A stretch of DNA of 64,000 nt from Mangrovimonas xylaniphaga (lineage in GTDB: Bacteria; Bacteroidota; Bacteroidia; Flavobacteriales; Flavobacteriaceae), in contig NZ_LBIP01000013.1 in the NCBI RefSeq assembly GCF_001280435.1, forward strand, positions 372,001 through 436,000, in the 5' to 3' direction. The notes under the pieces were generated by a model. It saw only the letters and a program-made list of their open reading frames with translations, did no database searches and was not told where the DNA came from. This document shows positions 1 through 64,000 of this stretch, one piece after another (position 1 is the stretch's first letter; every line of letters begins with the position of its first letter). The position numbers and the translations under genes were made by a program.

Positions 1-255
1 TCTGAAAAACATGAAGAAATACGAATCATGCTTATTGAGAAGTTGCGTCGTGCCTGTACCATTTATGCGGGAAAAGGCGGTTATGGCCAACACGGAAAAA
101 GCTACGAAAAAGATATTATCTATACTGTGGTGACACGTTTGGAATTGGCTAAATTACACACCGAAACTGATAAGATAGACAAAAACGCTTTCATCATTAT
201 GGGAGTTGTCAAGGACATTAAAGGAGGTATGATCAAGAGAAAACCATTAAAATAA
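1..255 (+). CDS. YitT family membrane protein, C-terminal part (partial)
   Basis: The frame is open from the first base of the window, so this is the 3' end of a longer gene; 84 codons remain and the internal ATG at 28 is not the true start. The residues match the soluble C-terminal domain (DUF2179) of YitT-type integral membrane proteins: a 'GKGGYG' turn, 'YEKDIIYTVVTRLE' and a basic end 'GGMIKRKPLK'. The transmembrane half lies upstream, outside the window. Function of the family is poorly known. The stop lies 5 bases before the ATG of the following cupin gene, so the two are probably cotranscribed. Confidence 0.75.
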   Translation, partial: SEKHEEIRIMLIEKLRRACTIYAGKGGYGQHGKSYEKDIIYTVVTRLELAKLHTETDKIDKNAFIIMGVVKDIKGGMIKRKPLK

Positions 256-260
256 AGTTG

Positions 261-623
261 ATGAAAAATTATACTGTCCAAGACAATCCTTTTGTTGTTC
301 CCACCGATGATGGAAAAGTAATTAAGGAACATTTTGGAGTGGCCACCAATGGTGACACCCAATTGAGCATTGCTTATATGGTTGCACCTCCCGGCTGGAG
401 CGAACCGTTCCAAATACCTGAATTTGATGAATACACTTTTATTATAAAAGGTCAAAAGCAATTCATAATTGAAGGAGAAACCCTTGTGTTAAAAGCAGGG
501 CAATCCATAAAAATAAACAAGCATACCAGAATACAATACTCCAATCCATTTACAGAACCTTGCGAATATCTTGCTATTTGCAAACCCGCGTTCTCAATGG
601 ACTTGGTCAATAGAGAATCATAA
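261..623 (+). CDS. Small cupin-domain protein
   Basis: A 120-residue single-domain protein with the two cupin half-motifs: a central 'PEFDEYTFIIKGQ' stretch and a 'LKAGQSIKINKHTRIQYSNP' stretch, as in small conserved beta-barrel cupins. Cupins bind metal ions or small ligands; no specific reaction can be read from the sequence. A TTG at 258 is in frame directly before the ATG at 261; I chose the ATG. The stop codon overlaps the next start (TAATG at 621-625), which suggests translational coupling with the hydrolase that follows. Confidence 0.75.
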   Translation: MKNYTVQDNPFVVPTDDGKVIKEHFGVATNGDTQLSIAYMVAPPGWSEPFQIPEFDEYTFIIKGQKQFIIEGETLVLKAGQSIKINKHTRIQYSNPFTEPCEYLAICKPAFSMDLVNRES

Positions 624-1450
624 TGAAAAATACATTGGTTAAACTTGTGGGACTAAGTGTAAACACCTCAAGTTTCATCTCGAAATCTTTTGCTGCTGAA
701 AGGGCCTTAAACATATTTTCAACTCCTTTAAAGGGCAGGCCCAATGAAGAACAATCGGATTTTTTAAACACCGCTTTCAAGGAAGAATTGCAATACAACA
801 ACATTCCCATAATGACCTATCGTTGGCTGGGGAAGAAAGAAACCGTTTTATTGGTTCATGGTTGGGAAAGCAATTCAGCACGCTGGAAAAACCTCATCCT
901 AGAATTAAAGACAAAGGATTACAACATTGTAGCTTTAGATGCTCCGGCTCATGGAAATTCAGGAAGCAAGCGCTTTAACGCCCTTCTCTATTCTGAATTC
1001 ATAAATGTAGTTGCTAAAAAATATAGCCCAAGCATTATTATTGGGCATTCGGTTGGAGGTATGGCTTCGGTTTATTTTCAACACACCCATCAGATCTCCT
1101 CAATCCAAAAAATGATTTTGTTGGGGGCTCCTTCGGAGTTTTCGGGAATATTGAATCGTTATGTTGAAATGCTTGGATACAATAGAAGGGTGAGCAATCA
1201 ACTCAATTCTATCATTCGAGACAGGTTTGGCGTTACACCAAAAGAATTTTCAACTTCTAAATTCATCTCTAATATCACACCAAAAACGCTGATTATACAT
1301 GATGAATTGGATAAAATCATTCCTTACCAAGATGCCATTCTACTTAAAAATGCCTACCACAACAGTAAATTGATCACCACCAATGGTTTTGGCCATTCAC
1401 TCAACAATGCTACGGTAAGCAATCATATTCATTCTTTTTTAGAGGGTTAA
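623..1450 (+). CDS. Alpha/beta hydrolase
   Basis: A 275-residue alpha/beta-hydrolase fold protein. The oxyanion strand 'VLLVHGWESNSARW' is followed by the nucleophile elbow GHSVGG with Ser143. A late Asp in 'IIHDELDKIIP' (about residue 234) and a C-terminal His in 'GFGHSL' (about 257) complete the catalytic triad. There is no signal peptide, so it is cytoplasmic. Family members cleave esters, amides or thioesters; the substrate cannot be predicted. Its start overlaps the cupin stop by one base. Confidence 0.85.
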   Translation: MKNTLVKLVGLSVNTSSFISKSFAAERALNIFSTPLKGRPNEEQSDFLNTAFKEELQYNNIPIMTYRWLGKKETVLLVHGWESNSARWKNLILELKTKDYNIVALDAPAHGNSGSKRFNALLYSEFINVVAKKYSPSIIIGHSVGGMASVYFQHTHQISSIQKMILLGAPSEFSGILNRYVEMLGYNRRVSNQLNSIIRDRFGVTPKEFSTSKFISNITPKTLIIHDELDKIIPYQDAILLKNAYHNSKLITTNGFGHSLNNATVSNHIHSFLEG

Positions 1451-1454
1451 ACAC

Positions 1455-1462
1455 TATCTTTG
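1455..1462 (+). promoter_or_regulatory. Promoter -7 box for rluF
   Basis: TATCTTTG matches the Bacteroidota -7 consensus TAnnTTTG and ends only 4 bases before the ATG at 1467. Transcription would therefore start at or just before the start codon. No clear upstream TTG at the usual spacing. Confidence 0.55.
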
Positions 1463-1466
1463 CGCC

Positions 1467-2225
1467 ATGGAAGATCAATTGAAACGATTAAATAAATACC
1501 TCAGCGAAGTTGGTTATTGCTCAAGAAGAGAGGCCGATAAACTTATTGATGCTGGACGCGTGACCATTAACGGAAAAGTTCCTGAAATGGGTACAAAAGT
1601 AGCTCCCACGGACCAGGTACATGTGGATGGAAAATTAGTCGCCAACACCAAAGAAAGTTTTGTATACCTTGCTTTCAACAAACCTGTAGGTATTGTTTGC
1701 ACTACAGATACCCGAGTTGAAAAAGACAATATCATTGACTTTATAAATTACCCTAAACGTATTTTCCCCATTGGAAGATTGGATAAACCCAGTGAAGGAC
1801 TGATTCTATTGACAGATGACGGTGACATCGTCAATAAAATTCTTAGAGCTAGCAACAACCACGAAAAGGAATATATTGTAACTGTTGACAAACCTATTTC
1901 GCAAACGTTTATCGAACGAATGTCTAACGGTGTTCCTATTCTGGATCAAGTTACCAGAAAATGTAAAGTTGAAAAGTTAGGCAAGTATGAATTCAAGATT
2001 GTATTAACCCAAGGGCTTAACCGACAAATACGTCGCATGTGTGAATACTTGGGCTACGAAGTACAAACCTTAAAGCGTGTAAGAATCATGAATATCAATC
2101 TTGATGTACCTCTTGGAGCATACCGTGAACTTACCAAAGAGGAAATGAACGGTCTTGAAAAACTATTGCAAGGTTCAACCAAAAGCTATACCCCAAAACC
2201 ACCAACAAGACGTAAAAACCCTTAG
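1467..2225 (+). CDS. rluF: 23S rRNA pseudouridine synthase RluF
   Basis: A 252-residue RsuA-family pseudouridine synthase of the RluF type, which in E. coli modifies uridine 2604 of 23S rRNA. Residues 1-60 form an S4 RNA-binding domain ('RLNKYLSEVGYCSRREADKL'). The catalytic aspartate is Asp106 in 'IGRLDKPSEGLILLT'. The 'GLNRQIRRM' motif (near residue 185) is the conserved C-terminal signature. The tail after residue 235 is a basic, proline-rich extension. The gene has its own promoter and ends at a strong bidirectional terminator shared with folD. Confidence 0.9.
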   Translation: MEDQLKRLNKYLSEVGYCSRREADKLIDAGRVTINGKVPEMGTKVAPTDQVHVDGKLVANTKESFVYLAFNKPVGIVCTTDTRVEKDNIIDFINYPKRIFPIGRLDKPSEGLILLTDDGDIVNKILRASNNHEKEYIVTVDKPISQTFIERMSNGVPILDQVTRKCKVEKLGKYEFKIVLTQGLNRQIRRMCEYLGYEVQTLKRVRIMNINLDVPLGAYRELTKEEMNGLEKLLQGSTKSYTPKPPTRRKNP

Positions 2226-2235
2226 ATATTTATAA

Positions 2236-2266
2236 TAAAAAAGGAGCTCAATGAGCTCCTTTTTTA
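2236..2266. terminator. Bidirectional terminator between rluF and folD
   Basis: A near-perfect palindrome, AGGAGCTCA-A-TGAGCTCCT at 2242-2260, flanked by an A-run on the left and a T-run on the right. It therefore works as a rho-independent terminator for both convergent genes. Confidence 0.85.
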
Positions 2267-2282
2267 TGTATTAGCAAAACTT

Positions 2283-3167
2283 TTATTTTGCTGCTTGATG
2301 TCTTTCTCTTGCCAACAAGGTATTTTTAAGCAACATAGCAATTGTCATAGGCCCTACACCACCTGGAACAGGGGTAATATAACTTGCTTTAGGGCTTACA
2401 CTTGCAAAATCCACATCACCAGCTAAACGGTAACCTGCTTTTTTAGTCTCATCTGGCACACGTGTAATCCCTACATCGATAATTACCACACCATCCTTAA
2501 CCATATCACCTGTAAGATATTCTGAAATACCAATGGCGGCTACGATAATATCGGCACTACGAGTAATGTCTGCCAAGTTTTTAGTACGACTATGTACCAC
2601 AGTAACGGTAGCATCACCAGCCTTACGCTTTTGACTCATTAAGATACTCATAGGACGGCCAACAATATGGCTACGTCCCATAACTACCACATTTTTTCCT
2701 GAGGTTTCTATATTGTAACGCTCCAACAATTCCATAATTCCAAATGGAGTCGCCGGTAAAAAGGTTGGCAAATCCAAAGCCATTCTACCCACGTTTGTTG
2801 GGTGGAATCCATCAACATCTTTATCAGGATCGATTGCCATCAATACTTTTTGCTCATCGATATGCTTCGGCAAAGGCAACTGAACGATAAATCCGTCGAT
2901 ATCATCATTTGTGTTTAATTCGTGGATTTTTTCCAATAAAACGGCCTCGGTAGTTTCTTCAGGCAAGTCTATCAACGTTGAATTAAACCCGATTTTCTCA
3001 CAAGCTTTAACTTTAGCATTCACGTAAGTCATACTCGCACCATTGGTCCCTACTAAAATCGCAGCTAAATGCGGTACTTTCTCACCATTAGCAATCATGC
3101 CCTGAACATCGACCGCTATCTCATCTTTAATATCATTGCTGATTTTCTTACCGTCTAAAATTGTCAT
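2283..3167 (-). CDS. folD: Bifunctional methylenetetrahydrofolate dehydrogenase/cyclohydrolase FolD
   Basis: A 294-residue FolD, the usual length. It oxidises 5,10-methylene-THF with NADP and hydrolyses the methenyl form to 10-formyl-THF in the cytoplasm. The catalytic lysine lies in 'YVNAK' (Tyr48, Lys52), followed by the substrate-site motif 'QLPLPKHID' and the Rossmann signature 'GRSHIVGRP'. It is read after ffh; the 100-base spacer (3168-3267) holds a short 6-bp hairpin (TTGGTC/GACCAA) but no clear promoter, so cotranscription with ffh is likely. Confidence 0.95.
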
Positions 3168-3267
3168 TTCTTCCGTTTTGGTTGGTCACTCGCAGAATAG
3201 ACCAAAAACTTATCATTAAACCCTCACCCGCCTGCGTCCAGGGAGACAACCTTTATAAGTTGATATT

Positions 3268-4596
3268 TTATCTCATATTCTTCATGGCCTGCATCATGCG
3301 TTTACCGCCGCCACCTTGCATCATCTTCATCATTTTGCTCATTTGGTTAAACTGCTTGAGCAATTGGTTAACCTCTTGAACCGATGTTCCAGACCCCTTA
3401 CCTATACGTTTTTTACGACTGGCATTGATAATTGAAGGGTTAGAACGCTCTTCTGGAGTCATAGAGTGAATGATCGCTTCAATTCCTTTAAAGGCATCAT
3501 CATCGATATCTATATCCTTCATCATTTTACCTGCCCCAGGAATCATCCCGATAAGGTCCTTCATATTACCCATTTTCTTGATTTGTTGAATCTGCTTTAG
3601 GAAATCATCAAACCCGAACTGGTTCTTTGCAATTTTCTTTTGAAGTTTACGTGCTTCCTGCTCATCAAACTGCTCTTGCGCGCGCTCAACCAAGGACACA
3701 ACGTCTCCCATCCCCAAAATACGGTCGGCCATACGTGAAGGATAGAACACATCTATCGCTTCCATTTTCTCACCTGTACCAATAAACTTGATTGGTTTAT
3801 TTACTACAGACTTAATAGAAATAGCAGCTCCACCACGAGTATCCCCGTCTAATTTGGTTAGGATAACACCATCGAAGTTCAATACATCATTAAAGGCTTT
3901 CGCCGTGTTAACCGCATCTTGACCAGTCATGGAATCTACCACAAACAAAGTTTCTTGTGGTTGGATAGCATTATGGATGTTTGAGATTTCGGTCATCATG
4001 GCCTCATCTACTGCCAAACGACCCGCGGTATCGATAATTACCACATTAAATCCATTTGCTTTTGCATGGGCAATACCGGCTTGAGCAATAGCAACCGGAT
4101 CAGGATTTCCCTTGTCGCTATAAACTTCAACATTAATCTGCTCCCCTACTACGTGCAACTGATCAATCGCCGCTGGACGGTAAACGTCACAGGCAACCAA
4201 CAATGGACGCTTGGTCTTTTTATTTTTAAGGTAATTTGCTAATTTTCCTGAAAAGGTAGTTTTACCAGACCCCTGTAAACCGGACATTAAAATCACGCTT
4301 GGGTTTCCAGATAGATTTATTCCTTCTGCATCACCTCCCATTAACTCGGTCAATTCATCCTTGACCAATTTCACCATTAATTGCCCTGGTTGTAAAGACG
4401 TTAATACATCTTGGCCAAGTGCTTTTTCTTTTACACGATTGGTAAATTCTTTGGCTATCTTAAAGTTAACATCGGCATCCAACAACGCGCGTCTCACCTC
4501 CTTAAGAGTTTCTGCTACATTGACTTCGGTAATACTTCCATGTCCCTTAAGAACGTGTAAAGCCTTATCTAACTTTTCACTTAAATTATTAAACAT
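3268..4596 (-). CDS. ffh: Signal recognition particle GTPase Ffh (SRP54)
   Basis: A 442-residue SRP54 homologue that binds 4.5S RNA and signal sequences and delivers ribosomes to FtsY and SecYEG. The N domain occupies residues 1-90. The GTPase G1 loop is 'GLQGSGKTT' at 106-114, then 'DTAGR' near 190 and 'TKLDGD' near 247. The M domain follows from about residue 325 and ends in a methionine-rich tail ('MSKMMKMMQGGGGKRMMQ') that lines the signal-peptide groove. A canonical -7 box lies 25 bases upstream. Confidence 0.97.
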   Translation of the reverse strand: MFNNLSEKLDKALHVLKGHGSITEVNVAETLKEVRRALLDADVNFKIAKEFTNRVKEKALGQDVLTSLQPGQLMVKLVKDELTELMGGDAEGINLSGNPSVILMSGLQGSGKTTFSGKLANYLKNKKTKRPLLVACDVYRPAAIDQLHVVGEQINVEVYSDKGNPDPVAIAQAGIAHAKANGFNVVIIDTAGRLAVDEAMMTEISNIHNAIQPQETLFVVDSMTGQDAVNTAKAFNDVLNFDGVILTKLDGDTRGGAAISIKSVVNKPIKFIGTGEKMEAIDVFYPSRMADRILGMGDVVSLVERAQEQFDEQEARKLQKKIAKNQFGFDDFLKQIQQIKKMGNMKDLIGMIPGAGKMMKDIDIDDDAFKGIEAIIHSMTPEERSNPSIINASRKKRIGKGSGTSVQEVNQLLKQFNQMSKMMKMMQGGGGKRMMQAMKNMR

Positions 4597-4621
4597 ATTA
4601 TTCCTGAAATTTTAAGAAGTG

Positions 4622-4629
4622 CAAAGTTA
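4622..4629 (-). promoter_or_regulatory. Promoter -7 box for ffh
   Basis: On the minus strand this reads TAACTTTG followed by C, a match to TAnnTTTG, 25 bases upstream of the ffh ATG. I see no TTG at the standard distance. Confidence 0.55.
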
Positions 4630-4670
4630 ACAATTTGTAATATATTAAGGAAGTAAACCTCTTAATTCTA

Positions 4671-4702
4671 AAAGAAAAAAGGATTGCTATGGCGAGCAAC
4701 CC
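4671..4702 (-). terminator. Terminator downstream of argS
   Basis: On the minus strand an 8-bp stem (GGGTTGCT with AGCAATCC, one G-U pair) with a 6-base loop is followed by TTTTTTCTTT. It lies about 150 bases past the argS stop. The sequence between (4703-4853) shows nothing recognisable. Confidence 0.65.
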
Positions 4703-4853
4703 CTTTTTAATATTATTTCAAATATGTATTTTTTTCAAAATACCCTTAAATCAAGACACTGTTTCTACAGTAGAAATCAGCTCTCTTGGAATTACCCCCA
4801 ATGTAAGCCTTAGAGTGAATTTGTAAACTTTAAAAACCAACTTTAAGTGATAC

Positions 4854-6632
4854 CTACATACGCTCCGGTACGTTGATCCCCAAAAGACTAAAGGCGTTTT
4901 TAACCACTACCCCAACCATTTTGGACAACTGAACTCTAAAGTTTTTGTCATTGTCATTATCGGCTCCAAGAATAGATACATTTTGGTAGAATGAGTTGAA
5001 CTCCTTCACCAAATCGTACGTATAATTGGCAATTAATGCAGGACTATGATAGTTTGCTCCGTTTTGCACAACCTCAGGAAATAACTGTAATTGCTTTAAC
5101 AGCTCTTTCTCCTTTTCATGCAATTCAATATCACTGTAAGCCCCTTCTAATGCACTTCCTGCCTTTCTGAGGATAGATTGAATTCTAGCATATGTATATT
5201 GAATGAAAGGTCCTGTATTACCTTGGAAATCGATAGATTCTTTTGGATCGAACAAAATTCGTTTTTTAGGATCTACCTTTAAAATGTAATACTTCAAAGC
5301 TCCCAAACCAATAGTTTTGTAAAGCTCGATTTTTTCCTCTTCGGTATAACCATCCAATTTCCCCAATTCATCCGAAATTTCTTTGGCTGTAGCGGCCATT
5401 TCATCCACCAAATCATCAGCATCCACTACAGTTCCCTCTCTACTTTTCATTTTTCCAGAAGGCAAATCCACCATTCCATAACTTAGGTGATAAAGGTTTT
5501 TGGCCCAATCAAATCCCAACTTTTTAAGAATCAAAAACAACACTTGGAAATGATAATCCTGTTCGTTACCTACAGTATACACCATACCACCAACATCTGG
5601 ATGATCTTTGATTCGTTGAATGGCGGTACCGATATCTTGGGTCATGTAAACTGCAGTTCCATCAGCTCGAAGCACCAACTTTTCATCCAAACCATCTTCG
5701 GTTAGGTCACACCACACAGAACCGTCTTCTTTCTTATAAAACACACCAGATTTTAACCCTTCGGTTACAAATTCTTTCCCTAATAAGTAGGTTTGGCTTT
5801 CGTAATACAAGTGGTCAAAATCAACACCTAAATTTTTATAAGTGATATCAAAACCTTCATATACCCAACCATTCATTTTGGTCCACAGTTCGACAACTTC
5901 TTTGTCACCAGCCTCCCATTGACGCAACATATCCTGAGCTTCCAATAAAATAGGCGCCTGTTTTTTGGCTTCTTCTTCCGATAGGCCCTGCGCTACCAAT
6001 TCCTTGATTTCATTTTTATATTCCTGATCGAACTTTACATAATAATTCCCTACCAGTTTATCACCTTTCAAACCTGTACTTTCAGGGGTTTCACCATTAC
6101 CATATCGTTTCCAAGCCAACATACTTTTACAAATGTGGATTCCACGATCATTGATAATTTGTGTTTTGTAGACCTTCTTCCCAGAAGCCTTCAATATTTC
6201 AGCAACACTATATCCTAACAAATTATTTCTAATATGTCCCAAATGCAGAGGCTTGTTGGTGTTAGGCGAAGAATACTCCACCATAATAGCCTTGTCCTTA
6301 GGTTCCGGAGTTACAAAACCGTATTCGGCATTCCCTGAAATAGAAGTAAAGAATTTTAAATAATATGTATCATCAATTTCAACATTCAAAAAGCCCTTTA
6401 CAACATTATAGCCTTTCACCTCTTCAACATGCTTTACCAAATACGCTCCAATCTGTTCTCCTATTTGAACAGGATTTCCTTTTACCACACGCAACATAGG
6501 AAATACCACAACTGTTATATCTCCTGCAAATTCCTTGCGGGTTGCCTGAAATTCTACAGTTTCCAGTTCAGCATTAAAAATATCTTTAACAGCCTGTTTT
6601 ACGTATTTCGATAAAGTGTCTTGAAGGTTCAT
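4854..6632 (-). CDS. argS: Arginine--tRNA ligase
   Basis: A 592-residue class I arginyl-tRNA synthetase that charges tRNA-Arg in the cytoplasm. The N-terminal additional domain covers about residues 1-110. The HIGH-type ATP motif is HLGH at 130-133. The place of the KMSKS loop is taken by 'GKMKSREGTVVD', the degenerate form usual for ArgRS. The C-terminal DALR anticodon domain ends in 'LLGINVPERM', typical of the family. It has a complete promoter upstream and a terminator downstream and stands as a single transcription unit. Confidence 0.97.
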   Translation of the reverse strand: MNLQDTLSKYVKQAVKDIFNAELETVEFQATRKEFAGDITVVVFPMLRVVKGNPVQIGEQIGAYLVKHVEEVKGYNVVKGFLNVEIDDTYYLKFFTSISGNAEYGFVTPEPKDKAIMVEYSSPNTNKPLHLGHIRNNLLGYSVAEILKASGKKVYKTQIINDRGIHICKSMLAWKRYGNGETPESTGLKGDKLVGNYYVKFDQEYKNEIKELVAQGLSEEEAKKQAPILLEAQDMLRQWEAGDKEVVELWTKMNGWVYEGFDITYKNLGVDFDHLYYESQTYLLGKEFVTEGLKSGVFYKKEDGSVWCDLTEDGLDEKLVLRADGTAVYMTQDIGTAIQRIKDHPDVGGMVYTVGNEQDYHFQVLFLILKKLGFDWAKNLYHLSYGMVDLPSGKMKSREGTVVDADDLVDEMAATAKEISDELGKLDGYTEEEKIELYKTIGLGALKYYILKVDPKKRILFDPKESIDFQGNTGPFIQYTYARIQSILRKAGSALEGAYSDIELHEKEKELLKQLQLFPEVVQNGANYHSPALIANYTYDLVKEFNSFYQNVSILGADNDNDKNFRVQLSKMVGVVVKNAFSLLGINVPERM

Positions 6633-6652
6633 TTTGCTTATTTTTAAGTGTG

Positions 6653-6681
6653 CAAAGATAGCACTTTTAACAGTATTTCAA
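6653..6681 (-). promoter_or_regulatory. argS promoter
   Basis: A full Bacteroidota promoter on the minus strand: -33 TTG at 6679-6681, an 18-base spacer, and -7 TATCTTTG at 6653-6660. The expected start is about 15 bases before the argS ATG. Confidence 0.75.
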
Positions 6682-7177
6682 TAACAATACACTACAACAT
6701 ACATCTCTATAACGCCTCTCTTCCTACGAGGATGCCTACAGAATTGCTATTTGAATACAGCCCATCTTTCTATAGCAACTTTACCTCTTCAAAGCTATTC
6801 GCTAAAATGAATTAAAAAAACCCCAACAAATTACAAATCAAACCATTACAAAAACACTCAACAGAATTCAAAATTTAACAGAAACTTCTCATTAAAATTG
6901 CCAATTCTATGCATTTCGTCGATACTTTCATTTTTTAGTAGGAGATACCGTTCACTTTATCTAATTTTTTGGTAGTAAAACCCAAAAATTAGATTTTTAC
7001 TATGCTTTTAAAGATTTTTGAAGGGAGCTATTAATCAAAGTCCCAAATATTGATGATACTTAATATTCAACCCGTAGTAGGATTGTTATTATTGTATTTT
7101 GTGTCCTTACTTCACCTCTCCCTCAAGGCAAGTTGGCTTAAAAACAGTATTGCAACAAGTAAAACATTATTTGGAAA
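6682..7177. other. Intergenic region with one hairpin between argS and the histidine kinase
   Basis: A 545-base gap between divergent genes, of which this part is not explained by the argS promoter. It is AT-rich with no convincing reading frame, tRNA or repeat. The one clear structure is a hairpin at 6961-6992: CTAATTTTTTGG pairs with CCAAAAATTAG (one bulged T) around a 9-base loop, followed by ATTTTTA. No TAnnTTTG box was found just before the kinase gene, so its promoter is unassigned. Confidence 0.5.
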
Positions 7178-9241
7178 ATGAAACAGTTAATCATCTTAGC
7201 TGCTTTATTTTCTGCCCTTCTTAGTTATTCTCAAACTAGGGAGATAGACAGCCTTACCCTAGAATTAGCGTATCAAAAACAAGATTCTATCAAGGTTGAA
7301 ACCTCTTTATTGCTTATAAAAAACCTTTATAAAACCAAGGATTACCAAAAGGCTTCAATGTTTGTAGACCAAACAGAGCGCTTATCAAAATCGCTTAATT
7401 ACACCAAAGGCGTTGCCGAGTCTGTTTACTACAAAGCCCTTATTTATTCCCAAAGGGGAGACTACTATAATTCTATAGATAGTTTTAACAAATCCAGAAA
7501 ATTATACCAACAGCTTAACGATACTTTAGGGATTGCCAAAGTGAGCAATTGCATGGGGCTTATAGAAATTAAGCGTGGTAACTATATTGTGGGATTGGAG
7601 AATTCGCTTTCGGCTATCAATATTTTTGAAACCAAAAATCTCAGGGAAGAATTGAGTTCGGCCTATAACAATTTGGCCGAAGCATACTACAAAACCCAGC
7701 AAATAGACAAGGCCATAGAATTCAATCTAAAAGCCTTAAGCGTTCGCGAACAATTACAGGATAGTACCGGCATTAAAACCTCCACAAAAAACATTGCCCA
7801 CCTTTATTCTTTAAGAAGAGAGCATCGCAAAGCCATTGAGTATTATGAAAAGGTCTTGAAATTACTCAATCCAGAAAAGGATTTGGATCTTAAGGGTGAA
7901 ATTCTTCCCAGAATCGGGGAAGAATATTTGCGTTTTAAAGATTACGACAAAGCTGCAGACTATTTGGTTGAAGGTTTAAAATTTAACCGAAGAAGAAATG
8001 ATAAGGAAGGCTTGTTACGCTCCCTCAACTCGGTTGGAAAACTAAATCTTACACAAAATAAAACAAGGTTGGCAGAAAGGCAATTGGATGAAGCCTACGC
8101 CATTGCCAAGGATGGCGGCGACCAATTGGAATTGCTAAAGAACTACCAACTCCACAAAGAGTTGGATTCCATGCAGGGGCAATATCAAAATGCCTTTTTC
8201 TGGCAAGGCAAATATTACGCACTTAAAGAAGAGTTGGAAAAACAAAACCAACCAAAAATACCAGTTAACACAGATGTTATTATTAGGGAAGAAAAGCCTT
8301 TGGTTACTTCTAGCACAGAAGAAGCTTCTGTAATAATCCCTAGCCTGACCTCCAAAAACAGTCAGGAAGTCAAAAAACTGAAACTGATTTCTTATGTCCT
8401 TGTTGCGGCATTTTTAATAGCACTCACTTTTTTAATGCTCATTTATTTAAGGCGAAAGAGCAGATTAGCCTACACCAAAGAACTCGAAGAAAAGAACAAA
8501 CAAATCCAGATGCAAAACGAAGCCATTTTGGAGCAATCCCTTCACTTGGAAGAAATCAACAAGGTGAAGGATCGTTTGTTTTCAATTGTTTCGCACGACT
8601 TGAAGGATTCCGTTTCTTCCATTAAAGGCTTTATCGACCTCCTAAAAGAAGACAGCCTTTCCAAAGAAGAATTTTACGACCTTATCCCAGAGCTTAGCGA
8701 AAATGCCAATAATGCCTCCTTATTATTGTTCAATTTGTTGAACTGGTCCAAATCGCAAATGCAGAACCTGGAGCCAAACCCTGAACTGTTCAATATCCAA
8801 GAAGTATTTCAAACCAAGATCAGCTTGATTGAACAAAAAGTGGAGCAAAAACGTATCGTTTTAATTGACGAATCCCAACGTGATTTCATCTACGCAGATA
8901 GAAGTATGGTTGAGATAGTTATTCAAAATCTATTGACCAATGCCGTGAAGTTCAGTAAAGTTGGAGATATCATTACCGTTTCCAATATTGACAGAAATGG
9001 CAGATCCTTAATTTGTGTTGAAGACACGGGTGTAGGTATTTCTCCAGAAAACATGGAGAAGCTCTTCAAAAACAACACCTTTACTACGGTTGGCACCAAG
9101 AGCGAAAAAGGTACCGGTTTAGGACTTACCATCTGCAAAGAATTGGTAGAATTGAACCACGGAAAAATCTGGGTAGAAAGTACACCTAACGTAGGAAGCA
9201 AGTTTTTTGTGGAATTACCAAAATCGAAACCGAACAAGTAA
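7178..9241 (+). CDS. TPR-repeat sensor histidine kinase
   Basis: A 687-residue hybrid of tetratricopeptide repeats and a histidine kinase. Residues 1-19 are a signal peptide ending 'SYSQ'. About residues 25-345 are TPR repeats with 'A..Y...G....A' spacing, placed in the periplasm. A single transmembrane helix lies at about 405-428, followed by a coiled coil. The kinase core has the phospho-acceptor His473 in 'VSHDLKD', an N box 'NLLTNAVKFS' (about 583), G1 'EDTGVGIS' (about 613) and G2 'GTGLGL' (about 645). No response regulator lies next to it, so it is an orphan kinase here; the signal it senses is unknown. Confidence 0.9.
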   Translation: MKQLIILAALFSALLSYSQTREIDSLTLELAYQKQDSIKVETSLLLIKNLYKTKDYQKASMFVDQTERLSKSLNYTKGVAESVYYKALIYSQRGDYYNSIDSFNKSRKLYQQLNDTLGIAKVSNCMGLIEIKRGNYIVGLENSLSAINIFETKNLREELSSAYNNLAEAYYKTQQIDKAIEFNLKALSVREQLQDSTGIKTSTKNIAHLYSLRREHRKAIEYYEKVLKLLNPEKDLDLKGEILPRIGEEYLRFKDYDKAADYLVEGLKFNRRRNDKEGLLRSLNSVGKLNLTQNKTRLAERQLDEAYAIAKDGGDQLELLKNYQLHKELDSMQGQYQNAFFWQGKYYALKEELEKQNQPKIPVNTDVIIREEKPLVTSSTEEASVIIPSLTSKNSQEVKKLKLISYVLVAAFLIALTFLMLIYLRRKSRLAYTKELEEKNKQIQMQNEAILEQSLHLEEINKVKDRLFSIVSHDLKDSVSSIKGFIDLLKEDSLSKEEFYDLIPELSENANNASLLLFNLLNWSKSQMQNLEPNPELFNIQEVFQTKISLIEQKVEQKRIVLIDESQRDFIYADRSMVEIVIQNLLTNAVKFSKVGDIITVSNIDRNGRSLICVEDTGVGISPENMEKLFKNNTFTTVGTKSEKGTGLGLTICKELVELNHGKIWVESTPNVGSKFFVELPKSKPNK

Positions 9242-9302
9242 CTCTCGAAGCAAAAGCAAAGAGACTTTTAGTAAGCAAAGCTAATAGCTATACCTAGTTT
9301 AT

Positions 9303-10250
9303 TTAAGCCAATCTTAATCCTGTACGCGGCAAAAACACTTCAGCCATCATACAACGGGCACTTCCTCCTCCGCACGTTTCAATAGTTTCAAGTGAACTAG
9401 ACAAAATAGGACAATGCTTTTCAATTTTAGCAATTTGGTCTTTGGTCAAACTATCATATGCTGATTGGCTCATCACCAAAAAGCGTTGATCATTTGCGCC
9501 TCTAACCTGTAGCATATTTCCAGCAAATTGATGCATTTGCGCTTCAGTAATGGCAATCACTTCCTTGCCATCTTTCTTTAAATGAGTAAGCACATTTTTG
9601 CGCTCCTTTTTATCATCGATACTGTCCAAACAGATAACTGCAAAGGTTTCAGCCAAACACATCATCACATTGGTGTGATAAATAGGTAAACGCTTCCCTT
9701 CTACAGTTTGAAATGCCGTAAATACCACGGGAGTATATTCAAAATCTTCGCAAAATTCTATAAACAACTCTTCATCTGCCCTAGGTGATAGCGCACAGTA
9801 GGCTTTACCATTTACACGATCCAACAGCAAACTTCCGGTCCCCTCCAAAAAGACGCCTTCTTCCTCTGCACTGGTGTAATCCACTATATTTTCAATGGTA
9901 AACCCATCCTTTTCCAAGGTTTCAAGCACATCCTCACGACGCTCCCTCCTTCTGTTTTCAGCAAACATAGGATATAAAGCAACATCACCATTTTCATGAA
10001 AACTCACCCAGTTATTAGGAAAAATGGAGTCCGGCGTATCCAAAGAAGGATCATCATTTACCACTACAACATGTACCCCAACAGCACGCAGTTTTTCAAC
10101 AAAAGCATCAAATTCATCTTGAGCTTTCTTATTGATATCTGCTTGCACTAAATCCAAATCTTCCTGAAAATAGTTATTAACGGCAGTTTGTTCATTCATC
10201 CTGAAGTTTACTGGACGAATCATTAATATGGTATTTGTAGTTTGTGGCAT
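9303..10250 (-). CDS. ctlX: Citrulline utilization hydrolase CtlX (arginine deiminase-related)
   Basis: A 315-residue protein of the guanidino-group-modifying (amidinotransferase) superfamily, closest in pattern to CtlX. Visible conserved elements are 'PDSIFPNNWVSFH' (from about residue 73), Glu136 in 'EGTGSLLLDR', His192 in 'YHTNVMMCL' and the nucleophile Cys300 in 'GGGSARCMMAE', which together form the Asp/Glu/His/Cys catalytic set. Family members act on arginine or citrulline type substrates; the exact substrate here is inferred from similarity. It has its own -7 box. A second member of the superfamily lies at 17752-18666. Confidence 0.85.
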   Translation of the reverse strand: MPQTTNTILMIRPVNFRMNEQTAVNNYFQEDLDLVQADINKKAQDEFDAFVEKLRAVGVHVVVVNDDPSLDTPDSIFPNNWVSFHENGDVALYPMFAENRRRERREDVLETLEKDGFTIENIVDYTSAEEEGVFLEGTGSLLLDRVNGKAYCALSPRADEELFIEFCEDFEYTPVVFTAFQTVEGKRLPIYHTNVMMCLAETFAVICLDSIDDKKERKNVLTHLKKDGKEVIAITEAQMHQFAGNMLQVRGANDQRFLVMSQSAYDSLTKDQIAKIEKHCPILSSSLETIETCGGGSARCMMAEVFLPRTGLRLA

Positions 10251-10269
10251 GCTATTAAATATTTGCGGA

Positions 10270-10277
10270 CAAAATTA
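10270..10277 (-). promoter_or_regulatory. Promoter -7 box for ctlX
   Basis: On the minus strand TAATTTTG, matching TAnnTTTG, lies 19 bases before the ctlX ATG. No clear -33 TTG. Confidence 0.5.
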
Positions 10278-10352
10278 AGCTTTTTTGAATGAGATAATTA
10301 CCTAAAATGAAAAGTTTCATTTTGCACCCAAATAAGATTCGAAATCAAAAAA

Positions 10353-10934
10353 CTAGATGAGAATTTTAATATTAGCATAGGAATTATTCATAGCCTTTAT
10401 TTGTTGAGCTTCATTCAACCATTTCACTTTAGTGATCCCCTCGTTTTCCTGTGGCTCCAACTTCCCCTCAAACACCGTTTTCATTTCAAACCAATGGGTA
10501 ATCTTAATTTTATGCTTTCCGTTGCGCTTAAAAATATGGTAGGTGATATCCAACGCCCTTGTTATTTCAAGGCCTTGCACCCCAGTCTCCTCTTCCACTT
10601 CTCTCAAAGAAGTTTCTTCTATTGACTCCTTGCCCTCAACTTTTCCCTTCGGAAGATCCCATTTGTTATTACGGTAGATAAAAAGCACTTCCTCTCTGTG
10701 GTTAATTACTTTTCCCCCACCAGCAACCACATTAGGTAATTTCTTTAGGAATTTCTTTAAAAGTTTATCTGGATTTTTATGAATAAGCCTGACCTCTTCC
10801 AATGAGGTTGTGTTGAGCTCCTTAATTACCTTACTGATATTAACCGTATCCAAAAGGTAATTTTTAAAATTGGTTTCCTCACTAACAACCGACGTTAATA
10901 TAATTGGTTTGTCATTGACAAAGACTTGGTACAT
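10353..10934 (-). CDS. Nudix hydrolase
   Basis: A 193-residue protein. The Nudix box spans residues 97-119 and fits GX5EX7REUXEEXGU exactly, with the metal-binding glutamates in 'REVEEETGV'. About 75 residues precede the Nudix fold; this N-terminal part has no recognised motif. The enzyme should hydrolyse a nucleoside diphosphate linked to another group; the substrate is not predictable. It is divergent from pyrE. Confidence 0.88.
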   Translation of the reverse strand: MYQVFVNDKPIILTSVVSEETNFKNYLLDTVNISKVIKELNTTSLEEVRLIHKNPDKLLKKFLKKLPNVVAGGGKVINHREEVLFIYRNNKWDLPKGKVEGKESIEETSLREVEEETGVQGLEITRALDITYHIFKRNGKHKIKITHWFEMKTVFEGKLEPQENEGITKVKWLNEAQQIKAMNNSYANIKILI

Positions 10935-11044
10935 TGATATTGCTGATAGTTTAAAGCTGTAAAAATATTACTTTTTAATTCATACTGAGGATTTCAAATT
11001 TAATTTTATTTAAAATTTTCAAAATTACTTATGCCAAAATTGTG

Positions 11045-11052
11045 TAGTTTTG
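11045..11052 (+). promoter_or_regulatory. Promoter -7 box for pyrE
   Basis: TAGTTTTG matches TAnnTTTG and is followed by CCCT and then the ATG at 11057, so the transcript is expected to have almost no leader. No -33 TTG is evident. Confidence 0.5.
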
Positions 11053-11056
11053 CCCT

Positions 11057-11701
11057 ATGATTTTTAATAAACATACCGCCAAAAAAACCGCAGAAGTTTT
11101 ATTGCAAATCAACGCTATAAAACTTAGTCCGCAAGAACCATTTACTTGGGCTTCTGGATGGAAATCTCCCATCTACTGCGACAACAGAATTATTTTATCC
11201 TATCCACCTATTCGCAATTACATTCGCGAAACCATGGCCAAACAAATTGAAAAGCAATATGGCAAGCCAGATGTTATTGCCGGAGTTGCCACTGGAGCTA
11301 TTGGTATAGGAATCTTGGTTGCCGAATATTTAGGATTACCTTTTGTTTATGTGAGACCTGAGGCCAAATCGCACGGGCGCCAAAACCAAATTGAGGGCCA
11401 CCTTGAAAAAGGACAGAATGTAGTAGTTGTAGAAGACCTGATCAGTACTGGAAAAAGCAGCTTGAATGCCGTAAAAGCCTTGAAAGATGCCGATGCAAAC
11501 GTTAAAGGCATGATTGCCATTTTCACTTATGGTTTTGACGTTGCCAAGCAAAGTTTTGAGGAAGCAGACATTCAATTACAAACTTTAGGCAACTATGAAA
11601 GCTTGTTGGATCAGGCCTTAGAAACCAACTATATCACCAAACAGCAACAGGAACTTTTGGCACAATGGAATGCCAATCCAAGTGAATGGAACGCTAATTG
11701 A
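11057..11701 (+). CDS. pyrE: Orotate phosphoribosyltransferase
   Basis: A 214-residue OPRTase that converts orotate and PRPP to OMP, the fifth step of pyrimidine synthesis. The PRPP-binding loop is 'VVVVEDLISTGKSS' (about residues 121-134), and the flexible catalytic loop includes 'RPEAKSHGRQNQIEG'. The length is normal for bacterial PyrE. It is followed 22 bases later by an SRPBCC gene, probably in the same transcript. carA, an earlier pathway gene, is 12 kb away and unlinked. Confidence 0.95.
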   Translation: MIFNKHTAKKTAEVLLQINAIKLSPQEPFTWASGWKSPIYCDNRIILSYPPIRNYIRETMAKQIEKQYGKPDVIAGVATGAIGIGILVAEYLGLPFVYVRPEAKSHGRQNQIEGHLEKGQNVVVVEDLISTGKSSLNAVKALKDADANVKGMIAIFTYGFDVAKQSFEEADIQLQTLGNYESLLDQALETNYITKQQQELLAQWNANPSEWNAN

Positions 11702-11723
11702 TATAGCTTAATAAAAAAACGAC

Positions 11724-12119
11724 ATGAATTTAGAATCCCCAAAAGTAATTGTAGACAAAACCCCTCAAGAAACCTTTGATTTCTTATCGGAAGTGAAAAA
11801 TTTTGAAAAGTTAATGCCTGAGAACATTAGCAAATTTGAAATTTTAGGGGACGACACCTTTTTGTTTGCACTAAAAGGTATGCCGGAAATCGTACTAAAA
11901 AAGAAAGAAACTATCGCCCCGAATAAAATTGTGTTAGGTGCAGCCGGTGGCAAGATGGACTTTTCTTTAACCGGATCTATTGCTGAAACTGCAGACAACA
12001 AAAGTGAAGTTCAGCTAGCCTTTGCAGGCGATTTCAACCCTATGATGGCCATGATGGTCAAAGGACCTATCTCCAAGTTCATAGAGACGCTTGTAACCAA
12101 AATGACAACCACGGTTTAA
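11724..12119 (+). CDS. SRPBCC family protein
   Basis: A 131-residue protein with the START/Bet v1-like pattern of an N-terminal strand, 'TPQETFDFLSEVKNFEKLMPENI', curved-sheet strands, and a long amphipathic C-terminal helix ('MAMMVKGPISKFIETLVTKM'). Such folds bind hydrophobic ligands; the role is unknown. It lies 22 bases after pyrE. Its stop codon TAA shares the bases TTAA (12116-12119) with the stop of the convergent birA gene. Confidence 0.8.
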   Translation: MNLESPKVIVDKTPQETFDFLSEVKNFEKLMPENISKFEILGDDTFLFALKGMPEIVLKKKETIAPNKIVLGAAGGKMDFSLTGSIAETADNKSEVQLAFAGDFNPMMAMMVKGPISKFIETLVTKMTTTV

Positions 12120-12847
12120 TACAATAAGGTAATTTCTTTAAGATCGAATGTTTTAAGGACTTCATCTTCCAAAAGAACTTCAAGACTCCCAGAGTCCGTC
12201 ACACCTTTTATAAAACCCGCAAATAGATGGCCTTCAACATCCTTAAATGTTGAAGGCTTATTTATTCTGAACAGTCGCTTTTCATATAACCTTTTAAGTT
12301 CTTTGGTCTCGCCATTTTCGAGCATCGTAAAATAATGCTCCATTTTATTGATAATCTTATTCAACACTTCATCTAGATCAAAAACATTTCCGGAAATTAG
12401 ACGCATGGACGACGCTTGGGGCAAATCGGGGTATTCAGTTTGATTAACATTAAGTCCTACACCGATAATGGTATGCTGGATTTGATTTTGTTTAATGACA
12501 TTTTCAATCAGAATGCCAGCAATTTTCTTGTTTTCTGACAAAATGTCGTTTGGCCATTTTACTTTTACCCTTTTTAATCCAAAATATTTCAAGACATCGG
12601 AGATTGCCAAAGCAGCGGCCATACTGATGAAAAATTGGTCTTGAATTTTCAAAAAAGAAATGTCCTTAAGCACGCTAACAGTAAGGTTTTTACCATCTTG
12701 AGCATCCCATTGAGTCCCCATTTGCCCGCGCCCTTCTGTTTGTCTATCAGTCATAACAACCGTGTAATCCTCAAGTACTTGAGCAGCACTTAACTGCCGT
12801 AAATAGGAATTGGTTGAGTCAATGGCACTAAGTTTGATAATGTGCAT
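12116..12847 (-). CDS. birA: Biotin--[acetyl-CoA-carboxylase] ligase
   Basis: A 243-residue biotin protein ligase without the N-terminal DNA-binding domain, so an enzyme only and not the repressor form. The biotin/ATP loop is 'GRGQMGTQWDAQDGKN' (about residues 39-54) and the active-site lysine is in 'VKWPNDIL'. It attaches biotin to the carboxyl carrier protein of acyl-CoA carboxylases. Divergent from rsfS, with a 96-base spacer. Confidence 0.93.
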   Translation of the reverse strand: MHIIKLSAIDSTNSYLRQLSAAQVLEDYTVVMTDRQTEGRGQMGTQWDAQDGKNLTVSVLKDISFLKIQDQFFISMAAALAISDVLKYFGLKRVKVKWPNDILSENKKIAGILIENVIKQNQIQHTIIGVGLNVNQTEYPDLPQASSMRLISGNVFDLDEVLNKIINKMEHYFTMLENGETKELKRLYEKRLFRINKPSTFKDVEGHLFAGFIKGVTDSGSLEVLLEDEVLKTFDLKEITLLY

Positions 12848-12915
12848 AAAGGAAATATTTATTACTTTATATTTTTCTTAATAAAATTTAAGGTTCAAAA
12901 GAACTAAAAAAATAA

Positions 12916-12923
12916 TAACTTTG
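12916..12923 (+). promoter_or_regulatory. Promoter -7 box for the rsfS-ftsH run
   Basis: TAACTTTG followed by C, 20 bases before the rsfS ATG, matches TAnnTTTG. The -33 position has no TTG. Confidence 0.55.
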
Positions 12924-12943
12924 CACAAAACTAAATCAATTTA

Positions 12944-13315
12944 ATGGCTAAAAAAAACAGTAATGTAGATCAACTAATAGCAACGATATTAGCTGGTATT
13001 GAAGATGTTAAAGGGAAGGAGATTACAATTCTAGATTTAAGAGAAATTGAAAACACTGTCTGTGATTATTTTATTGTTTGCGAAGGAACTTCCAATACAC
13101 AGGTGAACGCCATAGTCAATTCCATCCAAAAAAAGGTTAGTAAAACGCTTAAAGATAACCCTTGGCATGTTGAAGGTGTCGACAATGCCGAGTGGGTACT
13201 TATCGATTATGTGAACGTTGTAGTACATGTGTTCCAAAAACACGTTAGAGAGTACTATGACATAGAAAGCCTTTGGGGAGACGCAAAAACAACCGTTATA
13301 GAAACAAGTTACTAA
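12944..13315 (+). CDS. rsfS: Ribosomal silencing factor RsfS
   Basis: A 123-residue RsfS/YbeB/Iojap protein, which binds ribosomal protein L14 and blocks subunit joining during starvation. Signature stretches are 'ITILDLREIENTVCDYFIVCEG', 'WHVEGVDNAEWVLIDY' and 'VVHVFQKHVREYYDIESLWGDA'. Residues are complete and the length is usual. ftsH starts 10 bases after its stop, so the two are one operon. Confidence 0.95.
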   Translation: MAKKNSNVDQLIATILAGIEDVKGKEITILDLREIENTVCDYFIVCEGTSNTQVNAIVNSIQKKVSKTLKDNPWHVEGVDNAEWVLIDYVNVVVHVFQKHVREYYDIESLWGDAKTTVIETSY

Positions 13316-13325
13316 AAGAGCATTA

Positions 13326-15254
13326 ATGGCAAACGACAATAAGAACACCAACAAAAAACCAAAATTTAACCTCTATTGGATCTATGGAATCGCAATATTG
13401 GGGATTTTAGCTGTACAATTATTATTTGGAGGTTTTGGCAGTGAAACTACATCCACTACCACACCCCAACAATTTTTGGAATTCCTTAAAGATGGGGATG
13501 TTTCCAAAATTGAAATCATCAACAAAAGAGAAGCTAAGGTTTACCTAACTGACGAAGCCGAGAAAAAGGAGGTTCACAAAAAAACCATTCCAAACAGTAT
13601 CTTACCTACGGTTGCGCCTTTACCAAACTATTCTTTTGAATTTGGAGATTTACAAAACTTCGAAAAAGGAATTAATGAAACCATTAAGGACAATAACCTT
13701 ACTACAGAGGTAAAATATAAAACCGAGGAAAACCTTTGGGGCAATTTCCTTATCTCTTTATTGCCGTTTGTATTGATCATTGCCGTTTGGGTATTTATTA
13801 TGCGTCGTATGTCTTCTGGAGGTGGCGGTGGTGCTGGTGGTCAGATTTTCAATATTGGAAAGTCAAAAGCCAAACTCTTTGATGAAAAAACAGATGTGAA
13901 GACATCTTTTAAAGATGTAGCTGGTTTGGAAGGTGCCAAAGAAGAAGTACAAGAAATTGTAGACTTCCTTAAAAACCCTGAAAAATACACCTCTTTGGGA
14001 GGTAAAATCCCAAAAGGAGCATTATTGGTAGGACCTCCAGGTACAGGTAAAACCTTATTGGCTAAAGCCGTTGCAGGTGAAGCTAAAGTTCCATTCTTCT
14101 CATTATCTGGATCAGATTTTGTGGAGATGTTCGTAGGAGTTGGTGCTTCTAGAGTAAGAGACTTGTTTAAACAAGCTAAAGAGAAATCACCTTCTATCAT
14201 ATTCATAGATGAAATTGATGCGATTGGTAGAGCCCGTGGTAAAAGCAATTTCTCAGGGTCTAATGACGAACGTGAAAATACGCTTAACCAACTTTTGACT
14301 GAAATGGATGGTTTTGGAACCAATACCAACGTTATTGTATTGGCCGCTACCAACAGAGCCGATGTTTTGGATAAAGCGCTTATGCGTGCTGGTCGTTTCG
14401 ACCGTCAGATTTTTGTAGATCTTCCAGACGTAAGAGAACGTAAAGAAATTTTTGAAGTCCACTTAAGACCTATCAAGCAATCTGAAAAATTGGATATCGA
14501 TTTCCTTGCCAAACAAACCCCAGGATTCTCTGGAGCTGATATTGCCAACGTATGTAACGAAGCGGCTTTAATCGCGGCTAGAAATGGCAAAAAAGCCGTT
14601 GACAAGCAAGACTTTTTAGATGCCGTAGATCGTATCGTTGGAGGTTTGGAGAAGAAGAACAAAATCATCACTCCTGAAGAAAAACGTGCCGTAGCTTATC
14701 ACGAAGCTGGTCACGCAACTATAAGTTGGATGTTGGAACACGCTGCACCTTTGGTAAAAGTAACCATTGTACCACGTGGACAATCACTTGGTGCTGCTTG
14801 GTATTTACCTGAAGAGCGCTTGATTGTGCGCCCAGAACAAATGTTGGATGAAATGTGTGCTGCCCTTGGAGGTAGAGCTGCTGAGAAAGTAATTTTCGAC
14901 AAAATTTCTACTGGAGCCTTGAGCGATCTTGAAAAGGTCACCAAACAAGCAAGAGCTATGGTAACCATTTATGGCCTTAGTGATAAGGTGGGTAATTTAA
15001 CCTATTACGATTCCTCTGGACAATCAGAATATGGCTTTACAAAACCTTATAGCGAGCAAACTGCTGAATTGATTGATAAGGAAATTTCAGATATCATTGA
15101 AGAGCAATATGCTCGTGCCATCAAGATTCTTGAAGAGAACAAAGACAAGCTTACTGAACTAGCTGAAGTCCTCCTTGACAAAGAAGTCATCTTTAAGGAT
15201 AACCTTGAAAAAATATTTGGAAAAAGACCTTTTGAAAAGGAAAAAGAAGCATAG
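13326..15254 (+). CDS. ftsH: ATP-dependent zinc metalloprotease FtsH
   Basis: A 642-residue membrane AAA+ protease that degrades misfolded and regulatory membrane proteins. Two transmembrane helices lie at about 16-35 and 137-158, bounding a periplasmic domain. Walker A is GPPGTGKT at 236-243; Walker B is 'IIFIDEID'. The zinc site is HEAGH at 459-463. A glycine-rich linker ('SSGGGGGAGG') follows the second helix. Second gene of the rsfS operon; a terminator follows it. Confidence 0.98.
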   Translation: MANDNKNTNKKPKFNLYWIYGIAILGILAVQLLFGGFGSETTSTTTPQQFLEFLKDGDVSKIEIINKREAKVYLTDEAEKKEVHKKTIPNSILPTVAPLPNYSFEFGDLQNFEKGINETIKDNNLTTEVKYKTEENLWGNFLISLLPFVLIIAVWVFIMRRMSSGGGGGAGGQIFNIGKSKAKLFDEKTDVKTSFKDVAGLEGAKEEVQEIVDFLKNPEKYTSLGGKIPKGALLVGPPGTGKTLLAKAVAGEAKVPFFSLSGSDFVEMFVGVGASRVRDLFKQAKEKSPSIIFIDEIDAIGRARGKSNFSGSNDERENTLNQLLTEMDGFGTNTNVIVLAATNRADVLDKALMRAGRFDRQIFVDLPDVRERKEIFEVHLRPIKQSEKLDIDFLAKQTPGFSGADIANVCNEAALIAARNGKKAVDKQDFLDAVDRIVGGLEKKNKIITPEEKRAVAYHEAGHATISWMLEHAAPLVKVTIVPRGQSLGAAWYLPEERLIVRPEQMLDEMCAALGGRAAEKVIFDKISTGALSDLEKVTKQARAMVTIYGLSDKVGNLTYYDSSGQSEYGFTKPYSEQTAELIDKEISDIIEEQYARAIKILEENKDKLTELAEVLLDKEVIFKDNLEKIFGKRPFEKEKEA

Positions 15255-15276
15255 GAAAAACACCTAATGTTTTTAT

Positions 15277-15317
15277 AAAAAACTTAAATTAACCATGTGT
15301 TACTTTAAGTTTTTTTA
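15277..15317 (+). terminator. Terminator after ftsH
   Basis: AAAACTTAAA pairs with TTTAAGTTTT (perfect 10-bp stem, 15-base loop), followed by a T-run. The T-run merges into the -7 box of the next gene. Confidence 0.7.
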
Positions 15318-15323
15318 TATTTG
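15316..15323 (+). promoter_or_regulatory. Promoter -7 box for the LUD-cdsA-psd genes
   Basis: TATATTTG matches TAnnTTTG, 43 bases before the ATG at 15367, directly after the ftsH terminator. This would let the lipid genes be transcribed apart from ftsH. Confidence 0.5.
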
Positions 15324-15366
15324 AATTAATACAATACGAATAACCCGGGTTAATAGCAATTCATAC

Positions 15367-15978
15367 ATGAGTCTATTTCGTAAAATCTTCGGACTTAAGT
15401 CTGATAATGAAGAGGATAACATAAAAAACGAAGAGAGAGGCAAGTACATGCCGGAGATCAAGCTACCTGTAGATGAAAGATTCACGATCAATTTTAAGGC
15501 TAATGGTGGTAAATTCCTGTATTGTGAAAATCTTGACGAAATAAGAGATAGCCTTAGACTGATTTTAAGTGAAAATGACTGGCAGAATGAATCTGTTTTA
15601 TTGCTGGATGATCGCTTAAAAGAGCTTTTCAAAGGAATGCAATACCAGTCTACCAAAAACCTTTCTGAGGCTACCTACTTTTTATCTACTTGTGAATATT
15701 TGATTTCTGATGATGGTTCCTTATTGATTTCATCCAATCAAATTGCCGAGAAAAAGCTTATTGAACTTCCCCCAAATTTTATCATTTATGCTACCACAAG
15801 CCAATTTGTTGAAAATATTGGCGAAGGTCTTAGAGGAATAAAAGGGAAAAACAAGGAAAAAATCCCTACCAACATTACTACCATTAAGCACTTTAAGGCC
15901 CCTACTGAAGATAAAGATTTCCTTTCCTACGGAAGTAGTTCAAAAAACTTATATTTGCTCCTTCTAGAGGATCTATAG
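15367..15978 (+). CDS. LUD domain-containing protein (LutC/YkgG-like)
   Basis: A 203-residue protein with the pattern of the LUD fold: strand-rich middle section with 'ATYFLSTCEYLISDDGSLLISS' and a late 'PPNFIIYATTSQFVENIGEGL'. The first 30 residues are charged and probably flexible. Family relatives (LutC) take part in lactate oxidation, but this protein stands alone between ftsH and cdsA without LutA or LutB, so that role is not supported. Its position suggests a shared membrane-related function, which is inference only. Confidence 0.75.
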   Translation: MSLFRKIFGLKSDNEEDNIKNEERGKYMPEIKLPVDERFTINFKANGGKFLYCENLDEIRDSLRLILSENDWQNESVLLLDDRLKELFKGMQYQSTKNLSEATYFLSTCEYLISDDGSLLISSNQIAEKKLIELPPNFIIYATTSQFVENIGEGLRGIKGKNKEKIPTNITTIKHFKAPTEDKDFLSYGSSSKNLYLLLLEDL

Positions 15979-16021
15979 GCGGACATCTTAATCCTTTTTT
16001 CTAAGCATATAAAAACAATTC

Positions 16022-16843
16022 ATGAAAGAACTTGTTACTAGGACTCTATCCGGTATTTTATACGTTAGCTTGCTCATGCTTTCTCTTTGTTGGAAATGGG
16101 CATTGGCAATTTTATTTTACCTGTTTGGTCTAGTTTGCTTGGCAGAGTTCAAAAAGTTGATTGGGCTACAAAAGTTTCTTCCTTACATTATCTTTACAAT
16201 CTTATATTTTGTATTTGGATATTGGGTTTCCATTGTGAATTCTAAATCCGGATTTAATGATTCCATTCAAATACTTCATGTCATTACCATCTTCGTGCAA
16301 TTATTTTTGATTAAGGATTTGTTTTCTGAAAAAACCATTCCTCTTTTCAGTTCTAAGAGATACATCATCACCACATTTTATTTGTCCAGCGGTTTTGTGT
16401 TTTTGTTTTTAATTGCCAACCTACACCACACTTTTACTCCATTACTGCTTTTGGGAACCTTTATTCTTTTGTGGACCAATGATACCTTTGCTTATTTGGT
16501 TGGAAAGAATTTTGGAAAACAAAAACTATTTGCCAAAGTGTCTCCAAAGAAAACCGTTGAAGGATTTTTAGGTGGATTGTTTTTTTCCTGTGTAGCTAGC
16601 TATTTTATTGCTAAATTTACAGATACCTTAACGTTCAACAACTGGCTTGCTATGGCTATTATTGCAAGTGTTTTTGGCACTTTAGGGGATTTGATTGAAT
16701 CTAAGTTCAAAAGACAAGCTAACGTAAAGGATAGCGGGGTAATTATGCCTGGTCACGGTGGATTACTGGACCGTTTGGACAGCATTATATTTGCAGCACC
16801 TTTTATCTATTTATATTTAAGATTTATTACCTATGTTTCATAA
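16022..16843 (+). CDS. cdsA: Phosphatidate cytidylyltransferase
   Basis: A 273-residue polytopic membrane enzyme that makes CDP-diacylglycerol from phosphatidic acid and CTP. At least seven hydrophobic helices are visible. The CdsA signature lies in the C-terminal third: 'GDLIESKFKRQANVKDSG' followed by 'PGHGGLLDRLDS', containing the metal-binding aspartates. It overlaps the psd start by 11 bases, so the two genes are translationally coupled steps of phosphatidylethanolamine synthesis. Confidence 0.95.
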   Translation: MKELVTRTLSGILYVSLLMLSLCWKWALAILFYLFGLVCLAEFKKLIGLQKFLPYIIFTILYFVFGYWVSIVNSKSGFNDSIQILHVITIFVQLFLIKDLFSEKTIPLFSSKRYIITTFYLSSGFVFLFLIANLHHTFTPLLLLGTFILLWTNDTFAYLVGKNFGKQKLFAKVSPKKTVEGFLGGLFFSCVASYFIAKFTDTLTFNNWLAMAIIASVFGTLGDLIESKFKRQANVKDSGVIMPGHGGLLDRLDSIIFAAPFIYLYLRFITYVS

Positions 16844-17483
16844 AGAAGGGCATAAAATTATTTTCATCACACTGGTTATTGTGGTTGCATTATTAATGAC
16901 TATTGATTACACTGTTCAATTGCCATGGCTAAGAACGGTTTTAATGTTGGCAGCTTTGGTTTTCTTGATTTTGATTTTGCAGTTTTTCAGAAACCCAAAA
17001 AGAAACACGGTAGCAAACGAGCACCACGCCCTCTCCCCTGTTGATGGTAAAGTGGTGGTTATTGAAGAAGTTTTTGAAAAAGAATTCTTCAATGAAAAGC
17101 GTATACAAGTATCTGTTTTCATGTCGCCAATCAATGTGCATGTAACCCGTTACCCTGTTGGAGGAAATGTAGTGTACAGTAAATACCATCCAGGAAAATA
17201 TTTGGTAGCATGGCACCCAAAAGCGAGTGAGGAAAACGAACGTACAACAGTAGTAGTAAACAGTCCCACCTTTGGAAAAGTACTTTACCGTCAAATTGCG
17301 GGAGCTTTGGCAAAACGTATTGTAAACTATGCCAAAGAAAATGATAAAGCTATACAAGGAGCCGATTCTGGCTTTATTAAATTTGGCTCTAGAGTAGACG
17401 TATTTTTACCCCTAGATGCCGATATAAAAGTAAGCCTTAATCAAGTTGTAAAAGGAGGCGAAAGCATTATAGCTGAGATCTAA
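16833..17483 (+). CDS. psd: Phosphatidylserine decarboxylase (short form)
   Basis: A 216-residue PSD of the short archaeal-type form. Two hydrophobic helices at about 7-50 anchor it in the membrane. The self-cleavage site is 'KFGSRVDVF', with cleavage between Gly185 and Ser186 so that the serine becomes the pyruvoyl cofactor. It converts phosphatidylserine to phosphatidylethanolamine. It begins inside cdsA and its stop overlaps the next start (TAATG at 17481-17485). Confidence 0.93.
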   Translation: MFHKEGHKIIFITLVIVVALLMTIDYTVQLPWLRTVLMLAALVFLILILQFFRNPKRNTVANEHHALSPVDGKVVVIEEVFEKEFFNEKRIQVSVFMSPINVHVTRYPVGGNVVYSKYHPGKYLVAWHPKASEENERTTVVVNSPTFGKVLYRQIAGALAKRIVNYAKENDKAIQGADSGFIKFGSRVDVFLPLDADIKVSLNQVVKGGESIIAEI

Positions 17484-17749
17484 TGACACCTGAAGAATTG
17501 GATATTGAATTTAAGGAAGCCGTAAAAATGGTTAACAGTTATACGGAACCTTTTCCTGCAGACTTTTTATTGCGCCTTTACGCCTACTATAAAAAGGCCA
17601 CAGGGGATTATGGTCGGCCAAGTAGCCGAAAGCCTATTATCAATGCTTTTAAAACCAATGCGCTTTTCCAGGTTCAAAATGTAAGCCGTGAAGAAGCCAA
17701 GCGTATTTATATTGATTTGGTAAAAAACTACTTTCTTTACCGCAAATAA
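17483..17749 (+). CDS. Acyl-CoA-binding protein
   Basis: An 88-residue ACBP-fold protein, a small four-helix bundle that holds long-chain acyl-CoA. The signature run 'FLLRLYAYYKKATGDYG' contains the conserved tyrosines and lysine that contact the CoA ring, with the late 'AKRIYIDLVKNYF' helix. ACBPs are mainly eukaryotic but occur in some bacteria. Its start overlaps the psd stop by one base, placing it as the last gene of a phospholipid operon, where a role in supplying acyl-CoA is a reasonable inference. Confidence 0.9.
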   Translation: MTPEELDIEFKEAVKMVNSYTEPFPADFLLRLYAYYKKATGDYGRPSSRKPIINAFKTNALFQVQNVSREEAKRIYIDLVKNYFLYRK

Positions 17750-17751
17750 AC

Positions 17752-18666
17752 CTAATCTCTTATTAAAGGCATTGTAGAACAGCGCAACAAGCCTTCCTGC
17801 TTTGCTATTTCAGCATAAGGCACCTCCTCTACGGTAAATCCATTAGACCTTAGCCAATCGTTTAATCTGGTAAAATTACGCTCGGAAATCACTACATTTT
17901 CAGAAATGGAAAATACATTACTATACATATTATACATTTCATCTTTAGTGATTTCAAAAATATTCTCCTTTCCAAAGAAATCTACCAACCAATTGTATTC
18001 GCTTTCAACCAAAAATCCATTTTTATGGAGGATTGCTTTATCTTCACCGACAGGTTGAAAACAACAATCCAAATGAAGAGCATTTTCCTTGGCGTTGGTG
18101 TTGGATTTTCGAAGTTCGAAGGCCTTCACTATTTTCTCAGGAAACAACTCTTGTAGCACAATTACAGCATCCATATTGGTTCTTGCCGTTATGAAATTGG
18201 AATAATCTGGACCGGAATAAGTTCCCACAAAAATATAATCTCCATACAACATCACATCTCCCCCTTCCACGTGACAATCTTCAGGTAGAGTTATCACATT
18301 TTCTGAAGGAATTTGATCAATGACATGCTGAATGGCCTCCACCTCACGTTCACGATCAGGAAGGATATTGGCTTTAATCAATTTATCTTCAATTACGAAA
18401 GCAATGTCACGAGCAAAAATTTGATTGTAATCCTTTATTGTTTTTGGTCTAAAAACAGTGACATCATACTTTTCAAACACTTTAGCCACCGCGTCCATTT
18501 CCTTGATCATATCATCTTCTTTGGGATATGTACCTGCTTTGATATGTTCTATGGATTTAGGATCATAAGCCTTTTCTTCCGTTGGAATGGGACCGATACT
18601 TTCTGCGATTCCTAAAACAACTGCTCTAAGACGTGACGTCTCGTCATTAACATGTAATTGTAACAT
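17752..18666 (-). CDS. Dimethylarginine dimethylaminohydrolase family protein
   Basis: A 304-residue member of the guanidino-modifying enzyme superfamily. The catalytic set is visible: Asp87 in 'FARD', the 'HVEGGDV' strand (Glu134, Asp137), His198 in 'LHLDCCFQPV' and Cys296 in 'LLRCSTMPL'. This pattern fits DDAH or arginine deiminase-like enzymes that release an amine from a guanidinium. The true substrate cannot be read. It follows gltA, separated by the gltA terminator, and is convergent with the ACBP gene with only 2 bases between stops. Confidence 0.85.
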   Translation of the reverse strand: MLQLHVNDETSRLRAVVLGIAESIGPIPTEEKAYDPKSIEHIKAGTYPKEDDMIKEMDAVAKVFEKYDVTVFRPKTIKDYNQIFARDIAFVIEDKLIKANILPDREREVEAIQHVIDQIPSENVITLPEDCHVEGGDVMLYGDYIFVGTYSGPDYSNFITARTNMDAVIVLQELFPEKIVKAFELRKSNTNAKENALHLDCCFQPVGEDKAILHKNGFLVESEYNWLVDFFGKENIFEITKDEMYNMYSNVFSISENVVISERNFTRLNDWLRSNGFTVEEVPYAEIAKQEGLLRCSTMPLIRD

Positions 18667-18683
18667 AAAGTGTATGAGTTATA

Positions 18684-18731
18684 AAAAAAAACTGCCCAAA
18701 AAGAGCGTATGCAATTTTAAGGCAGTTTTTT
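18684..18731 (-). terminator. Terminator after gltA
   Basis: AAAAACTGCC (18687-18696) pairs with GGCAGTTTTT (18721-18730) around a 24-base loop. On the minus strand, after the gltA stop, the stem is followed by a T-run. Confidence 0.75.
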
Positions 18732-18747
18732 CTATTTATAAAATCTT

Positions 18748-20034
18748 TTATCTGTCTTTTCTTTCTTTGAAAGATCTTAACGTTTCTCCAACGTACACTT
18801 GACGTGGACGTCCAATTGGTTCTTTACGCAATCTCATTTCTCTCCACTGTGCAATCCAACCTGGAAGTCTTCCTAAAGCAAACATTACTGTAAACATGTC
18901 CGTAGGAATTCCCATAGCTCTATAAATGATTCCAGAGTAGAAATCTACGTTTGGATATAGCTTACGGTCTACAAAGTACATGTCTTCCAAAGCTTCTTTT
19001 TCCAATCCTTTTGCGATATCCAAGATAGGATCTTCAATTCCTAAATCTCCCAATACTTCATCGGCAGCTTTTTTGATGATTTTAGCTCTAGGATCGAAGT
19101 TCTTGTACACACGGTGTCCGAATCCCATCAAACGGAATGGATCGTCTTTATCTTTGGCTTTCCCCATGTATTTTTTGGTATCGCCACCATCTGCTTTAAT
19201 AGCTTCCAACATTTCCAAAACAGCTTGGTTAGCTCCACCGTGAAGTGGTCCCCAAAGCGCAGAAATACCAGCAGAAAGTGATGCAAACAAACCAGCATGA
19301 GAAGATCCTACAATTCTAACAGTAGAAGTAGAACAGTTTTGCTCGTGATCTGCGTGAAGAATCAATAACTTGTCCAAAGCATTGATCAAAATTGGATTTT
19401 GAACATATTCTTCGTTTGGTTGTTTGAACAACATTTTCAAAATGTTCTCTACATAACCCAAATTCTTATCTCCATAATCTAATGGCAATCCTAATTTCTT
19501 GTGCATTGTCCAAGCTACCAATACCGGGAACTTAGCCAAAATTCGAACAATGGCATTGTACATTTCTTCCTCAGAATCTACATTTACCGAAGAAGGGTTA
19601 AATGCCGTAAGTGCACTGGTTAAAGAGGACAACACTCCCATTGGGTGTGCAGATCTAGGAAATGCATCCACAATCTTTTTAATATCATCATCAACAACAG
19701 AGTGCTTTTTTATATCGCTGTGAAATTGGTCCAATTGCTCTTGGGTTGGCAATTCTCCAAAAATCAACAAATAAGCTACTTCTAAGAAATCGGCCTTTTC
19801 GGCTAATTCTTCAATAGAATAGCCCCTATATCTCAAAATTCCTTTTTCTCCATCCAAAAATGTGATAGCACTTTCACACGCTCCAGTATTTTTATATCCC
19901 GGGTCAATGGTAATTACTCCATTGGTAGCACTTCGCAAATTTTTGATATCGATGGCAACTTCATCTTCTGAGCCTTTGATTAAAGGAAACTCATGTTTTT
20001 GACCGTTAATTTCTAATATAGCTTTATCTGACAT
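18748..20034 (-). CDS. gltA: Citrate synthase
   Basis: A 428-residue hexameric (type II) citrate synthase, first step of the TCA cycle. Active-site elements are 'HADHEQNCSTSTVR', 'GPLHGGANQAVLEML' and 'MGFGHRVYKNFDPRAKI'. The N-terminal beta-strand region ('AILEINGQKHEFPLIKG') is typical of the long, NADH-type form; allosteric regulation is not provable here. It has a -7 box 45 bases upstream and its own terminator. Confidence 0.97.
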   Translation of the reverse strand: MSDKAILEINGQKHEFPLIKGSEDEVAIDIKNLRSATNGVITIDPGYKNTGACESAITFLDGEKGILRYRGYSIEELAEKADFLEVAYLLIFGELPTQEQLDQFHSDIKKHSVVDDDIKKIVDAFPRSAHPMGVLSSLTSALTAFNPSSVNVDSEEEMYNAIVRILAKFPVLVAWTMHKKLGLPLDYGDKNLGYVENILKMLFKQPNEEYVQNPILINALDKLLILHADHEQNCSTSTVRIVGSSHAGLFASLSAGISALWGPLHGGANQAVLEMLEAIKADGGDTKKYMGKAKDKDDPFRLMGFGHRVYKNFDPRAKIIKKAADEVLGDLGIEDPILDIAKGLEKEALEDMYFVDRKLYPNVDFYSGIIYRAMGIPTDMFTVMFALGRLPGWIAQWREMRLRKEPIGRPRQVYVGETLRSFKERKDR

Positions 20035-20079
20035 ATTTCAATAAAAAGTTTTTAAATGGTTGTCTTGAAACGACAGCCC

Positions 20080-20087
20080 CAAATTTA
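20080..20087 (-). promoter_or_regulatory. Promoter -7 box for gltA
   Basis: On the minus strand TAAATTTG, a match to TAnnTTTG, 45 bases before the gltA ATG. No -33 TTG at the normal spacing. Confidence 0.45.
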
Positions 20088-20215
20088 TGAAATATCTCAC
20101 GATTATTAAAGCTTCTCAACAAAGGATTTAACTATTGAAATATTAATAAAATTGATACCGAAAACAAGGTTAGAATTACAAATTTCGTAAGTGTCTTATT
20201 TTCAATATTTAGGAT

Positions 20216-21781
20216 TTATTCTTGATAAATTTCCTCGTTAACTTCCAATTTGTATAATTTGTGGTAATATTCTATCACTGAAGATTTCCATGTGAATTTT
20301 TGGGCCTTTGCATTAAGACAAATGTCATCCCACTTGGGTTTATCTTTGAAAAACACATCCAAAGCCTTTTGGAACACCTTTATAAAGTTTTGTGTTTTTT
20401 CATCAATAGTTGCCCCGTCAAAAGCAAAGCCCGTTTTCATATGCTTCACCGTATCCTTCAATCCACCAGTATGGTGCACCAAACAAGGCTGGGCATTCCG
20501 CATTGCCAACATTTGACTGATACCGCAGGGCTCAAAAAGACTAGGCATTAAATACAGATTGGATTCGGTGTAAATAGAATCGATAACTTCCTCAGACTGT
20601 CCGTTGAAGAAGATAAAATTTTCGTAATCGTAACTAATTTTATGAAGCAACTCCTCGTATTCTGGGGCACCAGTACCCAAAATAACATATATACCATTTA
20701 CAGGTTTGAGTTTTTCTAAAATAGAAATTAATAATTCTGGGGAGTGTTTATAAAAATAAAACTTCTGCTCTGTAAGCCTCGCTACACTGGCGCAAACAAA
20801 CTTTGCTGGGTCTTTGATCAATTTAACGATTTTCTCGCCAGTATGTACCAAAAACTGCGATTTGTACTCTTTATCCGGATTTTGAAGCCATTCAAAAATA
20901 GCTTGAATAGCATTCACATAAAAAGCACCATGTGGAACCAAATTGATGTTTTTATAGTTGCAACCATTTAAAATTCCGAACAAACGCTCCTCATCATTAG
21001 CCTCTTTTAAAAACCCTTCTAGGCCTTCTCCTCCAATAAAGTTTGGAAAATCACTAGGCTTCATAATGTCCTCTTTATAGGAGGGTGATACGGTATGTAC
21101 GGCATTTGCAAACTTAATTCCCAAAGCCATAAGGTTAATACAATCATGGTACCTAGGATCTTTTAAACGATCGTAATCAAACTCTACCTCTGGATAAAAG
21201 GCCTTTAGTGAGGACGTGCTACCTTCAAAGGGACGAATGCCCTGAATAGCTAAATTATGAATGGAATATACAAACCTAATGTTATTTAAAAAACCATACG
21301 CAGGATGGTAAGCTCTCAAAAAAAGTACCATACTGGAATGCCAATCGTGTAGATGTACGACATCAAGATGACCAAAAACGTCCTGTTTTATGGCTTGGGC
21401 AACGGCCGTACAAAACAATGAAAACATACAGGCATCTGTAAAGAAAGGTTGCTCTGGATCGTTAAAATAGATATGTGCAATATTTCCGGAAACAATTTCA
21501 GGATGATGAATAACGTAATGTGTAATATTATCATATTCCTTTTTGGGAGTAACCTTGTATACTTCGGCCATTTCTTCTTGGCCACGATAAGAAAAATGTA
21601 CCTCAGTAAGCTTTTCCCCGTTTACATGCAATCTGCCATAAGCAGGCGTTACAACATGGGCTCTATCTCCAAATGCTGCAATCTGCCTAGGCACATCCCT
21701 AACTACATCTCCCATCCCCCCTGCTTTACAGTTTTTGATTGCGTCATTTTCGGCTGAAACAAAAAGAAAGTTTGACTGCAT
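20216..21781 (-). CDS. Glycogen/starch synthase (GT5)
   Basis: A 521-residue glycosyltransferase of the GT5 type with GT-B fold. The N-terminal nucleotide-sugar loop is 'CKAGGMGDVVRDVP' (Lys19), a variant of the usual KTGGL. The C-terminal domain has 'NLYLMPSLFEPCGISQMLAM', the E-x7-E type signature, and 'HHTGGLKDTV'. It would extend alpha-1,4-glucan from ADP-glucose. No glgB, glgC or glgP gene lies nearby, so it is isolated from the pathway in this window. The 181 bases on to gltA show only the gltA promoter. Confidence 0.88.
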   Translation of the reverse strand: MQSNFLFVSAENDAIKNCKAGGMGDVVRDVPRQIAAFGDRAHVVTPAYGRLHVNGEKLTEVHFSYRGQEEMAEVYKVTPKKEYDNITHYVIHHPEIVSGNIAHIYFNDPEQPFFTDACMFSLFCTAVAQAIKQDVFGHLDVVHLHDWHSSMVLFLRAYHPAYGFLNNIRFVYSIHNLAIQGIRPFEGSTSSLKAFYPEVEFDYDRLKDPRYHDCINLMALGIKFANAVHTVSPSYKEDIMKPSDFPNFIGGEGLEGFLKEANDEERLFGILNGCNYKNINLVPHGAFYVNAIQAIFEWLQNPDKEYKSQFLVHTGEKIVKLIKDPAKFVCASVARLTEQKFYFYKHSPELLISILEKLKPVNGIYVILGTGAPEYEELLHKISYDYENFIFFNGQSEEVIDSIYTESNLYLMPSLFEPCGISQMLAMRNAQPCLVHHTGGLKDTVKHMKTGFAFDGATIDEKTQNFIKVFQKALDVFFKDKPKWDDICLNAKAQKFTWKSSVIEYYHKLYKLEVNEEIYQE

Positions 21782-21962
21782 GTATTGAGGTTTTAGTTTT
21801 AACTAATGACTTATTTTATGCTTTTTTTGAAATGCCAACACTGAATTATATGGGTTTGGCTTAACGTACTTTATTTCATCATAAATTACTTAAAATAAAT
21901 TGAGTAATAAAATGTTTACACATTATTTCAATATTAAAATTAAAATAATTTCTCACTAGCAA

Positions 21963-21996
21963 TAAAAAAGCCCTCTGTTTTCACAGAGGGCTCTTC
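21963..21996 (-). terminator. Terminator after eno
   Basis: A perfect 10-bp stem, AGCCCTCTGT with ACAGAGGGCT, and a 4-base loop, followed on the minus strand by TTTTTT. It lies about 30 bases beyond the eno stop. Confidence 0.88.
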
Positions 21997-22023
21997 TAAA
22001 TGTATTATCACTTAAAATTATGG

Positions 22024-23337
<1,314 letters not shown>

Positions 23338-23367
23338 TTATTACTTAATTATCTATTTTTTCTTTAA

Positions 23368-23375
23368 CAAATTTA
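23368..23375 (-). promoter_or_regulatory. Promoter -7 box for eno
   Basis: On the minus strand TAAATTTG, matching TAnnTTTG, 54 bases upstream of the eno ATG. A TTG at 23389-23391 is only 13 bases away, shorter than usual. Confidence 0.45.
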
Positions 23376-23445
23376 CGAAATAGTTACCCAAATAATGGCT
23401 CCAAAACCATTATTATACATTAATCTTACTACATTGTTTTCGAAT

Positions 23446-23486
23446 AAAAAAAACCTCAAAAAAAAGTGAATTTCTTTGAGGTTTTT
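23446..23486 (-). terminator. Terminator after carA
   Basis: AAAACCTCAAA pairs with TTTGAGGTTTT around an A-rich loop; on the minus strand it is followed by a T-run. It starts 3 bases past the carA stop. Confidence 0.8.
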
Positions 23487-23489
23487 CCA

Positions 23490-24593
23490 TTATTTATTTT
23501 TGATGTTTTCTATAAATTGATCAAACAAATAGGAAGAATCGTGTGGACCTGGACTTGCCTCCGGGTGGTATTGTACCGAGAACACATTTTTGCTCTTCAT
23601 CTTGATCCCTGCTACCGTATTGTCATTAAGGTGAACATGGCTAATCTCAATATCTGGGTGGCTTTCGGTTTCTTCTCTATTAATGGCGAATCCATGGTTT
23701 TGAGAAGTAATTTCACCTTTTCCAGTTGCTAAGTTTTTAACCGGATGATTGATTCCTCTATGCCCGTTATGCATCTTGTATGTAGAAATACCGTTGGCCA
23801 AAGCAATTACTTGATGCCCTAAACAAATCCCAAATAACGGCAAGTTTCTTTCAATTATTTTCTTTGCAACCGCTTGAGCTCCTTCCAAAGGTTCTGGATC
23901 ACCAGGACCATTAGATAAGAAATACCCATCAGGATTCCATTCGTTCATCTCTTCAAAAGTAGCATTGTATGGGAACACCTTAATGTACGCATCACGTTTT
24001 GCTAAATTACGAAGGATATTCTTCTTGATTCCCAAGTCTAACGCAGCAATTCTATACGTAGCGTTTTCATCTCCGAAATAATAAGGCTCCTTGGTAGACA
24101 CTTTTGATGCCAACTCCAAACCATTCATTTCTGGTACTTTTGCCAATTGCTCTTTTAAACCTTCAATATTGTCAACATCCGTAGAGATTACAGCATTCAT
24201 AGCACCGTTCTCTCTAATGTAGCTTACCAAGGCACGCGTATCCACATCTGAAATTGCCAAAACGTTATTCTTTTCAAAGAAATTTTTCAAAGAATCATCG
24301 GCAGCTTCACGTGAATAATTGAAACTGAAATTTTTGCAGATCAAACCTGAAATCTTGATAGAATCAGATTCTACTTCTTCTTCTTTGGTACCATAATTCC
24401 CAATATGAGCATTGGTTGCTACCATGATTTGCCCAAAATACGATGGGTCTGTAAAAATCTCTTGATACCCTGTAGTTCCTGTATTAAAACATACTTCACC
24501 AAAAGCAGTTCCAGATTGTCCGATGGATTTCCCGTAAAAAATGGTTCCGTCAGATAATAATACTAAAGCTTTGTCTCTTTTATTGTACTTCAT
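23490..24593 (-). CDS. carA: Carbamoyl-phosphate synthase small subunit
   Basis: A 367-residue glutaminase subunit of carbamoyl-phosphate synthase, supplying ammonia to CarB for arginine and pyrimidine synthesis. The class I amidotransferase triad is in 'FGICLGHQ' (nucleophile Cys) and 'QYHPEASPGP' (His and Glu). The N-terminal CPSase domain contains 'CFNTGTTGYQEIFTDPSY'. A longer frame opens at 24635, but its 14 extra residues are not conserved in type; I chose the ATG at 24593 ('MKYNKRDKALVLL'). carB is not in the window. Confidence 0.95.
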   Translation of the reverse strand: MKYNKRDKALVLLSDGTIFYGKSIGQSGTAFGEVCFNTGTTGYQEIFTDPSYFGQIMVATNAHIGNYGTKEEEVESDSIKISGLICKNFSFNYSREAADDSLKNFFEKNNVLAISDVDTRALVSYIRENGAMNAVISTDVDNIEGLKEQLAKVPEMNGLELASKVSTKEPYYFGDENATYRIAALDLGIKKNILRNLAKRDAYIKVFPYNATFEEMNEWNPDGYFLSNGPGDPEPLEGAQAVAKKIIERNLPLFGICLGHQVIALANGISTYKMHNGHRGINHPVKNLATGKGEITSQNHGFAINREETESHPDIEISHVHLNDNTVAGIKMKSKNVFSVQYHPEASPGPHDSSYLFDQFIENIKNK

Positions 24594-24658
24594 TTGTTCG
24601 AAAAGTTTTGCAAATTTCCACAAAAAAAAGGACAAACTAAAATGTTAGCGGCTATATT

Positions 24659-25363
24659 TTAAATTGACAGGGAATTATAGTAAGTTAAAATTTTGCTAAT
24701 ATCAAAATCATTATTGTAACGAAGATTATTATCCTTAACATAGGCCTTGATTTGATCACCTTTTGAGCCTACTAACTCTAAAATTACACTTTTCCTCAAT
24801 TTTATGGCTTTTAAACCTTCTTGTTCCTTTCTTTTGATAAAGTATTCTTCGTGTTTCACATATTCATCGGGCTTAGTCCTTTGTTGTGTCATTGGATTAA
24901 ATGTTCCTTCTTTAATACTAACGGAATATTGTTTAAGCAACATAAATTCACCTGTGTCCACAACTGTTTGAAAAAAGCCCCTTTTCTTTTTCTCAGCATT
25001 ATAGTATTGAGCCAGTTCAACATTATAGATTTTAACCCTTAAAACCTCTTGAGAATTAAGAACTAGAACAGAATCCTCAGCAAACTTTGCTTCCAATTGA
25101 TCCTTATCTATATTATAATTAAGGTTTTGTATTTGATAAGAGGCTTCCTTCATATAAACTGTTGAAACATTAACCCAACTACTAAACAAGTAAACACTCC
25201 CTTCAATGTTAGTGTTTTTCGACCTAGTAGACACCCAAATACTTCCTCCTTGCGAGAGGTCTCTCCTTAAATCGTTGCTGGTTTGTCCCGAACTAAAATT
25301 TTGGGCAATACCAGCACTAATCGTGAGGAAGGTGGTAATAAAAACAAAAAGAATGGATTTCAT
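24659..25363 (-). CDS. Exported protein of unknown function
   Basis: A 234-residue protein I do not recognise. Residues 1-20 are a signal peptide ending 'SAGIAQ', so it is exported, probably to the periplasm. The mature part is mixed alpha/beta with a lysine-rich middle (near 'AEKKKRGFFQTVVD') and a C-terminal 'KAYVKDNNLRYNNDFDISK' stretch, a pattern seen in other uncharacterised flavobacterial exported proteins. No catalytic motif. It lies between the ribosomal terminator and carA; no clear promoter was found. Confidence 0.7.
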   Translation of the reverse strand: MKSILFVFITTFLTISAGIAQNFSSGQTSNDLRRDLSQGGSIWVSTRSKNTNIEGSVYLFSSWVNVSTVYMKEASYQIQNLNYNIDKDQLEAKFAEDSVLVLNSQEVLRVKIYNVELAQYYNAEKKKRGFFQTVVDTGEFMLLKQYSVSIKEGTFNPMTQQRTKPDEYVKHEEYFIKRKEQEGLKAIKLRKSVILELVGSKGDQIKAYVKDNNLRYNNDFDISKILTYYNSLSI

Positions 25364-25402
25364 AATAAGTTGGTTTTATGGTTAATCAGTTTAAAGATGG
25401 AC

Positions 25403-25438
25403 AAAAAAAAAGGGATAAACAAATTGTTTATCCCTTTT
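25403..25438 (-). terminator. Terminator of the ribosomal protein supercluster
   Basis: A 15-bp stem, AAAAGGGATAAACAA with TTGTTTATCCCTTTT, almost without loop, followed on the minus strand by eight T. It lies 25 bases past the rplQ stop and marks the end of the cluster. Confidence 0.92.
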
Positions 25439-25462
25439 GAATTTAAAGTATTAAAGTACTTT

Positions 25463-25945
25463 CTATTCTTCTTCCTCGTTTGCAGTTTTAGTTTCAGCAG
25501 CAGCTGGTGCAGGAGCAGCAGCTTTAGATCCACCTCTTCTACTTCTACGGGTAGTTTTCTTTTCTGGTTTCCCAGCATTGTAGATTTCATTGTAATCAAC
25601 CAACTCGATCATTGCCATATCAGCGTTATCCCCAAGACGGTTACCCAACTTAATGATTCTTGTGTATCCTCCTGGACGATCTCCTACTTTGGCAGCAACA
25701 TCTCTGAACAACTCCGCAACCGCTTCTTTTTGTCTTAAACGAGCCATAACAATACGTCTGTTGTGCGTAGTGTCTTCTTTTGATTTTGTAATCAAAGGCT
25801 CAACAAAAAGTTTTAACGCTTTAGCTTTAGCAACTGTGGTGTTGATACGCTTGTGCTCGATTAAAGAACAAGCCATATTGGCCAACATTGCTTTTCTATG
25901 AGCTGTCTTTCTTCCTAAATGGTTAAATTTCTTTCCGTGTCTCAT
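25463..25945 (-). CDS. rplQ: 50S ribosomal protein L17
   Basis: A 160-residue L17. The core (residues 1-120) has '[21 protein letters not shown]' and '[21 protein letters not shown]'. Residues 125-160 are a low-complexity basic then Ala/Pro/Glu-rich tail absent from E. coli L17 and common in Bacteroidota. Last gene of the cluster, 69 bases after rpoA; that spacer folds into a strong nested hairpin (separate entry). Confidence 0.97.
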
Positions 25946-25960
25946 GACATTTGATGTTAA

Positions 25961-26004
25961 CCTTCATCTTGCTCAACCCATGATTGGGGAGCAAACTATG
26001 AAGG
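25961..26004 (-). promoter_or_regulatory. Nested hairpin in the rpoA-rplQ spacer, candidate L17 leader
   Basis: On the minus strand three stems nest: CCTTCAT/ATGAAGG outside, TGCTC/GAGCA, then CCCA/TGGG around a 4-base loop, with small internal loops. No U-run follows, so it is not a terminator. It ends 15 bases before the rplQ ATG and could control rplQ translation or mark an RNA-processing site. Confidence 0.55.
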
Positions 26005-26014
26005 AATTTGTTTG

Positions 26015-27007
26015 TTAGTCTTTATCTAATTTGTATTTGCTCAAATCCATTCCGAAACTTAATCCCTTAACGATTACAAGTTCTTCCAACTCTGTTAAGG
26101 ACTTTTTACCGAAGTTTCTGAATTTCATCAAATCGTTCTTATTAAAAGAAACCAAATCTCCCAATGTGTCTACTTCAGCCGCTTTCAAACAGTTCAATGC
26201 TCTTACAGAAAGGTCCATGTCAACCAATTTGGTCTTCAATAACTGTCTCATGTGAAGTGATTCTTCATCATAAGTTTCTGTTTGTGCAATTTCATCCGCT
26301 TCAAGGGTAATGCGCTCGTCAGAGAACAACATGAAGTGGTGAATAAGGATTTTAGCAGCTTCTGTTAAAGCATCTTTTGGGTGTATTGACCCATCTGTAA
26401 TGATTTCGAAAACCAATTTCTCGTAATCGGTCTTTTGCTCAACACGATAGTTTTCAATACTATACTTCACATTTTTTATTGGCGTATAAATTGAATCGGT
26501 AAATATAGTACCAATTGGAGCAGAAGCTTTTTTGTTTTCCTCAGCAGGCACATATCCTCTACCTTTTTCAATAGTAATTTCCATGTTGATGTTCACCTTT
26601 GGATCCAAGTTACAGATCACAAGATCTTTGTTCAACACTTGGAAACCAGAAATGAACTTTTGAAAATCACCTGCTGTGATTTGCTCTTGTCCAGAAATAG
26701 AAATAGAAACAGATTCGTTATCGATTTCATCAATTTGGCGCTTGAAGCGAACCTGCTTTAAGTTCAAAATAATTTCTGTAACATCTTCCACTACTCCTGC
26801 AATGGTAGAAAACTCGTGATCCACGGTTTCTATTTTAACAGATGTAATGGCAAATCCTTCCAAAGAAGATAATAACACTCGTCTTAAAGCGTTACCTACT
26901 GTCAATCCATATCCTGGTTCTAAAGGTCTAAATTCGAATTTACCTTCAAAATCAGTAGAATCAATCATGATTACTTTGTCAGGCTTCTGAAAATTTAATA
27001 TTGCCAT
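26015..27007 (-). CDS. rpoA: DNA-directed RNA polymerase subunit alpha
   Basis: A 330-residue alpha subunit. The N-terminal dimerisation and assembly domain (residues 1-235) has '[20 protein letters not shown]'. The C-terminal DNA-binding domain has '[23 protein letters not shown]' and '[23 protein letters not shown]'. Complete and of normal length. It follows rpsD by 23 bases and is probably driven by the promoter before rpsD as well as by upstream read-through. Confidence 0.98.
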
Positions 27008-27030
27008 ATTGTGTGTTTTGTTTCTAGTTA

Positions 27031-27636
27031 TTATTTAGAGTATAATTCGACGATGAATTGCTCGTTGATATTTTCTGGAATTTGCACTCTTGCAGGAACT
27101 GAAACATAAGTTCCTTGCTTGGTTTCGCTATTCCAAGTAATCCACTCATAAACTTCACTAGAATTAGCCAATGAATTTAGAATGGTTTCTAAAGATTTTG
27201 ATTTTTCTCTTACTGCTACAACATCACCAGCTTTCAATTGGTAAGAAGGAACGTTTACGATTTCTCCGTTTACAGTAATGTGTCTGTGAGAAACCAATTG
27301 TCTAGCTCCACTACGAGAAGGGGCAATACCCATTCTGTAAACTACGTTGTCAAGTCTAGATTCACAAAGTTGTAACAATACTTCACCTGTAATTCCAGGA
27401 GCAGCAGTTGCTTTTTTGAACATGTTTCTGAATTGCTTTTCCAAAATACCGTAAGTGTATTTTGCTTTTTGCTTCTCCATCAATTGAACAGCATATTCAG
27501 ATTTTTTTCCACGACGCTTGTTGATACCGTGTTGACCTGGAGGATAGTTTCTTTTTTCAAAAGCCTTGTCATCTCCATAGATAGCTTCACCGAATTTACG
27601 GGCTATCTTAGTTTTAGGACCAGTATATCTTGCCAT
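27031..27636 (-). CDS. rpsD: 30S ribosomal protein S4
   Basis: A 201-residue S4, a primary 16S rRNA binder and in other bacteria an autoregulator of its operon. The N-terminal extension lacks cysteines, so this is the zinc-free form. The S4 RNA-binding domain starts near residue 92 ('[25 protein letters not shown]'). It is preceded by a 175-base spacer with a hairpin, a promoter and a folded leader, in contrast to its tightly packed neighbours. Confidence 0.97.
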
Positions 27637-27653
27637 TTGTTAAAATTAATTGT

Positions 27654-27710
27654 GGGAGTGTTTATGAATTAAGGTCTTATTCTTATCCTTCGATAAACAA
27701 TAACTCTCCC
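27654..27710 (-). promoter_or_regulatory. Folded leader upstream of rpsD, candidate S4 autoregulatory element
   Basis: On the minus strand GGGAG (27710-27706) pairs with CTCCC (27658-27654), and GTTTAT (27698-27693) with ATAAAC (27665-27660), with a 7-base and a 1-base internal loop. A smaller AAGG/CCTT stem (27690-27687 with 27674-27671) nests inside. The structure ends 17 bases before the rpsD ATG and lies inside the transcript expected from the promoter at 27742-27769. Confidence 0.55.
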
Positions 27711-27741
27711 GTTAATACTTGTTTATAAATTTTTCAGCTTG

Positions 27742-27769
27742 CAAATTTAACAGAAATAATTAATATCAA
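27742..27769 (-). promoter_or_regulatory. Internal promoter for rpsD-rpoA-rplQ
   Basis: On the minus strand -33 TTG (27769-27767), a 17-base spacer, and -7 TAAATTTG (27749-27742), a full fit to TTG-N17-TAnnTTTG. The predicted start near 27736 gives a leader of about 100 bases. The TTG lies in the stem of the neighbouring hairpin. Confidence 0.65.
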
Positions 27770-27795
27770 TTGTAAAAACAATTGATATTAATTAT
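27756..27795 (-). terminator. 17-bp hairpin after rpsK, possible terminator
   Basis: A perfect 17-bp AT-rich stem (27756-27772 with 27779-27795) with a 6-base loop, starting 16 bases after the rpsK stop. On the minus strand the flank TTTCTG has only a short T-run, so termination may be partial. Confidence 0.5.
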
Positions 27796-27811
27796 AAAAT
27801 TTCTGAATAAA

Positions 27812-28201
27812 TTATACTCTTCTTCTTTTTGGAGGTCTACATCCATTGTGTGGTAGTGGAGTAACATCGATAATTTCTGATACTTCGATACCTGAGTTAT
27901 GGATAGATCTAATAGCAGATTCTCTTCCGTTACCTGGTCCTTTTACATAAACCTTCACTTTTTTCAAACCTGCTTCTTTAGCTACACCTGCAGCATCCTC
28001 TGCAGCCAATTGCGCAGCATATGGCGTGTTCTTTTTAGAACCACGGAACCCCATTTTACCGGCAGATGACCATGCTATAACATCTCCTTTTTTGTTAGTC
28101 AAAGAGATGATGATATTGTTGAAAGAGGCCGCAATATGCGCTTCTCCAATAGAGTCAACAATTACTTTACGCTTTTTAATTTTAGTATTTGACTTTGCCA
28201 T
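27812..28201 (-). CDS. rpsK: 30S ribosomal protein S11
   Basis: A 129-residue S11 of the platform region near the Shine-Dalgarno helix. Signature runs are '[18 protein letters not shown]', '[17 protein letters not shown]' and the C-terminal '[18 protein letters not shown]'. It starts 11 bases after rpsM and is followed by the long structured spacer before rpsD. Confidence 0.98.
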
Positions 28202-28212
28202 GTTACTAATTA

Positions 28213-28587
28213 TTATTTAGTTGCCTTTTTCTTGTTTGCAACTGTTTTTCTTCTACCTTTTCTTGTTCTAGAGTTGTTTTTAGTACGTTGACCTCTTAAT
28301 GGAAGTCCCGCTCTATGACGAATACCTCTGTAACATCCAATGTCCATTAAACGTTTAATGTTCAATTGAGTTTCAGAACGAAGCTCACCTTCAATAGTAT
28401 AAGCTGCAACAGCCTCACGGATGCTTCCGATTTGGTCGTCTGTCCAGTCTTGTACTTTTGTGCTCTCGTCAACTTTAGCTGCCGCTAAAATTTCTTTCGC
28501 TCTACTTCTACCTATTCCATAGATATAAGTTAAAGAGATAACTCCTCTTTTCTGTTTTGGTATGTCTACACCTGCAATTCTTGCCAT
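28213..28587 (-). CDS. rpsM: 30S ribosomal protein S13
   Basis: A 124-residue S13 of the head, contacting P-site tRNA and the B1 bridges. It starts '[22 protein letters not shown]', contains '[20 protein letters not shown]' and ends in a lysine-rich tail ('[13 protein letters not shown]') that reaches the tRNA. It follows rpmJ by two bases. Confidence 0.98.
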
Positions 28588-28589
28588 AA

Positions 28590-28706
28590 TTACCCTTGTC
28601 TTTGTTTGAATCTAGGATTCTTTTTGTTAATCACGTAAAGTCTACCTTTTCTGCGCACTAGTTTACAGTCTGCGCTTCTTTTTTTAACTGATGCTCTTAC
28701 TTTCAT
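28590..28706 (-). CDS. rpmJ: 50S ribosomal protein L36
   Basis: A 38-residue protein, [20 protein letters not shown] at its N-terminus and ending 'NPRFKQRQG'. It has only one cysteine (Cys14) and lacks the usual CxxC...C...H zinc ligands, so it is the zinc-free form. It sits between infA and rpsM, 4 and 2 bases away, its usual place. Confidence 0.95.
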
Positions 28707-28710
28707 CGTA

Positions 28711-28926
28711 TTAGTATCTATAAGTTATTCTAGCCTTAGTTAAATCGTAAGGACTCATTTCTAATTTTACTTTGTCTCCTGGTAACAGTTTAATATAGTG
28801 CATACGCATTTTACCAGAAATATGCGCAGTCACAATATGACCATTCTCCAACTCAACTCGGAACATTGCGTTAGACAATGCTTCGATGATTGATCCGTCT
28901 TGTTCTATTGCTGCCTGTTTTGCCAT
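28711..28926 (-). CDS. infA: Translation initiation factor IF-1
   Basis: A 71-residue single OB-fold protein that binds the ribosomal A site during initiation. '[35 protein letters not shown]' and '[25 protein letters not shown]' are standard. It lies 11 bases after secY and 4 bases before rpmJ. The map gene often found between secY and infA in other bacteria is absent here. Confidence 0.98.
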
Positions 28927-28937
28927 AGTATAATAAT

Positions 28938-30281
28938 TTAAGCTACTGCTTTTCTATTTTTACCAGTTTTCATCAAGCCATCATAGTGTTTGTTTAACAA
29001 GTAAGAATTTACTTGTTGCATGGTATCTATTGCAACTCCTACCATAATTAGTAATGATGTCCCTCCAAAAAATAAGGCCCAACCTGCCTGTACATCCATA
29101 AGCTTTACGATGATTGCTGGGAACACAGCTATCAAAGCCAAGAAGATAGAACCAGGTAAGGTAATTTGCGACATTATCTTATCCAAATATTCTGAAGTTT
29201 CAGATCCAGGACGAATACCTGGGATAAAACCACCACTACGCTTTAAATCATCTGCCATTTTGTTTGTTGGAACAGTAATAGCAGTATAAAAATATGTAAA
29301 TACAATAATCAATAATGCAAATACCACGTTGTACCAGAATCCGAAGATATCTGAGAACTGTGTTTGCATCCATGTACCTACGGCTCCAGAACCAAATGAT
29401 TTTCCAATTAAACTAGGCACAAACATAATTGCCTGTGCGAAGATGATTGGCATTACACCTGAAGCATTCAATTTTAAAGGTAAAAATTGTCTGGTACCAA
29501 AAACATTCTTTTCATATCCACCAGTAGCAGTACGTCTAGCATATTCAACAGCTACTTTACGTACTCCCATAACTAGCATGATAGATCCAAGGATGATCAA
29601 CAACCAAATTACAAGCTCGATCAAGATCATGATCAAACCACCGTTTGATTGTGTAACCCTTGCTGCATATTCTTGCAAGAAGTTTTGTGGCAACTTAGCA
29701 ATGATTCCTACCATAATCAATAATGAAATACCATTACCAATTCCTTTGTCGGTGATTTTTTCACCCAACCACATTGCGAAAACAGTACCTGTTACCAAGA
29801 TGATTATAGATGAAAAATAGAACATCCCTCCTGTACCCAATAAAAAGGCACTTTGAGGAATACCTAAAGTAGGTAAACTTGCCAAATATCCTGGTGCTTG
29901 AACCAAACAGATACCAATGGTTAACCAACGAGTAATCTGGTTGATTTTTTTACGCCCACTTTCTCCTTCTTTTTGTAGCTTTTGAAGATAAGGAATTGCA
30001 ATTCCCATCAACTGCACCACGATAGAAGCAGAGATATATGGCATAATACCCAATGCAAAAACAGAAGCATTAGCAAATGCTCCTCCTGTAAATGCATTTA
30101 AGAGCCCAAGAAGTCCATCTTCGGTATTGTTTGCCAAACCTCCCAATTGAGATGCATCAATACCAGGAAGCACTACTTGTGCACCAAAACGATAAACCAA
30201 AAGCAGGCCGAGCGTAAGCACGATCCTGTCTTTTAGTTCCGTTATTTTCCAAACATTTTTTAAAGTGTCTATAAATTTCAT
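28938..30281 (-). CDS. secY: Protein translocase subunit SecY
   Basis: A 447-residue SecY with ten predicted membrane helices, forming the protein-conducting channel with SecE and SecG. The plug-region run '[14 protein letters not shown]' and '[19 protein letters not shown]' are typical. The cytoplasmic loop '[20 protein letters not shown]' binds SecA and the ribosome. It sits between rplO and infA, its classical place in the spc operon. Confidence 0.98.
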
Positions 30282-30294
30282 ACTCTAATAGGTC

Positions 30295-30747
30295 TTATAA
30301 AGTTACGGCTTCTCCACCTGCAGCTTCAATTGCAGCTTTTGCTGAAGCAGTAAATTTATGAGCAGATACTTTTAGTTTAGATTTCAATTCTCCACGACCT
30401 AGGATTTTCACTAGTTCGTTTTTACCAGCCAAACCAAGTTCAACCAATGTATTAAAATCAACAGTATCCTTCACCTTATTATCATCAACCAACTGTTGTA
30501 ATGTATCAAGGTTCACACCTTGGTACTCTACACGGTTAACATTAGTAAATCCAAATTTAGGTACACGTCTTTGAAGAGGCATTTGTCCACCTTCAAAACC
30601 AACTTTCTTAGAATATCCAGAACGAGACTTAGCTCCTTTGTGTCCACGTGTAGCGGTACCACCTTTTCCAGAACCTTGTCCTCTACCTACTCTCTTACCT
30701 TGATTTTTAACTGAGCCTTCAGCTGGTGTTAAATTACTTAAGTCCAT
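30295..30747 (-). CDS. rplO: 50S ribosomal protein L15
   Basis: A 150-residue L15. The glycine- and arginine-rich N-terminal extension ('GKRVGRGQGSGKGGTATRGH', residues 17-36) threads into 23S rRNA; the globular part has 'RRVPKFGFTNVNRVEYQGVNL'. It starts 12 bases after rpmD and precedes secY. Confidence 0.98.
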   Translation of the reverse strand: MDLSNLTPAEGSVKNQGKRVGRGQGSGKGGTATRGHKGAKSRSGYSKKVGFEGGQMPLQRRVPKFGFTNVNRVEYQGVNLDTLQQLVDDNKVKDTVDFNTLVELGLAGKNELVKILGRGELKSKLKVSAHKFTASAKAAIEAAGGEAVTL

Positions 30748-30759
30748 TTCTATGCTGTA

Positions 30760-30942
30760 TTATTTTGTTTCTTCAACAGAAACTAAATGTTTAACTTTAT
30801 TCACCATACCAACGATGTTTGGAGTGGCATCATGTTCTACAACCTGACCGATCTTTCTCAAACCTAAAGCTTCCAAAGTTCTCTTTTGGGTTTGCGTACG
30901 GTTGATTGCGCTTCTTACTTTTGTTACTCTAATTTTTGCCAT
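30760..30942 (-). CDS. rpmD: 50S ribosomal protein L30
   Basis: A 60-residue L30 with 'MAKIRVTKVRSAINRTQTQK' and 'LGLRKIGQVVEHDATPNIVG', the complete bacterial short form. It lies between rpsE and rplO, 11 and 12 bases away. Confidence 0.97.
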   Translation of the reverse strand: MAKIRVTKVRSAINRTQTQKRTLEALGLRKIGQVVEHDATPNIVGMVNKVKHLVSVEETK

Positions 30943-30953
30943 CGTCCTATAAA

Positions 30954-31478
30954 TTAACCGTTAAATACTTTTTCAAGAGAAATTCCCCTATCCCTAGCTA
31001 CAGATTCAGCACTTCTTAATTGTAATAATGCGTCAAAAGTAGCTTTTACCACGTTGTGAGGGTTAGAAGATCCTTGAGATTTAGACAATACATCATGTAC
31101 TCCAACTGCTTCCAAAACTGTTCTTACAGCACCACCAGCAATTACCCCGGTACCAGGAGCTGCAGGAATAATGTTTACTCTTGCACCACCAAATTTACCT
31201 TTTTGCTCGTGTGGTAAAGTTCCTTTGATAATTGGAATTTTTACCAAGTTTTTCTTAGCATCTTCTACAGCTTTAGCGATAGCAGTAGCAACGTCTTTAG
31301 ATTTTCCTAAACCGTGTCCTACTACTCCAGCTTCATCTCCAACTACTACGATAGCTGAAAATCCGAATGCTCTACCTCCTTTTGTTACTTTAGTAACCCT
31401 TTGTACACCAACTAAACGATCTTTAAGATCTAATCCACCTGGTTTTACCAATTCTGCGTTTTTATATTTTTGATACAT
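30954..31478 (-). CDS. rpsE: 30S ribosomal protein S5
   Basis: A 174-residue S5, which shapes the mRNA entry channel and affects decoding accuracy. The dsRNA-binding N-domain has '[20 protein letters not shown]' and '[20 protein letters not shown]'. The C-domain has '[21 protein letters not shown]'. It lies 6 bases after rplR. Confidence 0.98.
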
Positions 31479-31484
31479 AATTTC

Positions 31485-31841
31485 TTAGAATTTTAGTCCT
31501 GCTTCTCTAGCACCTTCTGCCAATGATTTAACTCTTCCGTGATATTTATATCCTCCTCTATCAAAAGAAATAGTATCAACACCTGCTTTAAGAGCTTTCT
31601 CTGCGATTGCTTTACCTACCAAGGCAGCAATTTCAGTTTTGTTTCCAGCAGCAGCGCTAATATCTTTATCTCTTGAAGATGCAGAACTGATAGTTGTACC
31701 AGTTACATCGTTTATAAGTTGAGCATAAATTTCTTTATTGCTTCTAAATACAGCTAATCGCGGTCTAGCTTCAGTTCCTGAAACTATTTTACGGATTCTG
31801 CTTTTTATTCTTAGTCTTTTCTGATTCTTTGTCAATGCCAT
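31485..31841 (-). CDS. rplR: 50S ribosomal protein L18
   Basis: A 118-residue L18, the 5S rRNA binder of the central protuberance. '[21 protein letters not shown]' and '[20 protein letters not shown]' are the standard signatures. It lies 10 bases after rplF. Confidence 0.98.
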
Positions 31842-31851
31842 AACTTAACTA

Positions 31852-32394
31852 TTAAGCTGATTTACCTGCTTTTCTTCTTAATTCTTCACCAACAAACTTG
31901 ATACCTTTTCCTTTGTAAGGCTCTGGCTTTCTGAAACTACGGATTTTCGCAGCTACTTGTCCTACCAACTGTTTGTCGTGAGAGGTTAATTTAACGATTG
32001 GATTTTTACCTTTCTCAGATATGGTCTCAACTTTAACTTCAGGAGCTAAATCTAAGATAATATTATGAGAAAAACCTAATGCTAAATCCAATTTTTGTCC
32101 TTGGTTTGATGCTCTATAACCAACACCCACCAATTCTAGTTGCTTGGTCCACCCTTCAGATACACCCTTAACCATATTGTTAATCAAGGCTCTATAAAGA
32201 CCGTGTTTTGCTCTTTCGTCTTTTTTATCTGAAGAACGCTCAACTATAACGTTTCCTTCTTCTACTTTAATTTCTACACCAGAAAATTCTTGAGTTAATT
32301 CACCTAATTTACCTTTTACAGTAATTACATTGTCTTTAACTTCAACTGTAACTCCTCCTGGGATAGCTACTGGGTTTTTACCTATTCTTGACAT
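31852..32394 (-). CDS. rplF: 50S ribosomal protein L6
   Basis: A 180-residue L6 with the duplicated fold. 'MSRIGKNPVAIPGGVTVEV' at the start and the C-terminal signature 'PEPYKGKGIKFVGEELRRKAGK' are present. It binds near the GTPase-associated centre. It lies 19 bases after rpsH. Confidence 0.98.
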   Translation of the reverse strand: MSRIGKNPVAIPGGVTVEVKDNVITVKGKLGELTQEFSGVEIKVEEGNVIVERSSDKKDERAKHGLYRALINNMVKGVSEGWTKQLELVGVGYRASNQGQKLDLALGFSHNIILDLAPEVKVETISEKGKNPIVKLTSHDKQLVGQVAAKIRSFRKPEPYKGKGIKFVGEELRRKAGKSA

Positions 32395-32413
32395 GTCTTT
32401 CTGTTTTTATAAA

Positions 32414-32812
32414 TTAGTAAACGTAACACAATAATTCTCCACCAACGTTTTGTTGTTGCGCTTGCTTCCCTGTTAACACACCGTGAGATGTTGAAACAAT
32501 AGCAATTCCAAGACCGTTAAGAATTCTTGGCATTTCATTGGCACCTGCATATTTACGTAAACCTGGTTTACTGATTCTTTGAATCTTTTTGATTACAGGC
32601 TCTTTAGTTTCTTTGTTGTACTTAAGGGCGATTTTAATGCTCCCTTGTACTGAAGAATCGTCAAACTTGTAACTTAAAATATATCCTTGATCGAATAATA
32701 TTTTAGTAATTTCCTTTTTCAGCTTAGATGCTGGAATCTCAACCACTCTGTGGTTGGCTTTCACGGCATTTCTAATTCTTGTTAGATAATCTGCGATAGG
32801 ATCTGTATACAT
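32414..32812 (-). CDS. rpsH: 30S ribosomal protein S8
   Basis: A 132-residue S8, a primary 16S binder and in E. coli the translational repressor of the spc operon. 'DPIADYLTRIRNAVKANHRVV' and the C-terminal 'GIAIVSTSHGVLTGKQAQQQ' with 'GGELLCYVY' are intact. The 75-base spacer before it, after rpsN, contains a GC-rich hairpin (separate entry). Confidence 0.98.
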   Translation of the reverse strand: MYTDPIADYLTRIRNAVKANHRVVEIPASKLKKEITKILFDQGYILSYKFDDSSVQGSIKIALKYNKETKEPVIKKIQRISKPGLRKYAGANEMPRILNGLGIAIVSTSHGVLTGKQAQQQNVGGELLCYVY

Positions 32813-32831
32813 GTATATTAATTTGCGGTTT

Positions 32832-32871
32832 TGGTTTTCGGAGCCGACCTTCGGCTCCGAACTTCAAACCA
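32832..32871 (-). promoter_or_regulatory. GC-rich hairpin in the rpsN-rpsH spacer
   Basis: A perfect 10-bp stem TCGGAGCCGA/TCGGCTCCGA (32838-32847 with 32851-32860) with a 3-base loop, extended by TGGTTT/AAACCA (32832-32837 with 32866-32871) across a 5-base bulge. No U-run follows on the minus strand. It ends 19 bases before the rpsH ATG. Confidence 0.55.
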
Positions 32872-32887
32872 GTTTATAATTCTTTTT

Positions 32888-33157
32888 TTACCAGCTAGCT
32901 TTTTTCACTCCTGGAATAAGTCCTTTATTTGCCATTTCACGCAACATTACACGTGAAATTCCAAATGTACGAACATACCCTTTAGGTCTTCCTGTAAGTT
33001 TACATCTGTTGTGCATACGTACTGGAGAAGCATTTTTAGGTAACTTTTGTAGTGCTTCGTAATCTCCAGCTTCTTTTAAAGCTTTACGTTTCTCAGCATA
33101 CTTAGCTACTGTTTTTGCTCTTTTTACCTCACGGGCTTTCATTGATTCTTTAGCCAT
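32888..33157 (-). CDS. rpsN: 30S ribosomal protein S14
   Basis: An 89-residue S14 of the long, zinc-independent type: it lacks the two CxxC pairs of the short form and has the extra middle section ('[19 protein letters not shown]'). The end '[24 protein letters not shown]' is standard. It starts 3 bases after rplE. Confidence 0.97.
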
Positions 33158-33160
33158 ATC

Positions 33161-33712
33161 TTAGTTCTTTTGAAAAGGTAGTCCTAATTCAGTTAATAAC
33201 GAATGTGCTTCTTTATCAGTCTCTGCAGACGTTACAAAGGTAATGTCCATTCCTGATATTTTGTTGATTTTGTCAATATCAATTTCTGGGAAAATGATTT
33301 GTTCGGTAATACCTAAGTTGTAATTACCTCTACCATCAAATCCAGTAGCTTTGATACCACCAAAATCTCTTACACGTGGTAAAGCTGAAGTAATCAAACG
33401 ATCTAAGAATTCGTACATTCTCTCTCCTCTTAAGGTTACGCGGGCACCAATTGGCATTCCCTTACGTAATTTGAAAGTTGCAACGTCTTTTTTAGAAAGT
33501 GTAGCTACAGCTTTTTGTCCAGAGATCTTAGTTAATTCTTCAACTGCATGATCGATTAATTTCTTGTCAGCAACCGCAGCACCAACTCCTCTAGATAAGA
33601 TGATCTTTTCTAGTTTAGGTACTTGCATTACGTTTTGATAACCGAATTCTTCTGTAAGAGCCGCAACGATTCTGTCGCGGTACTCTTGTTTTAATCTTGG
33701 AGTATAAGTCAT
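33161..33712 (-). CDS. rplE: 50S ribosomal protein L5
   Basis: A 183-residue L5, binding 5S rRNA and contacting P-site tRNA. '[20 protein letters not shown]', '[20 protein letters not shown]' and '[20 protein letters not shown]' are its signatures. It starts 5 bases after rplX. Confidence 0.98.
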
Positions 33713-33717
33713 AACTA

Positions 33718-34029
33718 CTATATTACTTCATTAGATTTTTTGGCAAATCTTACTTTTTTATCACCTTCCATTTTGTAACCTACTCTAGTAGTTTCACCTT
33801 TAGAATTTACCAAAGATAAATTCGAGATGTGGATTGGTGCTTCTTTCTCTACGATACCACCTTGAGGATTTTGTGCGCTTGGCTTAGTGTGCTTCTTCAC
33901 AATGTTCACTCCTTCTACGATGGCCTTGTTCTTATCTACAAATACTTTAAGTACTTTACCTTCTGAGCCTTTGTTGTCTCCAGCAATTACTTTTACGGTA
34001 TCTCCTGATTTTATTTTAAGCTTTGTCAT
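33718..34029 (-). CDS. rplX: 50S ribosomal protein L24
   Basis: A 103-residue L24, an early assembly initiator at the tunnel exit. The KOW motif is in '[20 protein letters not shown]', followed by '[12 protein letters not shown]' and '[18 protein letters not shown]'. It lies 13 bases after rplN. Confidence 0.97.
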
Positions 34030-34042
34030 CTTAGTTTAGTCA

Positions 34043-34411
34043 TTAAAGCACTTCAGGTGCCAATGATACAATTTTCATGAATTGTTTATCACGAAGTTCT
34101 CTAGCAACAGGTCCAAATACACGTGTACCTCTCATCTCACCTTGAGCATTTAAAAGTACACAAGCGTTGTCGTCGAATCTAATGTAAGATCCGTCTGGGC
34201 GTCTTACTTCTTTCACGGTACGTACAACAACAGCAGTAGAAACTGCTCCTTTTTTTACGTTTCCGTTAGGAGTTGCATCTTTTACAGAAACAACAATTTT
34301 ATCTCCAATAGAAGCATATCTCTTCTTAGTACCACCTAGAACACGTATTGTTAATACTTCTTTTGCTCCAGTGTTGTCGGCTACTTTTAATCTTGATTCT
34401 TGTTGTACCAT
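34043..34411 (-). CDS. rplN: 50S ribosomal protein L14
   Basis: A 122-residue L14, located at the subunit interface and the target of RsfS, whose gene is at 12944-13315. '[19 protein letters not shown]' and '[20 protein letters not shown]' are standard. It starts 2 bases after the rpsQ stop. Confidence 0.98.
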
Positions 34412-34413
34412 AA

Positions 34414-34671
34414 TTACTTCGCTCTTTCAATTATTTCTACTAATCTCCAACATTTAGATTTACTCATAGGTCTTGTTTCCATGATCCTTACAGTATCTCC
34501 AACGTTACAGTCGTTTGTTTCATCGTGTGCAACGTATTTTTTCGTTTTCAACACGAATTTACCATACATAGGGTGTTTTACTTTCTTAACCTCAGAAACC
34601 ACAATGGACTTCTGCATTTTGTTACTTGTAACAACTCCTATACGTTCTTTTCTTAAGTTTCTTTTTTCCAT
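34414..34671 (-). CDS. rpsQ: 30S ribosomal protein S17
   Basis: An 85-residue S17, OB fold, an early 16S binder. '[20 protein letters not shown]' and '[20 protein letters not shown]' are its signatures. It starts 17 bases after rpmC. Confidence 0.98.
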
Positions 34672-34688
34672 CTTTCAGCAGAATACAG

Positions 34689-34880
34689 TTATTGTAGTTC
34701 TCTTTTAGTTAATTCAGTCTCAATTCTTGCTATTGAACGTCTTACAGAACGCAATTGAATTGGATTTTCTAAAGGAGAGATTGCATGAGCCATTTTTAGG
34801 TCTGCATAACTCTTTTTGGTCACACCAAGTTGTTCTTGTAACTCGGCTGTAGATAGCTGTTTAATTTCTGATTGCTTCAT
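34689..34880 (-). CDS. rpmC: 50S ribosomal protein L29
   Basis: A 63-residue helical L29 at the tunnel exit near the SRP docking site. 'QLSTAELQEQLGVTKKSYADL' and 'SVRRSIARIETELTKREL' fit the family. It starts 9 bases after rplP. Confidence 0.95.
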   Translation of the reverse strand: MKQSEIKQLSTAELQEQLGVTKKSYADLKMAHAISPLENPIQLRSVRRSIARIETELTKRELQ

Positions 34881-34889
34881 AATACATTC

Positions 34890-35315
34890 TTATTGAGCTT
34901 CGTCGTAATCTCGAGCTATAATAAACTTAGTTTTAACTGGAAGTTTTTGTGCGGCCAATCGCAAGGCTTCTCTTGCAACTTCTAAAGGCACACCGGTAAC
35001 TTCAAATAACATTCTACCTGGTTTAACCACAGCAGCCCAATATTCAACAGCACCTTTACCTTTACCCATACGTACTTCAAGAGGTTTCTTTGTGATAGGC
35101 TTGTCTGGAAAAATTTTGATCCAAAGTTGCCCCTCTCTTTTCATATAACGTGTTGCAGCAATACGGGCAGCTTCGATTTGACGCGCAGTAATAAATTCTG
35201 AGTCAAGCGATTTTATACCAAACATTCCATTTGAAAGTACGTGCCCTCTTCCGGCATTTCCTTTCATGCGACCTTTCTGTTGCTTACGAAACTTTGTTTT
35301 CTTTGGTTGTAACAT
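34890..35315 (-). CDS. rplP: 50S ribosomal protein L16
   Basis: A 141-residue L16, which positions A-site tRNA near the peptidyl-transferase centre. '[19 protein letters not shown]' at the start and '[20 protein letters not shown]' followed by '[20 protein letters not shown]' are standard. It lies 18 bases after rpsC. Confidence 0.98.
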
Positions 35316-35333
35316 CTTCTTTTACTTTTAAAA

Positions 35334-36050
35334 TTACTTTCTTCGTCGAGATTTGTTTGTATTACCTCCACGTCCTGTTTTTCCTTGCTTTTTGGATAAC
35401 CCAACTAGCGGAGAAAGTTCTCTCTTACCATACACTTCACCTTTCATGATCCATACTTTTACTCCCAATCTACCGTAAGTAGTGTGGGCCTCTACCAAAG
35501 CATAGTCGATGTCAGCTCTAAATGTCGATAATGGAATACGACCTTCCTTGTAGTGCTCGGAACGTGCCATCTCAGCACCGTTCAAACGGCCACTGATCTG
35601 TACTTTGATTCCTTCTGCATTCATACGCATCGCAGCCGCGATAGCCATCTTGATTGCACGTCTGTAAGAGATACGGTTCTCAATTTGACGAGCAATACTA
35701 GACCCTACCAAGAATGCGTCAAGTTCTGGTCTCTTTATTTCAAAGATGTTTAACTGAACTTCCTTGTTTGTAATCTTTTTAAGCTCTTCTTTCAACTTGT
35801 CTACCTCTTGACCACCTTTACCGATAATGATACCAGGTCTGGCAGTAGTGATAGTAACGGTTACAAGCTTAAGCGTACGCTCAATAATTACTCTAGACAC
35901 ACTAGCTTTAGATAAACGAGCGTGAACATATTTTCTAATCTTATCGTCTTCAGCAAGCTTGTCTCCATAGTCATTGCCTCCGTACCAGTTAGACTCCCAT
36001 CCTCTGATGATTCCTAAGCGATTTCCGATTGGATTTGTTTTTTGTCCCAT
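35334..36050 (-). CDS. rpsC: 30S ribosomal protein S3
   Basis: A 238-residue S3 of the mRNA entry channel, with helicase activity together with S4 and S5. The KH domain loop is '[20 protein letters not shown]'; the C-domain has '[20 protein letters not shown]'. It ends in a basic glycine-rich tail. It starts 9 bases after rplV. Confidence 0.98.
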
Positions 36051-36059
36051 ATCTCTATC

Positions 36060-36470
36060 TTAGCTTTGTGTGTTGTTATTTAATGCTCCAATCACAACTG
36101 TTACGTGGTTAGAACGTTTTCTAATTCTGTGTGCTCGACCTTGAGGAGCTGGACGCAGTCTTTTCAACATTGTTCCACCATCTACTCTGATCTCTTTTAC
36201 AAATAAGTTAGCTTCTTCGATGTTAGCATCTTCGTTTTTAGCTTGCCAGTTAGCGATTGCAGATAGTACAAGTTTCTCTAAACGACGTGATGCTTCTTTC
36301 GAGCTAAATCTAAGGATCTGAAGAGCTTTTTCAGCTTTTTGACCTCTTACCAAATCAGCTACTAAACGCATTTTTCTTGGTGAGGTAGGACAGTTGTTCA
36401 ATTTTGCAAACGCAATTTGCTTTCTGTCTTCTTTCATAGCCTCTGCCATTTGTTTTTTACGACTTCCCAT
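36060..36470 (-). CDS. rplV: 50S ribosomal protein L22
   Basis: A 136-residue L22; its beta-hairpin ('[20 protein letters not shown]') lines the nascent-chain tunnel, the macrolide-sensitive region. The N-terminus has about 20 more charged residues than E. coli L22 ('[20 protein letters not shown]'), usual for this phylum. It starts 8 bases after rpsS. Confidence 0.97.
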
Positions 36471-36478
36471 AGCTCTTC

Positions 36479-36757
36479 TTATTTTTTACCTTTATTTTTT
36501 GCACCTGCATGCCCTCTAAAAGAACGTGTTGGTGAAAATTCTCCTAATTTATGACCTACCATGTTTTCTGTTACGTAAACTGGTACAAACTGACGACCGT
36601 TGTGCACTGCGATAGTTTGTCCTACGAAGTCTGGAGTAATCATAGAAGCTCTAGACCAAGTTTTGATAACTGTCTTCTTGCCAGACTCAACATTTTGTTG
36701 AACTTTTCTATCTAATTTATAATGAACGTAAGGTCCTTTTTTTAATGATCTTGCCAT
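36479..36757 (-). CDS. rpsS: 30S ribosomal protein S19
   Basis: A 92-residue S19 of the head. '[19 protein letters not shown]', '[20 protein letters not shown]' and '[19 protein letters not shown]' are intact. It starts 6 bases after rplB. Confidence 0.98.
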
Positions 36758-36763
36758 GTCCTA

Positions 36764-37591
36764 TTATTTCTTTCTACGTTCTACAATATATTTATTACTC
36801 GCTTTTGTCTTAGAACGGGTTCTGTAACCTTTAGCAGGTAAACCTTTTCTTGAACGTGGGTGTCCTCCAGATGAACGTCCTTCACCACCTCCCATTGGGT
36901 GATCTACTGGGTTCATTACTACGGCTCTTGTTCTTGGTCTTCTACCTAACCATCTGCTTCTACCTGCTTTACCAGATACGATCAACTGGTGGTCAGAGTT
37001 AGATACAGCTCCAATAGTAGCCATACAAGTTACAAGTACCAATCTGGTTTCACCTGATGGTAATTTAACGGTAGCAAATTTACCGTCTCTTGCCATCAAT
37101 TGAGCGAAAGCTCCAGCACTACGAGCCATAACAGCTCCTTGCCCTGGGTGCAACTCAATACATGAAATAATAGTACCTAAAGGTATTTCGCTTAAAGGCA
37201 TTGCGTTTCCAATTTCTGGAGCTACTCCTGAGGCACCAGATACAACGTTTTGTCCAACTTGTAAACCATTTTGGGCAATGATGTATCTTTTTTCACCATC
37301 TTGGTAGTTCAACAACGCGATAAAAGCGGTTCTGTTTGGATCGTACTCGATAGTTTTTACTTCGGCAGGGATTCCTGCTTTGTTTCTTTTGAAATCGATG
37401 ATACGATACTTCTTTTTGTGACCACCACCAATGTAGCGCATGGTCATTTTTCCTTGACTGTTTCTACCACCAGATCTTTTTTTCGGAGCAAGCAAGCTTT
37501 TCTCCGGCTTATCAGTAGTGATGGCGTCAAATCCATTAACTACTCTAAAACGCTGAGCTGATGTAATCGGTTTTAATTTTCTTACTGACAT
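36764..37591 (-). CDS. rplB: 50S ribosomal protein L2
   Basis: A 275-residue L2, needed for subunit association and peptidyl transfer. The conserved C-terminal loop '[20 protein letters not shown]' carries the key histidine (about residue 231). '[20 protein letters not shown]' lies in the N-part. It starts 10 bases after rplW. Confidence 0.98.
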
Positions 37592-37601
37592 TTTCGTCTA
37601 A

Positions 37602-37892
37602 TTACATGTTACTGTATAAATCAATTGTCTCACCTTCCGCCAGTTGTACAAATGCCTTTTTAACGGCATTTGTTTTACCATGCTGAATACCTGTTTTTGT
37701 GTAACGGGTTCTTCTTTCTGGACGGACATTTATAGTACGAACTTTTTCAACAGAAACGCCATAAGCAGCTTCTACTGCTTTTTTAATTTCTACCTTGTTC
37801 GCCTTTGTGCTCACTTCAAAGCTAAAGCAGTTGTTCAACTCACCTTGAGTTGTTGCTTTCTCTGTGATAATAGGTTTAATTAAGATACTCAT
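37602..37892 (-). CDS. rplW: 50S ribosomal protein L23
   Basis: A 96-residue L23 at the tunnel exit, docking site for trigger factor and SRP. 'MSILIKPIITEKATTQGELN' and 'VEIKKAVEAAYGVSVEKVRT' are its signatures. It starts 7 bases after rplD. Confidence 0.97.
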   Translation of the reverse strand: MSILIKPIITEKATTQGELNNCFSFEVSTKANKVEIKKAVEAAYGVSVEKVRTINVRPERRTRYTKTGIQHGKTNAVKKAFVQLAEGETIDLYSNM

Positions 37893-37899
37893 GACTTTC

Positions 37900-38529
37900 T
37901 TATTTACTTAAATTCGTTTCAATTCCCTCTAGAGCCCCCTCTAAAAGGACTACTTTACTTGCGTTCAAAATTTTATAAGTATTTAATTCTGAAGCAGTTA
38001 TCACTTCAGACCCTTTAAAATTACGCGACGACAAATATACATTATTATTTGACGCTCCCAATACAAACAAAGATTTTTTGTCTTGAATATCAAGGGCTTT
38101 TAAAACCGCTGTGAAGTTCTTTGTTTTTGGAGTGTCAAAGCTAAAGTCTTCCAAAACTACGATTGACTTGTCATTTGCCTTAATGCTCAAAGCTGATTTA
38201 CGAGCCAAACGCTTAAGGTTTTTGTTCAATTTGAAACTGTAGTTTCTTGGTCTTGGACCGAACATACGTCCACCACCTTTAAATACTCCAGACTTGATAC
38301 TACCCGCACGAGCTGTACCAGTTCCTTTTTGCTTTTTAAGCTTACGAGTACTTCCAGAGATTTCAGCTCTTTCCTTAGCCTTGTGAGTTCCTTGACGTTG
38401 GTTAGCCAAATATTGCTTAACGTCTAAGTATACTGCGTGATTGTTAGGCTCAATAGCAAACACATCCTTAGAAAGCTCTGCTTGTCTACCTGTGTCTTTT
38501 CCGTTTATATCTAAAACTGCTACTTTCAT
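37900..38529 (-). CDS. rplD: 50S ribosomal protein L4
   Basis: A 209-residue L4; in E. coli it also represses the S10 operon. The tunnel loop region '[20 protein letters not shown]' is preserved. It shares one base with rplC (position 38529). The spacer before rplC contains a terminator-like hairpin, a possible point of control for this segment. Confidence 0.97.
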
Positions 38530-39146
38530 TATTTCTCAATGATTACATAAGAGTTTTTGTGTCCTGGAACACATCCTTTAACTACAAGAAGGTTCTTTTC
38601 TGGAACTACTTTGTAAACTCTTAAATTTTCAACTTTCACTTTTTCACCACCCATTCTTCCGGCCATCTTGATTCCTTTGAATACTCTCGCAGGATAAGAT
38701 GCTGCACCGATAGAACCAGGAGCTCTTAAACGGTTGTGCTGACCGTGGGTAGCTTGTCCAACCCCACCGAATCCGTGACGTTTTACAACCCCTTGGAATC
38801 CTTTTCCTTTAGAGGTTCCTGAGATGTCCACAAACTCACCTTCGATGAAGTGCTCTACTGTGATTGCATCACCTAATTTGTAATCTCCTTCAAATCCTTG
38901 GAATTCAACGACTTTTTTCTTAACAGAAGTACCAGCTTTTTTGGCGTGACCAAGTTCCGCTTTTGTAGCACTTTTTTCTGTCTTGTCATCGAAACCAAGT
39001 TGAAGAGCATTATACCCGTCAACCTCTTCGGTTCTGACTTGGGTAACGATACATGGTCCAGCTTCGATTACTGTACATGGAATGTTTTTTCCATTTTCAT
39101 CGAAAATGCTGGTCATACCGATCTTTTTTCCTATTAACCCAGACAT
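38529..39146 (-). CDS. rplC: 50S ribosomal protein L3
   Basis: A 205-residue L3, an early assembly protein near the peptidyl-transferase centre. '[20 protein letters not shown]' starts it, and '[20 protein letters not shown]' holds the methylatable glutamine region and central extension. It is separated from rpsJ by 147 bases containing two hairpins, the largest gap in the str-S10 part. Confidence 0.98.
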
Positions 39147-39180
39147 ATTTATTAATTATTAAATTGATTACTATATTATT

Positions 39181-39220
39181 TTAAAAAATTCAGGGTCAAA
39201 ATACGTTTCAACCCTGAATT
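39181..39220 (-). terminator. Terminator-like hairpin between rpsJ and rplC
   Basis: A perfect 10-bp stem, AATTCAGGGT/ACCCTGAATT (39187-39196 with 39211-39220), with a 14-base loop. On the minus strand it is followed by TTTTTTAAAAT, counting the last stem bases. It has the form of an intrinsic terminator or attenuator, 40 bases before rplC. No promoter box was found between it and rplC. Confidence 0.6.
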
Positions 39221-39263
39221 GTACTTTTTCCGTTTTTCCTTTGCACGAAGCGCCGGACATGTG

Positions 39264-39285
39264 ATCAAGAAATTTGTTTCTTGAT
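39264..39285 (-). promoter_or_regulatory. Second hairpin just after rpsJ
   Basis: A perfect 9-bp stem ATCAAGAAA/TTTCTTGAT with a 4-base loop, 8 bases past the rpsJ stop. No U-run follows. It may protect the rpsJ 3' end or act with the hairpin at 39187-39220. Confidence 0.4.
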
Positions 39286-39293
39286 GTGCTTAC

Positions 39294-39599
39294 TTACACC
39301 TTGATCTCTACTTCAACTCCACTTGGCAATTCAAGTTTCATCAAAGCGTCGATTGTTTTAGAAGATGAAGAGTAGATATCCAACAATCTCTTGTAAGAGC
39401 TTAATTGGAACTGCTCTCTAGACTTCTTGTTTACGTGTGGTGAACGTAATACAGTGAAAATCTTTTTGTGAGTTGGTAATGGAATTGGTCCAGTTACAAC
39501 AGCACCTGTACTTTTTACTGTTTTTACAATCTTGTCAGCTGACTTGTCAACCAAGTTGTGATCGTAAGACTTTAATTTTATTCTGATTTTTTGACTCAT
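39294..39599 (-). CDS. rpsJ: 30S ribosomal protein S10
   Basis: A 101-residue S10, also NusE in antitermination. '[20 protein letters not shown]' and '[20 protein letters not shown]' with '[15 protein letters not shown]' are its signatures. Here it follows fusA by 11 bases, so it is the last gene of the str segment and is set apart from rplC. Confidence 0.98.
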
Positions 39600-39610
39600 T
39601 TTCTTAAGAT

Positions 39611-41737
39611 TTAAGCTTCAACTCCTTTAGCTGCCTTAATCACTTCTTCCGCAATGTTCGAAGGAGTTTCAGCATAATGTGAAAATTCCATAGTAGAGGT
39701 TGCTCTACCAGAAGACAACGTACGTAAAGCAGTTACGTAACCAAACATTTCTGATAATGGTACGTGCGCTTTTACAACTTTAGATCCGGATCTATCGCCC
39801 ATGTCGTTAACCTGTCCACGACGACGGTTAAGGTCACCTACGATATCACCCATGTTTTCTTCTGGAGTGATAACTTCCAATTTCATGATAGGCTCCATGA
39901 TCACGGCTTTAGCAGCTCTTGCAGCAGCTTTGAAACCAAGTTTAGCAGCCAATTCGAATGATAACTGGTCAGAATCCACATCGTGGTAAGATCCGTCTGT
40001 CAAAGTTACTTTCATAGCGTCTACTTCGTAACCTGCCAATGGACCGTTTACCATAGCCATCTTGAATCCTTTCTCGATTGAAGGGATAAATTCTTTTGGT
40101 ACGTTACCACCTTTGATCTCAGAAACGAACTCAAGACCAACTTTACCTTCTTCTGCAGGCTCAAGAGTAAATACAATATCCGCGAATTTACCACGTCCAC
40201 CAGATTGCTTCTTGTAAACCTCTCTGTGTTGTGCAGTTTGAGTAATAGCTTCTTTGTACTCTACTTGAGGTTGTCCTTGGTTTACTTCAACCTTGAACTC
40301 ACGCTTCAAACGGTCAACAATAATATCTAAGTGAAGCTCACCCATTCCAGAAATGATAGTCTGTCCTGTAGCCTCATCTGTTCTTACTGTAAAAGTTGGA
40401 TCTTCTTCTGCCAATTTAGCCAAAGCCATACCTAGTTTATCAACGTCAGCTTTAGTTTTAGGCTCAACCGCGATACCAATTACTGGATCTGGGAAGTCCA
40501 TACTTTCCAATACAATTGGGTGTTTCTCATCAGACATAGTATCACCAGTCTTGATGTCTTTAAACCCTACTGCTGCTCCAATATCACCAGCTTCGATATA
40601 TTCGATAGCATTTTGCTTGTTAGAGTGCATTTGGTAGATACGAGAGATACGCTCTTTTTTACCTGAACGGTTGTTCAAGATGTAAGAACCTGCATCTAAA
40701 CGTCCAGAGTAAGCTCTAAAGAATGCCAAACGACCTACGAAAGGATCGGTAGCAATTTTAAATGCCAATGCAGCGAAAGGCGCGTCAACACTTGGTTTAC
40801 GAGTCTCTTCAGCTCCTGTGTCTGGGTTAGTACCAATAATGTTATCTCTATCTAATGGAGAAGGTAAATAACGACAAACAGCATCTAATAAGAACTGTAC
40901 TCCTTTATTTTTAAATGAAGAACCACAGATCATAGGAATGATAGCCATATCCATTACAGCAGCTCTAAGTGCAGCGTGCACTTCTTCTTCTGTAATAGAA
41001 TCTTCATCTTCCATGAATTTCTCTAATAAGTTCTCATCGTAAGTAGCTACCTCTTCAATTAAAAGCGCACGGTATTTACGTGCTTCTTCTTTCATATCTT
41101 CAGGAATGTCGATAACATCAAAAGTTGCCCCTTGAGTTTCATCATGCCATACGATAGCTCTGTTTTTTACTAAGTCTACGATACCTTTGAAATCTGCTTC
41201 GTCACCAATGTTCAATACGATTGGCACAGCGTTAGATTTCAACATATCTTTTACTTGTTGACATACTGCTAAGAAGTTAGATCCTTGACGGTCCATCTTG
41301 TTAACAAATCCAATACGTGGTACTTTATAGTTATCAGCAAGTCTCCAGTTAGTTTCAGATTGAGGCTCAACACCATCAACTGCACTAAATAAGAATACCA
41401 AACCATCTAATACACGTAATGAACGGTTTACCTCTACAGTAAAGTCAACGTGACCCGGAGTATCGATAATGTTAAAGTGATACCCTTGAGTCTCTGGAGT
41501 AGGCTGCGCATTCTCCAATGGGAACTGCCATGTACAAGTTGTAGCTGCAGATGTGATAGTAATACCACGCTCTTGCTCTTGCTCCATCCAGTCCATAGTT
41601 GCAGCACCATCGTGCACCTCACCAATTTTGTGAGAAACTCCTGTATAATAAAGTATACGCTCCGTTGTTGTTGTTTTACCAGCATCAATGTGAGCTGCAA
41701 TACCTATATTTCTTGTAAGTTTTAAATCTCTTGCCAT
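39611..41737 (-). CDS. fusA: Elongation factor G
   Basis: A 708-residue EF-G that drives translocation. GTPase motifs: G1 '[15 protein letters not shown]' near residue 17, G3 'DTPGHVDF', G4 'NKMD'. Domains II-V are complete, with '[19 protein letters not shown]' near the end. It lies between rpsG (4 bases) and rpsJ (11 bases). tuf, which follows fusA in many bacteria, is not here. Confidence 0.98.
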
Positions 41738-41741
41738 TTTA

Positions 41742-42218
41742 TTAGAATCTAAAGTGTGAGAATGCTTTGTTAGCCTCTGCCATCTTATGAGTATCTACTC
41801 TTTTCTTAACGGCTGCTCCTTCTTCCTTAGCTGCTGCTAAAATTTCTGAAGCCAAACGTTGTGCCATAGATTTTTCATTTCTTTTACGCGCATAACCGAT
41901 TAACCATTTCATTGCAGTTGAAATTTTGCGGTCTGGACGTATTTGCATAGGGATTTGAAATGTTGCACCACCAACTCTACGGCTACGTACTTCTACGTGA
42001 GGCATAACGTTTGATAAAGCATCTTTCCAAAGTTCCAACGCTGTTTTCTCATCATCAGCTTTCTTAGACTCTACAATATCAATAGCATCATAGAATATTT
42101 TAAAAGCTACAGACTTCTTACCGTCCCACATCATCATATTAACGAAACGTGTTACCAACTGATCGTTAAAACGTGGATCTGGTAAAAGCGGTCTTTTTTT
42201 CGCTTGTCTTTTTCTCAT
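41742..42218 (-). CDS. rpsG: 30S ribosomal protein S7
   Basis: A 158-residue S7, organiser of the head domain. '[20 protein letters not shown]', '[20 protein letters not shown]' and '[19 protein letters not shown]' are standard. It lies 24 bases after rpsL. Confidence 0.98.
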
Positions 42219-42242
42219 GTCTTCTTCTTAAAGTTTTTTTAA

Positions 42243-42617
42243 TTACTTCTTAGGGCGTTTTGCACCATACTTAGATCTACGTTGTGTTCTACCATTAACA
42301 CCTGCAGTGTCAAGAGCTCCACGAACGATGTGATATCTAACTCCTGGTAAATCTTTTACCCTTCCGCCTCTAACCAATACTATCGAGTGCTCTTGTAGGT
42401 TGTGACCCTCACCTCCGATGTATGCGTTAACCTCGTTACCGTTTGTTAAACGAACCCTTGCTACCTTACGCATTGCTGAGTTAGGTTTCTTAGGCGTTGT
42501 AGTATAAACACGAGTACACACACCACGTCTTTGTGGGCACGAATCCAAAGCAGCCGATTTACTCTTCTTGGTTATTTTGGCTCTTCCTTTTCGTACTAAT
42601 TGTGAAATTGTTGGCAT
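42243..42617 (-). CDS. rpsL: 30S ribosomal protein S12
   Basis: A 124-residue S12 of the decoding centre, first gene of the supercluster. '[17 protein letters not shown]' and '[17 protein letters not shown]' are intact, with lysines 43 and 88 present; these are sites where replacements give streptomycin resistance, so the sequence is of the sensitive type. A canonical promoter lies upstream. Confidence 0.98.
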
Positions 42618-42661
42618 ATATTACTATATAATTTTTATTAAAGCCTCTATTTAGAGGGCTG

Positions 42662-42691
42662 CAAAGGTAGGAATAAAAATGAATTTTTCAA
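42662..42691 (-). promoter_or_regulatory. Promoter of the rpsL supercluster
   Basis: On the minus strand -33 TTG (42691-42689), a 19-base spacer and -7 TACCTTTG (42669-42662), the best promoter match in the window. The expected start is about 38 bases before rpsL; a short AGCCTCT/AGAGGGCT inverted repeat (42642-42660) overlaps that start. Confidence 0.8.
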
Positions 42692-42765
42692 ATGTTAAGT
42701 GATTAATTTTAAAAAGTTTGGTGAATTATTTTTTGCTCTGCATATTTTAGTTGAATTATTTCCGT

Positions 42766-42773
42766 TAGCTTTG
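42766..42773 (+). promoter_or_regulatory. Promoter -7 box for the Omp85-like gene
   Basis: TAGCTTTG fits TAnnTTTG, 14 bases before the ATG at 42788; the nearest TTG (42751) is too close for a standard -33 element. Confidence 0.5.
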
Positions 42774-42787
42774 AAATCAAATTCCGT

Positions 42788-44476
42788 ATGATGCCCTCCT
42801 CAAAATTGTTAATGCAATTAATTTTTTGGACGTTGCTTTGCAACATCATTCACGCTCAATCACTTCACTTAAGCGTTCAGGGCAAAAACGAAAAAGAAAC
42901 CCAAATCATTGACTCCATAGGGTACAAAAAAATCAACTCTAATTATAGCGAGTTGGAAACTGAGCTGTTTTCCCTTCAACAAAAAATAAACAAATTGGGA
43001 TATTTGGAATCAAACCTCGAAGATCTCACAAAAGAATCCGATTCAAGCTACGTTGCTCATTTACATTTAAACAACCATTACAAAACCATCCTTATATATA
43101 TTAAGGAATTAGACCCTAAATATTTAAAAGCACTCGACCTAAAAACACTTGATGGCTATTCACTCATTAGTATTGCAGAACTAGAAGACACTTTAGAATC
43201 ACTCAACACCGAAATTACCAATACGGGAGACCCATTTAGTTCACTTGAATTAACGGACCTAAAAAAAATAAACGATTACACTCTATCGGCTAAACTGAAA
43301 ATCACTAGCAATAAAATCAGGACCATCGATGGCATCGTAATTAAAGGTTATGAAAAATTTCCAAGGTCATATGTCAAACACTTTTTAAAAATAAAAACTT
43401 CCCAAACATTTAACCTTTCTAAAATAAAAGAACAAACAAACCTGTTAAACGATTTGCAATTTGCCAACCAAATTAAGGATCCCGAAGTTTTATTTACCAA
43501 AGATTCCACTACCTTATATTTATATATAGAAAAGACCAAAGCGAATTCTTTTGATGGCTTCTTAGGGTTTGGAACTAATACGGAAACTCAAAATTTGGAA
43601 TGTGACGGTTATTTAAACTTAGCACTCATCAACAACCTTAATTATGGAGAATCCCTAAATCTTCTTTATAAGAGTGACGAAAACGACCAAAGAACATTCA
43701 ACCTTGATGTAAGCCTCCCCTATCTTTTCAAAACACCAATAGGCATTGATGCCAATTTGAATATTTTCAGAAGAGATTCCTCGTTTGTAAACATTACACA
43801 ATCCGCCAACCTATTTTACCAACTAAACTCTAGGAACAAACTATCAGTCGGGATACACGGAATCAACTCCAACAATTTACTGGACAACTCCACGAGTACC
43901 ATTACAGATTACAAATCGACTTTTTATAAAATCAATTACTCTTTCATAAAACCACAATATTACGATAACCTATTTCCAACAAACTTTCTGTTTGATTTTT
44001 CTACCGGCTTTGGAAAACGCTCATCAGAATTCAAAACAGAAAGGCAAACCCAGTTTCAAGTCAATAGCTATAAAATTTTCAACTTAAACGACAGGAACAG
44101 CCTATTCACTCGTTTAAATGGAGCCTATTTAAATTCCGACCAATATTTAGAAAACGAATTGTATCGCTTTGGAGGCATCAATTCCATTAGGGGCTTTGAA
44201 GAAAACAGCATCTTGGCCAACCTTTACGCCGTACTCAATACAGAATATAGATACCGCCTCTCAAATAACCTTTATGTTCACAGTGTTTTGGACGCCTCAT
44301 ATTTTGAAAACCAACTAAATAACACCAAAGAAAAACTCTTCGGTATAGGCTTTGGTTTTGGCTTACTAACAAATACCGGCCTCTTCAAACTCAACTACTC
44401 TAACGGAAAGACTGAAAACCAGAGCTTTAAATTTTCAGATTCAAAAATCCACATAAGCATCTCTTCCACGTTTTAA
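42788..44476 (+). CDS. Omp85/BamA-family outer-membrane protein
   Basis: A 562-residue protein. Residues 1-23 are a signal peptide ending 'IIHAQ'. A POTRA-like region lies at about 175-255 ('IDGIVIKGYEKFPRSYVKHF'). The rest is a beta-barrel with alternating aromatic strands, and the Omp85 signature 'RFGGINSIRGFEENS' is at about 458-472; the last residue is Phe, as for barrel substrates of BAM. It is shorter than BamA and may be a TamA- or ShlB-like translocator; the cargo is unknown. Divergent from rpsL, followed by the SusC gene. Confidence 0.8.
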   Translation: MMPSSKLLMQLIFWTLLCNIIHAQSLHLSVQGKNEKETQIIDSIGYKKINSNYSELETELFSLQQKINKLGYLESNLEDLTKESDSSYVAHLHLNNHYKTILIYIKELDPKYLKALDLKTLDGYSLISIAELEDTLESLNTEITNTGDPFSSLELTDLKKINDYTLSAKLKITSNKIRTIDGIVIKGYEKFPRSYVKHFLKIKTSQTFNLSKIKEQTNLLNDLQFANQIKDPEVLFTKDSTTLYLYIEKTKANSFDGFLGFGTNTETQNLECDGYLNLALINNLNYGESLNLLYKSDENDQRTFNLDVSLPYLFKTPIGIDANLNIFRRDSSFVNITQSANLFYQLNSRNKLSVGIHGINSNNLLDNSTSTITDYKSTFYKINYSFIKPQYYDNLFPTNFLFDFSTGFGKRSSEFKTERQTQFQVNSYKIFNLNDRNSLFTRLNGAYLNSDQYLENELYRFGGINSIRGFEENSILANLYAVLNTEYRYRLSNNLYVHSVLDASYFENQLNNTKEKLFGIGFGFGLLTNTGLFKLNYSNGKTENQSFKFSDSKIHISISSTF

Positions 44477-44576
44477 CATTATTGTTAATAGTCTTTTAAA
44501 AATTTTAATACAAGTTTGTTGTTTTATTAACTTTTTATTAAGATATTCGGACAGGCTAATTCAAATTAATTTAAAT

Positions 44577-47500
44577 ATGAAAACAAAGTTTAGTGGAATT
44601 CTAACGCTAATACTGGCGTTTGTTGTGCAGATAACTTTTGCACAAGAAAAAACAATTTCAGGGACGGTTACGGATGAGACCGGACTTCCTCTCCCTGGAG
44701 TTAACATTATTGTTAAAGGGACAACTACCGGAACCCAAACCGATTTTGATGGAAACTATGCCATCTCAGCAAAAGCCGGTGACATTTTAACATTTACTTA
44801 TATTGGACTAAAAACCCAAGAAATTACGGTAGGATCATCAAGCTCGATCAACATCACCATGTTGGAAGATGCTGCTGTTCTTGATGAAGTTGTCGTAACT
44901 GCTTTAGGGATCAAGCGAGAAGAAAAGGCGCTTGGTTATTCTGTACAAAGTATTAAAGGCGAAGGAATGACTGAAGCCAGAGAAAGTAACATCTCAAATG
45001 CCATTAGCGGTAAAGTTGCCGGGGTTCAGGTTACAGGAACATCAGGTAGTGTTGGTTCCTCTTCTCGTATTGTATTGAGAGGTAACTCCTCTATTACAGG
45101 GAACAACGAGCCTCTTTACGTAGTAGACGGTGTTCCAATTGACAACAGATCGTTTGGTAACGCCGGAAGCGGTGGAGGTGTCGATTTACCTAATGGTGCA
45201 GCAGATATTAATCCAGATGATATTGAATCTGTTACAATTCTGAAAGGTCCTAACGCTGCTGCTCTATATGGTTTACGAGCTGGAAACGGAGTTATTGTAA
45301 TCACTACTAAAAGCGGTAGTGGAGCCAAAAAGTTTGGTATATCCATTAACACGAACGTGACTTTTTCTAATCCTTTATTACTCCCTGATTACCAAAATTC
45401 ATATGGACAAGGTGGGGACCCTAGTTATTTTGAATTTGTTAATGGCGCTGGAGCTGGTGTTGGAGATGGTGTAGATGAAAGCTGGGGACCGGCTTTAGAT
45501 ACTGGCCTAGAATTTATTCAATGGAATTCACAATTGAACGGAGGGCAACCACTTCCTTGGCGCTCTTATCCAGACAACGTTAAAGACTTTTTGGACACTG
45601 GTATAAACATTAGCAACAACGTCTCCTTAACTACGGACAAAATCCGTCTTTCCATTGGTAATTCAGATGAAAAAGGGATGGTACCTCATACCGAATTGAA
45701 AAAAACCACTATTGGATTTAACGGAACACTTGATTTAGGAGAGCGCTTTACTGCTAGTACCTCTGTAAACTATTTCAATATAGATAGCGACAACTTACCT
45801 ATCACGGGATACAATAATGAAAACCCTTTCCAGCAGTTTATTTGGTCTGCTAGACAAGTTAACTTTTCTGAATTAAGAGATTGGAGAAACTTCCCATTAG
45901 CGCCAGAAGGAACGGCCGCTGAAGGAACTCCTCTTAACTGGAACCACAACTTCCAAAACAACCCATATTGGGTATTGGAAACCAACAGAAATACGTTTGA
46001 AAAGGATCGTGTAATTGGAAATATTAATTTAGCCTACGAAATTAACGATTGGTTGAGCGTAAGTTCTATGGTAGGTGTTGACTTCTATAGCCAACTAGAA
46101 ACTAGCAGACAAGCCAAAGGAAGTAACAATGCTCCTGATGGAAGTTACACGGAAATCCAAAGAAGATACGAAGAGATTAATTCCAGTATTTTATTTACCA
46201 TCAATAAGGATATTACAGATGACTTTAACTTCTCTTTAAATCTTGGGGCTAACCAAATGGAAAGAAAGTACAATAGTACATATGGTCAGCTTCCTGCATT
46301 AGAATTACCGGATTTATACAATTTAGCCAACTTACAAACAGGCGCGACAGCCGTTCTTGATAATACTGAAAGAAACCAAGAAATTAGTAGTGTTTACGGT
46401 TACGGTCAAATTGGATTTAGAAACTTATTCTTTATTGATTTTACGGCAAGAAATGATTGGGCTAGTATCTTACCTGTAGACAACAACTCTTTCTTTTACC
46501 CTTCCGTTAGTGGTTCCTTAATTCTTACAGATGCCTTAGGAATAACTAGTGACGCTGTAAACTTTCTGAAAATTAGAGGAGGTTGGTCTAAAGTAGGTAG
46601 TACAGGTGCATTAGGCCCTTACAGTATCAAACCAACTTTTGGACTTGGAAACACAGGATTCGGAAACCAAGCTTCATTGCCTAACACTCAATGGAATCCA
46701 AACTTAAAAGCAGAAACAGTTACCGGAGTTGAAGTTGGTATCGATGGTAAATTTTTCCAAAACAGATTACGTTTTGGCTTCACTTACTACGATCAAAAAT
46801 CTGAAGACCTTTTAGTTCCAATTCAAGTAACTGCAGCCACTGGTTTTACAAATGTATGGGATAACGTAGCAGACATGACCAATAAAGGGTTTGAAGTTTC
46901 TTTTGGAGCTACAGTAATCGAGACGGAAGATTTCAGCTTCGATATAGACCTTAATTGGGCAACCAATGATAACGAAGTTACTTCACTTGGAGAATTGGAT
47001 ACTTATATTTTAGGTGGTCAGTGGGGGCTAAATCTTGAAGCTAGACCAGGCCTACCTTACGGATTATTAGTTGGTAGAGACTTTGAAAGAACCGAAGACG
47101 GAAAAGTAATCTACGAAGATGGACTTCCTGTTATTGATCAAGACTACAAAGTATTGGGAGATATTGCTCCTGATTGGACAGGAGGTGCCAATTTCGCCAT
47201 TAGATATAAAAACTTTGATTTATCAACGCTTATCGACGCTAAAATCGGAGGTGAAGTACACAGTATGACCTATGCTTGGGGTAGATATGCAGGTACCTTA
47301 GAAGAATCTTTAATAGGTAGAGAAACTGGAGTTGTTGGTAATGGTGTAATGTCAGACGGTAATGGAGGTTATATACCAAACAATGTTGTAGTAGATGCCA
47401 AAGTGTTTAACCAAGCTGCTTACAGTAATGATGTAGAATCAAGTTCGATCTTTGATGCGTCCTATGTTAAGTTAAGACAGATAACTTTAGGATATGCAAT

Positions 47501-47702
47501 TCCTGCGAAATTTTTCAAGAACAGTGTTGTAGAAGGTTTAAAATTCTCGATTGTAGGAAGAAACCTTGCAATGTTGTACAAAAAAGCGCCGCACATTGAT
47601 CCTGAAACAGGGTTTAGTAGTGCCAATGGACAACAAGGGCAGGAATTTGGACAATATCCATCTGCCAGAAACATAGGTTTCAACATCAACTTAAAATTCT
47701 AA
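44577..47702 (+). CDS. SusC/RagA family TonB-linked outer-membrane protein
   Basis: A 1041-residue TonB-dependent transporter. Residues 1-22 are a signal peptide. Then comes a carboxypeptidase-regulatory-like domain ('ISGTVTDETGLPLPGVNIIV'), a TonB-box region ('LDEVVVTALG'), a plug domain with 'GNNEPLYVVDGVPID' and 'SVTILKGPNAAALYGLRAGN', and the barrel, ending in 'NINLKF'. It forms the channel closed by the SusD lipoprotein encoded 4 bases downstream. The ligand (glycan, peptide or other) cannot be read from the sequence. No glycoside hydrolase lies nearby. Confidence 0.95.
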   Translation: MKTKFSGILTLILAFVVQITFAQEKTISGTVTDETGLPLPGVNIIVKGTTTGTQTDFDGNYAISAKAGDILTFTYIGLKTQEITVGSSSSINITMLEDAAVLDEVVVTALGIKREEKALGYSVQSIKGEGMTEARESNISNAISGKVAGVQVTGTSGSVGSSSRIVLRGNSSITGNNEPLYVVDGVPIDNRSFGNAGSGGGVDLPNGAADINPDDIESVTILKGPNAAALYGLRAGNGVIVITTKSGSGAKKFGISINTNVTFSNPLLLPDYQNSYGQGGDPSYFEFVNGAGAGVGDGVDESWGPALDTGLEFIQWNSQLNGGQPLPWRSYPDNVKDFLDTGINISNNVSLTTDKIRLSIGNSDEKGMVPHTELKKTTIGFNGTLDLGERFTASTSVNYFNIDSDNLPITGYNNENPFQQFIWSARQVNFSELRDWRNFPLAPEGTAAEGTPLNWNHNFQNNPYWVLETNRNTFEKDRVIGNINLAYEINDWLSVSSMVGVDFYSQLETSRQAKGSNNAPDGSYTEIQRRYEEINSSILFTINKDITDDFNFSLNLGANQMERKYNSTYGQLPALELPDLYNLANLQTGATAVLDNTERNQEISSVYGYGQIGFRNLFFIDFTARNDWASILPVDNNSFFYPSVSGSLILTDALGITSDAVNFLKIRGGWSKVGSTGALGPYSIKPTFGLGNTGFGNQASLPNTQWNPNLKAETVTGVEVGIDGKFFQNRLRFGFTYYDQKSEDLLVPIQVTAATGFTNVWDNVADMTNKGFEVSFGATVIETEDFSFDIDLNWATNDNEVTSLGELDTYILGGQWGLNLEARPGLPYGLLVGRDFERTEDGKVIYEDGLPVIDQDYKVLGDIAPDWTGGANFAIRYKNFDLSTLIDAKIGGEVHSMTYAWGRYAGTLEESLIGRETGVVGNGVMSDGNGGYIPNNVVVDAKVFNQAAYSNDVESSSIFDASYVKLRQITLGYAIPAKFFKNSVVEGLKFSIVGRNLAMLYKKAPHIDPETGFSSANGQQGQEFGQYPSARNIGFNINLKF

Positions 47703-47706
47703 AAAA

Positions 47707-49161
47707 ATGATTATGAAAAAAATAAAATTCATCATTTGCACTTTAATCACACTTTCAGTGATTACAGGGTGTACTAAAGATTATGAAGAGCTAAATACAG
47801 ACCCCAACAATCCTGTAGCGGTACCTGCTCACCTTTTATTAGGGACAACTCAAAGAGTTTATATGAACGTAATGCATGGTGTATTAGGTGGTGCAGGAGG
47901 TGATATGGGAGCAGTTTGGGCCCAGTTGTGGAGCAAAGTACAGTATAACTCAGAGGAACGCTATATCCCAAGAAGAACGGTTATCGATAACATATGGGAC
48001 AATACTTTCGCTAGTGTAATTTCAGAAGCATCCGCCATGGAAGAGTTAGCTGCAGCCGAAGGCAACACCAACTTACAGGCCGCAGCCATCATCATGCAAG
48101 CCTCTGGATTCCAATTCATGACAGAACTTTTCGGACCTATTCCATTTACCGAAGCAATGGATCCATCAATTTTAAAACCTGTTTATGATGATGAAACTAC
48201 CATTTACAATGGCATCATCGACATGTACTCTCAAGCAGCTTCGTTGCTTGCTAATGGTTCGGGGGAAATTGTAGCATCTTCCGATTTATTTTATGGGGGT
48301 GATGTCACCAAATGGAGAAAATTAGCAAACACTTTAAAATTTAGAGCTTTAATGAGAATTTCATCAACTCAAAATGTAAGTTCTGAATTACAGGCTTTGG
48401 TTAATGGAGGATACTTGATGACATCCAACGATGACGATGCCCAAGTGAGCTATACTGCAGTACAGCCAGACGCTAACCCTATTTACGAATTAATCGATTA
48501 TGGAGCGCGATTGGAATACAAAGTGAATGAGCTTGTAGTTGAAAGAATGAAGACTCTTAACGATGATCGTTTACCATTATATGCAGCTCCTGCAGATTCT
48601 GACGGAGAATATAGAGGTAAACCAGCTGGATATGGTGACCTTACAGCACTTCCTAACGAAGCACTTGGTTACACTTACGCCAACATCTCTGGATTGGGTG
48701 ATTTCTATTTAAACCCTGAACTACCAGGAGTTTTAATGTCTTTCTCTGAGTTAAGCTTTTTAATGGCTGAAGCGGCAACCGAAGGATATATCTCTGGAGG
48801 ATTGGATGCAGCCTTAAGCTACTACTACACAGGTATCGAGGCTAGTTATGAGTTCCATGGCATAAGTCCTTCTGCTTACATAGCACAAGAAGGTTTAGGG
48901 TTTGCCAATCAAAATGATGCTCGTCAAAAGATAGGCGAAGAAAAATGGCTAGCTCTATTTGGACAAGGTTTTGAAGCTTGGACGGAATGGAGAAGAACTA
49001 ATTTCCCTGTGTTAACTCCAGCTGTTGAAGGGGACATTAATCAAATTCCTTCTAGATACTACTATCCAACAACAGAACCATCTCTTAACAGCGAAAACAA
49101 TGCTGCTGCTGCATCCTCTATTGGAGGCGATGAGTTGACATCTGCATTATTTTGGCAATAA
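47707..49161 (+). CDS. SusD/RagB family substrate-binding lipoprotein
   Basis: A 484-residue SusD-like lipoprotein that acts as the lid of the SusC channel. The lipobox is 'VITGC' with Cys22, followed by 'TKDYEELNTDPNNPV', the typical SusD N-terminus. Helical TPR-like parts include 'EELAAAEGNTNLQAAAIIMQ' and 'MSFSELSFLMAEAATEGYI', and near the end 'KWLALFGQGFEAWTEWRRTN'. This fits the SusD-like 2 branch. A second in-frame ATG at 47713 is an equally possible start. Confidence 0.93.
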   Translation: MIMKKIKFIICTLITLSVITGCTKDYEELNTDPNNPVAVPAHLLLGTTQRVYMNVMHGVLGGAGGDMGAVWAQLWSKVQYNSEERYIPRRTVIDNIWDNTFASVISEASAMEELAAAEGNTNLQAAAIIMQASGFQFMTELFGPIPFTEAMDPSILKPVYDDETTIYNGIIDMYSQAASLLANGSGEIVASSDLFYGGDVTKWRKLANTLKFRALMRISSTQNVSSELQALVNGGYLMTSNDDDAQVSYTAVQPDANPIYELIDYGARLEYKVNELVVERMKTLNDDRLPLYAAPADSDGEYRGKPAGYGDLTALPNEALGYTYANISGLGDFYLNPELPGVLMSFSELSFLMAEAATEGYISGGLDAALSYYYTGIEASYEFHGISPSAYIAQEGLGFANQNDARQKIGEEKWLALFGQGFEAWTEWRRTNFPVLTPAVEGDINQIPSRYYYPTTEPSLNSENNAAAASSIGGDELTSALFWQ

Positions 49162-49182
49162 TAAACCTATAAATTTATACAT

Positions 49183-50106
49183 ATGAAAAATATAAAATTC
49201 TTAATATTATCGTTGTTATCACTCTCCATGATGGTTTCTTGCATAGATGATGACAATGACGAATTAACTGGAGGAGCCACAACAGGAGGCCTTATATCTC
49301 TTAATAATGCTGCCATAGGTTATGTTGTTGGAAATGGAGCAACATATACTGCCTCAGGAAATATTTATCAAGGAAAGGTTAAAACAGTAAATGTAGACAT
49401 TTATAAGTCCTTTACGAGTTCTGCCTCCGGAAATAGTACTGAAGAAATCTTATATGACTCTGTAGCCATCACAGACACTGAACTGGGAACAAATGCTCCT
49501 TTTTCAACCTCTTTTACTTATGAAGATCTAATTGAAGGCCTAACCTTAGATGGTAGCCCTTTACCTGCAAGTGACTCCGAATTAAATATTGGAGATTACT
49601 GGACTTTAAGGTACGAGAGCACTCTAGATAATGGAGAGGTAGTAGCTGGTGCAGCAATTACAAAAGTTTCTGTGGGGACCCGTTTCGCTGGACTTTATCG
49701 TTGTCTTGAAGCAGAATACTATAGAATTGGAGTACTCACCTATACCGCTTCTGATTGGCCTTCAGAAACCACTATTGAATCAGTTGACGCCACTACCTAT
49801 AGAGTAGTTGAGTATTTTGGCGCTTTTAACGGAAATGAATGGTATTTTCAAATTGATGAAAATGACAAAATTTCTTATCCAGATGAAACTCCAAGTGGTG
49901 ATGCCCAAACAGGAAACGGTCAACCTTTAATTACATGTGAATCTAATGCTGGGGATTTTGGAGATGTTCCATGCGGATCTGCAACCAATTACGTAGAGCG
50001 CGATGATGTTAATGGAGAAGACAAGTTATACATGACATTCGGTTATTATACATCTGGATCTGGCCCAAGAACATTCTATCAAGTAATGGAAAAAATTGTA
50101 GAATAA
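49183..50106 (+). CDS. Lipoprotein of unknown function, SusCD-associated
   Basis: A 307-residue lipoprotein I do not recognise. The lipobox is 'MMVSC' with Cys20, followed by an acidic 'IDDDNDE' stretch resembling the signal that sends lipoproteins to the cell surface in this phylum. The mature part is strand-rich with many Thr, Ser and Gly, and ends 'GPRTFYQVMEKIVE'. It lies 21 bases after the SusD gene and most likely adds a surface-exposed binding subunit to the SusCD complex, which is inference from position. Confidence 0.8.
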   Translation: MKNIKFLILSLLSLSMMVSCIDDDNDELTGGATTGGLISLNNAAIGYVVGNGATYTASGNIYQGKVKTVNVDIYKSFTSSASGNSTEEILYDSVAITDTELGTNAPFSTSFTYEDLIEGLTLDGSPLPASDSELNIGDYWTLRYESTLDNGEVVAGAAITKVSVGTRFAGLYRCLEAEYYRIGVLTYTASDWPSETTIESVDATTYRVVEYFGAFNGNEWYFQIDENDKISYPDETPSGDAQTGNGQPLITCESNAGDFGDVPCGSATNYVERDDVNGEDKLYMTFGYYTSGSGPRTFYQVMEKIVE

Positions 50107-50120
50107 TAAATGAAAAACAT

Positions 50121-51413
50121 ATGAAAAATAATTTTATAAAAATATCTCTTTTGGCTCTAGCTACCATTTTTACTACATCTTGTAGTGATGATGATTTAAC
50201 GGGGCATAGCACCAAGGAGCCTAGCTCCCCTACTCTTAGTGTAGCTTTGGATTTTGCCAATAGCCAAACATTAGTTGAAGAGGAAACAACTTATGGGTTT
50301 ACCGTAAGTATTAGCGAACCACAAATTGTAGCAGTTAGAGTATATCTTGAACAAACAGGAGGTGACGCAACAGATGGTGAAGACTTTTCATTTCCTCATA
50401 GTGTAACAATTCCTGCTGGCTCAACATCAGTATCAGATGTTATTGCAATCCACGCCGATGATTTAATTGAAGAAACTGAAACTGCCACTATTAAGATTGG
50501 AACAGGATTTGAATCCAATGTTTCTGCTGTTAATGAGCAAATAGTTACTTTTAGCATTGAAAATCTTGTAGAAGGAGATTTAATGATTGGATTATCTTGG
50601 GAAGCCTCAGAAATGACGACTGATAATTCAGGAGTTGAAATTGATGCCACTGATTTAGCAGATTTGCGTTTATTGGTAACAGATGTTCCTTACACTCAAA
50701 TTTTAGGAGGTGCTGATGGAGGTAGCTTTGAAAGCTTTACCATCTCTTCAGATTCAGATGATGGTGAGTACTACATTGTATCAGACTTTTATGATGCTGT
50801 TGATATTTCAAGAGAATTAAACCTAACTTTAACATTGGATCAAGTTGGTGTTATAAATGGTAATACTTACACTTTTAGCAATGCCTTAAGTACAGATTTC
50901 CTTTGTGTTGACAACTATTTTATATTAGGTAAAGTTACAAAAACAGGAGGATCCTACACATTTGAAGAAGTTGGTACAAATAACTTTGCATCACAATTGA
51001 AATCGTGGGGAGGTATTGACAGTGTAGATGCTTTAGGTCCTGAAGGGGGCTATCCTAGCCATGTAACAACCCAGGTAGATTGTGAAGGAAAATTAATATA
51101 TGGACTAAACAGAGAATGGATGCAAACTACTTGGGGCGAGTCTATTCAAACAGAAGGAACTGTTTATTACACAGTAGATGAATCTGGAAATGTCACCATC
51201 CCTTCTCAGTACATATTCACAACATTATATAGTGGTGCGTTGTATGACTATACCGTATCAGGAACAGGAATTTTAGATGAAAGTGTTACCCCTGCAACTT
51301 TAACAATCAATTATGAGTTGGATCAAGAAGGGTTCTCTCCTAGCCAATGGTTGTATACTAACGGATATAGTGACACAACCTATTTTGCAGCCTCTTTAGT
51401 TCTAGAGGAATAA
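50121..51413 (+). CDS. Surface lipoprotein with Calx-beta-like domain
   Basis: A 430-residue lipoprotein. The lipobox is 'FTTSC' (Cys21), followed directly by 'SDDD', the form expected for surface export in Flavobacterium relatives. About residues 35-145 resemble a Calx-beta domain ('GDATDGEDFSFPHSVTIPAG', 'ADDLIEETETATIKI'); the rest (150-430) is strand-rich and unassigned. It is the last gene of the SusCD unit, before a strong terminator. Probably another surface binding protein. Its start overlaps a 4-codon mini frame (50110-50124). Confidence 0.82.
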   Translation: MKNNFIKISLLALATIFTTSCSDDDLTGHSTKEPSSPTLSVALDFANSQTLVEEETTYGFTVSISEPQIVAVRVYLEQTGGDATDGEDFSFPHSVTIPAGSTSVSDVIAIHADDLIEETETATIKIGTGFESNVSAVNEQIVTFSIENLVEGDLMIGLSWEASEMTTDNSGVEIDATDLADLRLLVTDVPYTQILGGADGGSFESFTISSDSDDGEYYIVSDFYDAVDISRELNLTLTLDQVGVINGNTYTFSNALSTDFLCVDNYFILGKVTKTGGSYTFEEVGTNNFASQLKSWGGIDSVDALGPEGGYPSHVTTQVDCEGKLIYGLNREWMQTTWGESIQTEGTVYYTVDESGNVTIPSQYIFTTLYSGALYDYTVSGTGILDESVTPATLTINYELDQEGFSPSQWLYTNGYSDTTYFAASLVLEE

Positions 51414-51450
51414 TAAGGAATAATTCACCAATTATTATAGTTTGTCTTTT

Positions 51451-51479
51451 AAAACCACCTCTAAGAGGTGGTTTTTTTT
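51451..51479 (+). terminator. Terminator of the SusCD unit
   Basis: AAAACCACCTCT pairs with AGAGGTGGTTTT (51451-51462 with 51464-51475), almost no loop, followed by a T-run. It lies 38 bases past the last lipoprotein gene. Confidence 0.9.
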
Positions 51480-51517
51480 ATGAATTGCTGCTACCATTTA
51501 TTTTATCCAATACATTT

Positions 51518-51544
51518 TTGTAAAACTTGTTTTTTATACCTTTG
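51518..51544 (+). promoter_or_regulatory. rlmB promoter
   Basis: -33 TTG (51518-51520), a 16-base spacer and -7 TACCTTTG (51537-51544). The box ends 5 bases before the ATG at 51550, so the leader is nearly absent. Confidence 0.65.
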
Positions 51545-51549
51545 TCACA

Positions 51550-52284
51550 ATGGAAAAAGAGACTACAATTTTTGGGATTAGAGCTGTTATTGAAGCGATT
51601 AAATCTGGGGAGAACATCGATAAGATTTTCATCCAAAAAGGACTACGAGGAGATTTGTTTTCAGAATTGGAACAACTTCTAAAAAAAGAGCGTTTAAACA
51701 CCTCCTATGTTCCTGTTGAAAAGCTCAATAGACTTTCCAATAAAAACCATCAAGGAGTTATTGCCCAAATTGCACCAATTACTTTTTACGACTTGGAAGA
51801 GTTGGTAATGGAAGTGATGGAATCTGGTAAAACACCTCTTTTTCTCCTACTCGACCAACTTAGCGACGTCCGCAATTTTGGAGCAATTGTTAGGACCGCA
51901 GAATGTACAGGAGTTTCAGGAATTATCATCCAGAAAAAAGGAGGTGCACCAGTAAATGGTGACACCGTAAAAACCAGTGCTGGGGCTATTTTTAAAATGC
52001 CTATTTGCAAGGTTGACCACATTAAGGATGCTGTTTTCTATATGCAAGCATCGGGAATTAAAGTCATTGCTGCGACTGAAAAAACAGACCAAACCCTTTA
52101 CGATGTTTCTTTTACAGAACCATGTGCCATTATCATGGGATCTGAAGGAAAGGGCATCAACCCTTCGGTGTTGAGTGTTGTAGATGAAAAAGCTAAACTT
52201 CCTATTTTGGGAGAAATTGAGTCTCTAAATGTTTCCGTAGCTTGTGGTGCTTTTTTATATGAAGCTATTCGCCAAAGACGTTAA
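51550..52284 (+). CDS. rlmB: 23S rRNA (guanosine-2'-O-)-methyltransferase RlmB
   Basis: A 244-residue SPOUT methyltransferase of the TrmH family, modifying G2251 of the P loop in E. coli. The N-terminal L30e-like RNA-binding domain ('FGIRAVIEAIKSGENIDKIF') covers residues 1-80. The knotted domain has 'LLDQLSDVRNFGAIVRTAEC', 'IIMGSEGKGI' and 'LNVSVACGAFLYEA'. The assignment among TrmH relatives is likely, not certain. It shares the bases TTAA (52281-52284) with the stop of the convergent rhomboid gene. Confidence 0.9.
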   Translation: MEKETTIFGIRAVIEAIKSGENIDKIFIQKGLRGDLFSELEQLLKKERLNTSYVPVEKLNRLSNKNHQGVIAQIAPITFYDLEELVMEVMESGKTPLFLLLDQLSDVRNFGAIVRTAECTGVSGIIIQKKGGAPVNGDTVKTSAGAIFKMPICKVDHIKDAVFYMQASGIKVIAATEKTDQTLYDVSFTEPCAIIMGSEGKGINPSVLSVVDEKAKLPILGEIESLNVSVACGAFLYEAIRQRR

Positions 52285-53042
52285 TCTTCGGCTGGACTTT
52301 CTTTAAAATCGTAAACTATCTTTACCTGGCTTTCCTCTTGCAGATTGTTTTGATTTTCTTCAGATTCATCTAGTTCGTCCTTTAGTTCGATGAAATTACC
52401 ATTTTCATCAAAATGTTTCAAAAAAGGGTCATCATCCTCGTTATAATCTGGTTGCTGCCATACATAACGTTCTGGCTTCGCAATGGTTTTTCTGAATAGT
52501 AACGCAAACAAAAAGCCTGTAATCAAACCTGCCAAATGCCCTTCCCAGGACATCCCCCTCTCCCCTGGAAATACATACCAAATCATACTCCCGTATAAAA
52601 AAACAACCAGAAAGGAAAGTGCCACCAACCTATAATACTTGGCAAAAATACCCTTGAAGAATATAAAACTCACCAATACATAAATCAATCCACTTGCTCC
52701 AATATGGTTGGCTGGTCGCCCAATACACCAGGTAATGAATCCCGACAGTATGATTCCATATAACAGTACTTTCCAAGCTATTTTTCGGTAGAAATAGAAC
52801 AAGGACATGGACAATACCAAAAGCGGAAGACTGTTGTGGTACAAATGTTTGATATCGGAATGGATAAATGGACTGAACAACACGCCTCGAAGTCCCTTCA
52901 ACGTTAACGGATACACTCCAAAGTTTTTAATACCGTGAAAAAAACGCACTTGAAGCCAAAATACAATCCAAATCGCCAACACCATAAAAATAGGATAAGC
53001 GACAACTCCTGTAGAATATTTAAATTGTTGTGAATTGTCCAT
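52281..53042 (-). CDS. Rhomboid family intramembrane serine protease
   Basis: A 253-residue rhomboid with six predicted membrane helices. The catalytic serine is Ser117 in 'HIGASGLIY', and the partner histidine is His169 in 'SWEGHLAGL'; the conserved 'HLYHN' motif (66-70) is in the second helix. The last 65 residues form a soluble, very acidic tail. It cleaves single-pass membrane proteins; the substrate is not known. Confidence 0.9.
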   Translation of the reverse strand: MDNSQQFKYSTGVVAYPIFMVLAIWIVFWLQVRFFHGIKNFGVYPLTLKGLRGVLFSPFIHSDIKHLYHNSLPLLVLSMSLFYFYRKIAWKVLLYGIILSGFITWCIGRPANHIGASGLIYVLVSFIFFKGIFAKYYRLVALSFLVVFLYGSMIWYVFPGERGMSWEGHLAGLITGFLFALLFRKTIAKPERYVWQQPDYNEDDDPFLKHFDENGNFIELKDELDESEENQNNLQEESQVKIVYDFKESPAED

Positions 53043-53172
53043 ATTTAAATTTAGAATATTCTTGTCAAAATACTAACCATTTATAAGTTTAATGAAATAT
53101 TGTCATCTTTATTATTCATTTAAATTGAAAAATTGAATCGCAATCAGCCTACAAACTTGCCTCTCAATTTTG

Positions 53173-53180
53173 TAATTTTA
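53173..53180 (+). promoter_or_regulatory. Weak promoter -7 box for rarA
   Basis: TAATTTTA differs from TAnnTTTG at the last base, and is followed by CCCT and the ATG at 53185, the same arrangement as before pyrE. Confidence 0.35.
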
Positions 53181-53184
53181 CCCT

Positions 53185-54465
53185 ATGAATGAACCCTTAG
53201 CAGAACGACTCAGACCCAAGCACCTTAAAGACTATCTTAGCCAAACCCATTTGGTTGGCGAACAAGGTTCTCTATCGCAACAATTAAAAAATGGTGTCAT
53301 CCCCTCCATGATTTTTTGGGGGCCTCCAGGCACTGGAAAAACCACTTTGGCCAATATTATTGCCAATGAATCAGGGCGTCCTTTTTATACCTTGAGCGCC
53401 ATAAGTTCTGGAGTAAAGGATGTGAGAGATGTTATTGAAAAGGCCAAGCAAAGCGGAGGTTTATTTACTACCAAAAATCCAATCTTGTTTATTGATGAGA
53501 TCCACAGGTTTAGTAAATCGCAACAAGATTCCCTATTACAAGCTGTAGAGAAAGGCTGGGTAACTCTTATTGGCGCGACTACAGAAAACCCGAGTTTTGA
53601 AGTGATTCCTGCCCTTATTTCACGCTGTCAGGTTTATGTATTGAATTCCTTCAGCAAAGAGGATTTAGAAGCGCTTCTCAACAGAGCCATTCAAGAAGAT
53701 GACATCCTATCCGCAAAGAACATACAACTCAAGGAAACCGAAGCCTTGATTAGGCTTTCGGGAGGTGATGGACGAAAACTTCTCAATATTTTTGAGCTTA
53801 TAGTCTCTTCCTTTGGAGAAGATCAGGATATTGTCATCACCAATGACGATGTCTATAAAAAAGTGCAGAATAATACGGTTCGTTATGACAAAACCGGCGA
53901 ACAACATTACGACATTATTTCTGCCTTTATAAAATCAATAAGGGGAAGCGATCCCAATGCTGCCGTATATTGGTTGGCAAGAATGATTGAAGGCGGTGAA
54001 GATGTTAAATTCATTGCACGCCGACTTCTTATTTTGGCCAGTGAAGATATTGGCAATGCCAACCCAACGGCATTAGTTATCGCCAACAATTCCTTTCAGG
54101 CCGTTTCCACAATTGGCTATCCAGAATCCCGAATAATTTTAAGTCAGTGTGCCATTTATTTGGCCACCTCTCCAAAAAGTAATGCTTCCTACCAAGCTAT
54201 AGGTAAAGCGCAGCAATTGGTGAGACAAACTGGTGATTTATCTGTGCCATTGAGCATAAGAAATGCCCCTACCAAACTTATGAAAGAGTTAGGCTACGGT
54301 GAAGACTACCAGTACGCACATAATTACGAGAACAACTTCGCTCCTCAGGAATTTCTTCCGGACGAAATTAAAAATACGAGGCTCTACGAACCAGGAAACA
54401 ATGCAAGGGAACAATCGCAACGTGAGTTTTTAAAACAGCGTTGGAAAGACAAGTACGGCTATTAA
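53185..54465 (+). CDS. rarA: Replication-associated recombination protein RarA
   Basis: A 426-residue AAA+ ATPase of the RarA/MgsA/WRNIP1 family that acts at stalled replication forks. Walker A is GPPGTGKT at residues 46-53, Walker B 'ILFIDEIHRFSKSQQD'. The sensor motif 'GATTENPSFEV' and the C-terminal tetramerisation domain ('IRGSDPNAAVYWLARMIEGG') are intact. It shares TTAA (54462-54465) with the stop of the next convergent gene. Confidence 0.95.
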   Translation: MNEPLAERLRPKHLKDYLSQTHLVGEQGSLSQQLKNGVIPSMIFWGPPGTGKTTLANIIANESGRPFYTLSAISSGVKDVRDVIEKAKQSGGLFTTKNPILFIDEIHRFSKSQQDSLLQAVEKGWVTLIGATTENPSFEVIPALISRCQVYVLNSFSKEDLEALLNRAIQEDDILSAKNIQLKETEALIRLSGGDGRKLLNIFELIVSSFGEDQDIVITNDDVYKKVQNNTVRYDKTGEQHYDIISAFIKSIRGSDPNAAVYWLARMIEGGEDVKFIARRLLILASEDIGNANPTALVIANNSFQAVSTIGYPESRIILSQCAIYLATSPKSNASYQAIGKAQQLVRQTGDLSVPLSIRNAPTKLMKELGYGEDYQYAHNYENNFAPQEFLPDEIKNTRLYEPGNNAREQSQREFLKQRWKDKYGY

Positions 54466-55262
54466 AACTTAATGTTTAAGGTTTTAGAACTTACCGATGC
54501 GCCATCGTTATGGGAATAGTACCAAGTACCATTTTCCTTATATACAATAGCATCGCTACCTTTTACCACAAAAACATCTGCTTTGGAAGTTTCCAAAAGA
54601 ATCATCACAACCTTTGGAGTTCTATCTACCAATTGATACCCTTTATCCAAAGCCTGCGCATATAAGGTTTCAGTTTCCGTAACTGATGAAGGAGCAGGTT
54701 TAATAGTATTGCTCACCGAAGCCGAGGCTGCTACAACCGTGGTATTTTCTTTTACTGTATTTGAAGTAATTGGAGCGGCTTCTGTTACCGGCATGACTGA
54801 TTGACTTGCCCCATACACTGGTTCATAGGCATAGTCCATAAACTGAAAAGTTTCAAAAGCATCTCTCAAGGCCATTGTATAAGCTTTCCCATATTCCTTT
54901 TCCCTAGACTCCCCTTCTTTGGATGACTGTATAAGTTTTCCGTCGCAATTCTTTAAATCTATCTGCAATTTCGTCTTGAAAAGCCCTCCTTTTATTTGGG
55001 TAACATTGGCATACAAAGCCAAACACCTGTTGGACTGTAAATCTGCGGGAAGTGTTTCATTGTTGAAAAAGGCCGTATAACCATATTTATTAAAAAGGAA
55101 CTTAGTCAATGAATTTAATTGATATTCATCGTTTGCCTTTAGGAATTCATATTTCGTTGGAACGATGATATATTTATAGTTGTTTACAGCATCCTGTGCA
55201 AAGCTTCCAATTGAGAACAAGCTTATCGATACCAACAATAAAAGACGTTTATAAAAGTTCAT
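54462..55262 (-). CDS. Exported protein of unknown function
   Basis: A 266-residue protein I do not recognise. Residues 1-22 are a signal peptide ending 'GSFAQ'. The first half ('KYIIVPTKYEFLKANDEYQL') looks like a folded periplasmic domain, and 'ALRDAFETFQF' a helix. Residues 150-200 are low complexity, rich in Ala, Thr and Val, probably a linker. The end ('IVYKENGTWYYSHNDGASVS') is a small strand-rich segment. The pattern is seen in other flavobacterial hypothetical proteins. Confidence 0.75.
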   Translation of the reverse strand: MNFYKRLLLLVSISLFSIGSFAQDAVNNYKYIIVPTKYEFLKANDEYQLNSLTKFLFNKYGYTAFFNNETLPADLQSNRCLALYANVTQIKGGLFKTKLQIDLKNCDGKLIQSSKEGESREKEYGKAYTMALRDAFETFQFMDYAYEPVYGASQSVMPVTEAAPITSNTVKENTTVVAASASVSNTIKPAPSSVTETETLYAQALDKGYQLVDRTPKVVMILLETSKADVFVVKGSDAIVYKENGTWYYSHNDGASVSSKTLNIKF

Positions 55263-55301
55263 TGTATTTCTTTTTTTAATTATAGGCTTATTTAATATAG
55301 C

Positions 55302-55991
55302 CTAAAGATAGTTTTTTAATTGAATAAGATGTGTTACTTGTTTTACAGATTCTTCAACGTTCTCGTTTCTACAGTTAAAAAAAATGGCTTCCAATCCAAC
55401 TTCCATGGCGCCTTGTACATCCGCTTCGAAACTATCCCCTACCATAATACTCTCTTCAGGCCTGGCATTGGCTTCGTTTAGGGCAAACTTAAAGATTTCG
55501 GGATTGGGCTTCTTCACTCCTACCACTTCCGCATTGGTCATAGTTTTGAAAAAATGGCCCATTTTGGACCCATCCATCTTTTTGTTTTGGGCTTCCTTAA
55601 AACCATTGGTAATGATATGCAGTTCATAATTTGGCTTTAAATAATCCAAAATTTCCAAAGCCCCTTCGTACACGTGATTGAACGTGGTTAAATAGGTGAT
55701 GTAGTCAAGTGAAAGTTGCAAAATAAGTTCATCCGAAGCTTCAAATTCTATGCTATCAAACGTGTCACGCAACCTGCCGTAGCGCAACTTTTCTTTGTCC
55801 ACCTTTTCATGTCTATAGAGTTTCCAATAGTTTCGGTTCACTTCATTATAAACATTTAAAAAACTATCCAGTGGCGCCTTTACATTATGGATTTGGAAGA
55901 TCTTCTCGAAAGTCAATGCAGAGTTTCTATCAAAATCCCAAAGGGTATGATCCAAATCAAAAAATACGTGCTTGATTTTATGAAGCTTCAT
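55302..55991 (-). CDS. HAD-family noncanonical nucleotidase, YjjG type
   Basis: A 229-residue haloacid-dehalogenase-fold phosphatase. The nucleophile motif is 'FFDLDHTLWDF' with Asp12 and Asp14; motif II is 'HIITNGF', motif III 'KKPNPEIFKFAL' and motif IV 'MVGDSFEADVQGAM'. The closest pattern is YjjG, which hydrolyses noncanonical pyrimidine nucleotides and limits their entry into DNA. Its start overlaps the upstream gene by 14 bases, so the two are cotranscribed. Confidence 0.88.
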   Translation of the reverse strand: MKLHKIKHVFFDLDHTLWDFDRNSALTFEKIFQIHNVKAPLDSFLNVYNEVNRNYWKLYRHEKVDKEKLRYGRLRDTFDSIEFEASDELILQLSLDYITYLTTFNHVYEGALEILDYLKPNYELHIITNGFKEAQNKKMDGSKMGHFFKTMTNAEVVGVKKPNPEIFKFALNEANARPEESIMVGDSFEADVQGAMEVGLEAIFFNCRNENVEESVKQVTHLIQLKNYL

Positions 55992-57282
55992 TTACAGAAT
56001 CCAAAACAATATTAAACAATTCCCTAAATCCTTTCCATCTATGGTTCTCACTAAACGTATAGTTATGGAAAATGGGCGTAAAGGTACCGTTTACTTTTTG
56101 CACACTCTTAATCAACCGCTGTAATTCTTCCTTTTTATCTAAAAGAGACTGCTTTTTTAACAGTGCAAAATCAATAAAATGAAAGGAATTAATCTGCAGA
56201 GGCGTTTGGATTTCATAATCCAAATCGTAAAACTGAAATGGCGTACAGGTACTTGCCCTAAAACCCAGTTCGTTAATATAACCCATGGTAAAATCCTGCG
56301 TCACTTCCAATTCAATCAAACTCCGATAGGTTTCTGGCAGATTGATTTTTGAGAACGAATTACGGGATGCTTCCAAATTATAGTTGGTAATAGCTTCCAT
56401 TTTGGCCTTTTCCTTCTTCAAAACTTCCTTGTTATCCAAAGCAAAATAAGAAACCTTAAGCCCTACCTTACAATAGTCGGCCACCGATTTGATGAGAGCC
56501 ACAAACTTTTTCTTGTTCACATTGATATTCTTATCATAAGTAGAAAAATCACCAATCAAGAAAAACACGATGAATTTATCCTTAAACTGTTTTTGGCGGT
56601 TAATGATCCATTTGAAATTATCGTAGGGATCCCTTTGAAACCCAAAAATCACCAAAAAACGGGTATAGACACTTTTCAATTTAAAGCGAAACAAATCGCT
56701 CATGGTTCCTCCAATAGTCCTCAATAACCCCTTTTTCTTATAGTAATAGGCCATTGGCACATCTATCACAGGTTGTACCTTATACTTCTTTTCAGGAAAT
56801 TGAAACTCCTTAAATTGCTCTTGGATAATCGCCTTAAACTTATAGGCCCAAATATCGATAACCGGCTGATTGAGAAACCCATTTTTATAGGCCAGACTTT
56901 CCTTGGCCACAAACCTCCCGTAAGGATCTTTAACGTGAGGCATATACTCCTCATAACGACACAACAGATAAAATGCTGCAGCAAAAATATCGAACGGTAA
57001 ACTGCTTTTATCACTGGTTGTAAAAAAGCATTTGGTATCGTCCCACTCCATCACGTTAATTTCCACATCGCTCAGCCCCTGTTCAAACAACAACTCATGA
57101 CTTCTTATAAAAATTTCATTGCCCAAAGGTTGTTTGGTATACGACATTTTAATGTCCTCATGGGCAATAAACTCTTCAATAGTAGTAGTAAACCCAACAG
57201 GAACTCCCAAAATCCTAGTGCAGATATGCTTGAAAGTATAAGTTAAACGCGGGGTTATTTTATGGGTATAGACTAATAGCAT
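55978..57282 (-). CDS. Polysaccharide deacetylase-like protein, catalytic residues apparently lost
   Basis: A 434-residue protein resembling flavobacterial proteins with a DUF7033 N-terminal domain and a NodB-like deacetylase domain ('QPVIDVPMAYYYKKKGLLRT', 'LPETYRSLIELEVTQDFTMG', 'LGFRASTCTPFQFYDLDYEI'). From memory of that family, an Asp-x-Asp strand and two His motifs bind the metal; here I see 'IDVP' , 'KVSY' and 'RNSF' at those places, so the site looks degenerate. No signal peptide. Cotranscribed with the YjjG-type gene. The family call is moderate, the loss of activity is inference. Confidence 0.6.
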   Translation of the reverse strand: MLLVYTHKITPRLTYTFKHICTRILGVPVGFTTTIEEFIAHEDIKMSYTKQPLGNEIFIRSHELLFEQGLSDVEINVMEWDDTKCFFTTSDKSSLPFDIFAAAFYLLCRYEEYMPHVKDPYGRFVAKESLAYKNGFLNQPVIDIWAYKFKAIIQEQFKEFQFPEKKYKVQPVIDVPMAYYYKKKGLLRTIGGTMSDLFRFKLKSVYTRFLVIFGFQRDPYDNFKWIINRQKQFKDKFIVFFLIGDFSTYDKNINVNKKKFVALIKSVADYCKVGLKVSYFALDNKEVLKKEKAKMEAITNYNLEASRNSFSKINLPETYRSLIELEVTQDFTMGYINELGFRASTCTPFQFYDLDYEIQTPLQINSFHFIDFALLKKQSLLDKKEELQRLIKSVQKVNGTFTPIFHNYTFSENHRWKGFRELFNIVLDSVNEAS

Positions 57283-57372
57283 AGATAGTATTGGAAGGCC
57301 TCAACCAGTGTTGTCAATCAAAAATAAGAAATTCCGAAAGTCCACCGATAGCATCTCCCTATAAATTTAATT

Positions 57373-58071
57373 TCACAGGATGCCGTCATCGGCGAAACTA
57401 AAATAAGCTCTTTCGGTAATGATTAAATGATCCAACACTTTTATATCCAAACTGGAACTTGCCTGCTTTAATTTTTGGGTGATTTGCTTATCTGCCTCAC
57501 TAGCCACTAAAGTTCCAGAAGGGTGATTGTGAACTAAAATAAGTCCTGTAGCTCCCACTTGGAGCGCTGTTTTCAAAACCAATCGCACATCCACCAAGGT
57601 TCCTGTAATCCCGCCTTTACTCAACAAATTTTTCTGAATTACCTTATTTGAATTGTTGAGATAAAGTATCCAAAACTCTTCATGGGGCAACTCACCCACA
57701 ATGGGCTGCATAAGTTCAAACACCGAAGCACTAGATAGTATTTTTTGTTTTTCCAAGGCTTCCTCCCCTCTTCGTCTTCTCCCCAATTCCATAGCCGCAA
57801 CAATGCTAATGGCTTTAGCCTCACCAATCCCTTTGAACTCCATAAGCTGAGTAATACTCAATTTTCCAAGGTCATTCAGATTGTTATCTACACTTGCCAA
57901 AATACGTTTACAGAGTTCCACAGCACTTTCACTTCTACTTCCCGAACCTATTAAAATAGCAAGCAATTCGGCATCGCTCAATACCGATTTTCCTTTGTCT
58001 CGTAATTTTTCTCGGGGCTGGTCGTCTTGTGACCAATTTTTAATGGAGAATGATGGCTGGTTATTCTGCAT
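57373..58071 (-). CDS. radC: RadC family JAB-domain protein
   Basis: A 232-residue RadC. A helix-hairpin-helix-like UPF0758 N-terminal region ('SDAELLAILIGSG', 'LMEFKGIGEAKAISIVAAME') is followed by a JAB/MPN domain with the metal motif HNHPSG at 181-186 and Asp194. Despite the old name, a DNA-repair role is not established. It stands alone, with 57 bases free of genes beyond its end, before the convergent direction changes. Confidence 0.93.
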   Translation of the reverse strand: MQNNQPSFSIKNWSQDDQPREKLRDKGKSVLSDAELLAILIGSGSRSESAVELCKRILASVDNNLNDLGKLSITQLMEFKGIGEAKAISIVAAMELGRRRRGEEALEKQKILSSASVFELMQPIVGELPHEEFWILYLNNSNKVIQKNLLSKGGITGTLVDVRLVLKTALQVGATGLILVHNHPSGTLVASEADKQITQKLKQASSSLDIKVLDHLIITERAYFSFADDGIL

Positions 58072-58204
58072 AAATAAAACTTAAGGGTTAGTGTTCCTTA
58101 AATTTACATAAAGTAAATCAAACTTTTAGGCATATTAAATTTTGCCTGACATTCTTTGAAATCCTTTTTATTGTAAATTTACCCGATACCATTTAAACCT
58201 AATT

Positions 58205-58654
58205 ATGAAATCCCTTTTTGACACTTCAGCACACAATGAGCTTCTAGAGCGAATAGAAAACATTCAAGAGCAAAGCATTCCACTTTGGGGAGAGATGAAT
58301 GCCTCCAAAATGTTTGCTCACTGTTGCGGTCCTTTAAAAGTGTCGTTGGGGAAGCTTGAATTGGAAAAACCGAATTTTATGATGAAGTTTATGTTGTCAT
58401 TTTTCAGAACTTCCCTTTATGATGACAAACCTTGGAAAAAAGGTCTACCTACCACCAAAGAATACAAAATTACCCAAGACACCAATTTTGGCAATTCCAA
58501 AAAAGAACTGATAGACCTCATCAACGAATTCCACGCTAAAAAGGACCAAAATACTTGGCCAGTCCACCCCTATTTTGGTTCCTTTACCCCCGAGCAGTGG
58601 GGCATGATGCAGTACAAGCATTTAGATCATCACTTTACACAATTTGGAGTATAA
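58205..58654 (+). CDS. DUF1569 family protein
   Basis: A 149-residue protein of the DUF1569 group within the DinB-like four-helix fold. Visible features are 'WGEMNASKMFAHCCGPLKVS' with a helix-borne His, and the C-terminal 'GSFTPEQWGMMQYKHLDHHF', which supplies metal-binding histidines. Function unknown; some relatives are metal-dependent thiol transferases. The next gene starts 6 bases later. Confidence 0.8.
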   Translation: MKSLFDTSAHNELLERIENIQEQSIPLWGEMNASKMFAHCCGPLKVSLGKLELEKPNFMMKFMLSFFRTSLYDDKPWKKGLPTTKEYKITQDTNFGNSKKELIDLINEFHAKKDQNTWPVHPYFGSFTPEQWGMMQYKHLDHHFTQFGV

Positions 58655-58660
58655 CGGTTT

Positions 58661-59251
58661 ATGGCCTATCCTCCAAAAACATATCAGGACAGCTCTTTAC
58701 CTCATTTGCTTGAAGTTATTAAAGCATATCCCTTGGCGACGGTAATTTCTGTAGAAAACAACCACCCAATAGTTACTCATATCCCATTGGTCTATAAAGA
58801 CGGTAAACTCATTGGCCATTTGGACAAACAAAATCCGCAAGCCGAACTTCTAAAAAACAATCAGCCCGTAACCGCTATTTTTTCAGGACCACAGGCCTAC
58901 ATATCGCCCAGCAATTTTGAGTCGGAACAACTGCCAACATGGAATTATATTTTTGTTCATGTTCAAGGAAATGCCATTGAAATTTCAGATGCAAATGCCA
59001 TCAAGGACTCTATGGTAGCCATGACCCATTTTTTGGAGGCTCCAGATCACAAATACATTTTAGAACAGGACAATCCAAGGATGGAGCAACTCATTAACTA
59101 CGTGAGTGGTTTTGAAATAGACATTACCCGCTGGGAGGGTAAATTCAAACTGTCACAAGACAAACCTCATCAAGAATTTGTACTGGCCAAAGAAGCGCTT
59201 ATAACAGAAAACCAAAAGAGCATTCAAGAGTTTTTGGGAAAGATTCTATGA
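58661..59251 (+). CDS. PaiB-like FMN-binding protein
   Basis: A 196-residue split-barrel flavin-binding protein of the PaiB family. 'MAYPPKTYQDSSLPHLLEVI' at the start, 'LATVISVENNHPIVTHIPLV' and 'WNYIFVHVQGNAIEISD' are typical. PaiB in Bacillus is named a negative transcriptional regulator, but this family has no DNA-binding domain; a flavin enzyme is equally likely. Probably one transcript with the DUF1569 gene. Confidence 0.87.
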   Translation: MAYPPKTYQDSSLPHLLEVIKAYPLATVISVENNHPIVTHIPLVYKDGKLIGHLDKQNPQAELLKNNQPVTAIFSGPQAYISPSNFESEQLPTWNYIFVHVQGNAIEISDANAIKDSMVAMTHFLEAPDHKYILEQDNPRMEQLINYVSGFEIDITRWEGKFKLSQDKPHQEFVLAKEALITENQKSIQEFLGKIL

Positions 59252-59362
59252 TAAGTGTCCTTAGTTAACTTTCCTGCAACAGGAGACAAAATATCACCAA
59301 AACAACTATAAATCAGACAAATAAAATAGTATATTAGCTATGTAAGTCCATGGCCAATATTT

Positions 59363-61987
59363 ATGTTTAAAATTTCCTCGCACATATATAAAACTATTGT
59401 ATTTCTTGCGCTGCTTACATTTCCTATCCTTACCATTGGACAGATTTTGGATACGGAAATCCCCAATGTTATATCAGATTCCATAAAGACAAAAACGCCA
59501 AAGGTCATTCCGCTTACCCATATAATCGAAGGGATAGAAGTTACCAACAAAGAGATTTCGAGCATCAATAAAAAAATCAACAAGGACAGAAAGATTACAG
59601 AAATAGATTCGATGTTCCCCATTTATGAGGAGTTTTTAAAAATCCAGAAGGAGGAGGTTAACAAATTTATCAAAGCCGATCCCAACCGTGAAAAAATAGA
59701 CAATCTCATAATTATGTGGGAAGGCTACGGCGAATATTTGGAAATCTGGCAATCTGAAGTCAATGAATTTGAAGAACGCAACTCTAGGCTTTACGAAACT
59801 ATAGCTCCCGCAGAAACTACATGGAATTTAACCTATGACAATGCCCTGGAGGAAAATGCCCCTCCAGAGATTTTAAACAATATTGTAGCCATTAGGGATA
59901 GCGTCATAAAACTCAAAGAGATCATTCTGAAAAACAACAATGACTTTTTGAGTATGGAATCCAGGATCAATGTAGAAATAAATGAAATTGAAGAAGTCAT
60001 CGAAGAACTGACCTCTCTAAAAGATTCCGAAGTTTACAACTTATTCTATCAACGCCTTGAGCCAATTTGGACAACTTCCTTTAGTAATATTTGGGAACGC
60101 TCTGGCACCAACAACATAGATTCGGTTAAAAAAAGTACTTTGGGCACTTTCGATTTTGTAAAGAACCTTAAAAGATCGCTTCCTCTTTTTGTGATTTTGG
60201 TGGCCCTAATTACACTTTTGGTTCTCTATTTAAAAAAAGCATTTACAACCTATCCCTTCACCGATGAGAATGCCGATTTACAACATGCCAAAGATGTTCT
60301 CACGGAGCATTATCTGGCAACCATTTTCTTCATTACGTTTCTGTTGGCCAGGTTCTATTTTGTACCGGCTCCAAAATTATTCCTGGATATCTTGACACTG
60401 CTCTCCTTGTTCTCAGCAATTTCTCTGGTTAAACCACTAATGTACAAACGTTTTAAAAAACTTATTTATTTTGCAATATTCTTTTATGTGTTCGACTCCA
60501 TTAAAACCTATGTCTGGTTCAATGCAGAACAATATAGGCTTTATACATTTATAGAAGCTGCTTTGGTTATAGTGGTACTATTTTCATTCACCAATCCATA
60601 TGTAGATACAAAAAAAATGAAAATGGGGACTTTTGGTATATTTCTCTTAAAACTTACCCCTTTGCTTTACGTTTTGTGTGGTATTTCCATACTTGCCAAT
60701 ATAATTGGATATATCAACCTAACCGATTTAACCTTAAAAATTAGTACTAGAAGTGGTGTGTTCATCATTTTGTTCTATTCCCTATTAATTATTTGCAATG
60801 CCATTTTATTAAGCGTGGTCCATAGGCATTTTTGTGTACAACCATCTTTTGATCCTGAGCTAAAACTGCTAACAGAAAAGAAAGTACTTAAGTTCAATAG
60901 AGTAACTATCATTATAATTTGGGGATTGGTTTTTTTAAAAATGATAGATCAATTAGCCCCTATCCTAACTTATTTTACAGACACCTCCAGTGAACCCTAT
61001 AAGTTTGGAAATTTGTCATTCACCCCAAATGAAGTCCTATCATTTCTATTAGTATTATTCATCTCTTTTGCGCTCACCCGAATCATATCCTTTCTTATTA
61101 ATGATGATCAAGGAATTTTAAGAGTGTTTAAACTTCCTAAAGGAATTCCTGCTGCAATATCTCTGGTAATAAGATACCTGATTATTGGCTTTGGAATCAT
61201 TTTAGCCTTATCATCCTTGGGAATCGACTTGAGCAAATTTAACCTTATGGCCGGAGCTTTAGGATTGGGGATCGGTTTTGGTTTACAAACCGTTATTTCC
61301 AATTTTGTTTCAGGGTTGATCCTGGTCTTCGAACGCCCCATTTTACAAGGAGACACCGTTGAAGTTGACAACCTCTTGGGAACCGTGAATCGAATTGGAG
61401 TGAGATCTTCTACCATTACTACTTTTGATGGCGCCGAAGTGATTGTGCCAAACAATAGCCTAATTTCAAACGATCTCATTAACTGGACACTTTCGGACAA
61501 TACCAAGAGAGTGGAAATCATAGTTGGAACGTCCTATAACTCGGACCCCAATGAGGTCCTAAAAATTTTATATGATGTTGCTATCAACTACGAGGATACT
61601 CTAAAAACACCAACACCCCAAGCCTTATTTGTTGATTTTGGTGATAGCTCACTAAATTTCACCTTAAGGTTTTGGGTACATTATGAAAACTGGCTACAAG
61701 CAAGAAGTGATGTCTCTATTGAAATATATAACCAGTTCAAAGAGGAAGATATAGAAATTCCGTTCCCACAACGTGATATCCATGTAAAAAATATTCCCGA
61801 GATTGTTTCCAATTATAAAACGCCGCCACCTCATGATCCACCAGATACCGAAACCAATATAGACGACACTGAGATTCCGAAAGTGGTGATTCCAATTGAG
61901 CACAGAGATCCAGGACACGATTTAGAAATAGAGGAAAAGGAAAGTGAAGCAAACGATGACCAAGAACCAAACAATGACAACCAATAA
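59363..61987 (+). CDS. MscS-family mechanosensitive channel with large N-terminal region
   Basis: An 874-residue protein. Residues 1-28 are a signal peptide. Residues 60-260 are a soluble, charged, coiled-coil-rich periplasmic domain. About eight membrane helices lie between residues 270 and 650. The MscS pore helix 'GALGLGIGFGLQTVISNFVSG' is at about 631-651, followed by the beta domain ('ERPILQGDTVEVDNLLGTVN') and the C-terminal alpha/beta domain. Residues 815-874 are an unusual acidic, proline-rich tail. It should open under membrane tension to release solutes, like MscK/MscM types. Confidence 0.88.
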   Translation: MFKISSHIYKTIVFLALLTFPILTIGQILDTEIPNVISDSIKTKTPKVIPLTHIIEGIEVTNKEISSINKKINKDRKITEIDSMFPIYEEFLKIQKEEVNKFIKADPNREKIDNLIIMWEGYGEYLEIWQSEVNEFEERNSRLYETIAPAETTWNLTYDNALEENAPPEILNNIVAIRDSVIKLKEIILKNNNDFLSMESRINVEINEIEEVIEELTSLKDSEVYNLFYQRLEPIWTTSFSNIWERSGTNNIDSVKKSTLGTFDFVKNLKRSLPLFVILVALITLLVLYLKKAFTTYPFTDENADLQHAKDVLTEHYLATIFFITFLLARFYFVPAPKLFLDILTLLSLFSAISLVKPLMYKRFKKLIYFAIFFYVFDSIKTYVWFNAEQYRLYTFIEAALVIVVLFSFTNPYVDTKKMKMGTFGIFLLKLTPLLYVLCGISILANIIGYINLTDLTLKISTRSGVFIILFYSLLIICNAILLSVVHRHFCVQPSFDPELKLLTEKKVLKFNRVTIIIIWGLVFLKMIDQLAPILTYFTDTSSEPYKFGNLSFTPNEVLSFLLVLFISFALTRIISFLINDDQGILRVFKLPKGIPAAISLVIRYLIIGFGIILALSSLGIDLSKFNLMAGALGLGIGFGLQTVISNFVSGLILVFERPILQGDTVEVDNLLGTVNRIGVRSSTITTFDGAEVIVPNNSLISNDLINWTLSDNTKRVEIIVGTSYNSDPNEVLKILYDVAINYEDTLKTPTPQALFVDFGDSSLNFTLRFWVHYENWLQARSDVSIEIYNQFKEEDIEIPFPQRDIHVKNIPEIVSNYKTPPPHDPPDTETNIDDTEIPKVVIPIEHRDPGHDLEIEEKESEANDDQEPNNDNQ

Positions 61988-61999
61988 ACCCAATATATC

Positions 62000-62209
62000 A
62001 TGAAACAGGTTACTGTATATTCAGCAAAATCGGATGTTAAAGCCATGGCAATAAAGAATTTGTTAGCCGACAACGATATTTCCTTTACTGAAATTGATAA
62101 GAGAGATACCTCTTATGCCAATCTTTTCGGAAATATTGAAATTTCAGTTGATGAAACCGATGCTGATAAAGCCCAATCCCTAATTGAGGAACTTCAGCTT
62201 GAGGAATAA
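62000..62209 (+). CDS. DUF2007 family small protein
   Basis: A 69-residue protein with a ferredoxin-like fold pattern: strand 'QVTVYSAKSDVKAMAIKNLL', 'NDISFTEIDKRD' and a final helix 'ADKAQSLIEELQLEE'. It matches the DUF2007 (putative signal-transducing) group, of unknown function. It starts 12 bases after the channel gene, so it is cotranscribed with it, and ends at a strong terminator. Confidence 0.82.
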   Translation: MKQVTVYSAKSDVKAMAIKNLLADNDISFTEIDKRDTSYANLFGNIEISVDETDADKAQSLIEELQLEE

Positions 62210-62210
62210 T

Positions 62211-62265
62211 CTATAAAAAAGAAGTCTATTGGATCTTTGTTATTTCCCCAATAGACTTCTTTTCG
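62211..62265. terminator. Bidirectional terminator
   Basis: A perfect 16-bp stem, 62217-62232 (AAAAGAAGTCTATTGG) with 62248-62263, and a 15-base loop. The A and T ends serve both the + strand DUF2007 gene and the convergent DUF6340 gene. Confidence 0.92.
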
Positions 62266-62282
62266 TTGAATAAAAATTTAAT

Positions 62283-63287
62283 TTACAGCTCCAAGTTCTT
62301 TCTTCTCAACAATATTTTAGCGTATTTTCTGCTCAAATCATCCCCATAATCTCGATAAGCACGTTGTGCCCACTCCAAAGCCAATTCGGTATCTCCCAAC
62401 ACTTCGTAAGCTACAGCAATATTTAAAGCGGCCCTCCCAGCAGACTTACTGCCAAAATCGTTGATAATGTTTTTCCAAATTTCTATAGCGTCATTCCACT
62501 TGGCCACTTCGGCAGAGCGCCACCCCATTTCAAATTGTCGTTTATCAGCTCCCTTTCCTTTTTTGTACATGTCTCGTTTCACTCTGTAGTAACTTGGCAA
62601 AAACCTAGACACATAATCCTGTCCAGCTGCATAAGCGGTTTCATGAAGGGCATTCAACGGAGGTAGACCATTTATTAAATTAAAATCCATAAAATAGGTT
62701 TGCTGAAAATGGTCTGAAATAGTTTGGGTAGCGGGATCATAAAGTCTCCAATAACTCCTCACATCAATCCGTGCTTGGGTTGGGAATCTGGCACTAGGTT
62801 TTCCCGTAGTAATCACTGCATTTACTTGGTCTGCCACCGCAGATCTCAGAAGATCGGAATTAGAGTCGAAAGTTTCCAATACCAACAACATATCGGCATT
62901 GGCAGTATTACAGATTCGTGATACCTGCTCCCAACTTAATCTATCAGGAGTTTGACGTGTTCCAGTACCAAACATTCTAAGCGTGTCCGGGATAATAATC
63001 TTTAAATGACTGTTATTCTGTAAACCATCAAACACACCTTTAATGGCTTCGTCAGAAGCTAACTTATCTGAACCCGCTATTTCAACTGTGGTGATAGCTT
63101 CAATAGCTTCAGAATTTTTGTCTTCTTCCTTTGTAAGAGAGCGGTTCACTACAACAATATCGTTGACATTATCTGGTAACGACACCACTGGAGCTTGGGG
63201 ATAATTTAAGCGGACATACCCATATTTACTGCATGACGTAAGGCTCAACAACACCATTGCCAAGCCAAAAAAGTAGATTTTTTTCAT
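62283..63287 (-). CDS. DUF6340 family lipoprotein
   Basis: A 334-residue lipoprotein. I chose the ATG at 63287 ('MKKIYFFGLAMVLLSLTSC', lipobox Cys19) over an in-frame ATG at 63314 that would place nine extra residues before the signal. The middle has 'LSWEQVSRICNTANADMLLV' and 'RFPTQARIDVRSYWRLYD'; the C-terminal third is TPR-like ('GRAALNIAVAYEVLGDTELA'). This pattern fits the DUF6340 group, of unknown function. Confidence 0.82.
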   Translation of the reverse strand: MKKIYFFGLAMVLLSLTSCSKYGYVRLNYPQAPVVSLPDNVNDIVVVNRSLTKEEDKNSEAIEAITTVEIAGSDKLASDEAIKGVFDGLQNNSHLKIIIPDTLRMFGTGTRQTPDRLSWEQVSRICNTANADMLLVLETFDSNSDLLRSAVADQVNAVITTGKPSARFPTQARIDVRSYWRLYDPATQTISDHFQQTYFMDFNLINGLPPLNALHETAYAAGQDYVSRFLPSYYRVKRDMYKKGKGADKRQFEMGWRSAEVAKWNDAIEIWKNIINDFGSKSAGRAALNIAVAYEVLGDTELALEWAQRAYRDYGDDLSRKYAKILLRRKNLEL

Positions 63288-63366
63288 AATAACCGATTTA
63301 GTGCTGCTATGCAATTAACAATAAATATGCCATTTTTTGAAGAAAAACTGTACCTACCAAATACAG

Positions 63367-63410
63367 TTGAAGCTCCAATCCAAGGTTTTACGCTTGGTTT
63401 GAAGCTTCAA
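63367..63410 (-). terminator. Imperfect hairpin after the TonB receptor gene
   Basis: An 18-bp stem with two mismatches (63367-63384 with 63393-63410) and an 8-base loop, 26 bases past the receptor stop. No U-run follows on the minus strand, so terminator function is uncertain. Confidence 0.4.
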
Positions 63411-63436
63411 AAAATATTATTCAAAAAAAAGGTTAT

Positions 63437-64000
63437 CTAAAAATCGAACTGGTAAGTTGCTCCTCCAAGAATCTGTAAGCCTTGTACTGGATAATGCATC
63501 CAACGTTCGTAATCCTGGTTGAACAAGTTATTCCCTTTAAGGAAAATAGATAGTTTTTCGTTCACTCTATAACCGGCATGCAAGTTGACATCAAAATAGC
63601 CATCAAGCGTTCTGGTTTCTTCAATTGGTAAGATCAAAGTACCCTCTTCAAAGAACACATCTTTACGTTCTCCTACATAGAACAAGCTAGCACCGGCAAA
63701 CCATTGTTCGGTAATTTGATAATCTGCGAACAAAGAAGCCTTAAGTTCAGGAAGGTTCCATGCCTCGTCTTGATTTTTGGTATTATACATAAAATATGCG
63801 GCCTTTGCTCCAAGATTAAAATTTCTATTGATATCTACGCTAAGCTCCCCTTCGAAAGAAAAGGTCTTGACATCGTCATAGACAACTCCAAAAGAGTTTC
63901 CGTATTGGTAATCTTCGGTAGCTTCTCCCAATACACTATTCGCCTTGAAAAGCGCCTTATTTCTATCGGCCGTATAATTTCCACTAACGCTATAACCAAT
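63437..64000 (-). CDS. TonB-dependent receptor, C-terminal barrel (partial)
   Basis: The frame is open to the window edge; the TTG at 63931 is not the start, since codons continue upstream ('ALFKANSVLGEATEDYQYGN'). The 187 residues show the barrel strands of a TonB-dependent receptor, with 'LDGYFDVNLHAGYRVNEKLS', 'IFLKGNNLFNQDYERW' (the conserved NLFN...Y motif) and the terminal 'GGATYQFDF' ending in Phe. The plug and most of the barrel lie outside the window; the substrate is unknown. Confidence 0.88.
   Translation of the reverse strand: MGYSVSGNYTADRNKALFKANSVLGEATEDYQYGNSFGVVYDDVKTFSFEGELSVDINRNFNLGAKAAYFMYNTKNQDEAWNLPELKASLFADYQITEQWFAGASLFYVGERKDVFFEEGTLILPIEETRTLDGYFDVNLHAGYRVNEKLSIFLKGNNLFNQDYERWMHYPVQGLQILGGATYQFDF

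Follow-up and report, generated by a model that had tools for sequence, protein, structure and literature searches.

A member of the S4-Flavobacteria leader family and a predicted lineage-specific promoter in the rpsK-rpsD spacer of Mangrovimonas xylaniphaga

Introduction

What occupies the long gap between rpsK and rpsD in the ribosomal protein cluster of Mangrovimonas xylaniphaga, and how might it act on the genes that follow? In the stretch of DNA analysed here (64,000 nucleotides; the window), rpsK (27812-28201, minus strand) and rpsD (27031-27636, minus strand) were taken from the list of open reading frames, the latter encoding ribosomal protein S4 (201 amino acids, 86-94% identity to relatives), the presumed repressor and product of the first regulated gene. 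Named from sequence and place, rpoA (26015-27007, minus strand) and rplQ (L17; 25463-25945, minus strand) are the second and third genes of the presumed unit. The same order, rpsD-rpoA-rplQ, is listed as regulated by the S4-Flavobacteria leader in Table 1 of Eckert & Weinberg 2020 (PMC7247131).

The rpsK-rpsD spacer spans 175 bases (27637-27811, minus strand) and is unusually long for this stretch, since the neighbouring gaps measure only 23 bases (rpoA-rpsD) and 11 bases (rpsK to the next gene). The original prediction, made from the letters of the window, had remarked on this length among the gaps of the ribosomal cluster, as the coordinates bear out, and had read the spacer as a promoter of its own followed by a leader for S4.

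Results

When the whole window was compared with 4227 Rfam models (cmscan), a set that may or may not include a Bacteroidia S4 leader, only one match rose above threshold: the S4-Flavobacteria ribosomal protein leader RF03141, at 27660-27698 on the minus strand (full model, positions 1-33; 48 bits against a gathering threshold of 35.2; E 1.1e-6 in 64 kb). The match sits immediately before rpsD-rpoA-rplQ, in the same orientation, and contains a helix that covaries in relatives. The spacer leader is an ordinary member of the published family, with modest refinements added here. The family comes from the work of Eckert & Weinberg 2020 (PMC7247131), whose Table 1 names S4 as ligand on the analogy of S4 ligands already known (“Prior”), and whose account of the motifs finds no meaningful similarity of the Flavobacteria and Bacteroidia S4 motifs to each other, to other S4 leaders or to rRNA. 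An own promoter plus S4 leader is the best reading of the spacer. The original prediction had mentioned a leader class proposed for Bacteroidia; the class matched is S4-Flavobacteria, which is listed separately from the Bacteroidia one.

RF03141 matched once in the genome itself, in all three genomes of the genus, in 308 of 397 genomes of the family (296 over the cut-off) and in 31 of 395 genomes of a class-wide sample, and in none of 14 control genomes. The frequency of RF03141 is to be read from the family and class genome samples, loci L001-L059 of our comparison having been collected through RF03141 matches.

In order of transcription, the spacer comprises an 18-bp hairpin, the promoter TTG-N17-TAAATTTG, a 5' segment containing AAGUAU, the leader, and the AUG of rpsD (27636). 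The leader stems of the original prediction, GGGAG/CTCCC, GTTTAT/ATAAAC and a nested AAGG/CCTT, were all located in the sequence, and all coordinates that follow are on the minus strand. The outer helix, P1, pairs GGGAG (27706-27710) with CUCCC (27654-27658) outside the 33-position Rfam model. It is joined to helix P2 (GTTTAT/ATAAAC, 27693-27698 with 27660-27665) by a one-sided internal loop, AGUUAUU (27699-27705), seen in the sequence and fold, whose opposite side is the single A27659, able to pair with U27699. Within P2, the Rfam alignment places an asymmetric loop in which C27692 faces AAUU (27667-27670), a G27691-C27666 pair adjoining the core, and the core stem AAGG/CCUU (27687-27690 with 27671-27674), closed by a variable apical loop of 12 bases (27675-27686). 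In one relative, L159, a separate small hairpin seems by eye to be inserted in this loop, suggesting that recognition can do without the loop. An A/U-rich stretch of 17 nt without a Shine-Dalgarno sequence (27637-27653) leads from P1 to the AUG.

Folded as a single sequence, the leader reached -14.6 kcal/mol (z -1.34), a value equalled by 18 of 200 shuffles; its lowest-energy fold has the two outer stems, with the core paired otherwise than AAGG/CCTT. This is only mildly better than shuffled sequence, and the reality of the leader was decided by comparison, through the Rfam match and covariation. The comparison drew on the spacers of 139 loci together with that of the window. L097, truncated 8 nt short of rpsD, and the window copy (identical to L001) were excluded, which left 138 usable; similarity thinning left 52 of these 138 loci for an alignment with MAFFT.

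The outer helix was examined by exchanging flanks between loci (22 bases before P2 against 12 after). Among 64 loci with distinct 3' flanks, own flanks paired at -8.05 kcal/mol as against -3.81 (sd 0.23) for swapped ones, a difference matched in 0 of 2000 permutations; when all 125 distinct flank pairs were taken, the energies were -7.96 for own and -4.20 for swapped flanks (0/2000), and a control flank further upstream showed no excess for the own locus (1993/2000 permutations as good). In the 52-locus MAFFT alignment, two-sided changes were found in 5/5 P1 pairs and 6/7 P2 pairs, including the G-C adjoining the core, and the covariation score was 0.321 against 0.142, reached by none of 500 shuffles. 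The bare count of pairs with two-sided changes was reached by 10 of 500 shuffles on the MAFFT alignment and by 95 of 500 on a model-fitted alignment, which was built on our extended model, R1, and hence leans towards the structure; the support for P2 consists of pair counts on these two alignments. Compensatory changes in the stems among relatives, whose lack had been set beforehand as grounds for rejecting the leader, were found both in the flank swap and in the covariation score.

RNAalifold applied to the 52-locus MAFFT alignment predicted P2 and the core only, not P1. Pairing holds for 69% of the P1 cells there, and the register of P1 differs by one base between lineages. In four loci (L004, L027, L029 and L033) P1 is of -3.0 kcal/mol or weaker. 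From these sequence comparisons we regard P1, absent from the Rfam model, as a supported part of the leader; it may already be drawn in the figures or supplement of PMC7247131.

The extended model R1 (70 positions) matched 331 of 395 family genomes, as compared with 308 of 397 for RF03141 in a nearly identical sample, a gain that is not fully independent since its training included four sequences read as divergent (L084, L090, L119 and L127). At least one Rfam-positive genome (G726) was not among the R1 matches. In the class sample R1 matched 31 of 395 genomes, the same number as RF03141, so the extended element reaches no further out there. Of the 89 Rfam-negative family genomes 20 were inspected; 17 gave rpsD and three had no rpsD match. 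With the cut-off at E 0.1, R1 recovered 12 of the 17 loci, including two weak matches (E 0.0015 and 0.012); in genome-wide searches at E up to 0.001 it matched 8 of the 20 genomes. By eye, 11 of these 12 loci carry CCUUAAUUU in place of CCUUAAUUC together with a P1-like outer pair.

These loci point to a divergent leader subtype that escapes the Rfam search. It mostly has CUAGAGG or CUAAAGG with CCUUAAUUUAG, and (A/G)AGG instead of CGAAGG, and comprises L084, L090, L119, L121, L123, L127 and L152-L162, including loci from Aequorivita (L084, L121, L123) and Ulvibacter (L119, L127); the genomes of L152-L162 are without an RF03141 match. No leader was seen in four of the 17 Rfam-negative loci (L164, L166, L167 and L170; spacers of 16-48 bases), and L165, with a 65-base spacer, has a degenerate core by eye. 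A scan with Rfam at the gathering threshold of 10 further rpsD loci (three Rfam-negative loci of the family, seven from outside it) gave no match.

Upstream of the leader, the TTG-N17-TAAATTTG promoter of the original prediction was found in the spacer, its -7 box (TAAATTTG) at 27742-27749 and its TTG, 17 bases away, at 27767-27769. We take this TTG to be an element of the -33 type, the upstream part of a Bacteroidota sigma-A promoter. The box corresponds to the TAnnTTTG consensus, placed at -12 to -5 by the Flavobacterium psychrophilum transcriptome (PMC9723704), the main text of which does not mention rpsD; from its position, transcription would start near 27737 (27736 in the original prediction). 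A generic sigma-70 scan, whose consensus differs from the TAnnTTTG type, did not list the spacer promoter. When loci were divided into long (at least 85 bases upstream of P2) and short (less), a TAnnTTTG box upstream of the leader occurred in 62 of 65 long loci and 0 of 73 short ones, with about 7.3 of 138 expected by shuffling; the shuffles for this box, as for the hairpin-folding, AAGUAU and 16S-word tests below, keep base composition only. Among 65 such boxes in these loci, 60 sit 45-60 bases before P2. The TTG is less conserved than the -7 box, being found 16-20 bases from it in 41 of the 62 promoter-bearing loci.

The hairpin at the end of rpsK (27756-27795) is also present as predicted, at a measured 18 bp instead of 17, with perfect arms (27778-27795 and 27756-27773) and a 4-base loop. 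It is followed by no clean T run and was not listed by the terminator scan of the window. In 60 of the 62 promoter-bearing loci, the stretch of at most 75 nt before the -7 box is more stably folded than its shuffles (z below -2), and 43 of the 62 have a T5 run. The TTG of the promoter lies inside the 3' arm of the hairpin, a terminator and a promoter thereby overlapping. In the lineage of the window, the rpsK transcript probably stops at a terminator, with a separate one beginning for rpsD-rpoA-rplQ. The predicted promoter box is specific to this lineage and is no general part of the leader system, because 73 of 138 loci are short and without a box, yet have the leader in the rpsK-rpsD spacer.

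The motif AAGUAU stands just 5' of P1 (27715-27720). Among the long loci 61 of 65 have it, and among the short ones 15 of 73, where shuffling expects 1.3 and 2.0, respectively; it occurs also in loci without the promoter box (e.g. L009, L105 and L122). No pairing partner was found for it. A pseudoknot between leader and start region, pairing AGUAU with AUACU at rpsD codons 4-5, was considered and is not supported: the swap test was flat (own -4.78, swapped -4.83 kcal/mol, 1448/2000 permutations as good), a test blind to conserved pairs that never vary. Across 139 rows, with the window beside L001, TATACT is present in 76 of the 77 rows with the motif, and 16 of the 92 TATACTGGT rows are without it.

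We also considered mimicry of 16S rRNA. The genome's own assembly (G000, 42 contigs) gave no 16S match, probably an assembly gap, and a genome of the same genus gave five, one of them partial; relatives' 16S was used because the own genome offered none. The longest word that the window leader has in common with a same-genus 16S (L145) measures 10 nt and joins the apical loop to the S4 region of that rRNA. It was rejected as chance: the apical loop is the least conserved part of the leader, and words of 10 nt or more arise in 95 of 2000 shuffled leaders. The longest word shared with 16S falls within the S4 region for 33 of the 138 loci. Core words such as GAAGGA and CCTTAATT are absent from the same-genus 16S, in a comparison of words by sequence only.

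Discussion

Taken as a whole, the analysis makes it probable that the spacer carries an RF03141-type S4 autoregulatory leader on the rpsD-rpoA-rplQ transcript, through which excess S4 would repress translation. In the lineage of the window, this transcript would start at its own promoter after the rpsK end hairpin, and the RNA would fold into P1, the one-sided internal loop, P2 and a near-invariant AGG/CCU core with the AAUU bulge. S4 exceeding the available 16S rRNA may bind this leader, and the hairpin so stabilised may hinder loading of the 30S subunit on a start region that lacks a Shine-Dalgarno sequence; less S4, and perhaps less alpha and L17, would be made. A different ligand, control of transcription and a ligand-free role in stability are each less likely than translational repression by S4. 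A literature search of titles and abstracts, in which few subscription papers were covered, returned no bench study, binding or expression data for this leader.

The leader might be a genuine structured RNA that answers to L17, alpha or another ribosomal protein, which we judge unlikely. The assignment to S4 was made by analogy (“Prior”, PMC7247131, Table 1), the Bacteroidia and Flavobacteria S4 motifs are described there as resembling neither each other nor rRNA, and the leader core is without a match to 16S rRNA; against this, rpsD follows directly downstream at a near-fixed distance, and uS4 regulates the alpha operon in Escherichia coli, as reported in PMC10931766.

That distance also bears on the level of control. 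Over the 138 loci, the end of P2 lies a median of 21 nt from the rpsD AUG (5-95% 20-25, range 14-41), and the part upstream of P2 measures 23-155 bases (5-95%; range 11-191). In the window, 17 nt separate the 3' foot of the leader hairpin from the AUG. Across the 138 loci G is nearly absent between positions -15 and -5, so the rpsD start is read as lacking a Shine-Dalgarno sequence. Bacteroidota mRNAs are described as being without such sequences, and in Flavobacterium johnsoniae base pairing is predicted to be reduced from -20 to +20, where structure accompanies lower translation, according to the findings cited from PMC6847099. Together with a scan of 27600-27850 that found no terminator-like site, the near-fixed AUG distance, the scarcity of G and the F. 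johnsoniae data lead us to infer control of translation, with the foot of the hairpin placed at the 5' edge of the region where initiation takes place.

Action of S4 on transcription instead, through a change in elongation or termination within the leader or the beginning of rpsD, seems improbable on these grounds. It could draw on the capacity of uS4 to act in antitermination, noted in PMC10931766, and on an alternative pairing in one clade, where the P1-forming strand can pair with an upstream segment (UUCAC/GUG). Many of L034-L059 have a UUCAC-type segment some 25-35 bases before P2. The own-versus-swapped signal for this pairing was weak in that clade (30/2000 permutations) and lacking in the clade of the window (1518/2000). 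A conserved alternative stem is not supported. The P1 strands of this analysis were chosen by their best own pairing and are thereby biased, the unbiased test of P1 being the flank swap.

Stable 5' hairpins can act as elements of mRNA stability or processing, and the leader might serve as such an element only, with no protein ligand, a reading we consider slightly more improbable still. Conservation within the leader speaks against it: three of the four AAGG/CCUU pairs never vary in the 52 thinned loci and AAUU shows little or no variation, while the surrounding helices P1 and P2 change, as would be expected where a protein recognises the RNA, and this suggests a sequence-specific partner. A competing hairpin, AUAAACAA/UUGUUUAU, switching against the leader in the genus of the window, is highly improbable: the window sequence does contain its 8 bp, but by eye it is confined to the genus, relatives with GATTAT in P2 being without the upstream complement, and the related test of the segment upstream of P1 against the P1 strand gave no signal in the clade of the window.

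This leader can be set beside several known systems. With the RF03141 model it shares the core hairpin, a position before rpsD-rpoA-rplQ and a score above the curated threshold; the model ends at P2, whereas P1, the 5' AAGUAU and a subtype missed by Rfam are added here. The Bacteroidia S4 r-leader is likewise a hairpin before rpsD-rpoA-rplQ with S4 as predicted ligand, but by its authors' description is without meaningful similarity (PMC7247131). The E. coli alpha-operon operator shares autogenous control by S4 around rpsD, rpoA and rplQ, predicted in the case of the window; it differs in being a pseudoknot over the rpsM ribosome binding site that traps the 30S subunit, as described in PMC10931766, whereas the window leader is a hairpin upstream of the start codon, and its leader-start pairing gave no own-versus-swapped signal. 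The S4 leaders of Firmicutes and Fusobacteria (GUAA) also have S4 as ligand, confirmed in the former and predicted in the latter, and imitate or probably imitate rRNA in the description of PMC7247131; the leader of the window does not.

More tentatively, and with rather less confidence than we place in repression by S4 itself, the flavobacterial S4 operator may be larger than the Rfam model, comprising P1, P2 and the near-invariant AGG/CCU and AAUU core, in at least two sequence subtypes and at a near-fixed spacing to the AUG, with S4 repressing a start that lacks a Shine-Dalgarno sequence by a clamp on the 5' edge of the region of initiation. Under this proposal AAGUAU would belong to the operator in part of the family only.

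The outer helix, the AUG spacing, the lineage-specific promoter, the missed subtype and the AAGUAU motif are refinements of a described family. The comparison supports a leader class that rests on prediction in the sources cited and gives it a testable anatomy, made up of the outer helix, a near-invariant core, the near-fixed distance to the AUG and the subtype that the Rfam model misses. Because Bacteroidota mRNAs are without Shine-Dalgarno sequences, an S4 operator bound by its spacing to the start codon would offer a handle on how translation of ribosomal proteins is repressed in these organisms.
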